Part shown: positions 1 through 33,583 of the stretch, one piece after another
How the letters are laid out: the number at the start of each line of letters is the position of its first letter
Numbering within the stretch: position 1 is the first letter of the stretch
Assembly (NCBI GenBank): GCA_022616275.1
Contig: JAKEFB010000192.1
Location: 1 to 33,583 of the forward strand
Source of the DNA: Chloroflexota bacterium
GTDB lineage: Bacteria; Chloroflexota; Anaerolineae; Promineifilales; Promineifilaceae
Length of the DNA stretch: 33,583 nucleotides
Reading direction: 5' to 3'
The notes under the pieces: model-generated
Seen by the model: the letters and a program-made list of their open reading frames with translations, nothing else
Told to the model about the DNA's origin: nothing
Database searches by the model: none
Program-made: the position numbers and the translations under genes

Positions 1-1065
1 ATCGCCGTTGGCTACACCGTCTCCAGCAGCGCCATGAACCCGGCCATTCGTTACGCTGCCCGGCTGGCCACCGACCCGCCGGGGACACTGCAAACCGAGG
101 CAGTCCTGATCAATGGCGCCGGCTCCCAGACCGGTTCCAACCGTTGGGGCGACTACGCGGCCATGGGCATTGACCCGGCCGACGATTGCACCTTCTGGTA
201 CACGAATGAGTATTATCCGGTCAGTTCCACCAACCAGTGGAAGACCCGCGTCGGCGTCTTCAATTTCCCATCGTGCGGTGGTGGCGGCACACCCACGCCG
301 ACGCCCACGCCCAGCCTGACCCCCACGCCCAGCCAGACGCCCACGCCAAGCGTTGTACCGGATAATTTTCTACCTCTTATCCGCCGCGATGTGCCGCCTA
401 CTCCAACTCCGACCTTTACGCCAACCCCACCGAGTGGCTGGGTGACTATTATCAACGAAGGATTTGAAGGAGCATTTCCTGGACCGTGGCAACTTCTCGA
501 CACCTATCCAGGAGGGGGTGAGTACTATTGGGGGCAACGAGATTGCCTGTCCAACAGCGGCGCCTTCAGTGGCTGGGCAGTTGGTGGGGGCGCCGATGGC
601 GCCGGCCTACCTTGCGGTAGCAATTATCCAAACAACGCCCAAAGCCGGATGATCTACGGCCCTTTCAACCTGGCAGACGCCGTAGCAGCCGATCTAACCT
701 TTCAGCTCTGGCAAAACAGCCAGCCAAATTACGATTTCTTATGCCGGTCAGCTTCCATTAATGGGAGCAATTTCTCCGGCACTTGTACGTCGGGAGCCAG
801 CGGTGGCTGGATTGCCCAGACACTTGATTTGACCAATGTTCCTACTCTCGGTAATTTGACTGGCCAACCGGCAGTCTGGATCGCGTTATCTTTTATCAGC
901 AATTCCAACAATAACGGGGCCGTCGGAGCCTATGTAGACAACATCGTCTTGCGCAAGTTTGTATCAACGGTTGGCAACGCTGCGCCAGCGCTGCCTCCGG
1001 CGCAACCTATGACCTTGCCGGACTCCATGACTGAGTTCTCTAGCCAATTCGTGCTAGAGCCATAA
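1..1065 (+). CDS. secreted multidomain protein, C-terminal part (5' end outside window)
   Basis: The frame is open from base 1, so the first ATG at 34 is probably internal and the gene starts to the left of the window. The visible part has three sections. About 90 residues (ending FNFPSC) resemble the last part of large extracellular propeller or sialidase-like proteins. A Thr-Pro-rich linker follows, interrupted by the hydrophobic motif NFLPLI and a second TP stretch. The last 210 residues, from WVTIINEGFEG, look like a beta-rich jelly-roll domain, with paired Cys and an Asp-Asn-Ile-Val-Leu-Arg ending that is common in such domains. A role at the cell surface or outside the cell is likely; no catalytic motif is visible. 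The assignment rests on composition and remembered similarity, and the ligand is unknown. Confidence 0.75.
   Translation: MAVGYTVSSSAMNPAIRYAARLATDPPGTLQTEAVLINGAGSQTGSNRWGDYAAMGIDPADDCTFWYTNEYYPVSSTNQWKTRVGVFNFPSCGGGGTPTPTPTPSLTPTPSQTPTPSVVPDNFLPLIRRDVPPTPTPTFTPTPPSGWVTIINEGFEGAFPGPWQLLDTYPGGGEYYWGQRDCLSNSGAFSGWAVGGGADGAGLPCGSNYPNNAQSRMIYGPFNLADAVAADLTFQLWQNSQPNYDFLCRSASINGSNFSGTCTSGASGGWIAQTLDLTNVPTLGNLTGQPAVWIALSFISNSNNNGAVGAYVDNIVLRKFVSTVGNAAPALPPAQPMTLPDSMTEFSSQFVLEP
288..350 (+). repeat. short tandem repeat encoding a Thr-Pro linker
   Basis: Imperfect repeats of a 6-base CCCACG-type unit encode TPTPTP, SLTPTP, SQTPTP and similar. A second, shorter TP stretch lies at about 397-431. Such linkers typically join folded domains in secreted proteins. 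The repeats lie inside the reading frame and are not a CRISPR array, since they have no spacers. Confidence 0.85.
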
Positions 1066-1091
1066 TGGCTAAAGGCCCATCTAACTGCTCA

Positions 1092-1129
1092 GGCCGGTCT
1101 CCTGACCGCGCCTGAATAGGAGACCGGCC
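1092..1129. terminator. perfect 12-bp inverted repeat between genes
   Basis: GGCCGGTCTCCT (1092-1103) pairs perfectly with AGGAGACCGGCC (1118-1129) around a 14-base loop. It lies 26 bases after the stop of the first gene and 37 bases before the permease start. There is no following T-run, so it is not a textbook intrinsic terminator. It may be a transcript-end stabilising hairpin or a copy of an intergenic repeat. Confidence 0.55.
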
Positions 1130-1166
1130 ATAACAAGAGAACTTTATCGGACAAAATGAAGCGAGA

Positions 1167-2105
1167 ATGATCGTCCTTGAAGTCATCTTTCCCGTCTTTG
1201 CCGTTGCCCTGGCCGGCTACGCGGCCGCTTACAAAAGGGTGCTGAGCGCCGGCGACATTGCCGGCATCTCGCGTTTTGTGTTTACTGTTGCCATTCCCGT
1301 GTTACTATTCAATTCCCTGGCCCACCTGGAATTGCCGGCCCGGATCAACTGGCAATTTTTATTGTCCTACTACGTCGTAGCCCTCTTCGTTTACGGCCTG
1401 GGGGTGTGGATGAGCCGGCGGTGGTTTGCCCATTCACCCCAGGAGCAGGGCGTTTTTGGCCTGGGTGCCTCTTACTCGAACATGCTCCTGGTCGGGCTGC
1501 CCATTATCTCGGCCGGCCTGGGCGACGAGGCGCTATTGCCCTTATTCATGTTGGTCTCCATTCACAGCGCCACGCTGTTCTTGATGGTCACGCTCCTGGC
1601 CGAACGCGGCAACGGACCCGGCCGCTCTTCCCGCCAGCTTGCCGCCCAGACGATCAAGAACCTCACCCGCAACCCCATTATCGCCAGCCTGGCGCTAGGG
1701 CTGTTGGCCAATGTGCTGGCCGTGCCCATTCCCAAAGTGGTAGACGACACTTTGACTGTTCTCAGCCAGGCAACACTGCCCTGCGCCTTGTTCGTCCTGG
1801 GCGCCTCGCTCAACGCCTACCAAGTGGCCGGCCACTTTACCGAAGCCTGGACGATCATCGGCTTAAAGCTGGCCTTGCAACCGTTCCTGGTCTGGCTGCT
1901 GGTTTTCATCGTCTTCCACATTGACCCCCTCTGGGGCGCGGTGGCCGTCATGGTCGCCGGGATGCCGGTAGGCATCAACGCCTATCTCTTTGCCCAAAAG
2001 TACCAGGCCGGCATCGCCGCCGTGTCCACGGCTATTTTGCTGTCTACCCTGTTGGCCGTCTTCAGCCAGTCCCTGCTCCTGGCCATTTTTATCTCCGTCC
2101 TCTGA
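1167..2105 (+). CDS. AEC-family (auxin efflux carrier-type) permease
   Basis: This is a 312-residue, highly hydrophobic protein with about ten predicted membrane segments. It has the two-half layout of AEC transporters: five helices, a polar middle loop around residues 145-165 (ERGNGPGRSSRQ), then five more. The N-terminus (VIFPVFAVALAGYAAA) and the late segment with AGMPVGINAYLFAQKY are typical of the family. Known bacterial members move organic acids such as malate; the substrate here is not visible. The stop overlaps the ATG of the next reading frame (TGATG), which is a remnant of a LarA-type 2-hydroxyacid racemase. A hydroxyacid substrate is therefore a reasonable guess. The ribosome site is weak (GAAGCGAG). 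Confidence 0.88.
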   Translation: MIVLEVIFPVFAVALAGYAAAYKRVLSAGDIAGISRFVFTVAIPVLLFNSLAHLELPARINWQFLLSYYVVALFVYGLGVWMSRRWFAHSPQEQGVFGLGASYSNMLLVGLPIISAGLGDEALLPLFMLVSIHSATLFLMVTLLAERGNGPGRSSRQLAAQTIKNLTRNPIIASLALGLLANVLAVPIPKVVDDTLTVLSQATLPCALFVLGASLNAYQVAGHFTEAWTIIGLKLALQPFLVWLLVFIVFHIDPLWGAVAVMVAGMPVGINAYLFAQKYQAGIAAVSTAILLSTLLAVFSQSLLLAIFISVL

Positions 2106-2233
2106 TGATCGCCCAGGCAATCGCCCCCAATGACCATCTCCTCGACGCCGATACCATCCGGCAAACGCTGGCGGCCGGAGGGCAAGACGAAGGTGTCCTA
2201 TGCGTGCCCAAAGCCGGCGAGGTGTTTTACCGG
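2105..2233 (+). pseudogene. internally deleted LarA-family (nickel racemase-like) remnant
   Basis: The reading frame begins with 25 residues (MIAQAIAPNDHLL...TIRQTLAAG) that match the first 26 residues of the full-length LarA-like protein at 14875; I count 18 identities with one gap. It then jumps in frame to a segment (QDEGVLCVPKAGEVFYR) matching residues 401-417 of that protein, with 12 of 17 identical. About 374 codons are missing, including all the nickel-pincer and catalytic residues, so the product cannot be a working racemase. The start overlaps the permease stop (TGATG), so the ancestral gene was translationally coupled to it. Similarity ends about 6 bases before the stop of the opposing gene. 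The frame stays open to 2521 only as antisense of that gene. Confidence 0.82.
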
Positions 2234-2238
2234 ACCCT

Positions 2239-5200
2239 TTACGGCCGGACCACCACCGGCAGGTACGCCCTTGTACCCGGCGGGTTTACCCCCATTGCCA
2301 GCGCCCACTCGTCAAAGGTCATCCCAACAAAATCCTGCAAATTATTGTACTCTGCCAGTTCCCCGTTAATCGTCGCGGCCAGCGCCGGGCTGCCGGCCGC
2401 GGCCAATTGTTGCCAGACGTTCAGGGCGTCGTCCACCATGTCCTGGGTGATGACCACCTCGTCGCCCCGGCCGGTGACCAACGCCTCCAGCCCAGGCAAG
2501 AAGTTTTGCAACGTGCCATAGGCATCCCACAGCAATTGGGGGTCTTCCAGGCCGAGTTGGCCCATCTCCGGGCCGTGCTCACGGTAGAGGTCAATGTAGT
2601 ACTGCCCACCGCCGGTGGTATTGAATAGACTGGTCATGGCCCCAAAGATAGCCAGGTCGTCGAATGGTTCGTCATGGGTCAGGGGCGTGGTGGGTTGCTG
2701 CGCCAGGGCGCGTGTATCGCCGGCGATCAGATCGAGAATGGCCTGGCAGGCGTCCAGGGGATTGTAGTAGCCGTCGGAGAAGAAAGCCGGTGGCGGCACG
2801 CCTGGAACCGAGGTATCCACCTCCAGATTAGCCGTGCGGAAGGCGTACTGCAGGCCGTCGGCCGCATGCAGGTAGGCCAGGTACAGGCGGCTGTCCACGG
2901 CCGAGGACACCTCACTCAGCGCGGACCCGGCCCCATTAGCTATCTCCTCTATCTGCCAGACGCCATCCCGCAGGCTGGCCACGTTCAACAGCCCGCTCTC
3001 GGTCGTATAGGCAATCCGGGCACGCTGCCGCGAGTTGAGGCCCAATTCCAGGGAAAGGCCAGTTACCACCTCGCCACCCAGCCCCGACACGGCCGTGCCG
3101 ATCTGCCAGTCATTGCCATTTTTATAAGCGAGCTTAATCGCCTGCTGCGTTTCGTCCAGGTAAGCCACCACCGGTGCCCCCTCCGTCCCGTCGGTTTGCA
3201 ACGAGTTGAGCCGGCCAACGTCGGCCGCCGGGCCGTCCACCAATTCGTCCGTCCAGCTCCCCGTTTCTGAATCCCACACCCCCAGGCGCAGATTGCCGCC
3301 CAGGTTATGGTAATAGGCAACCCCGATATCCGCCCCTGGCAGTATGGCGGCCGAGAGCGGCCCGCTGCCAGCGTCGAGGGGCGGGCTGGCCAGGTTAGGA
3401 TAGATATTCCAGATGGCGATGTTCGGAGCCGGAACGGCCAGTTTGATCCGCCGGCTGGTGGCGTCCCAATAGGCGATCCGTGGCCCGCTATCGGCGTTGC
3501 CGAGCAACACCAGGTCATTGTAGCGGCCCACGTCCCCGGCCTCGTCCACCACTTCCAGGTTCCAGCCATTGAAACCCTGGTAGCCATAGATCAACCGCTG
3601 GTTGTCGGCGTCGTAGAAGCTGATGTGCTCAGAGGCAGGACCAACGGCCATAGAGAGGTCTGTGACCGGATTAACGATAAAATCAATCGGGTCCAACGTC
3701 CAGCTTCCATCCCAACTGGCCAGCTTCACCTGCCCGCTGGTCTGGTTGTAGTAGCCAATCGCCGGGGTAGCCTGTTCGACGTCAATGGCCGGACTCCGCA
3801 GCAGGCCCGTTTCAGAAAGCGCGCGGCTCTGCCAGTTGGCCGCCCAGGTGAGGTAATGCAGGTCGCCATACGTTGGGTCGTTATAGCCGGCATGGACGAT
3901 GTCGGCTTCGTCCAGGGCTATGGAGACGGCCGGCACTTTTTGCCAATCGGTATTACTGCTATAGTCTAGCGTTTCAATCTGCCAGCTTGCTCCACCCCAC
4001 CTGGCATAGTTGAAATACGTGCCGGTGTCATCGTCCAGAAAAACGTGGAAGAAGTGGGGGGCTCCCGCCGAGTCTAAGTCCAGCGATAGCTTTTGGAAAC
4101 TGCCAAATGGTCCGGTATCCACGGTCTGGAACTGCCAGTCGTTGCCATCCCAATAAGCGTGCTTGAGTTCCAACGAGAAACCAACTTCATCTATGAAGCC
4201 AATGTGGGGATTACCCCCGTCGTCAAGCGCCAGCGGGCTGAAGGTGCTGATACCGAGAAAAATGGGAATGGACCCACCCACCACTTCACTCTGCCAGCTC
4301 CCCCCCTCCTTACGGGCATACCTTGCGTGGGCGTGGCTACACGGCTCGGCCAGGCAGAGGGCGTAGCTCACGTGTGGGTCATCGTTGGCGTCTAAAACGA
4401 TCGAGCTGCTGAAGACGATACCACTGTCGTCAATGGTCTCTACCTGCCAGGCGGCGCCATCCCAATAGGCGTACTTCAGGTCGTCTTCCGCATAGGTGAC
4501 GTGAGGGTTGCCGTTGGAATCGAGCGTCAGGGAGACCTGCTGGCCGATGCCGGCCTCCAGCTCAGTGATCTCTGAATCCTGCCAGGCTGTGCCGTCCCAG
4601 CGGGCGTACCGTGGCCGTGTTAAGCCGCCAGGCGCGTACACGATGTGCGGGTAACCGTTTCCGTCCAGGGCCAGAGAAAGGTCATCCATATTGTCAAAGC
4701 CTTGAGGGGAAGTTACCACCCTCTCACGCTGCCAGCGCACACCGTCCCAACGGGCATACTGTAGGTTGAATTCGTAAAAGTAAAGCTTTAGATCGGCATC
4801 ATAGTCAACCGCCCTGGAGGAGACGTAGGCAATGTGGGGATAGCCGCTGGCGTCCAGCGCCAGGGAGGCATAGGCGCCGGTATCGCCCCGTTCGTCCACC
4901 GTCTGGATCTGCCAGCCCTCCTCGTTGGGGACGATGGGGGGTGGGCTCTGGTTGAACCAGACGCGGTCGTCGGCCGTCGTCACCTCAAACAGGTCGGCCG
5001 AGCTGTCGCCGTTCAGGTCGGCCAGCCCCAGCCCCCGGCTCCAATACTGGCCAATTTCGTCGCCAAATTCCTGCGTAACCACAAACACCCGGCCGCCTTC
5101 GTTGTGCCACAGACGGTTGGGGTCGGCGCTGATATTGCCAATAACCGCGTCCAGGAGCGCGTCGCCGTCCACATCGGCCAGGGCGATGGCCCAACTATTG

Positions 5201-6159
5201 TCATTCACTCCCAGCGGCCCGGCCGTGCTGAAGATCCGCGCGCCTTCGTTCCAATAGATCTGGTCCGGCCCAGACCCAGCCAGGAAAATGTCTGGCTGGT
5301 TGTCCTCATCCAGGTTGCCGACGGCCACGCCCTGCATCAGGTTCGTCGTCGGCAATAGATCGCCGGGCGTGAACGAACCCGGCCCCGGGATCCAGTTGCC
5401 ATCATTCCAATACACCCGGTTGTTGCTGCCAAACTGGGCGTCAGCGATGGCCGCATCCAGCCAGGTATCGCCGTCCAGGTCGGCCAGAACAACCGACCTG
5501 CTGAACAGGAAAGGCAGCGCCGGACCGGCAACGAACGTGGCGCTGCCGTTGTTCAACCAGACCTGGTTGCTATTCCCGACCACTATCACGTCGCGGTCAT
5601 TGTCGTTGTCCACGTCGCCAATATCCACGCCGTAGCTGGTAAAAAGGCCGAATGAGTCGCCGGCGGCAAACTCACCCTCGGTGCCCCCCTGCACCCCGCC
5701 CTGGTTCAGCCACACCCGGGTGGCACCGCCGCCTTCCTGGAGCACCTGGCCCCCGGCCAGGCCAACGTTTCGTTGGCCAGCCGCCAACTGGTTGGGATTC
5801 GGACCGGCCGTCACCGCATCCAGGTCGCCGTCGTCGTCCAGGTCGCCCAGCGCCACGCCGTTCCCGTTAGTCACACCCAGCGTCGGCCCGCTGGTGAAAA
5901 AGCCGTCGCCCCCGTTGAACCAGACCTGATTGGCCTCGCCACCGCTAAAGTCGTTGGCCACAAACGCATCCGTATCGCCGTCGCCGTCCAGGTCGCCCAA
6001 CGCCACGCCGTTACCGGTCTCGCCCCCCAGCGCCTGGCCGCTGTTCACAAACGTTCCGCCGACTGCTTGGGCGGCCAGCGGCCGGTCGCCGCTGCCAACA
6101 ACCATCAAAGCCAGGATGAACAACACAACCCTTACAAGATTCAAAAAGTGACGGTTCAT
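2239..6159 (-). CDS. secreted FG-GAP/VCBS and beta-propeller repeat protein
   Basis: This is a 1306-residue protein with a signal peptide (MNRHF, then hydrophobic VVLFILALMVV, likely cleaved after AAQA near residue 32). Residues about 35-405 hold seven FG-GAP/VCBS repeats. Their calcium-loop motifs start near 56 (DLDGDGDTD), 107, 182, 227, 283, 329 and 381, as expected for a seven-bladed integrin-like propeller. Residues about 415-1160 carry many degenerate repeats of the type YARWDG-x-x-W and YPHIAYV, probably further propellers. The last 130 residues are a different, helix-rich segment ending in RAYLPVVVRP. An AAGGAT ribosome site precedes the ATG. The likely role is extracellular adhesion or carbohydrate binding; no enzyme motif is visible. 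Confidence 0.85.
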   Translation of the reverse strand: MNRHFLNLVRVVLFILALMVVGSGDRPLAAQAVGGTFVNSGQALGGETGNGVALGDLDGDGDTDAFVANDFSGGEANQVWFNGGDGFFTSGPTLGVTNGNGVALGDLDDDGDLDAVTAGPNPNQLAAGQRNVGLAGGQVLQEGGGATRVWLNQGGVQGGTEGEFAAGDSFGLFTSYGVDIGDVDNDNDRDVIVVGNSNQVWLNNGSATFVAGPALPFLFSRSVVLADLDGDTWLDAAIADAQFGSNNRVYWNDGNWIPGPGSFTPGDLLPTTNLMQGVAVGNLDEDNQPDIFLAGSGPDQIYWNEGARIFSTAGPLGVNDNSWAIALADVDGDALLDAVIGNISADPNRLWHNEGGRVFVVTQEFGDEIGQYWSRGLGLADLNGDSSADLFEVTTADDRVWFNQSPPPIVPNEEGWQIQTVDERGDTGAYASLALDASGYPHIAYVSSRAVDYDADLKLYFYEFNLQYARWDGVRWQRERVVTSPQGFDNMDDLSLALDGNGYPHIVYAPGGLTRPRYARWDGTAWQDSEITELEAGIGQQVSLTLDSNGNPHVTYAEDDLKYAYWDGAAWQVETIDDSGIVFSSSIVLDANDDPHVSYALCLAEPCSHAHARYARKEGGSWQSEVVGGSIPIFLGISTFSPLALDDGGNPHIGFIDEVGFSLELKHAYWDGNDWQFQTVDTGPFGSFQKLSLDLDSAGAPHFFHVFLDDDTGTYFNYARWGGASWQIETLDYSSNTDWQKVPAVSIALDEADIVHAGYNDPTYGDLHYLTWAANWQSRALSETGLLRSPAIDVEQATPAIGYYNQTSGQVKLASWDGSWTLDPIDFIVNPVTDLSMAVGPASEHISFYDADNQRLIYGYQGFNGWNLEVVDEAGDVGRYNDLVLLGNADSGPRIAYWDATSRRIKLAVPAPNIAIWNIYPNLASPPLDAGSGPLSAAILPGADIGVAYYHNLGGNLRLGVWDSETGSWTDELVDGPAADVGRLNSLQTDGTEGAPVVAYLDETQQAIKLAYKNGNDWQIGTAVSGLGGEVVTGLSLELGLNSRQRARIAYTTESGLLNVASLRDGVWQIEEIANGAGSALSEVSSAVDSRLYLAYLHAADGLQYAFRTANLEVDTSVPGVPPPAFFSDGYYNPLDACQAILDLIAGDTRALAQQPTTPLTHDEPFDDLAIFGAMTSLFNTTGGGQYYIDLYREHGPEMGQLGLEDPQLLWDAYGTLQNFLPGLEALVTGRGDEVVITQDMVDDALNVWQQLAAAGSPALAATINGELAEYNNLQDFVGMTFDEWALAMGVNPPGTRAYLPVVVRP

Positions 6160-6241
6160 CTTAAATCCTTTTCCAGAAGTAGGGCATCCTCAGCTCACTG
6201 TTCGCATCTGAGGCTCCATACGTCAGACGATTGGCAGGGTG

Positions 6242-7063
6242 CTAAGAGCGCCTGGCGACGTAACTGAAATAGTTGCTGGCGCCGAAAAAGATCCCCTCTT
6301 CTGAATCCTGGCGCAGCGACTCTGCCCAGGTATTGGCTTCTTCGTCGGTCATCACCCCGGCCTTGGGAATCAGCCTTCGGAACGACTCAATCCCTGAGAG
6401 CCAGAAATCAGCCTGGCCAATTTCGGCGAGGATATAGGGGAAGCAGGCAATTAACTCCAAGCTGGCTGCGTGCAGTAAACGTGGCATCTGCCGCATGACT
6501 CGCGGGCTGGTGATCACCGCCTTGATGAGCGCCTCGTCATAGGCTTTGCCCTGGTCAGGGTCGGCATGGCCAAAGGTGAGGGACGCGTAATCTCCGTCGA
6601 AGATTCCGATCACCCCGCCGGGCTTCACCACACGCGCGGCTTCCTTAACAACCGCCAGCGGATCGTCAACGTGGCTCAACAGGGTGTGGGCGACGACAGC
6701 GTCGAATGTCCTGTCCGCGAAGTTGAGGCGGCGTGTATCGCCCGTGCGGAACGTAATACGGTCTCCAAGGCCTTCCTTGGCGGCAAGACGCGCCCCGGCC
6801 TCGGCCAGGGCAGGGCTGAGATCAATGCCCGTGACCTGGCCCACAAAACCCGGCCGGCGAGCGACGGCTCGCGCGGCCACGCCGGTACCGCAACCTATGT
6901 CGAGCACCGTCTTCGTCCCGTCAATATTCATGGCATCAAGATACCCCTGGAGCATCTTCATAAAGAACGGGTGTTGGCCGCGCGCTTCCAGTCGTGTAAT
7001 GATAACCTGGAGCAGGGTGTCATCGAGCTTATCGGTCATCCCGAAAGGATCAACTAGACTCAT
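6242..7063 (-). CDS. class I SAM-dependent methyltransferase
   Basis: This is a 273-residue protein with a Rossmann methyltransferase fold. SAM motif I is VLDIGCGTG (residues 53-61), followed by GIDLSP, then FDAVVAHTLLSHVDDP and VVKPGGVIGIFDGDY, the usual post-I to III motifs of the UbiE/Methyltransf_11 group. I chose the ATG at 7063 because GGGAGGA lies at ideal distance before it. A GTG at 7138 would add 25 residues and overlap the upstream stop by 4 bases, but the extra segment looks non-homologous and has poor spacing to a ribosome site. It is the third gene of a minus-strand run with a second methyltransferase and a SnoaL-like protein. The substrate cannot be told from sequence. Confidence 0.88.
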   Translation of the reverse strand: MSLVDPFGMTDKLDDTLLQVIITRLEARGQHPFFMKMLQGYLDAMNIDGTKTVLDIGCGTGVAARAVARRPGFVGQVTGIDLSPALAEAGARLAAKEGLGDRITFRTGDTRRLNFADRTFDAVVAHTLLSHVDDPLAVVKEAARVVKPGGVIGIFDGDYASLTFGHADPDQGKAYDEALIKAVITSPRVMRQMPRLLHAASLELIACFPYILAEIGQADFWLSGIESFRRLIPKAGVMTDEEANTWAESLRQDSEEGIFFGASNYFSYVARRS

Positions 7064-7134
7064 TGCCGTCCTCCCAATACTTTCTTTCTTGAGAACTCGA
7101 TACGTTTCGGATAAGGCTGATCCCCGGTCATTGC

Positions 7135-8214
7135 TCACTTCCTGACCACGTACCAGTTATTCGAAAAGTCGTGAGCCAGTTGATTCGTTTCAATGAAGCG
7201 GAAACCAGCTTTCTGAAGGTATTCGCGCGTCTTTTCCTCGCCCCACATCGTGCCCAGCCCTTCACCTCCCTGCGCCAGCGATACTGTCATGCAGTGCATG
7301 GTCGAGGCCGTGTACAGGAACGTGCCGACCGGGTGGCCAATGTCATGGTAGACGTGGCTCGATCCCCGGATGTCCTGCATCAGGTACACCCCATCAACTC
7401 TGAGTGCGCGATGAATGCCTTTCAGCACGTTGAGCGGTTTGGCTTGATCGTGGATAGCATCGAACGTCGTGATGAAGTCAAAGGCCTCCGACTCAGCGGT
7501 TTCGTCGAAATCGCTCAGATCGCGAACGAAAAACTCACTATTCCGTAGGCCCTTTTGCGCCGCCTCGCCACGCGCATTCCCAATTGCCTCTGGCGAGAGG
7601 TCCATCCCAACAAACTGGCTGTTCGGGTACAGCTCAGCCAGCCGATTGAGGACGCGGCCACTGCCACAACCAGCATCCAGCATGCGAATGCCTTTGGTAA
7701 GCCGGTCGGTCAGCCCTGACACGAGAGGCAGGATGTGTGATTCGAGTGAGGACAGCACGGCCTGTCCGCTGTCTTCCGCCACTACAGTGTGGAAGCGCCG
7801 AAACTTTTCGTAGGGGACCCCGCCGCCCTTCTTGAAGCATTCGACAATTTCATCCTCCACACCGCCAAAGACGCCGATGTACTGGGTAAAGACGGCTATG
7901 TTATCCGCCGCCGCGGCGCGAGTCAGGAACGCAGCGTGTTCTGCTGGCAACCTGTAGTAGGTGCTGGTTGGGTCAACTTCGACTACCCCGGCCATGACCA
8001 TCGCCCCCAGCCACTCGCGCACGTACCGCTCGTTCAGCTCAGCCTTTTGCGCAATCTCCATTGAGGTGGAGGGGGGCAGCCCTTCCATAGCATCGAACAG
8101 GCCGGTGCGGTGGCCGATAGAGGTCATCAAACACAAGGAACCATAATTGAGCACCGTCAGGAGTTGCCCAGCGAACGCTTCGGCTTTTGCGGAATCGAAC
8201 TCATTTGTTGACAT
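7135..8214 (-). CDS. SAM methyltransferase with N-terminal winged-helix domain (Rv2258c-like)
   Basis: This is a 359-residue protein. Residues about 20-95 form a winged-helix-like domain (TGLFDAM, SMEIAQKAELNERYVREWLGAMVMAGVVE), as in small-molecule O-methyltransferases, where it serves dimerisation and substrate closure rather than DNA binding. The catalytic domain follows, with motif I MLDAGCGSG (178-186), GMDLSPEAI and FDFITTFDAIHDQAKP. The overall layout matches the Rv2258c-type methyltransferase family. An AGGAGGT ribosome site precedes the ATG. The stop lies 71 bases before the chosen start of the next methyltransferase, so the two are probably cotranscribed. A small-molecule or lipid substrate is plausible but unknown. 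Confidence 0.88.
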   Translation of the reverse strand: MSTNEFDSAKAEAFAGQLLTVLNYGSLCLMTSIGHRTGLFDAMEGLPPSTSMEIAQKAELNERYVREWLGAMVMAGVVEVDPTSTYYRLPAEHAAFLTRAAAADNIAVFTQYIGVFGGVEDEIVECFKKGGGVPYEKFRRFHTVVAEDSGQAVLSSLESHILPLVSGLTDRLTKGIRMLDAGCGSGRVLNRLAELYPNSQFVGMDLSPEAIGNARGEAAQKGLRNSEFFVRDLSDFDETAESEAFDFITTFDAIHDQAKPLNVLKGIHRALRVDGVYLMQDIRGSSHVYHDIGHPVGTFLYTASTMHCMTVSLAQGGEGLGTMWGEEKTREYLQKAGFRFIETNQLAHDFSNNWYVVRK

Positions 8215-8307
8215 TACCTTTACCTCCTACCTTTGAATTAAGGGGTGGGTGTTCACTACATGTGAAGCCCTAACTCCTGTTTACACTACCTGCAGATACC
8301 TTCTCAA

Positions 8308-8715
8308 TTAGATCGCCATACCCAACTGTCTCAACAAGCTACCGGCGTCGTAATACAACGCCGCCTGCTGAATTTTTTCGGCGGCGATGCGGCAGACCAG
8401 CACCATCGGGATGGCTACCTCCCGGCCGGTAGCCGGAATACCCATAAACAGCCCATCCTGCCGGCCGTGGAAAACAAACTCCAGCATGGCCGCGCACTCA
8501 CCCACCAACATCGTCTGCACCTCGGCCCTGGCCTGGGCGAAGCCTTCGACGAAGAAAGCCCGCAGCAGGGCGACCACGGCCGCCCGCCCCCGGTAGGTGC
8601 AGTTCTGGGCCAGGTCCTTCAGCACCACTTCCTCCACCAGCGCCACGGCCGCCGGCGCCCGGACGAAGGCCTCCACCACCTGGCGGTTGGCCTCAATACA
8701 CTCCTCCACGGTCAT
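8308..8715 (-). CDS. SnoaL-like / NTF2-fold protein
   Basis: This is a 135-residue protein with the alpha+beta cone layout of the SnoaL-like/NTF2 superfamily. It has an N-terminal helical part (MTVEECIEANRQVVEAFVRA), a middle with YRGRAAVVALLRAFF, strands around MLVGECAAMLEFVFHGRQ, the substrate-pocket strand IPATGREVAIPMVLVCRI, and the typical ending ALYYDAGSLLRQLG. Family members include polyketide cyclases, limonene-epoxide-hydrolase-like enzymes and many uncharacterised binding proteins. Catalytic identity cannot be read here. A strong GGAGGAAGGAG ribosome site lies just before the ATG. It precedes the two methyltransferase genes on the same strand, with a 93-base gap. Confidence 0.8.
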   Translation of the reverse strand: MTVEECIEANRQVVEAFVRAPAAVALVEEVVLKDLAQNCTYRGRAAVVALLRAFFVEGFAQARAEVQTMLVGECAAMLEFVFHGRQDGLFMGIPATGREVAIPMVLVCRIAAEKIQQAALYYDAGSLLRQLGMAI

Positions 8716-8814
8716 CTCCTTCCTCCCTCGTTGCTATGAAACGTCACCATCATAGATCGGCCGCGTTTCCAGACACGTTTCCACGACGAAACGGCAACCG
8801 GCCGCCTGACCGCC

Positions 8815-8883
8815 AAACCCCGCAGGTTTCTGAGGGCACGGAACGTGCCCCGGGCACGCTTCGTGCCCCAACCTGCGGGGTTT
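8815..8883. repeat. nested inverted-repeat element (cloverleaf-like) between genes
   Basis: Outer arms of 14 bases (8815-8828 and 8870-8883, AAACCCCGCAGGTT / AACCTGCGGGGTTT) pair perfectly. They enclose two small hairpins with identical 7-bp stems, GGGCACG-GAA-CGTGCCC (8834-8850) and GGGCACG-CTT-CGTGCCC (8852-8868). The element lies 26 bases after the stop of the regulator gene on the minus strand, so it could end or stabilise that transcript. Its symmetry also fits a REP-like mobile intergenic repeat. Confidence 0.7.
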
Positions 8884-8908
8884 CCGAGTAGGTGGGAGGA
8901 TGTTGTTG

Positions 8909-11900
8909 CTACACCGACAAGGGTGCTATTTTCCCCGTCTGCCAGGTGGAGATAATGCGCCCGTTCGTCCGGTAACTCAGAAAACGCTCCTTCACCCGGG
9001 GGTCCTGAATCTGTTTGCTGAAGCCCATCAAGGTATCATAGGCTCGCTGCACGGCGACGCGGGCTTCGGCCTGGCGGCCATTGGCGGCCAATGCTTCCGC
9101 ATGGCACATGAACACGTCCGGCATCTCCCAGACGTACACTTCCCCCTGAACTTTTTCCAGTTCGGCCATCGCCCGGCCGGTATGCTCCAGGGCCACGATC
9201 ACCTGACCCAGGGCCAGGGACAGCCGTCCCAGCCAGGCCAGGTCGCTAATTATGTTTGATAGTTCACCGCTTTCCTGGCGACTTTGAGCGGCATAGCCCA
9301 GCCACCGCGCTGCCCCGGCCATATCCCCTCGCCCCAGGGCCAGCCTACCCAATAGTTGGGCAGTCCAACCGGCCAACCAATGGTCATCGTAGGCATTGGC
9401 TTCTCTAAACACTTGCTCGTACATAGCCTGAGCCTGGACCAGCTCACCGGCGATGTGATGGGCTACCCCCAGATAGAACAACGGCCGTTGCTCCGTCAGG
9501 CTATGGCCCATGTCCCGGTAAATCCGGGCCGATTTTTGGGCAAAATCACGCACCTTTTCGGCGTCATAGTAGAAATCCCAGGCCGCCGCCAGGGTATAAT
9601 TCGTTCGGGCCTGCCCCAGCCGGTCGGCCTGCTGTTCCGAAATCTCCAACGCCCGCGTGAGATGGGTCAGGGCAAACTCGACTTCGCCCAGGTTTAACTC
9701 GCACCAGGCCAGACCACTGAGACACCGGCTTTCGCCGGCCACGTCGCCCTCTGCCTGGTAAAGTTTCAAGGCCTCCTCGTAATAACGGCGTCCTGTTTTA
9801 TTCTGGCTAATGGTGATTTTGCACGACCCGGCCTGGCTCAACCCCGCGGCCGCCCCACACCGGTCTCCCAGATCAAGGTACTGTCTGGCAGCAGCTAAGG
9901 CTACTTCCGCCGCCCGCTCGTACGCATTCGAGGCGACCAGGTACTCTGATTGGCGCAGATAGGACATGGCCTGCAGCCGTTCATCTGGATAGCGGGCCAG
10001 CAAATCAGTCGCCTGTTGCACAAGCTGGCCCAACTCTTCAGGTGGTGGGCCGGCCACGTGGGGGATAAGCGCCGCCCGATTCAATAAAATCTCGATCAGT
10101 CGCCGTTCGCCGGCCGCCAGATCAAAGCCTGGATAACGGTGCAACTGGTCGAAGGCCTGGGAAGCTGCTTCTAAGGCCTGCAGGGCATCGCTGTAGGCAT
10201 AAAGCCGGGAGGCATGGGCCGCTGCCAGGGGTGCCCATTGAAAGACAAGCTGGAAGCTCTCGCCCTCCAGGGCATGGCGGGTAATGCGGCCGGCTATGGC
10301 CTGGCGCTGCTGAGGCGCAAGACGAGCGGCTATTTGCGCCAGCATATTCGCAACCCGGCGGTGCAGCAGGCTCTGGCGGACATGACTCAACTGGCTGACC
10401 ACGGCTTGCTGGATAAGGTCGTGCTTAAAATCGTAACGAACCAGGTGATTATCGGTTTGGGTCTGGAGCAAGCCACGGCGGAGGCCCAGGTCAATGGCCA
10501 GGGCTACTTCATCGTCGCTACGGCCGCTGGTCTGCTGCGCTTCATCAAGCGTCGCCGGGCTATCGAGAACGGCCATCGCCTCAATGACCTGCCGACTGGT
10601 TTCTGGCAACTGGGACAAACGGCGTCGAATCAGATCGCGAATCGTAGCCGGAACGGGCAGCTCGGCCGGAAGCTGGGTTGCATGGGCTAACTCACGTAGC
10701 ACCTCGGTGACGAATAACGGGTTGCCGCCCGTCGCCTGGGCCAGCATGGCGGCGACGTGGGAGCGATACCCTTCCGGCAGTTTGGGCCAGAGCTGCTCGG
10801 CCAGAGCACTTACGGCCGCCGGCGGTAGTGGGCGCAGGGCCAGACGGTGGGAGGCGAGCCGTTGCAAATCGCTGAGCAGGGTTGGCAGCCCTGGGGCATC
10901 TTCTGCTTCTTCGGAACGGTAGGCGCCGACCAGCAACAGCCTGGCCTGGCCGGCCCGGCGGGCAACGGTGTGAAAGAGGCGTAAACTCATCTCGCCGGCC
11001 CATTGCAGGTCGTCAATAAAGATGAGCGAGGGCGAGGCTGCCTCGCTACGGCCGGGTAGCTGGAAGAGAAATTCACTAATGGCAGCAAACAAATGCTCCA
11101 ACTCGCCACTGCCGGTGGGGGGTGTCTGGGGGAGGCGGCGGCCCAGCCGTTGCGCCAGGCCGGGCGCCAGGCGGGCCAGGTATTCTTGAACGAAGGGGGA
11201 CAACCGTTTCAGGCTGGCGTCGTCTAAAGCACCCAGGCGCGCTTCCAGCACTTCCGTCCAGGGGTGGTAGGGTAGGGCGGTGGTGGATTCATAGCAATGG
11301 CCAACCAGGAAAGAACCGGCCGGCAACAGTCGTCCGAACTCCTGCACCAGGCGCGATTTACCCCCGCCGGCTTCGGCGGCCACCAACACCACGCTACCCC
11401 GGCCGTCCAGAGCAGCCTGCCACGCTGCTTGCAGTTGTCCCAGCTCCGTTTCCCGGCCGACAAAGTCAGGCGCCTGGGGCAAGGTTGTGGCCACTAGGGT
11501 CGCCGGTGTCACTTTGAAAGCAGCGGCCGGCCGGCCGGAGAGTACCGCCGCAACCAACGCGCTCAGTTCCGGCGTCGGCTCGACGGCTAGCTCGCGCCAC
11601 AACAGCTCCCGGCACAACTCAAACTGCCCTAGCGCCGCTTCGCGCCGGCCCGTCTGGGCGTACAGCCAGATGAGTTGGGCGTGAGCCTCCTCCAGTAGAG
11701 AGTTGCTCTGGAGCAGTTGCTGCGCCCGCTGAATAGCGGCTTCATACGCTTCCTGGGCCATCTGGCGAGCGACGATTTCGGCCAGACCGCGCTCGTACAG
11801 GTGGCGCATCTGGCTCCGCTGGCCTAGCAGCCATATTTCAAACTCGGGTGAATCAGGCAGGCCCATCCCCGCCAGAAACTCGCCGCGATAGAGGTTGGCG

Positions 11901-12268
11901 GCTGCTTCCAGTTGCGCCAAAGATTGCCTGGCCAGATTGCCCTCTAAAACCCGGACAAATTCCAGGCAGTCCACCTGGGCCGCCGGCCGGTTGAACCGGA
12001 CGGTATCCCCCTCGGTGACAATCATCTCCGTTCCAAGCTGGCCGCGAATGCGGCTCAACAACACCCGCAGCGTCCTGGTTGGAGCGGCCGCTTCCTGGCA
12101 AAACAAGCTGGCCAGTGTACCGCGATGATGGGCCTGGCTCGTGGCCACTAAATAAGCCAGAAGCGCCCAATCCTTACGGCGTAGCGCCGGCTGTGGCCGA
12201 CCAGGCTCACCAGGATGCGCTTCAACTGGGCCTAAAAAGAGAAGGGACAATGGACTGTCGTTCACCAT
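8909..12268 (-). CDS. AfsR-like regulator: BTAD + AAA/STAND ATPase + TPR
   Basis: This is a 1119-residue protein. Residues 1-95 form an OmpR/SARP-like winged-helix region (LSLLFLGPVEA, then RRKDWALLAYLVATSQAHHRG, then LRVLLSRIRGQLG). Residues about 98-245 are a bacterial transcriptional activation (BTAD) domain. A linker leads to FVGRETEL and an AAA/STAND ATPase with Walker A AEAGGGKS (298-305) and Walker B LIFIDDLQWA (D419, D420). The C-terminal 450 residues are TPR-like helical repeats. This is the SARP-MalT/AfsR architecture, a signal-integrating transcription factor. No ribosome site precedes the ATG at 12266-12268, so translation may be leaderless or start nearby. A paralogue with the same layout sits at 20117-23455. 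Confidence 0.9.
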   Translation of the reverse strand: MVNDSPLSLLFLGPVEAHPGEPGRPQPALRRKDWALLAYLVATSQAHHRGTLASLFCQEAAAPTRTLRVLLSRIRGQLGTEMIVTEGDTVRFNRPAAQVDCLEFVRVLEGNLARQSLAQLEAAANLYRGEFLAGMGLPDSPEFEIWLLGQRSQMRHLYERGLAEIVARQMAQEAYEAAIQRAQQLLQSNSLLEEAHAQLIWLYAQTGRREAALGQFELCRELLWRELAVEPTPELSALVAAVLSGRPAAAFKVTPATLVATTLPQAPDFVGRETELGQLQAAWQAALDGRGSVVLVAAEAGGGKSRLVQEFGRLLPAGSFLVGHCYESTTALPYHPWTEVLEARLGALDDASLKRLSPFVQEYLARLAPGLAQRLGRRLPQTPPTGSGELEHLFAAISEFLFQLPGRSEAASPSLIFIDDLQWAGEMSLRLFHTVARRAGQARLLLVGAYRSEEAEDAPGLPTLLSDLQRLASHRLALRPLPPAAVSALAEQLWPKLPEGYRSHVAAMLAQATGGNPLFVTEVLRELAHATQLPAELPVPATIRDLIRRRLSQLPETSRQVIEAMAVLDSPATLDEAQQTSGRSDDEVALAIDLGLRRGLLQTQTDNHLVRYDFKHDLIQQAVVSQLSHVRQSLLHRRVANMLAQIAARLAPQQRQAIAGRITRHALEGESFQLVFQWAPLAAAHASRLYAYSDALQALEAASQAFDQLHRYPGFDLAAGERRLIEILLNRAALIPHVAGPPPEELGQLVQQATDLLARYPDERLQAMSYLRQSEYLVASNAYERAAEVALAAARQYLDLGDRCGAAAGLSQAGSCKITISQNKTGRRYYEEALKLYQAEGDVAGESRCLSGLAWCELNLGEVEFALTHLTRALEISEQQADRLGQARTNYTLAAAWDFYYDAEKVRDFAQKSARIYRDMGHSLTEQRPLFYLGVAHHIAGELVQAQAMYEQVFREANAYDDHWLAGWTAQLLGRLALGRGDMAGAARWLGYAAQSRQESGELSNIISDLAWLGRLSLALGQVIVALEHTGRAMAELEKVQGEVYVWEMPDVFMCHAEALAANGRQAEARVAVQRAYDTLMGFSKQIQDPRVKERFLSYRTNGRIISTWQTGKIAPLSV

Positions 12269-12342
12269 CCAATCAACTATACTGGCTGTGGCCGGCCTCT
12301 GACGATGGCTGATCCCCGGCCGCGGCAGCCTCCGATAATGTT

Positions 12343-12371
12343 ACTTTACGACCGTTACCAGTATAAATCAA
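12343..12371 (-). promoter_or_regulatory. possible sigma70-type promoter for the BTAD regulator
   Basis: On the minus strand TTGATT (12366-12371) and TAAAGT (12343-12348) are separated by exactly 17 bases, each matching 4 of 6 consensus positions. They lie about 75 bases before the regulator start. The rest of the 237-base gap 12269-12505, between the divergent regulator and hexuronate genes, shows no ORF or clear repeat. This is a weak call by eye. Confidence 0.25.
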
Positions 12372-12505
12372 ACGTTGGCTTGACGGTGACACGGCAACTG
12401 TTGCTCAAACCGGTCGAACAGGGTAAACATGATGCGGTCTGGCGTCAAATCCCACGTGTTGGGGCACATTAGTTCATGCTCCGACAGAGACCAGGTGACT
12501 ATTCA

Positions 12506-13954
12506 ATGACTGGCATCAACATTTCTGAAGGAACGATTTACCCTAAGTCAGTTGTCACGCAGGGCGAGACAACGTACTTCTTGATCAAAATGCACGAGAA
12601 CGGTGAACGGCGATTGGGTATCGTCGGAGATGCGGCCGGTTTTGGCGGTCCGGCCGTTGCCGGTATTCAACACACTCGCTACCCGCTCACACCGCCCAAT
12701 GCGGCTGCGTTGCGAGCCTGCCTGCCCTGGCTCAACCCCGTTCCCCTGGAGTTAAAAACCTCCTTCGGCTTTGGCGACCGGATGGGATCGGCCACGCCGG
12801 GACACATTCTGGCTTTGTGGTCGGCCGACCCCGGCGGCAAGATCGCTCCCATCTTTGCCCAACAATCGGTGCGGGAAAACGCGCGCACCGGCCGGACCCC
12901 GCAGCAGGTGATGGACGACGCCACCTGGGGCATCTTCCAGGAAGGCTGGCGCGCGCCCTGGGGCGCCGACGCCGACCACGTCAAGGAAGTGGCCGACTTG
13001 GCCCCTTTTGTCGCCGCCGGGTACACCTTCTTCACCGTTGATCCCAGCGACCACGTGGACAACGCCGCCCAGACCGATTCCCCGGAGACGCTACGAACGA
13101 AAACGGCCACACTGCCCTGGGATACCCTGCAAAGCAGCTATGACGACATGCACCGCCGTTACTGCCGGGAGCCGTTGGAACTGGGCGGCCTGACCCTGGC
13201 CTTCGACGAGGCAATTTTGCGGCGGGCGCTGGCAAAATACGGCCGGGCCCTGGCCCACACGATGACCATCGCCCACGAACTCACCAGCCAGATGGACAGC
13301 AAACCGTACGATTTGGAAATGTCGGTAGACGAAACCGATACCCCTACCTCCGTTCACGAACATTTCTTCATCGCCAACGAGCTAAACCGCTCCGCTGTCC
13401 CCGTCGTCAGCGTCGCCCCCCGTTTTGTCGGCAAATTCCAGAAGGGGGTGGACTACATCGGCGACCTCGTCGAATTTGAGAGCGAGCTGGCCCGGCACGC
13501 AGCCATCATGCGCCATTTTGGTAGTTATAAACTGAGTATCCACACCGGGTCCGACAAATTTAGCATCTATCCCGCTATTGCCCGGCACACCCAGGGGCTG
13601 GTTCACGTCAAAACGGCCGGGACAAGCTACCTGGAAGCCGTGCGCGTCGCCGCCCAAAACCCTCCCCTCTTCCGGCGTATATTAGACCTCGCCCGCGCCC
13701 GCTTTGAAAAAGATCGCAAAACCTACTTCCTGGACGCCCAGTTGAGCAAAGTCCCGGAAAACGGCGCTCTGGCCGACGCCTCTCTGCCGGAGTTGCTGGA
13801 CCAGTTCGATGCGCGGCAGGTCTTACACGTCACCTTCGGCTCTATCTTGGATGAATTTGGCGCTGAGTTGGACGATTTCATTAGCCAACACGAAGCGGAT
13901 TACCGCGCCGCCCTGGAGGCCCATTTTGTCCGGCATCTGGAGCCGTTCGTTTAA
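12506..13954 (+). CDS. uxaE: tagaturonate epimerase-like protein (UxaE family)
   Basis: This is a 482-residue protein resembling the UxaE family, which interconverts D-tagaturonate and D-fructuronate and links galacturonate breakdown to the glucuronate branch. Recognised features are FGFGDRMGSATPGH near residue 87, a long TIM-barrel-like body with EMSVDETDTPTSVHEH (conserved Glu, Asp and His) and a late SIHTGSDKFSIYPAI segment. I chose the ATG at 12506 because AGGTGA lies 8 bases upstream; an ATG at 12476 would add ten unlikely residues. It is followed after 12 bases by an SDR mannonate oxidoreductase, which would use the fructuronate product. The name rests on remembered family similarity and supporting context. 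Confidence 0.8.
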   Translation: MTGINISEGTIYPKSVVTQGETTYFLIKMHENGERRLGIVGDAAGFGGPAVAGIQHTRYPLTPPNAAALRACLPWLNPVPLELKTSFGFGDRMGSATPGHILALWSADPGGKIAPIFAQQSVRENARTGRTPQQVMDDATWGIFQEGWRAPWGADADHVKEVADLAPFVAAGYTFFTVDPSDHVDNAAQTDSPETLRTKTATLPWDTLQSSYDDMHRRYCREPLELGGLTLAFDEAILRRALAKYGRALAHTMTIAHELTSQMDSKPYDLEMSVDETDTPTSVHEHFFIANELNRSAVPVVSVAPRFVGKFQKGVDYIGDLVEFESELARHAAIMRHFGSYKLSIHTGSDKFSIYPAIARHTQGLVHVKTAGTSYLEAVRVAAQNPPLFRRILDLARARFEKDRKTYFLDAQLSKVPENGALADASLPELLDQFDARQVLHVTFGSILDEFGAELDDFISQHEADYRAALEAHFVRHLEPFV

Positions 13955-13966
13955 CTCTCACCGGCT

Positions 13967-14788
13967 ATGAACATCAGTCAACTTTTTTCACTGGCAGGCA
14001 AAGTGGCCATTGTCACCGGCGGTACGGGGGTGCTGGGCGGGACGATGGCCCGGGGATTAGCGGCCGCTGGCGCAACAGTCGGTGTTTTGGGCCGGCGGGC
14101 TGAGGTGGCCGGGCAGGTAGCCGGGGAGATCAAAGCCCGAGGCGGGCAGGCGTTGGCCCTGCCGGCGGACGTATTGGACAGAATATCGCTGTTGGCGGCG
14201 CGAGACAGGGTGATGGGGGAGTGCGGCCGCATTGACATCCTCATCAACGCCGCCGGGGGTAATGTGCCGGGGGCCACTATTTTTGGCGACCTGACCTTCT
14301 TCACCATGACCCAGGCCGCCTTTGAACAGGTCATCGCCCTGAACCTGACCGGTACGCTCCTGCCCTGCCAGCTCTTTGGCCAGGTAATGGCCGAACAGCG
14401 CAGCGGGGTTATTATCAACATTTCCTCGATGACGGCCCAAAAACCGTTAACGCGGGTGTTAGGGTACGGCAACGCCAAAGCGGCCGTTGACAATTTCACC
14501 AGGTGGCTGGCCGTGGAGCTGGCCCAAAAGTACGGGCCGGGCCTGCGCGTCAACGCCATCGCCCCCGGCTTTTTCATTGGCGAGCAAAACCGGGACTTCT
14601 TGTTGAAGGAAGACGGTACGTATTCTTCACGCGGCCAGCAGATCATTGACCACACGCCGATGGGCCGTTTTGGCGAACCGGATGAACTGGTAGGAACGGC
14701 CGTCTGGCTGGCCAGCGACGCCGCAAAATTCGTGACCGGCATCGTCGTGCCGGTAGATGGTGGATTTGCGGCCTATAGTGGCGTTTAA
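13967..14788 (+). CDS. SDR oxidoreductase, probable fructuronate reductase / D-mannonate oxidoreductase
   Basis: This is a 273-residue classical short-chain dehydrogenase. It has the NAD(P)-binding TGGTGVLG (17-24), NAAGG near 94-98, catalytic Ser 153/154, Tyr 167 and Lys 171 (YGNAK), and the cofactor-closing loop RVNAIAPGFFIGEQNR. This last segment, with the GEQNR after PGFF, is characteristic of SDR-type D-mannonate oxidoreductases such as B. subtilis YjmF/UxuB. Those enzymes reduce D-fructuronate to D-mannonate. The gene lies 12 bases after the tagaturonate epimerase-like gene, so the two steps galacturonate branch to fructuronate to mannonate are side by side. A mannonate dehydratase is not in the window. 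No clear ribosome site is visible, so translation may depend on the upstream gene. Confidence 0.85.
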   Translation: MNISQLFSLAGKVAIVTGGTGVLGGTMARGLAAAGATVGVLGRRAEVAGQVAGEIKARGGQALALPADVLDRISLLAARDRVMGECGRIDILINAAGGNVPGATIFGDLTFFTMTQAAFEQVIALNLTGTLLPCQLFGQVMAEQRSGVIINISSMTAQKPLTRVLGYGNAKAAVDNFTRWLAVELAQKYGPGLRVNAIAPGFFIGEQNRDFLLKEDGTYSSRGQQIIDHTPMGRFGEPDELVGTAVWLASDAAKFVTGIVVPVDGGFAAYSGV

Positions 14789-14795
14789 CCCACTC

Positions 14796-14859
14796 AGGTG
14801 ACCGGCACTTTTTCAGAGAACTGCTGCCCTAAAATAGCCTCCGGAAGTGCCAGTCACCT
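14796..14859. repeat. imperfect inverted repeat in the SDR-LarA gap
   Basis: AGGTGACCGGCACTT (14796-14810) and AAGTGCCAGTCACCT (14845-14859) pair with one mismatch in 15 around a 34-base loop. The element lies 8 bases after the SDR stop and 15 bases before the LarA-like start. It lacks a T-run after the stem. It may act as an intra-operon hairpin tuning expression of the downstream gene, or be an intergenic repeat copy. Confidence 0.6.
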
Positions 14860-14874
14860 CCAGGACTCGCAACC

Positions 14875-16140
14875 ATGATCATTACCCAATCTATCGCTCC
14901 CCCCAACCAGCTTCTGGCCGATGACACCATCCGGCAGACGTTGGCGGCCGGCCTGGCCGGGCGGCACACCCGGCAAAAGGTGCTGGTGTTGATCCCCGAC
15001 CGGACCCGCACTATTCCGCTGCCGCAGTTGTTCCGCTACCTGGTGGAAATTCTGCGCGATGTCCGGCAACTTGATTTCATGGTCGCGCTGGGCACACACC
15101 CCCCTCTCAGCGAGGCGCAACTCTACGAGCTTGTGGGCATTACGGCCGAGGAACGGCAAACAACTTACCGGCACGTCGGTCTGTTCAACCATGCCTGGGA
15201 CCGGCCGGACACGCTGACCCAAATCGGCGTGCTGCCGCAGGCACAGGTGCAGGCCATTGCCGGCCAGACCTGGCATCCCTCACTGGGGGGAGACGTACCG
15301 GTGAATATCAACCGGGCGGCGCTGGCCTATGACCATATCCTCATCCTGGGGCCGACTTTTCCCCATGAGGTAGCGGGCTTTTCCGGTGGGGCCAAGTACC
15401 TGTTTCCAGGTATTTCTGGCCCGGAGATGATCAACACGACGCATTGGCTGGGGGCGCTGGTCGGGGTAGTCGGCACGATTGGGGTGAAGGATACGGCCGT
15501 GCGGGCCATGATCCACGCCGCGGCCGAATTGGTGCCGACGCCGATCAGCCTCATCGCCCTGGTCGTGGTGGGCCAGGGGCTGGCCGGCATGTTTATTGGC
15601 GATTATTTGTCGGCCTGGAACGCGGCCGCAGAGTTGTCAGCGGAGCGGCATATTATCTGGGTGGATCGACCATTTCGGCGTGTACTGTCCTGTGCGCCGC
15701 CTATGTACGACGAGCTGTGGACGGCCGGGAAGGCGATGTACAAGCTGGAACCAGCACTGGCCGAAGGAGGTGAACTTATCATCTACGCGCCGCATCTGAG
15801 CGTGGTGAGCCACGTCCATGGCCAGTACATCTATGAGATTGGCTACCATGTCCTGCCCTATTTTCTGAATCAATGGGACAAATTCAAGCATATTCCGCTG
15901 GGTGTGTTGGCGCATAGTACGCACGTGCGCGGCGGCGGCCGTTTTGTGGACGGCATTGAATATCCTCGCGCCCAAGTAACGCTGGCCACGCAACTATCGC
16001 CGGAAGATTGCGCCCAACTGGCCCTCGGCTACCTGAATCCGAATGAGATTAATGTGGCCGGCTGGCAAAACCGGGAAGACGAAGGCATCCTATTCGTGCC
16101 CAAGGCGGGGGAAATGTTGTACCGGGTGAAGAAGGTTTGA
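14875..16140 (+). CDS. LarA-family nickel-dependent 2-hydroxyacid racemase/epimerase (possible aldonate 2-epimerase)
   Basis: This is a 421-residue protein with the two-domain LarA layout. The nucleotide-phosphate loop IPDRTRT lies at 40-46 and ALGTH at 71-75. The signature PHEVAGFSGGAKYLFPG places His 164 and Lys 174, and His 190 lies in NTTHW. The spacings 164-174-190 (10 and 16) equal those of Lactiplantibacillus plantarum LarA His174, Lys184 and His200, where Lys184 carries the nickel-pincer cofactor. The cofactor genes larB, larC and larE are not in the window. The LarA superfamily includes gluconate 2-epimerases. Because this gene follows a mannonate-forming SDR, a D-mannonate/D-gluconate epimerase is my favoured inference; a lactate or malate racemase remains possible. 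A shrunken paralogue lies at 2105-2233. Confidence 0.85.
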   Translation: MIITQSIAPPNQLLADDTIRQTLAAGLAGRHTRQKVLVLIPDRTRTIPLPQLFRYLVEILRDVRQLDFMVALGTHPPLSEAQLYELVGITAEERQTTYRHVGLFNHAWDRPDTLTQIGVLPQAQVQAIAGQTWHPSLGGDVPVNINRAALAYDHILILGPTFPHEVAGFSGGAKYLFPGISGPEMINTTHWLGALVGVVGTIGVKDTAVRAMIHAAAELVPTPISLIALVVVGQGLAGMFIGDYLSAWNAAAELSAERHIIWVDRPFRRVLSCAPPMYDELWTAGKAMYKLEPALAEGGELIIYAPHLSVVSHVHGQYIYEIGYHVLPYFLNQWDKFKHIPLGVLAHSTHVRGGGRFVDGIEYPRAQVTLATQLSPEDCAQLALGYLNPNEINVAGWQNREDEGILFVPKAGEMLYRVKKV

Positions 16141-16174
16141 AACGTATCGCCTTGACGTATTTACCTTGCGAGAC

Positions 16175-17860
16175 TTAGCCAGGTGGCGCCCAGGGTTCCG
16201 CCGCATGGTATTGCAATCCGGTGATGACCTCGACGACAGTGGGCCTGTCGGCCGCCAAGGCCTGCCGAATTGCCCCCTTGATCTCGTCTGGGTGTTCTAC
16301 ACGAATGCCCAAGCACCCCATTTCCTGGGCAATCCGGGCAAAACTGACAGGCGCGAAGCGATAAAGTTCCTCAGGATTTCCAGGCCGGTCACCATAAACG
16401 GCGTGAATGTCCTTTATCCCCTGCCCAAACCCACCGTTGTTGTTGATAATCGTCATGGTATTGATGTTGTGACGGCGCGCTGTTTCCAGTTCGCTTAAGT
16501 GGTACCAGAACCCGCCATCGCCGGTGAAGCATATTACCGGCCGATCAGGCGCAGCACATTTGGCGCCCAGCGCCGCCGGAAACCCCCAGCCCAGCGAACC
16601 GGCCGCTCTGAGGTAGGTCTGATCTGGGTGGTTTAAGTAGACCATCGTCGCCGTCCAGATAGAGGAATAGCCGGTATCGGCAACCAAAACGGCGTTCTCC
16701 GGCAGGGCATCGCTTAGTTCCTGGCATAGCCGCTCGGGACGGATGGGGATGGCATCCGATTGGCGCAGCGGTTCAATTTCCTCATGCCAGGCGCGGACCA
16801 AGGCCTGCACGCGCTCCAGCCAGGCCTCGTTGGCGGGTTTGGCCTTGAGGGCATTGTTGAGTTTGGCCACACTTGTCTTCGCATCTCCCACCACGCCAAT
16901 TGCCCCAGGATAACTGCGGCCGATCTCGGCCGGGTCCATATCAATCTGCACGACCGGAGTTCCTATGGCAGGAACCGTCCAGTTGTGAGTGACCTGGTCG
17001 CCGGTACGGCTACCAATATAGATCACCAGGTCCGCCTCCGACACCACCTGGTTGGCGCAGCGGGCCGAATACGACCCCACCGCCCCCACACTCAGAGGGT
17101 GGCCATCCAGGATCGTGCCTTTCCCAGTGACAGAGGTCGCCACGGGAATGGACAATTTTTCGGCCAGGGCCACCACCTCGGCCGCCGCCGAAGAAAGACG
17201 CACACCACCTCCGGCCACAATCACCGGCCGTTCGGCGGCGGCAATGGCGCCGGCCGCTCGTTCCACGGCTGCATCTTCCGGCTCCGGCCGGAAGGCTGGA
17301 TAGCGCGTGAACGCTTCTTCAATAACAACCGGCCACGCGCCTTCGGCCGCTTCTAACGGCCGCCCACTGTGCCCCAGCAGATCCAGGTGAACCGGCCCCG
17401 GCGCGCCTGACGTTGCTTCCCGAAAGGCCTGCCGCAACAGAGTGGGCAGTTGGGCTGGCGTGACAACGTCCACGTTGTATTTGGTGACCGGCGCAAACAG
17501 CGGCCCATGCTGCACTTCCTGGTAAGCATTCCGGTGTTGAAACAGAGGCGGCTTTTTTCCCGTGAGGGCAATCACTGGCGAGAGTCCCAAATAGGCATCT
17601 TGCAGCCCGGAGGCGAGATTGGCTGCACCCACCGACTGGGCCATACAAACCCCGGCCTTGTGGGAAACGCGGGCATACCCGTCGGCCATGTAAGCGGCCG
17701 CTTTTTCCGAGTGGGTGAGGACCCGGTGGATGCCCAACTCTTCCAGGTCCACCATCGTTTTTCGCAAAATGTTGTCCACGTAAAAGACGTGGGTCACGCC
17801 ATAACCCTTGAGCGTTTCGGCAATGAATCTGGCGCCGGTTATCTTCTGATTAGATTCCAT
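16175..17860 (-). CDS. thiamine diphosphate-dependent enzyme, acetolactate synthase-like
   Basis: This is a 561-residue protein with the three domains of the ThDP decarboxylase/acetolactate synthase superfamily. The N-terminal PYR domain carries the cofactor-activating Glu 52 in THSEKAAAYMADGYAR. A middle Rossmann-like domain lies around 190-330 (RPVIVAGGGVRLS, DLVIYIGSRTGDQ). The C-terminal PP domain has the ThDP/Mg motif GDGG from residue 447, ending with NNNGGFGQG about 26 residues later. Length and domain order fit a single-subunit homologue of the acetolactate synthase large subunit. No partner small subunit is seen. It follows a VOC gene by 19 bases and converges on the LarA-like gene. 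The true reaction (carboligation or decarboxylation of a 2-oxoacid) is not evident. Confidence 0.87.
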   Translation of the reverse strand: MESNQKITGARFIAETLKGYGVTHVFYVDNILRKTMVDLEELGIHRVLTHSEKAAAYMADGYARVSHKAGVCMAQSVGAANLASGLQDAYLGLSPVIALTGKKPPLFQHRNAYQEVQHGPLFAPVTKYNVDVVTPAQLPTLLRQAFREATSGAPGPVHLDLLGHSGRPLEAAEGAWPVVIEEAFTRYPAFRPEPEDAAVERAAGAIAAAERPVIVAGGGVRLSSAAAEVVALAEKLSIPVATSVTGKGTILDGHPLSVGAVGSYSARCANQVVSEADLVIYIGSRTGDQVTHNWTVPAIGTPVVQIDMDPAEIGRSYPGAIGVVGDAKTSVAKLNNALKAKPANEAWLERVQALVRAWHEEIEPLRQSDAIPIRPERLCQELSDALPENAVLVADTGYSSIWTATMVYLNHPDQTYLRAAGSLGWGFPAALGAKCAAPDRPVICFTGDGGFWYHLSELETARRHNINTMTIINNNGGFGQGIKDIHAVYGDRPGNPEELYRFAPVSFARIAQEMGCLGIRVEHPDEIKGAIRQALAADRPTVVEVITGLQYHAAEPWAPPG

Positions 17861-17879
17861 TGAGCTACTCCAGGGTTTC

Positions 17880-18482
17880 TCAGGGGCCGGCCACCGGCCG
17901 CGGGTAAGCGTGCCTGGGGCTGCGATCTTCAGACAGCGAGCCCTGCGTCCGTCTGGTCAACCGCTCGATAGCCTCCGCCAGGTGAGAATCGGTGATGTTG
18001 TAAGCGCCTTCGGCGACCCGCAGGTGATGGGCTTCAAATAGGACCTGCGCGTGAGTGACGCCAACCGGTGGCTCGAATTTGTAGCAGGCCATTTCATACC
18101 GCTGTCCCAGCGGGTCACGGAAGTAGATGGAGTGCATAAAGCCGCGATCGATTTCGTCCGTGTGTTTGATGCCCCGCTCGTCGAGTCGCCTGGCTACCTG
18201 AGTAAAGGTAGCGCGGGAGACGTTGAAGGCGATATGGTGGAGATTACCGATGCCTTCCGGGTTAGGCGTCGTGTCAATCTCGCGCGTCTCATTGGTAAAG
18301 ACGGTGATCAGGCGGCCGTCGCCGGGATCGAAATAAAGGTGGCTCTCGTCAGCGTTATCCAGGTTCGGCTGCTCGAAGATGAAAGGCATGCCCAGAACGC
18401 CTTCCCAAAAGTCAATCGCGCTCTGCCGGGTGGCCCCAACCAGCGTGATATGGTGTATCCCTTGTGCTTGAATCTTGTGCAT
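17880..18482 (-). CDS. VOC-superfamily protein (extradiol dioxygenase/glyoxalase-like)
   Basis: This is a 200-residue protein from the ATG at 18482, chosen because AAGGAAA precedes it; an upstream ATG at 18503 lies inside a hairpin arm. It has two beta-alpha-beta-beta-beta modules. Candidate metal ligands are His 10 or 11 in GIHHITLVG, His 82 or 83 in NLHHIAFNV, and Glu 130 in RYEMACYKFEPP, the layout of metal-binding VOC enzymes. The last 50 residues form a polar tail. It sits 19 bases before the ThDP enzyme gene, so a shared pathway is likely. It could be a dioxygenase, lyase or glyoxalase. Confidence 0.82.
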   Translation of the reverse strand: MHKIQAQGIHHITLVGATRQSAIDFWEGVLGMPFIFEQPNLDNADESHLYFDPGDGRLITVFTNETREIDTTPNPEGIGNLHHIAFNVSRATFTQVARRLDERGIKHTDEIDRGFMHSIYFRDPLGQRYEMACYKFEPPVGVTHAQVLFEAHHLRVAEGAYNITDSHLAEAIERLTRRTQGSLSEDRSPRHAYPRPVAGP

Positions 18483-18501
18483 CGTTTTTCCTTGAAGCCA
18501 C

Positions 18502-18548
18502 ACCCTCCCGGAGGTTCAAGCGGTGAAACCGCCAACCTCCGGGAGGGT
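18502..18548. repeat. nested inverted-repeat element between the GNAT and VOC genes
   Basis: ACCCTCCCGGAGGTT (18502-18516) pairs perfectly with AACCTCCGGGAGGGT (18534-18548). Inside lies a small hairpin GCGGT-GAA-ACCGC (18520-18532). The layout (outer arms ending GGTT...AACC, an inner stem with a GAA loop) parallels the element at 8815-8883. It lies in the 77-base gap between the two minus-strand genes, so it may be a 5' leader structure, a terminator or a REP-like repeat. Confidence 0.68.
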
Positions 18549-18559
18549 AGGTGGTCTGA

Positions 18560-19195
18560 TTATCGTTTGTAACCAATAGCCAATTGCCCCCAACGCCGTT
18601 CATGCTCGTTGATCAGGATGCGGTAGGCGTCGGAGACAAGCGGGGTCTGGGTCGAGAGAGCCTGGTGTATCCACAGCAACGTCAGGCGATAGAAGCGGCG
18701 ATAGGTGCAATCAACAACCGGTTTGAATCCGGCGTTGGCAAAGCCCTGAATCGAAGGCCGGTTCAGGCGGGAGGCCCCAATCCAGATGCGGGAGACACCC
18801 TCCTGGTGAAGCTGGTGAACGATGTGGCTTAAGAGCGCGCTGTAACAGCGCTGCCCACGCCAGGCCGGCACTGTGCGGCAATCCCAGATATAGGCTTCGT
18901 CGTCGCGCAGATGAAATTGTCGCTCTAACTCGCCAACACACTCAACGCCGTGCGTCACCCAGCCATAGCTGGCAATCTGCCCGCCGACCCTCAGACTGAA
19001 ACAGCGCCGGTTGCTTTGCAGACGCTGCCGGATCGGTTCCGGGGTAGGCAGGTTCATAGCCACAGCCAGGTCAGCCAGGTCAGCCATCCCTACCTCCTGG
19101 AACTCGACCTGAACGCGCGCCGGACAAAGCGGCGGCAGGCCATCCCCTGCCTCCACGGCCCACAGGGTTCCATATTCGACAGCCCAATGCGGCAT
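18560..19195 (-). CDS. GNAT-family N-acetyltransferase
   Basis: This is a 211-residue protein. The acetyl-CoA-binding region is recognisable as TVPAWRGQRCYSALLSHIVHQLHQEGVSRIWIGAS, followed by LNRPSIQGFANAGFKPV, the usual motif A and motif B of GNAT enzymes. The motif A loop reads RGQRCY rather than the classical R/Q-x-x-G-x-G/A, so acetyl-CoA binding may be atypical. The N-terminal 40 residues precede the fold and the start is not fixed by a good ribosome site. The gene follows the DinB-like gene by 18 bases. The substrate is unknown. Confidence 0.75.
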   Translation of the reverse strand: MPHWAVEYGTLWAVEAGDGLPPLCPARVQVEFQEVGMADLADLAVAMNLPTPEPIRQRLQSNRRCFSLRVGGQIASYGWVTHGVECVGELERQFHLRDDEAYIWDCRTVPAWRGQRCYSALLSHIVHQLHQEGVSRIWIGASRLNRPSIQGFANAGFKPVVDCTYRRFYRLTLLWIHQALSTQTPLVSDAYRILINEHERRWGQLAIGYKR

Positions 19196-19213
19196 GTGCC
19201 CGACAATTCCCGC

Positions 19214-20035
19214 CTAAATGCGAAAGAATAGACCGCGCACCTTTCTGATAGCCTCCGGGTCGCCACTGGCCTCGCCGCCTTCGATCCGTTGGTAGGCGGT
19301 CAGGACCAGGTCAGAGGGATGCTTATAATGAAAAACCGCCTGCACGTTACTCAGGTCATCAGCAGGTTCGACGCTCCATTGACCATCTTTGACCGTAACC
19401 TTCCACTGGCCGCCCCATTCACCATCAACTTTGATGCCGTAGGTGAGATCAACACCTTTGGCCGCCTCTTGGTCAACCGTATACTGCCAGAGAATGAACA
19501 TATAAGGAAGCAAAACTCCGGCGGTTCGCTCGTCGAGTTTGGCCTCCTTTTCGCCCAGGCCCCAGTGCATGTCCCAGGTATGAACGCCATAATCCATGAT
19601 TTGGAAAGCAGGGAAGAAAAGCGTGGGCAGAGCACCCATGAAGATGTGAGCAACGTTGAACCCACCCCACTCTGCCTCACTCAAGCCCTCAAAGGTCGCC
19701 ATCATCTTGGCGGAGGCCGCTTTGAGACGGGCAATCGCCTCGTCGCGGGAGAGGCTGCGTAAGGCCAGGGCGCCTTTGTTCAGCTCTTCGGCCATCACCG
19801 CCAGGCCAATGCCTTGAGGCAGCTCGCCTTTGCGGGCCATGTCCCAACGAGCCAGATAGCCCTCGGTCACATCAATCATGTGGCCAACCAGGTCCCGAAC
19901 CTGCCATCCTTCGCAGCGGGTGTCAACCATCCAGTTAGCCGGATTGTCAATCACCTCGTAAAATCTGGCTCGCTCAGTGCGGACCACATCCAACACAACA
20001 TCTTTACTACGGTAATCCATTGGGTTTACGGCCAT
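19214..20035 (-). CDS. maleylpyruvate isomerase N-terminal / DinB-like protein
   Basis: This is a 273-residue protein. Residues 15-160 form the four-helix DinB/MDMPI fold, with RCEGWQVRDLVGHM (His 52) and DYGVHTWDMHWG (His 152, Asp 155) as probable metal-site residues. The C-terminal 100 residues (WKVTVKDGQWSVEPADDLSNVQAVFHYKHPSDLV) resemble the SCP2-like sterol-carrier domain often fused to MDMPI proteins. In Actinobacteria such proteins are mycothiol-dependent; a Chloroflexota member may use another thiol or be a DinB-like hydrolase or transferase. AAAGGAG precedes the ATG at good spacing. It heads the minus-strand run that continues with GNAT, VOC and ThDP genes. Confidence 0.82.
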   Translation of the reverse strand: MAVNPMDYRSKDVVLDVVRTERARFYEVIDNPANWMVDTRCEGWQVRDLVGHMIDVTEGYLARWDMARKGELPQGIGLAVMAEELNKGALALRSLSRDEAIARLKAASAKMMATFEGLSEAEWGGFNVAHIFMGALPTLFFPAFQIMDYGVHTWDMHWGLGEKEAKLDERTAGVLLPYMFILWQYTVDQEAAKGVDLTYGIKVDGEWGGQWKVTVKDGQWSVEPADDLSNVQAVFHYKHPSDLVLTAYQRIEGGEASGDPEAIRKVRGLFFRI

Positions 20036-20116
20036 TGTTTTTCTCCTTTCCTTTGAATGATTAGGGTTAAAGGAGATTATAGAAGAGGCGGCGTTATTGG
20101 GGCGTTATTGGGAGCG

Positions 20117-23100
20117 TTATTGCCGTAATTTCAGGGTCATCAATTCGGCCGTGGCCTGATGGTTGGCAAAAATCAGGTGCGCCTGGCTCAGGAGCGCATA
20201 GCCCTGCTGAGACGAGGGCCCAAAACGGAGCATCGCCTGGCCCCAGGCTGCCTGGGTCCGGGCAATTTCGAGTGGTAGGTCGAAGCCAGTGGCCCGCTTT
20301 ATCGTTTGGGCGAAGCCAGCCTCTGCTTCCAGCCAATCGCCCCCGGCGGCCTGCAGACACGCTCGTAGGCGTTCGGCCTGCAGTTGTAAAAGTCCCCGGC
20401 CATGAGCCTGGGCTGTTTCCAGAGCGGCATTGAGATGCGGCCAGGCTTCAGCGCTGCGTTCGGCCAGCAGGAGTGTCTCAGCCAGCCAGATCAGAAGGCG
20501 TGTCCGTAGGTGCCAGTAGCCGCGGCCGCTGATCAACAGGAGCGCCTCCTGTAAAAGGTTTGTCGCGCCGGCCAGGTCCTGTTGGCCACGGGCCGCCAGG
20601 GCCAGCCCAGCCCGGTAGCCGGCCTGGCGTTCGGGATTGCCCAACTCCTCGGCCAGCGCCAGACCCCGTTGGAACGCTTCCTCGGCCGCCTCCCATTCGC
20701 CTAAATAAAGGTGAATCTCACCCTGGGTGCTGGATAAATGCAATAATGCCCCGAGTAATTCATAGGTTTCAGCCAATCTTTGACCGTGTACTAACGCCTG
20801 CTGGGCTGCCTGAAGCCGCCCCAGCAGGAGAGTGTGATAGGCAAAATTGTTACGGGCCAGCGCGTGAAAGTAATGAGCCTGGCCCGCCTCAGCCACATAG
20901 GCCGCTTCTTTGTAGAATTCGAGAGCCCGCAGCAGTTCGCCTCGTTGAGCGGCCACGTTGCCCAGTTCAAACAGGCTGGCGCATAAATCGCGCCGATTTT
21001 CGGCCAGCCGGTGGGCGGTAGTGGCTTCCTGGAGATGGCGTTCGGCCGCCTGGAGATCGCTCCCCTCCATCGCCAGGGCGTGCCCCAGCAGCCGGTGCCC
21101 ACGCCCGGAAAGATTGCTAAAAGCCGGATCGTCCTCTGCCAGCAAGGTGCAGGCCATCAGACCGGCCTCAGCGGCCTCTGTAGCTGCCACGTAATCATTG
21201 CTGACCAGCGCTACTTCTCCTTTTTCAAAATAGGCAGTTGCCTGGGCGGCTGAGTCACCCGTTTGACGTGCCAGATCCAGATACTGTTGCTGCCAGTAGG
21301 TCGCTTCCGGCAGATGACCCAGGGATTGGTGGACGTCAGCAATGACCCGAGTTAGCCGCAGCATTTCATCGGGCGAGGCGGACGGGGCCAGGAGATCGAA
21401 TAAGTGATGCAAAAAATCTACAGTTTCGGCTCCGGTGTAGTCTTGCGGGAGTTTGGGCAGAATTTGCAGACCATAGCGCCGGGCCAGCTCCGCATCTTCA
21501 CCGGCGACGGCATGGTGGGCGATTTCCCAAAGCGGAAAATTGGCCTCGAGAGCAGGACACTTGGCCAGCATCTGAGCCAGTTGGCGGTGCATCATGCGGC
21601 GGCGAACGTGACTGAGCCGGTGTAACATTGTTTCCCGCAACAGGTAATGGGGCAAAGCAAACATGTCGTCCCCAGTTTCAACCAATAGCCGCCTGTTGAG
21701 CAAGTCGTCAATGGTCGTCAGCAACTGCCCGGCCGGAACACCTGGAAAATCAGCCAGGAGAGCAAAGGGCAGTGGCTGGCCAGCCACGGCTAAGACCTCT
21801 AAGATGGAGCGAGCGTCCAGGGTGAGATTCCTCAATCGCCAGGACACCAGATCATGGGTTGTCTCCGGTAAGGTGTAGGCGGCTCGCCAACGAAGCCAGC
21901 GGCCGGGGTCCAGGTGCCAGTGATCGCCGGCCGGGGTCAGGATAGCGTCGGCCTGCAATTGGGCCACCATTTCATCCAGAACAAAAGGATTGCCGCTGGA
22001 TCGCTCTTGCAACCACCTGGCCAGAGAAGGGATGGATGCCGGGCTGATGGCCAGGCCCCGCAGCAGTTCGATGACCTCCTCCTCCACCAGTGGTGGGAGG
22101 GACAACAACTGCAACTGGCCGCGCCGCCGTTCAACAGTGACCAGCCGCTGCAAGGCCGGGATCGCTTCGGGGCGCTGCACCGTGCCGACCAGGAGCAGCG
22201 GCAGGTGATGAAGTCGCGTAGCCAGCAGGCCAAACAAATTGAGCGTTGAACTGTTCGCCCATTGGAGATCATCTATGGCCAGCGCCAGCGGAGCGTTTTG
22301 GCTGAGCCGGCGCAGCGTTTGCAGGATGCGGGTGATAAACTGGTCGCGGGCGGCCGGCGCATCAGTTTTAGGGGCCAACAGCAAGTCGGTAAAGTCGCCC
22401 AGAGGGGTGTCTTGAAAGGCTTCGAGGAAAGGTCCGTAGGAGATCAAATCGTCAAAGGGAGAGCAGGCGCCTTGCAGCACCAGCCAGGGCGGCGTTTCGC
22501 TGGCCAGCCTGGCCAGTAATTCGTTCAAAAGGCGGGTCTTGCCAATCCCTCCGTCACCTTGCAAAAGAACCGTACCCCCGTGGCCGGCTTTAATTTCCTG
22601 GCTGATTGACAGAAGCCTGGTTAGCAACCTGTCACGTCCAACAAAGGGCAAAGCCGGTTGAGTATGCCGGCTCAAGCCCGGCCGGGAGGGCGTTTGAGCC
22701 GGCAACGGGGGCTGTTGGAGTCGAAGCCCTTCCTGAAACAGCGTTCGCGTTTCGGGCGCCGGCGTCAAGCCCAGCTTTTCCTGCAACTCGCCTTCAAAGT
22801 GGTGATATTGCCGCAAAGCCTGGCCGATAGCGCCACTCTTCAGGAACAAAGTGATCAACTGCTGTTGCGCTTCTTCGGCCAAAGGATCGATCTGAACCAG
22901 GCGCTGAAGATAATCAATCGCCTGGTCCCAGTTCTGCCGCGTAGCCGCCAGGTTAGCCAGGCGCTTCAGCAGGCTGAGGTAAGCCTGAATGAGTTTCTCT
23001 TCCTCCAGCCGCAACCATTCGTCGAATAGAGGCGTATCGGGCAGAGTAAAACCGGCTAAAAGCGGTCCCCGGTAGAGAGCAATGGCCTGGATCAGCGCCG

Positions 23101-23455
23101 GTTCGCTCCCCTCGGCGACGAAACGAAGAAAGTCAGTTACATCACAGGCATGGTTGGCCGGTGGGAGGCATAACAGATCCCCCTCGACGGCGATAGCCTG
23201 GCTGAGGCCGGCGGCCTGCAGGGCCCGGCGGAGTTGAAAAAGGGTAGCACGGAGCGAACGCCGGGCGTTGTCTGTAGGAGACTCGCTCCAGAGCAACGTC
23301 GCCAGATGGCTGCGGGTGTGTGGTTGCCTGGTGGCGGCCAGGTAAAACAATAAGGCCCGCGCCTTCTGGGTTTTCAAGGCGAGCGGCTGGCCACGGGCCT
23401 CAACTTCTGGCGCGCCAAACAGCCGAATCGTTAGGGGAGCGGCCGGTTTTGTCAT
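20117..23455 (-). CDS. AfsR-like regulator: BTAD + AAA/STAND ATPase + TPR (paralogue)
   Basis: This is a 1112-residue protein. It has an N-terminal winged helix (LTIRLFGAPEVEARGQPL, then KTQKARALLFYLAATRQPHTR, then RRSLRATLFQLRRAL). A BTAD domain spans about 100-245 (ALYRGPLLAGF, then AEEAQQQLITLFLKSGAIGQAL). The ATPase has FVGRDRLL, Walker A GDGGIGKT (300-307) and Walker B LAIDDLQWA (D395, D396). The C-terminal half is long TPR-like repeats. Here Walker A has the canonical first Gly, unlike the Ala in the paralogue at 8909-12268. GAAGGG precedes the ATG. It is divergent from the phosphotransferase gene, with 76 bases between starts, so it may regulate either that gene or its downstream neighbours. 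Confidence 0.9.
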   Translation of the reverse strand: MTKPAAPLTIRLFGAPEVEARGQPLALKTQKARALLFYLAATRQPHTRSHLATLLWSESPTDNARRSLRATLFQLRRALQAAGLSQAIAVEGDLLCLPPANHACDVTDFLRFVAEGSEPALIQAIALYRGPLLAGFTLPDTPLFDEWLRLEEEKLIQAYLSLLKRLANLAATRQNWDQAIDYLQRLVQIDPLAEEAQQQLITLFLKSGAIGQALRQYHHFEGELQEKLGLTPAPETRTLFQEGLRLQQPPLPAQTPSRPGLSRHTQPALPFVGRDRLLTRLLSISQEIKAGHGGTVLLQGDGGIGKTRLLNELLARLASETPPWLVLQGACSPFDDLISYGPFLEAFQDTPLGDFTDLLLAPKTDAPAARDQFITRILQTLRRLSQNAPLALAIDDLQWANSSTLNLFGLLATRLHHLPLLLVGTVQRPEAIPALQRLVTVERRRGQLQLLSLPPLVEEEVIELLRGLAISPASIPSLARWLQERSSGNPFVLDEMVAQLQADAILTPAGDHWHLDPGRWLRWRAAYTLPETTHDLVSWRLRNLTLDARSILEVLAVAGQPLPFALLADFPGVPAGQLLTTIDDLLNRRLLVETGDDMFALPHYLLRETMLHRLSHVRRRMMHRQLAQMLAKCPALEANFPLWEIAHHAVAGEDAELARRYGLQILPKLPQDYTGAETVDFLHHLFDLLAPSASPDEMLRLTRVIADVHQSLGHLPEATYWQQQYLDLARQTGDSAAQATAYFEKGEVALVSNDYVAATEAAEAGLMACTLLAEDDPAFSNLSGRGHRLLGHALAMEGSDLQAAERHLQEATTAHRLAENRRDLCASLFELGNVAAQRGELLRALEFYKEAAYVAEAGQAHYFHALARNNFAYHTLLLGRLQAAQQALVHGQRLAETYELLGALLHLSSTQGEIHLYLGEWEAAEEAFQRGLALAEELGNPERQAGYRAGLALAARGQQDLAGATNLLQEALLLISGRGYWHLRTRLLIWLAETLLLAERSAEAWPHLNAALETAQAHGRGLLQLQAERLRACLQAAGGDWLEAEAGFAQTIKRATGFDLPLEIARTQAAWGQAMLRFGPSSQQGYALLSQAHLIFANHQATAELMTLKLRQ

Positions 23456-23531
23456 CAGCCCTTCTTATACAGAAAAATCCAACCTGAAGTGGCTTTTATC
23501 TTAACACAGATTTATCATTTGAGAACCGGAT

Positions 23532-24398
23532 ATGCTTCACGAAGATCTAACGTTTCGGATAGAGAAGCTTATTGGCGCAAAGATCCAGTCCCATACGCGG
23601 GTAGCGGGCGGATACACGCCGGCCATGCGATTGCTCTGTAAAACGACGACCGCCAGCTTCTTCGTCAAAGTCGGCGCAACACCTTTGACGAGCGAGTACC
23701 TTCGTCGCGAAATTTGCGTTTACACCTATGTCAGCGGTGAATTTATGCCAAAGTTGGTGGCCTGGGAAGATCACGACTCTGAACCTATTCTCGTGATCGA
23801 GGACTTGTCGGCTCACCACTGGCCACCGCCGTGGAATGAACGGCAGGTTGGTCTCGTTTTGGCGCAGATAGAGGCCATGCACAACACGAAGGTGCAGTTA
23901 GAACCCTATGCCCAGGTTCATGGGACGCGTGGTTCAAACTGGCAGACCATCGCGGCCGATCCTGAGCCGTTCCTTTCCCTCGGGATGGCGAGCCAAAGAT
24001 GGCTCGACGTGGCGCTTCCTGCCCTTATCCATCATGAAGCAGTTTGCAGAACCGATGGCAACAGCCTGGCGCATTGGGATTTGCGGAGCGACAACATCTG
24101 CCTGGCAGAAGACCGGGCTGCCTTCGTTGATTGGAACCTTGCCTGTCTGTCAAATCCAAAACTTGATCTTGGGTTTTGGCTGCCAAGCCTGGCCTACGAG
24201 GGTGGCCCGGAACCCGAAAAGATCATGCCGGACGCGCCCGACATAGCGGCCTGGGTCTCCGGCTTTTTTGCTGCCCGCGCCGGTTTACCGGGTATACCTG
24301 ATGCTCCCCGGGTCCGTTTGGTGCAACGGCAACAGCTAGGAACAGCTTTACCGTGGGCAGTCCGAGCGCTGGACCTGCCACCATTAAAGAGGAGGTAG
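23532..24398 (+). CDS. APH/ChoK-like phosphotransferase family protein
   Basis: This is a 288-residue protein with a kinase-like fold. Lys 46 in FFVKVG is the likely ATP-binding lysine, and ILVIEDLS is the hinge. The Brenner-type catalytic motif HWDLRSDN lies at 181-188 and the metal-binding DWN at 200-202. These are the motifs of aminoglycoside phosphotransferase-like enzymes; most relatives phosphorylate small metabolites and are not resistance factors. Its last codons, AAG AGG AGG TAG, form the ribosome site of the next gene, whose ATG lies two bases after the stop. The two proteins are therefore coupled. The substrate is unknown. Confidence 0.85.
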   Translation: MLHEDLTFRIEKLIGAKIQSHTRVAGGYTPAMRLLCKTTTASFFVKVGATPLTSEYLRREICVYTYVSGEFMPKLVAWEDHDSEPILVIEDLSAHHWPPPWNERQVGLVLAQIEAMHNTKVQLEPYAQVHGTRGSNWQTIAADPEPFLSLGMASQRWLDVALPALIHHEAVCRTDGNSLAHWDLRSDNICLAEDRAAFVDWNLACLSNPKLDLGFWLPSLAYEGGPEPEKIMPDAPDIAAWVSGFFAARAGLPGIPDAPRVRLVQRQQLGTALPWAVRALDLPPLKRR

Positions 24399-24400
24399 TC

Positions 24401-25567
24401 ATGCAGCACAGCACAAATAGAATCTTGACCACCCATGCGGGCAGCCTGCCACGGCCGCGCTCGCTAATTACGCTCCATACGGCCCGGTTTGCCGGCACGG
24501 TGGTTGAAGAGGCCGTGCTGGAGCAGGCCGTCGAGGAGGCAGCCCGCGCCGTCATTGCCAGGCAGATCGAGAGTGGCCTGGATATTATCAATAACGGCGA
24601 GATGGGGCGGGAAAGTTTCTTTACCTACTTACAACATCGGATGACGGGCTTTGGTGGCGCCGGCGCCCGTCCTATTATGGCCGACCTGCTTCGTTATCCT
24701 GGTAGTCTGGAGCGCCGGCGCCAGGCGATGGGCACAGATGAGCGAGTAGATTTACTGCGGGCGCCCAAAGCGATTGCCGCCGTCCGCTACGTGAATGCAG
24801 CGCCTATCGAGCAGGAATGCCGCCAGCTCAGACAGTTGCTTGGTGAAACAGGGGGTCGTTTCAGCGAGGCGTTCGTCTCCGCACCTTCACCCGGCATCAT
24901 TGCCGCCGGGATGCAGAACGAACATTATGAGGACCTTGAGGCCTATGTGAATGCAGTCGCCGAGGCTCTGCGGACTGAATATACGGCCATTGCCGCGGCC
25001 GGCTTCCTGCTCCAGATTGACGCGCCGGACCTGGCGCTGGAGCGCCATACCCTCTTTCAGGATAAGTCGTTGGCGGAGTTTCTCGCTTTCGTTCGGGTTG
25101 TAGTCGCCGCCACAAATAGAGCGCTGGCGGGGATCCCCCGCGAGCAGGTGCGGCTGCACGTCTGTTGGGGGAATTATGAGGGCCCGCACGATTGTGACGT
25201 GCCGTTGGAGGATATCTGGCCGGATGTCTCGCAAATTAACGCCGGCGCGATCATGCTTTCCATGGCCAATCCGCGCCATGCACACGAGTACCACTTGTTT
25301 GAAGAGCCCAATTTCCTGGGCGATAGGCTGTTGATCCCTGGCGTCATCGAGACGACAACCAACTACGTCGAGCACCCCCAGGTGGTTGCTGACCGCATTG
25401 AGCGGATTGCCAGGGCGGCCGGCGATCCTCGGCGCATCATCGCCGGTACCGATTGTGGGTTCGAGACGGCCGCCGGCTCTAAGATGGTCGTCGAAGAGGT
25501 CGTCTGGGCCAAATTGCGGTCGCTGGCCGAGGGAGCAGCCATCGCTTCCAAAAGGCTGCTAGGTTAA
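24401..25567 (+). CDS. cobalamin-independent methionine synthase-like (MetE C-terminal family) protein
   Basis: This is a 388-residue protein matching the single-domain MetE C-terminal family. It starts with ILTTHAGSLPRPRSL and carries the zinc ligands His 253 and Cys 255 (HVCWGN) and Cys 352 (GTDCGFET). The start at 24401 is fixed by AGAGGAGGT just upstream; a longer frame from 24353 overlaps the phosphotransferase and is not needed. Stand-alone proteins of this type may transfer methyl or other alkyl groups to or from thiols and are not proven methionine synthases, since they lack the N-terminal folate-binding half. It is coupled to the phosphotransferase gene. Confidence 0.88.
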   Translation: MQHSTNRILTTHAGSLPRPRSLITLHTARFAGTVVEEAVLEQAVEEAARAVIARQIESGLDIINNGEMGRESFFTYLQHRMTGFGGAGARPIMADLLRYPGSLERRRQAMGTDERVDLLRAPKAIAAVRYVNAAPIEQECRQLRQLLGETGGRFSEAFVSAPSPGIIAAGMQNEHYEDLEAYVNAVAEALRTEYTAIAAAGFLLQIDAPDLALERHTLFQDKSLAEFLAFVRVVVAATNRALAGIPREQVRLHVCWGNYEGPHDCDVPLEDIWPDVSQINAGAIMLSMANPRHAHEYHLFEEPNFLGDRLLIPGVIETTTNYVEHPQVVADRIERIARAAGDPRRIIAGTDCGFETAAGSKMVVEEVVWAKLRSLAEGAAIASKRLLG

Positions 25568-25733
25568 TTTGAGTTGAATTGAATGGGTCTGCGTAATGCC
25601 CAAACAACAATTATATGGTTGAGGGCATGGCCCAGCACGCTTAATTCGAGGGCTTTTTCTGGACGGGAGCGACGGGCATAGAACGCTCTCTGGGTGGAGG
25701 TGTATTGTTTGCGTTCGCCAAAGCAAAATTCAA
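25564..25733 (-). pseudogene. possible degraded coding remnant, perhaps transposase-derived
   Basis: The 312-base gap 25568-25879 holds no intact gene. On the minus strand a frame of about 56 codons without an internal stop ends at 25564-25566 (TAA). It reads FCFGERKQYTSTQRAFYARR and continues with a basic, then hydrophobic stretch (LGHALNHIIVVWALRRP). An in-frame stop lies just upstream of the stretch. The composition looks protein-like and could be the tail of an old transposase, but I do not recognise a family. Chance coding cannot be excluded. Confidence 0.3.
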
Positions 25734-25879
25734 CTGACGCTTATTCGTACTTTGGTCACGCGTCTGGAATCACACCGATGATTTAGAGATGATGTCAAGG
25801 CTGATGAACGACGCCGTCTGGCTGCTTCGATACGGCCGAGTCTGTGAATCCGGCCGGGGGCGTGATAAGATAGCGGCCG

Positions 25880-27514
25880 ATGAACAAGCCTGAGTGGGAC
25901 GTTATTGTTGTCGGCTCCGGCGCGGGTGGGCTGGCGGCGGCCGTGGCTTTGGCCCAAGGTGGGCAGAAGGTGCTGGTGTGCGAGCAGCACGAAGTGCCCG
26001 GTGGGTGGACTCATTCGTTCACAATGGAAGGCTACCGCTTCAGCCCCGGCGTACACTACATTGGCGACCTGGGTCCGGGTGGCGCCTTGCGCCGCATCTA
26101 TGAAGGATTAGGCGTCTCACAAGACCTGGAGTTTCTGGAACTTAACCCGGATGGTTATGATCGCATCTACGTGGGGCAGGAGCGTTTTGACATCCCCAAA
26201 GGCGAACAGCGCTACGTGGCCCGGTTAAAAGAACGATTTCCCCATGAGGCTAGGGGCATTGACGGCCTCTTTCGCGCCGTGGCGGACATCAACTGGGTTC
26301 TGCAGAAAATAACGACCATGCAGCTCTTTCTCCCGCGCCTGCGTGCCCTGCGCTGGATGTTAGGCACGGCCAGCGAGATGATTGACTACTACGTGCAAGA
26401 CCCCTTATTGCGGGCCATCTTGTCCGGCCAGGCCGGCGACAATGGCCTGCCGCCGTCAGAAGTCTCCTGCATCATTCATGCGGCCATGATGTATCATTAC
26501 CTGCACGGTAGCTATTATCCGCGCGGTGGCGGTGGGGCCATTCCCCGTGCTTTCGTGCGGGCTTTGAAGCGCGCCGGTGGCGAAATCCGGCTGAACACGC
26601 GGGTGCAACAGATCATCGTCGAAAACAAGCGGGCGCTCGGCGTTGAACTGGCGAATGGCGAAAGGCTCTGGGCACGCCACATCGTCAGCAATGCCGACCC
26701 GGAAACGACGTTCATCAAGTTGGTTGGGCCGCGGCACCTTAGCCGCCGGCTGTGCCGCAAATTGCGTAATGTCAGCTATTCGACCTCCGCGCTGAGCCTG
26801 TTTCTGGCGCTGGATATGGATTTGCAGGCCCTGGGTTTTGATTCCGGCAACCTCTGGTTTTATGAGCACGACGATCTGAATGAGATATACACGCAGGCAA
26901 TGGGCGACTATATCTTGTACCATCCACCGGCCATGATGTTCGTTACCATCCCCACCCTGAAGGATCCGGGCCACGTCTATCGCGGCCACCACACGATGGA
27001 AGTGTTCAGCTTTGTCAGCTATGAGCCATTTGCCCGCTGGGCCCACGAGGCTGCTGGTGACCGCTCCTGGGAATATGAAAAACTGAAGACGGAGCTGGGG
27101 GAGCGGATGTTGGGCGTGTTGGACCAGCGTATCCCCGGCCTGAAAGACGCAGTGGTCTTCAAAGAACTGGGCACGCCCTTAACGAATGTGCATTATGTCA
27201 ATACCCATAGAGGCAACATTTATGGCATTGACAAGCACATCCAACAGGTGGGCCCGTTTGGTTTCCGGCCGCGGACCGAAATCAAGAACCTCTATTTGTG
27301 CGGGGCCAGCACAATAAGCCACGGGGTCGCCGCCACGACCACCACCGGATTAATGGCTGCCCAGCAGATTCTCGGCGGCCGGATGAACGACCTCCTGATA
27401 CAAAATGGCCCGCCACTCCCCATCTATCCCTGTGACGACACCAGCCAATGGCCGGCCCGTTTGCAGAAGCGTATTGCCAGCAAACAGGCGCGACGAGGCG
27501 CTGGTCGTTTTTAA
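25880..27514 (+). CDS. FAD-dependent oxidoreductase, CrtI/retinol saturase-like
   Basis: This is a 544-residue protein with the N-terminal dinucleotide fold VIVVGSGAGGLAAAVALAQGGQKVLVCEQ (GxGxxG from Gly 12) and the early HSFTMEGYRFSPGVHYIGDL typical of phytoene desaturase and all-trans-retinol 13,14-reductase-like enzymes. The C-terminal FAD-binding segment is LYLCGASTISHGVAATTTTGLMAAQQIL. Family members add or remove hydrogen across polyene or other isoprenoid double bonds. No ribosome site precedes the ATG, and GATAAGATA lies about 10 bases upstream, so a leaderless transcript is possible. Its last four bases overlap the end of the opposing ABC1-like gene. A role in the neighbouring polyketide pathway is possible but not shown. 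Confidence 0.85.
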   Translation: MNKPEWDVIVVGSGAGGLAAAVALAQGGQKVLVCEQHEVPGGWTHSFTMEGYRFSPGVHYIGDLGPGGALRRIYEGLGVSQDLEFLELNPDGYDRIYVGQERFDIPKGEQRYVARLKERFPHEARGIDGLFRAVADINWVLQKITTMQLFLPRLRALRWMLGTASEMIDYYVQDPLLRAILSGQAGDNGLPPSEVSCIIHAAMMYHYLHGSYYPRGGGGAIPRAFVRALKRAGGEIRLNTRVQQIIVENKRALGVELANGERLWARHIVSNADPETTFIKLVGPRHLSRRLCRKLRNVSYSTSALSLFLALDMDLQALGFDSGNLWFYEHDDLNEIYTQAMGDYILYHPPAMMFVTIPTLKDPGHVYRGHHTMEVFSFVSYEPFARWAHEAAGDRSWEYEKLKTELGERMLGVLDQRIPGLKDAVVFKELGTPLTNVHYVNTHRGNIYGIDKHIQQVGPFGFRPRTEIKNLYLCGASTISHGVAATTTTGLMAAQQILGGRMNDLLIQNGPPLPIYPCDDTSQWPARLQKRIASKQARRGAGRF

Positions 27515-29346
27515 TCGGGATCCGGATCGCGCAAACGAAAAATGATGTGTCGCAAATTCAAGACGACGATCAGCAGAATCACCAATAGATAGAGCCGATT
27601 GGATAGTACCATACCCATCGTCTGGGCGGGGTCCACCCCGCGCTCCGCCTGGTAGGCCCTGAGCGACACAAGCACTGTCGCAATAAGCGTGGCCAGGAAA
27701 ATACGCCAGGCCATGCGGCTTAACACGGATACGGTAAACGTGGCCTTATCTACGACGGAGTTAAAGGTAACAAATGGGGATGAAAGGCGGTGCTGGGCCT
27801 GCCACAAAGCCTCTTCACCTGTTTCGAGCAGCTCTTCCAGTCTCAGGTAGCTTTCGTCCAGGAAAGTGCGCCGTACCTGGTCCCGCAGACGCGCTTTGAC
27901 GAAGCCGGCCCGATCCGCGAGAAAATCGGCATACTCTTCATACCGGTTAACCGTATGGTCCAGGCGTAGCACAAGCGTATCCGCCAGCAGCGTCGCGCGA
28001 ATCATGCGCAACGTGTGCAAACCCAACGGCAGGTTATGGCTGCGCGTTATCCGGACCATCGCCATCCATTGCCGGGCTGACGTGCGTTCCCACCATTCAA
28101 TATGGTCGGAATCTGTCTCAAAGGTGAAGATAAGCTCCTTATACTCAGCCACGGCCTCCTTCATTAACTGGGGAACATCCACCGGCGGAAACGGCTCCAT
28201 CAGCGTCAGGGTGGCCCGCGCCGCGCCCTCCGCGTCACGGTTCAAGGTGCTCAAGATGATCTGTTCTATCGCCATTTTTTGTTCAAAGTTGAATGACCCA
28301 CACGATCCGAAGTCAATAAAGGTCAGCTTGCTGTTGGGGCGCACGAGAATGTTAGCCGGATGCGGGTCTGCGTGAAAGAACAGATTCTCGCTCATGCTCC
28401 AGTGGTTGGTCCAGAGAATGCGCTTGGCGACCAGGCGCGGGTCAATATTCAGTTCCCGCAGTTTGGCCAGGCCGCGCTCATCCTGGAACTCTTTGACGGC
28501 AATAACCTCCCAAAGCCACATGCCGGAAACAAATTCCTGGACGATGACGGCCGGACCTGATAGCTCAAAAAAGACCTTCGGCGCAGAAAAAAAGTCATAC
28601 GGACACGCTTCCGCGTTGCGGCGAAAGATATCCTGGAAGCGCGCTTCCTTCGTAAAATCCAGCTCCTCCAGCAGCGTTTCACGAAACTCGACACGCAAAT
28701 ATCGGGTGAACCCCGGCCGCAAGACAGTCAGAAACTCCAGCAGGCCAAAGAGCCAATCAAGCACGCGGAAATCAGCCGCAAACAGTTGGCCGATACCCGG
28801 CCGGCGCACCTTCACCGCCACTTTCGTACCGTCCTTCAGCAATGCCTGGTAAACGCAGGCAATAGAAGCCGACCCAATTGGCTCCGGATCAAAAACGGCA
28901 AAGATCTCTTGCCAGGGCTTGCCCGTCGTTCTCTGGACCACTTGCAGCGCCTCTTCTGTGGGAAATGGCGGCACCTCGTCCAGCATCTTGTTTAATTCAG
29001 TGCAATATTCCCAGGGCAACAGGTCAATACGCATGGCCGCCTGCTGGCCGAACTTCACAAAGGTGCCACCGGCCTTTTCCAGCCCTTCTCGCAACCGGGC
29101 GGCCCGTCGTTCAACAGTATCGTTCCCGTGCAGCTTGTCGCGGATGATACCGCCCAGTAAATAGGTAAAGAAGTAAAACCAGGTGAGGAGGCGGCGCAAA
29201 GAGCGGGCGAATCCCGATTCAAAGTGCAAGCCCTGGATGATCGGCGCAAGGCTGCCCTCAACTGGGAGACCAACAGCAGGTTCCCGCCGGGGAATGCTAC
29301 CAAGAAAGCCGCTTGCCGGGCTGTCGCCGTCGGGGTAAATAGTCAT
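27511..29346 (-). CDS. ABC1/UbiB (AarF) family atypical kinase-like protein
   Basis: This is a 611-residue protein. The family-defining KxGQ motif is VKFGQQ (Lys 98, Gly 100, Gln 101). The Ala-rich nucleotide loop IGSASIACVYQA (157-168) replaces a Gly-rich loop, followed by VAVKVRRPG (Lys 179), the catalytic HADPHPAN (325-332) and metal-binding IDFGSCG (Asp 345). Two hydrophobic segments near the C-terminus (around 550-567 and 582-600) would anchor it in the membrane. UbiB/Coq8-type proteins are ATPases that support quinone and other isoprenoid-lipid synthesis. It starts 24 bases after the type II thioesterase stop, so it is the last gene of the polyketide operon, where it may handle a hydrophobic product. 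Confidence 0.9.
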   Translation of the reverse strand: MTIYPDGDSPASGFLGSIPRREPAVGLPVEGSLAPIIQGLHFESGFARSLRRLLTWFYFFTYLLGGIIRDKLHGNDTVERRAARLREGLEKAGGTFVKFGQQAAMRIDLLPWEYCTELNKMLDEVPPFPTEEALQVVQRTTGKPWQEIFAVFDPEPIGSASIACVYQALLKDGTKVAVKVRRPGIGQLFAADFRVLDWLFGLLEFLTVLRPGFTRYLRVEFRETLLEELDFTKEARFQDIFRRNAEACPYDFFSAPKVFFELSGPAVIVQEFVSGMWLWEVIAVKEFQDERGLAKLRELNIDPRLVAKRILWTNHWSMSENLFFHADPHPANILVRPNSKLTFIDFGSCGSFNFEQKMAIEQIILSTLNRDAEGAARATLTLMEPFPPVDVPQLMKEAVAEYKELIFTFETDSDHIEWWERTSARQWMAMVRITRSHNLPLGLHTLRMIRATLLADTLVLRLDHTVNRYEEYADFLADRAGFVKARLRDQVRRTFLDESYLRLEELLETGEEALWQAQHRLSSPFVTFNSVVDKATFTVSVLSRMAWRIFLATLIATVLVSLRAYQAERGVDPAQTMGMVLSNRLYLLVILLIVVLNLRHIIFRLRDPDPD

Positions 29347-29370
29347 AGGCAGGTCAACAAGAGATCCAGG

Positions 29371-30117
29371 TTATCTCAGGTGCAGCGCCAGATCTGCGGC
29401 TACGTCCCAGACCATGGACGTCCGGGCGTCATTAAGAAAGAAATGCCCGCCGGGATACAGGCGCAGTTGGAATGATTGGGTGGTATACCCACGCCAGGCC
29501 GCCAGTTCCGGCCGGGACGCCTCCTTATCCTGTTCGCCGCCAAAGCAAGAGATAGGGATAGCCAATGGAGCCTCGGTAGCGTGCTGGTACAACTCGTTAG
29601 CGGCCATGTCGGCCCGCACGATCGGCAGGAAGAGGCCCATCATTTCCGGCGACTCTAGAATCTGGGCCGGTGTGCCGCCCAGGTCGCGCAACCAGGCAAC
29701 CAATTTGTCGTCGGGCAGTTGGTGAATCAGCGGCGGCGGCGACGGCAGATGCGGCGCGCGACGCGCGGCCAAAAAGAGATGTACCGGCTGGCTACCCGCC
29801 TGCCGGCGCAGCAATCGCGTCAGTTCAAAGGCAATCAACGCACCCAGGCTGTGCCCCAAAAACGCGAAGGGCTCGTACAAGAGGGAGTGCAAGCCATCCG
29901 CCAGGGCCTCGACCAACGGCCCGAGGCGTATGAAGAGCGGTTCGCGAAACCGGTTTTCCCGGCCGGGTAGTTTCACGACGTGCATTTGCAGGCCGGGCGG
30001 CATGATCCCAGCCCAGGGAAAGAATTGGGTGGCGCTGCTGCCGGCCGAAGGGAAGCAGAACAGGTGCAGTTGCGCCCCTGGTTTCTCGTTGTAGGAAACA
30101 ATCCACTGATTAGTCAT
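29371..30117 (-). CDS. type II thioesterase (alpha/beta hydrolase)
   Basis: This is a 248-residue protein from the ATG at 30117; a GTG at 30123 would add two residues. Typical type II thioesterase features are LHLFCFPSAGSSATQFFPWA, VVKLPGREN, the nucleophile elbow GHSLGA (Ser 90), GEQDKE for the acid, and YPGGHFFL for the catalytic His. Such enzymes free stalled or mis-primed acyl groups from carrier proteins of polyketide or peptide synthases. The ATG overlaps the stop of the DUF6208-like gene by 8 bases, so translation is coupled. This fits an editing partner for the synthase encoded two genes upstream. Confidence 0.9.
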   Translation of the reverse strand: MTNQWIVSYNEKPGAQLHLFCFPSAGSSATQFFPWAGIMPPGLQMHVVKLPGRENRFREPLFIRLGPLVEALADGLHSLLYEPFAFLGHSLGALIAFELTRLLRRQAGSQPVHLFLAARRAPHLPSPPPLIHQLPDDKLVAWLRDLGGTPAQILESPEMMGLFLPIVRADMAANELYQHATEAPLAIPISCFGGEQDKEASRPELAAWRGYTTQSFQLRLYPGGHFFLNDARTSMVWDVAADLALHLR

Positions 30118-31048
30118 TGACACAAGTCAGCTTGATCCACTCCTGGCCAAGCCGGCCGGCGGCCGGCACCTTCTGGTGTAGTCGAACCAGATAGAAGCCG
30201 TCTGTGGGGCTTTCGGGTGTCTGGTGCCTTGCTTCCACGATTTCATACCAAAACGTGGGAAAGCTGCGCCGGTCATAGGCCGTGAAGTATATATTATACG
30301 TCTCCAAAAGCTGCTGTTCCAGTTCGACGTGCCAGGCTCGCCCCTTTCTCAGAAGCCCATAGGCGAATCGCGTTTCCGGGTTGCCGACCGGCAGGAATTC
30401 CCGTTCGACAAACGCCCGCGAAAATCTGTCCCGGTAACGCAAAAGGGGGCTTATGTAGTAATGCAGGCAGAGGTAAAAGAAGCTGGCCCGCTCGTGCAGG
30501 TGGGCATAAAACTGATTTGGCTCTGACTTGATCGCCCTGGCGCTGACAAACGGCTCGCCGTCAATCCACACCTCCGGCAAGGCAATATCGCGCGACCATT
30601 TGTAATATCTTATGCCGAGCATATACATTCCTGGCTCAAGCCTGAATGTCTGCCACCGGTCGGCAAATGGTCCGTCCAGTGATCCGATGCGGCTGACAAG
30701 GCTGTTATCGGCCAGGCAATACACCACTGCGGTCCAGGATTGGGCCGCTTGCCGCACGACGTCAACGTCAAAGCTGATCGCCTGCCGCACTTCAAACGGC
30801 CCGGCCGTGGCGATCATCGCGTGGGGATTCCAGCGCGGCCCGGTTGTCATGGTGACAGGGAGCGCCAATGGTCGTTCCAGGCCCTCCTGATCCAGCACCC
30901 GCCAGTTGGTGGCCTGTTCCTGGAGCCGGCCGGACAAAAGCACAACGCCGCGCCGGAGCATATACCTGATTGTCTTATAAAACAGGAAAGAGAGGACGGC
31001 CAGCGGAATTTCGTAGAGGGCGCTCAACCGGCTACGGCTTTTGTTCAT
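30110..31048 (-). CDS. DUF6208-like protein of the polyketide operon
   Basis: This is a 312-residue protein of unknown function. I chose the ATG at 31048 (MNKSRSRLSALYEIP), which overlaps the synthase gene by 17 bases; a start at 31120 would add 24 residues read wholly inside that gene. A hydrophobic N-terminal segment (PLAVLSFLFYKTIRYML) suggests membrane attachment. The rest is soluble, with a beta-rich part (FRLEPGMYMLGIRYYKW, VWIDGEPFVSA) and an aromatic stretch FYAHLHERASFFYLCLHYYI. It recalls DUF6208 proteins, which I remember next to type I polyketide synthases in cyanobacteria; the name is tentative. Its tight packing between synthase and thioesterase implies a role with the polyketide product. 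Confidence 0.72.
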   Translation of the reverse strand: MNKSRSRLSALYEIPLAVLSFLFYKTIRYMLRRGVVLLSGRLQEQATNWRVLDQEGLERPLALPVTMTTGPRWNPHAMIATAGPFEVRQAISFDVDVVRQAAQSWTAVVYCLADNSLVSRIGSLDGPFADRWQTFRLEPGMYMLGIRYYKWSRDIALPEVWIDGEPFVSARAIKSEPNQFYAHLHERASFFYLCLHYYISPLLRYRDRFSRAFVEREFLPVGNPETRFAYGLLRKGRAWHVELEQQLLETYNIYFTAYDRRSFPTFWYEIVEARHQTPESPTDGFYLVRLHQKVPAAGRLGQEWIKLTCVND

Positions 31049-33583
31049 CGAAGAGTTTGCTGGGTTTGTGCCTGGCAGTAGCCTCGACGATGGCGTCGGC
31101 CAGTTGTGCCGGCAGCTCATAATGAAGATGGTGCCCCCCAGGCAGGGCCACTGGGGTGACGTTCGCCGCCTCGGCTAACTGTTGTGCTAACTCTCGCGTC
31201 CTGGCGTCGCGCGTGGCTGTGCCGAAGACAACCATGAGCGGCAGCTTTTTTTGGCCTAGCAAGGCTGCGTATTTTGCCGGCGACGTCTCCCCAAATTCCA
31301 GGACGATGCCGGTACGTGTGCGCAAAAGCGGATCCCAACGCCATTTGACGCCGCCGGCGTAGGGTTCGGTGAGCCGCTCGGCTACGCGCAGGGCTGTTTC
31401 AGCTCTCATGGCCGGGATGGCCTGGCGCAGCCGGCCGGCCGCGGCCTGTACGTCGGGCAGCACGTCATGTTGCGGGGAGCTGGCCAGATAGTCCAGATGG
31501 ACGGCTAACTTCTGCTGCACATCGTCCACGCCCTCGTTTTGCGATGCGGCCATCTCGACCAGGATCAACGCGCCGAGCTTTTCCGGCCGGATCGCTGCGT
31601 ACATCAGCGCCAGGACCGCGCCCATCGAGTGTCCAAGCAACGTGAATGGCGCGGGCCCGCTGTCGTGTACCGTCCCGCGGACAACCCCGTCAATATCCGC
31701 CAGGAAGTCGAGTAGATGGTATGAGCCACCCGCACCAATGTGACCGGAGCGACCATGGCCGCGCAAGTCAGGGGCAATGACCTGAAAACCGCGGGCGACC
31801 AGCGCCAGCGCCACCTCTTCCCAGGCAGCCCCATGATCAAGAATACCATGCACACAGAAGACGGCCGGCGCTTCCGCCGATCCCCAGGCGCAAACGCAGA
31901 TCGGCAGGCCGCGCACATCAACTATGAACTCGCGGCGGGTTGTTCCACCGTTCTGGGAAGGCGCCAGCCCGGCCGTCTCCGGCTCGGCCGGCAGTTTATA
32001 GCGCCAGACGGCAGCCAACTGGCGCGTAGCAGGTGCCAGCGGCCGGGGCAGCTTTATATTCTGCCACGCCTCGGCCCTCTCACCCAGAATGCGATCGTGC
32101 TTGCGGAAATTGGGATCTTCAATCGCGGCCGATAGCGGCGTCACGCCGTCTGTCATCCGGTCGCCGGTATAGGGCTTTAAGACCGCGCCGTCAAAGGGGA
32201 TCTCGAGAAAGGCGCAGAGTTGCCGCATCACGCGCTCAGGTTCGGTCACCAATTCCTCAAAACGTACCAGGTGCTGCCGCTTCGGATCCACGTCCAACAG
32301 GAAGTGGCTGATCCGCTCATTACTGGTCGCCCACACCTGCTCCGCCAGTTGGTAAGGCTCAACGTCTTCTACCCCCAACAATTTGTGCATCCGCTGGCGC
32401 ACAAAGGAGTCAATGGCCGCATAGGGGTGGCGCAGCAGATGAATAAACCGGGCCTGGGGAAACAGAAGCGCAGCCCGGCGCAGGGTCTCCTCGCTGGCGG
32501 CCGTGCTCGGCGACTTGTCTACCAGAAGGCGCGGCCGGGCGAGTTGTTGTAACAGGGCATACACCTGCACGGTCGGCACGTTTTCGGCCACCATAGCGGC
32601 CAGCAACGCGGCGCTTTCCGCCGCATCAATGTGCTTCAGTTCCATCAAGGCCCGCTGCAATCCTTCACCGAGATAGGTTAACCCCAGTTGGTCTTGACGC
32701 TCGGCCATGGTTATAAACGGCAGCAAATGTAGCTCCGGAGGAGAGAACAGGTCCGGGTGACCGGCGAGCATGACTCGCAGGAGGGTGGAGCCGGACCGGG
32801 GGCTGGAAAGCAGGAAGATAATCCCTTCGTCCAGGCCGGCCGGGTGCCCGGCCGGGGCAGCGAGAGTACCCGGCCGCCCGGCCGGAGCAGCCACCAATGT
32901 AGTCATCGTCTCCGGTTCGGGCGCCTGTCCATTATGCATCCGCGTAAATTCCCTCGCCAGATAGGTGGCCAGCGCTTTAATAGAAGGTCGTTCGTAAACT
33001 TCGCGCGGATAGAGAGTGAGTTGCAGTTCCTCCTGCAATTCATTCAGCAGTTCCATGACCATGAGCGAATCAGCGCCCAATTGGACAAAGTTCTGGTCAA
33101 CCGCAATGGATTCTTGCTGCGCGCCGATAATGGCGGCGATTCTACGCTGCAGATAGCTTTCCAGGATTGCCTGACGTGGCTCGTCGCCATCTACCTGCAA
33201 AAGCTCGGTGAATATCCGGCCCCTGGATGGCCCGGCCGGTGGAGCAACGGTCGCTGTTTGCCGTTCATCCTGGAAATCGGCCAGCAGGGGGAGCGGCTGT
33301 TGCCCGGCAAAGCGGCCCAAGTACATAGACCAGTCCACCAGCAAAGCCGCGATCTGGCCGGTGCCGGCCGTATTAGCAGCTCGTAAGATAGCGGCGAGCA
33401 TCTCCAGACCGGTGGCCGGCGGGATGGTGCCCATGCCGGCCGCGGACCAGCGCGCTTGTTGTTGTTTGCCGACAGCCTCGGCCATCCCCAGGCCGGCCCA
33501 GGGACCCCAGTTAATGGCGGTAGCCGGCAACCCCTGGGCGCGGCGATGGTGGGCCAGGCTGTCCAAAAAGGCGTTGGCCGCGG
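31032..33583 (-). CDS. modular type I polyketide synthase C-terminus: KR(end)-ACP-sulfotransferase-thioesterase (partial)
   Basis: The frame is open to the right edge (AANAFLDSLAHHRR at the border), so the synthase starts outside the window. Residues are numbered from the first visible Met at 33566. Residues 1-90 are the tail of a ketoreductase (TAINWGPWAGLGMAEA). Residues about 130-205 are an acyl carrier protein (GADSLMVMELL, Ser 167 for phosphopantetheine). Residues about 248-510 are a PAPS-dependent sulfotransferase (SSPRSGSTLLRVMLAGHP from 254, FIHLLRHPYAAIDSF from 374). Residues about 545-840 are a thioesterase with GHSMG (Ser 647), LVE (Glu 671) and GGHH (His 812). This order and the Glu acid match CurM and cyanobacterial olefin synthases, which make terminal alkenes. 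Two downstream genes overlap it or each other. Confidence 0.92.
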   Translation of the reverse strand, partial: AANAFLDSLAHHRRAQGLPATAINWGPWAGLGMAEAVGKQQQARWSAAGMGTIPPATGLEMLAAILRAANTAGTGQIAALLVDWSMYLGRFAGQQPLPLLADFQDERQTATVAPPAGPSRGRIFTELLQVDGDEPRQAILESYLQRRIAAIIGAQQESIAVDQNFVQLGADSLMVMELLNELQEELQLTLYPREVYERPSIKALATYLAREFTRMHNGQAPEPETMTTLVAAPAGRPGTLAAPAGHPAGLDEGIIFLLSSPRSGSTLLRVMLAGHPDLFSPPELHLLPFITMAERQDQLGLTYLGEGLQRALMELKHIDAAESAALLAAMVAENVPTVQVYALLQQLARPRLLVDKSPSTAASEETLRRAALLFPQARFIHLLRHPYAAIDSFVRQRMHKLLGVEDVEPYQLAEQVWATSNERISHFLLDVDPKRQHLVRFEELVTEPERVMRQLCAFLEIPFDGAVLKPYTGDRMTDGVTPLSAAIEDPNFRKHDRILGERAEAWQNIKLPRPLAPATRQLAAVWRYKLPAEPETAGLAPSQNGGTTRREFIVDVRGLPICVCAWGSAEAPAVFCVHGILDHGAAWEEVALALVARGFQVIAPDLRGHGRSGHIGAGGSYHLLDFLADIDGVVRGTVHDSGPAPFTLLGHSMGAVLALMYAAIRPEKLGALILVEMAASQNEGVDDVQQKLAVHLDYLASSPQHDVLPDVQAAAGRLRQAIPAMRAETALRVAERLTEPYAGGVKWRWDPLLRTRTGIVLEFGETSPAKYAALLGQKKLPLMVVFGTATRDARTRELAQQLAEAANVTPVALPGGHHLHYELPAQLADAIVEATARHKPSKLFDEQKP

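Follow-up and report, generated by a model that had tools for sequence, protein, structure and literature searches.

A polyketide synthase terminus with sulfotransferase and thioesterase domains in a Chloroflexota genome, and DUF6208 as its predicted partner

We analyzed the whole of a 33,583-nucleotide contig (C97; "the window") from an uncultured Chloroflexota bacterium. At its end, on the minus strand, is an open reading frame (31032..33581) that encodes 849 amino acids of a polyketide synthase (PKS) and is still open where the contig stops. Along this one chain, Pfam identifies the C-terminus of a KR domain (amino acids 1-29, aligned to positions 151-179 of the 180 in the profile; 33495..33581), an ACP (PP-binding, PF00550, amino acids 143-208, E = 4e-16), a sulfotransferase or ST (Sulfotransfer_3, amino acids 255-464, 2e-36), and a thioesterase or TE (an alpha/beta hydrolase, amino acids 572-830). 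Given the E-values, these domain assignments are not due to chance. A preliminary description of this DNA had proposed the order KR end, ACP, ST, and TE, and the Pfam domains bear this out, with the KR represented by its C-terminal 29 amino acids only and its remainder lying beyond the contig. The ACP (32958..33155) has a GADSL motif, and its top matches, other than itself, are ACPs on ST-bearing chains.

The run continues on the minus strand with a gene for a DUF6208 protein (30110..31048; PF19713, 1e-97), which scores 327 bits against a curated Pfam cut-off of 25. If DUF6208 starts at the ATG at 31048, then it overlaps the TE frame by 17 nucleotides; the other candidate start, an ATG at 31120, would give an overlap of 89 nucleotides. 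Next is a type II thioesterase (29371..30123, minus strand; PF00975, 4e-42), whose GTG start overlaps the end of DUF6208 by 14 nucleotides. The final gene of the run (27511..29346, minus strand; PF03109, 6e-57) encodes an atypical kinase similar to ABC1/UbiB, which we call ABC1a. Its nearest counterpart is one member of a tandem ABC1 pair in a relative, G008 (contig C61; 58-59% identity).

The ST (31974..32822) is of the CurM/OLS type. Its best matches among solved structures are the STs of CurM (4gbm, 5e-101) and of the olefin synthase OLS (4gox, 1e-87). It has the PAPS loop PRSGSTLL that had been reported for this chain, starting at amino acid 261, as well as a PELHLLPF motif. Of 77 STs that are TE-bearing or references, 76 conserve the histidine of PELHLL; the motif went unread in the other. 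The phylogeny of the ST had been named beforehand as a test that could overturn the CurM/OLS assignment. In a quick tree, the ST falls in a group of 68 rows with the CurM and OLS STs (SH-aLRT 93), and 7 STs that are embedded in NRPSs are set apart from this group (support 100). The group also includes four PKS STs with no accompanying TE (L071, L115, L126, and L128), and 14 TE-bearing cyanobacterial STs fall outside it, so the type of ST does not, by itself, prove decarboxylation.

The TE (31086..31931) is most similar, among solved structures, to the decarboxylating TE of CurM (3qit, 8e-71), and it aligns over its full length with CurM and OLS TEs. The catalytic residues that had been given as Ser647, Glu671, and His812 are correct if counted from a TTG at 33566. 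We do not accept this TTG as the true start because the chain runs on beyond the contig; in the numbering of the 849-residue chain, the triad is Ser652, Glu676, and His817. In an alignment of 28 TEs, the serine and the histidine are invariant, and the position of the glutamate is E in 25 rows and D in 3. One arginine is also invariant, and it is present in the window's TE. We take it to be Arg205 of CurM, as its position fits the chain offset in 3qit. The residue after the catalytic histidine is Asn in 23 of the 28 rows and His in the window. The tree of TEs has long branches, and the window's TE is placed in it with weak support (SH-aLRT 72). With the topology unconstrained, two ordinary hydrolases, joined to the tree by a very long branch, were placed among the ST-TE rows; a single CurM/OLS clade, set against 9 ordinary hydrolases, was not rejected (p-AU = 0.617), which does not by itself prove the clade.

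For comparison, we assembled 82 ST chains (80 named loci), and 74 of them have a CurM-type TE on the same chain. The full series KR-ACP-ST-TE was read in 71 of these 74 (the exceptions are L099, L111, and L117).

The domains and catalytic residues can be read directly in the window. By homology to characterized enzymes, the KR would form a beta-hydroxyacyl-ACP, the ST would sulfate the beta-hydroxyl group with PAPS as the donor, and the TE would hydrolyze the thioester, with loss of CO2 and sulfate giving a terminal C=C bond. The product of this chain is thus probably released as a terminal alkene. Alternatively, the three domains might sulfate the chain and release it as a sulfated or plain acid, without forming an alkene. 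PKS STs without a CurM-type TE occur in Chloroflexota and Hydrogenedentota, which makes sulfation without decarboxylation plausible in this group, and the Asn after the TE's histidine has been replaced. We consider release of an acid to be very unlikely, because the TE is closest to a decarboxylating enzyme and retains the triad and the invariant arginine, and because DUF6208 goes with ST-TE and not with ST alone (it was found in 0 of 5 genomes that have the ST but no TE).

The preliminary description placed the DNA in Chloroflexota, and this proved correct: a relative from the same family (G027) is identical in sequence to Anaerolineae bacterium CH7 (L133), which confirms the host as a member of the Anaerolineae (Chloroflexota). 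Among 400 sampled Chloroflexota genomes, in each of which at most 5 or 6 initial candidates were scored, only that of the window was found to have a PKS-borne CurM-type TE. Could the contig be a cyanobacterial contaminant? The genome bin has 5.5% contamination, and Cyanobacteriota is the assigned phylum for 70 of the 74 named ST-TE chains. But the adjoining ABC1 gene is 58-59% identical to that of a genome from the same family; the window's GC content (0.598) is within the range for stretches of ten other contigs, mostly PKS/NRPS contigs, from the same genome (0.58-0.65); and no row in our trees exceeds 59% identity to the ST or 50% identity to the TE. Contamination is already largely refuted, and we consider it exceedingly improbable.

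Gene order suggests where the rest of the synthase lies. In G008, ABC1a, ABC1b, and FHA-ABC form a block, which in the window's genome is split between C97 and another contig, C200. C200 encodes the FAAL-primed start of a multi-module PKS, along with HCS and two ECH genes (beta-branching). No overlap joining C97 to C200, and no other contig end overlapping C97, was found in the genome. From the synteny, the synthase in the window is probably the end of the multi-module, beta-branching PKS that starts on C200. A curacin-like multi-module product, beta-branched and ending in a vinyl group, is therefore likelier than the simple 1-alkenes suggested earlier. The other possibility is a one-module olefin synthase (FAAL-ACP-KS-AT-KR-ACP-ST-TE) like that of Synechococcus PCC 7002, in which a fatty acid is converted to a 1-alkene. 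This architecture has an identical ST-TE half and is common among cyanobacterial ST-TE chains, and the upstream part of the window's chain is missing, as the contig ends within the KR. A one-module synthase nevertheless seems unlikely, given that synteny with G008 puts the multi-module start at the same locus. Also, the KR fragment's top match, other than itself, is a KR from a multi-module fragment (C168, 46% identity), although cyanobacterial KRs score almost equally. No FAAL was seen on C97.

DUF6208 looks like an unrecognized partner of decarboxylative chain termination. Among 386 cyanobacterial genomes, we found a CurM/OLS-type PKS TE in 12 and DUF6208 in 13, and all 12 were within the 13. 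DUF6208 was thus found in 1 of the 374 genomes without the PKS TE (P = 7e-22, Fisher exact test, which ignores kinship). Among the 400 Chloroflexota, both were found only in the window's genome. Across these 786 sampled genomes from two phyla, DUF6208 was found in 13 of 13 with a PKS-borne CurM-type TE and in 1 of 773 without (for the TE in both phyla and for DUF6208 in Cyanobacteriota, at most 5 or 6 initial candidates per genome were scored, so absences are not absolute). If we consider ST-TE chains with at least 1.5 kb of downstream sequence, DUF6208 is within 3 kb in 37 of 62. Most of the genomes without DUF6208 in the ST-TE stretch (30/32) carry one elsewhere.

These associations could instead reflect shared inheritance, with DUF6208 as a hitch-hiker near ST-TE that has no role. 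The counts are inflated by relatedness among the genomes; G314 carries DUF6208 but no PKS ST or TE; and our genome search showed no DUF6208 in two ST-TE genomes (G142 and G145). However, DUF6208 is retained when it is unlinked: for example, in G302, it is about 1.1 Mb from the TE in the record. Records from four phyla (labelled as Cyanobacteriota, Acidobacteriota, Actinomycetota, and Chloroflexota) also place it next to an ST-TE. Three genomes contain a pair of widely separated ST-TE loci, and there each DUF6208 is similar to those that accompany synthases of the corresponding group rather than to its paralogue. Hitch-hiking is, in our view, quite unlikely. The divergence of DUF6208 tracks that of the TE (Mantel r = 0.81) and of the ST (r = 0.86), and none of 5,000 permutations reached either value.

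How might DUF6208 act? Its AlphaFold model (pLDDT 88.8) has a long N-terminal helix, and its best fold matches are uncharacterized proteins. Encoded just 3' of the synthase and in overlap with it, DUF6208 is likely a dedicated partner of decarboxylative release; it is probably membrane-anchored, and might handle or receive the hydrophobic terminal alkene, or else aid the ST-TE. Overall, the window likely encodes a terminal type I PKS module with sulfation-assisted decarboxylative release and DUF6208 as its dedicated partner, probably at the end of the multi-module PKS from C200. More broadly, it is quite possible, if not quite probable, that, across bacteria, the terminal-alkene synthases that rely on sulfation have a dedicated and near-obligate third component in DUF6208, which would be anchored in the membrane, take up the nascent alkene (or the sulfated intermediate), and determine how this is released or delivered to the membrane. 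If so, then work on curacin and the olefin synthases has overlooked a component, which the overlap with the ST-TE frame in this Chloroflexota helps to reveal. The name DUF6208 was absent from the literature that we searched.

Hydrocarbons and curacin-type natural products are known to be made through terminal-alkene release by ST-TE, which has been studied mainly in cyanobacteria. An example from Chloroflexota extends its range. Of more consequence is DUF6208, a specific and genetically testable partner gene; if it is needed for the output or placement of alkenes, it bears on olefin engineering and on how the product exits the enzyme.

Another non-cyanobacterial ST-TE end, HlaB of haliamide (Haliangium ochraceum, Myxococcota), is proposed to form a terminal alkene and is described as 37% (TE) and 41% (ST) identical to CurM (PMC6274090). 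HlaB's last module lacks a KR, whereas the window's chain has a KR end and a Chloroflexota host.

CurM, which acts in curacin A synthesis, shares the order ACP-ST-TE with the window's chain, and its ST is 55% identical to the window's over the aligned domain. The curacin cluster reportedly has an HCS/ECH cassette, and the window's synthase probably belongs to a cluster with one as well. In L077, whose CurM-like TE is 44% identical to the window's, DUF6208 opens 19 nucleotides after the CurM-like frame, much as DUF6208 adjoins the synthase in the window. Unlike CurM, the window's synthase is from another phylum, has His instead of Asn after the TE's histidine, is followed by a type II thioesterase and an ABC1 kinase, and has upstream modules that are not joined to the window. 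The OLS has the same terminal domains, and its ST is 52% identical to the window's. Of 24 chains that bear a FAAL, 11 have DUF6208 within 3 kb, and for the others, most of the genomes that were searched carry it elsewhere.

The window is all of contig C97 (33,583 bp). The chain at its right end (positions 31032-33581, minus strand) is 849 amino acids long and is open at the contig's end. Pfam and phmmer read the C-terminus of a ketoreductase (KR), an acyl carrier protein (ACP), a PAPS sulfotransferase (ST), and a thioesterase (TE), in the order that the preliminary description had proposed from the sequence, and the PAPS loop and the Ser, Glu, and His of the TE lie where it had placed them. 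The top three matches in PDB are the ST of the curacin A synthase CurM (4gbm, 5e-101), the ST of a cyanobacterial olefin synthase (OLS; 4gox, 1e-87), and the TE of CurM (3qit, 8e-71); each alignment spans nearly the full length of the solved chain. Across 28 aligned TEs, the Ser, the His, and one Arg (at the position of CurM Arg205) are invariant, and the Glu position holds E in 25 rows and D in the other 3. The catalytic His is followed by N in 23 rows, by H in 3, including ours, and by D in 2. By homology, the ST would sulfate the β-hydroxyl, and the TE would hydrolyze the chain, with decarboxylation and loss of the sulfate.

We compared the ST to the best 80 of 372 relatives from named genomes. 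These 80 loci have 82 ST chains, 74 of which also bear a CurM-type TE. By record, 70 of the 74 are from Cyanobacteriota, one is from Actinomycetota, one is from Acidobacteriota, and two have no phylum (one of these, L063, is titled "Aff. Roholtiella"). The eight chains that lack the TE are from Chloroflexota (five, three of them in one record), Hydrogenedentota (two), and Prochloron (one, where the TE sits in a different frame). OLS across cyanobacteria and a haliamide ST-TE in Haliangium are covered in PMC3903477 and PMC6274090, and NRPS-borne or OLS sulfotransferases in PMC2533009, PMC6520454, and PMC4558948; our searches of open-licence papers found no report of an ST-TE from Chloroflexota.

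The preliminary description had called this a CurM/OLS-like end, and the ST bears this out: in a quick tree of 93 STs, it lies, on a long branch, within a group of 68 that includes CurM and OLS (SH-aLRT 93). This group also includes four PKS STs without a TE, while 14 cyanobacterial STs with a TE fall outside it, and seven STs embedded in NRPSs are separate from it (support 100). For the TE, the data are compatible with the claim: that 27 ST-TE thioesterases form one clade versus nine ordinary hydrolases is not rejected (p-AU = 0.617), and the free tree places two of the hydrolases, on a very long branch, inside that set. Our TE joins those from Acidobacteriota and Actinomycetota, outside the cyanobacterial ones, with weak support (72; long branches). 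Among 400 Chloroflexota genomes, a PKS-borne TE at E = 1e-40 or better was found only in this one; the other three matches to the TE profile are at 8e-45 to 3e-41 (vs. 9e-113 here), in frames of 295-556 amino acids.

The genome (8.53 Mb in 309 contigs) has a completeness of 98% and a contamination of 5.5%. Among 60 genomes, the host and 59 relatives, related ST domains are found in G027, from the same family, and in G057, from the same class. Their contigs are those of Anaerolineae bacterium CH7 (L133; identity verified over the full record) and Anaerolineae bacterium A05DMB-I-32 (L071; verified on the tested stretches). Because of these relatives, because the ABC1 kinase of the window shares 58-59% identity with one from a same-family genome, and because the window's GC content resembles that of ten other compared contigs of the genome, the host is a Chloroflexota bacterium, as had been inferred, of the class Anaerolineae, and this contig is very likely its own.

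The synthase may begin on contig C200. G008, a relative, has two tandem ABC1 genes in one block with an FHA/ABC transporter. One of these ABC1 genes has its best host match in the window, just after the ST-TE, DUF6208, and a type II TE; the best matches of the other ABC1 and the transporter (53% and 59% identity) are on C200, beside a PKS-starting FAAL. After the FAAL, C200 encodes ACP-KS-AT-DH-KR-ACP, KS-AT, an HMG-CoA-synthase-like gene, two enoyl-CoA-hydratase genes, and further modules. The tips of contigs C195, C168, and C169 are common to one another at 86-98% identity, and the left tip of C195 is common to C200; we found no overlap of the window with any other contig end. Most simply, the window would hold the last module of a single FAAL-primed, β-branching PKS that is rich in repeats. 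The product would be a branched, partly unsaturated chain with a terminal vinyl, more in keeping with a curacin-type design than with a plain 1-alkene. The conserved block of ABC1/UbiB-like kinases and an ABC transporter with several FHA domains is at 3517-11786 of L136 (G008), where a halogenase-like gene adjoins it, and at 6852-13650 of L137 (C200).

Directly after the TE is a DUF6208 gene (PF19713, 327 bits), whose frame overlaps that of the TE by 17 nt (89 nt if it starts at the upstream ATG). DUF6208 is within 3 kb of the ST-TE for 37 of the 62 chains whose downstream sequence extends for 1.5 kb or more (11/24 with FAAL and 26/38 without). These include the Acidobacteriota record (L112) and the CurM-like gene of Moorena (L077), where the DUF6208 frame opens 19 nt further on; the Actinomycetota record (L056) also carries DUF6208 and is outside the count due to the 1.5-kb cutoff. 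For 32 ST-TE loci with no DUF6208 in view, 30 of the genomes encode it (one match spans just 51/316 positions, and some may sit just past the locus); it was not found in G142 or G145, nor in any of five genomes that have an ST without a TE.

Of 386 evenly drawn cyanobacterial genomes, 13 carry DUF6208; a CurM/OLS-type TE in a frame longer than 2,000 amino acids is present in 12, every one of which belongs to those 13 (P = 7e-22, Fisher exact test, uncorrected for kinship; 4 of the 13 are also sources of loci in the ST scan). The thirteenth, G314, lacks a PKS ST, and its sole ST match (2.8e-16) is in a 303-amino-acid frame. Three others (G168, G190, and G196) have near-threshold TE matches in frames of 292-326 amino acids, and neither DUF6208 nor a PKS ST was found in them. 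At most the top 5 or 6 candidates from a first look were scored in each genome, which leaves some room for misses. DUF6208 was found only in this genome among 400 Chloroflexota and again among 119 relatives, and 14 control genomes lack it. The word DUF6208 was not found in the open-licence papers searched.

Across 42 loci, DUF6208 distances track those of the TE (r = 0.81) and the ST (r = 0.86; 0/5000 permutations each), as compared to 0.84 for TE versus ST. Three genomes have two distant ST-TE loci each. Their paired DUF6208 copies share just 35-37% identity, and the closest match to either one is a copy next to a synthase of the matching group, although for L086 the single nearest row is not the same for DUF6208 and the TE. 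(In a fourth such genome, Okeania, the two loci are close paralogs.) A confident AlphaFold model predicts a 45-residue N-terminal helix and then a β-rich body; its top structural matches are solved proteins that are uncharacterized. These associations suggest that DUF6208 might handle the alkene or assist the ST-TE.

The host and its Anaerolineae relatives also have CurM-like STs embedded in NRPS modules, in C-A-PCP-ST or a similar order and in some cases with another C-A after it: L044 4409-13319 (from G057; the same as L071), L049 6562-17277, L050 2-6748, L051 6500-11071, L052 6399-9245, and, on the host's contig C95, L043 9824-13606. No CurM-type TE was found on these six chains. Their STs lack the PELHLL His and group in a clade of their own, distinct from the PKS STs; the A-domain codes of these chains vary. 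PKS ACP-ST modules without a CurM-type TE occur in Chloroflexota and Hydrogenedentota: L071 3884-10948 stops soon after the ST; L115 4343-14104, L133 1-5772, and L126 554-6052 continue into NRPS modules; and L128 419-7234 has 324 further residues with no domain assigned. These might sulfate mid-line, with the sulfate staying on the product. At L045 3363-13517 (G011), an OLS-like FAAL-ACP-KS-AT-KR-ACP-ST is followed by 663 amino acids that CurM-type TEs do not match and that, judging from the sequence, start like a different, PF00975-style thioesterase, so this could be a swapped terminus. On the host's contig C285, L018 7641-17633 is a single 3331-amino-acid chain, FAAL-ACP-KS-AT-ACP-C-A-TD, with a reductase-type end (NAD_binding_4), and is a second, lipopeptide-like pathway. 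The window itself also encodes a pair of large regulators, each about 1,100 amino acids long and of BTAD-AAA_16-TPR architecture (8909-12268 and 20117-23455).
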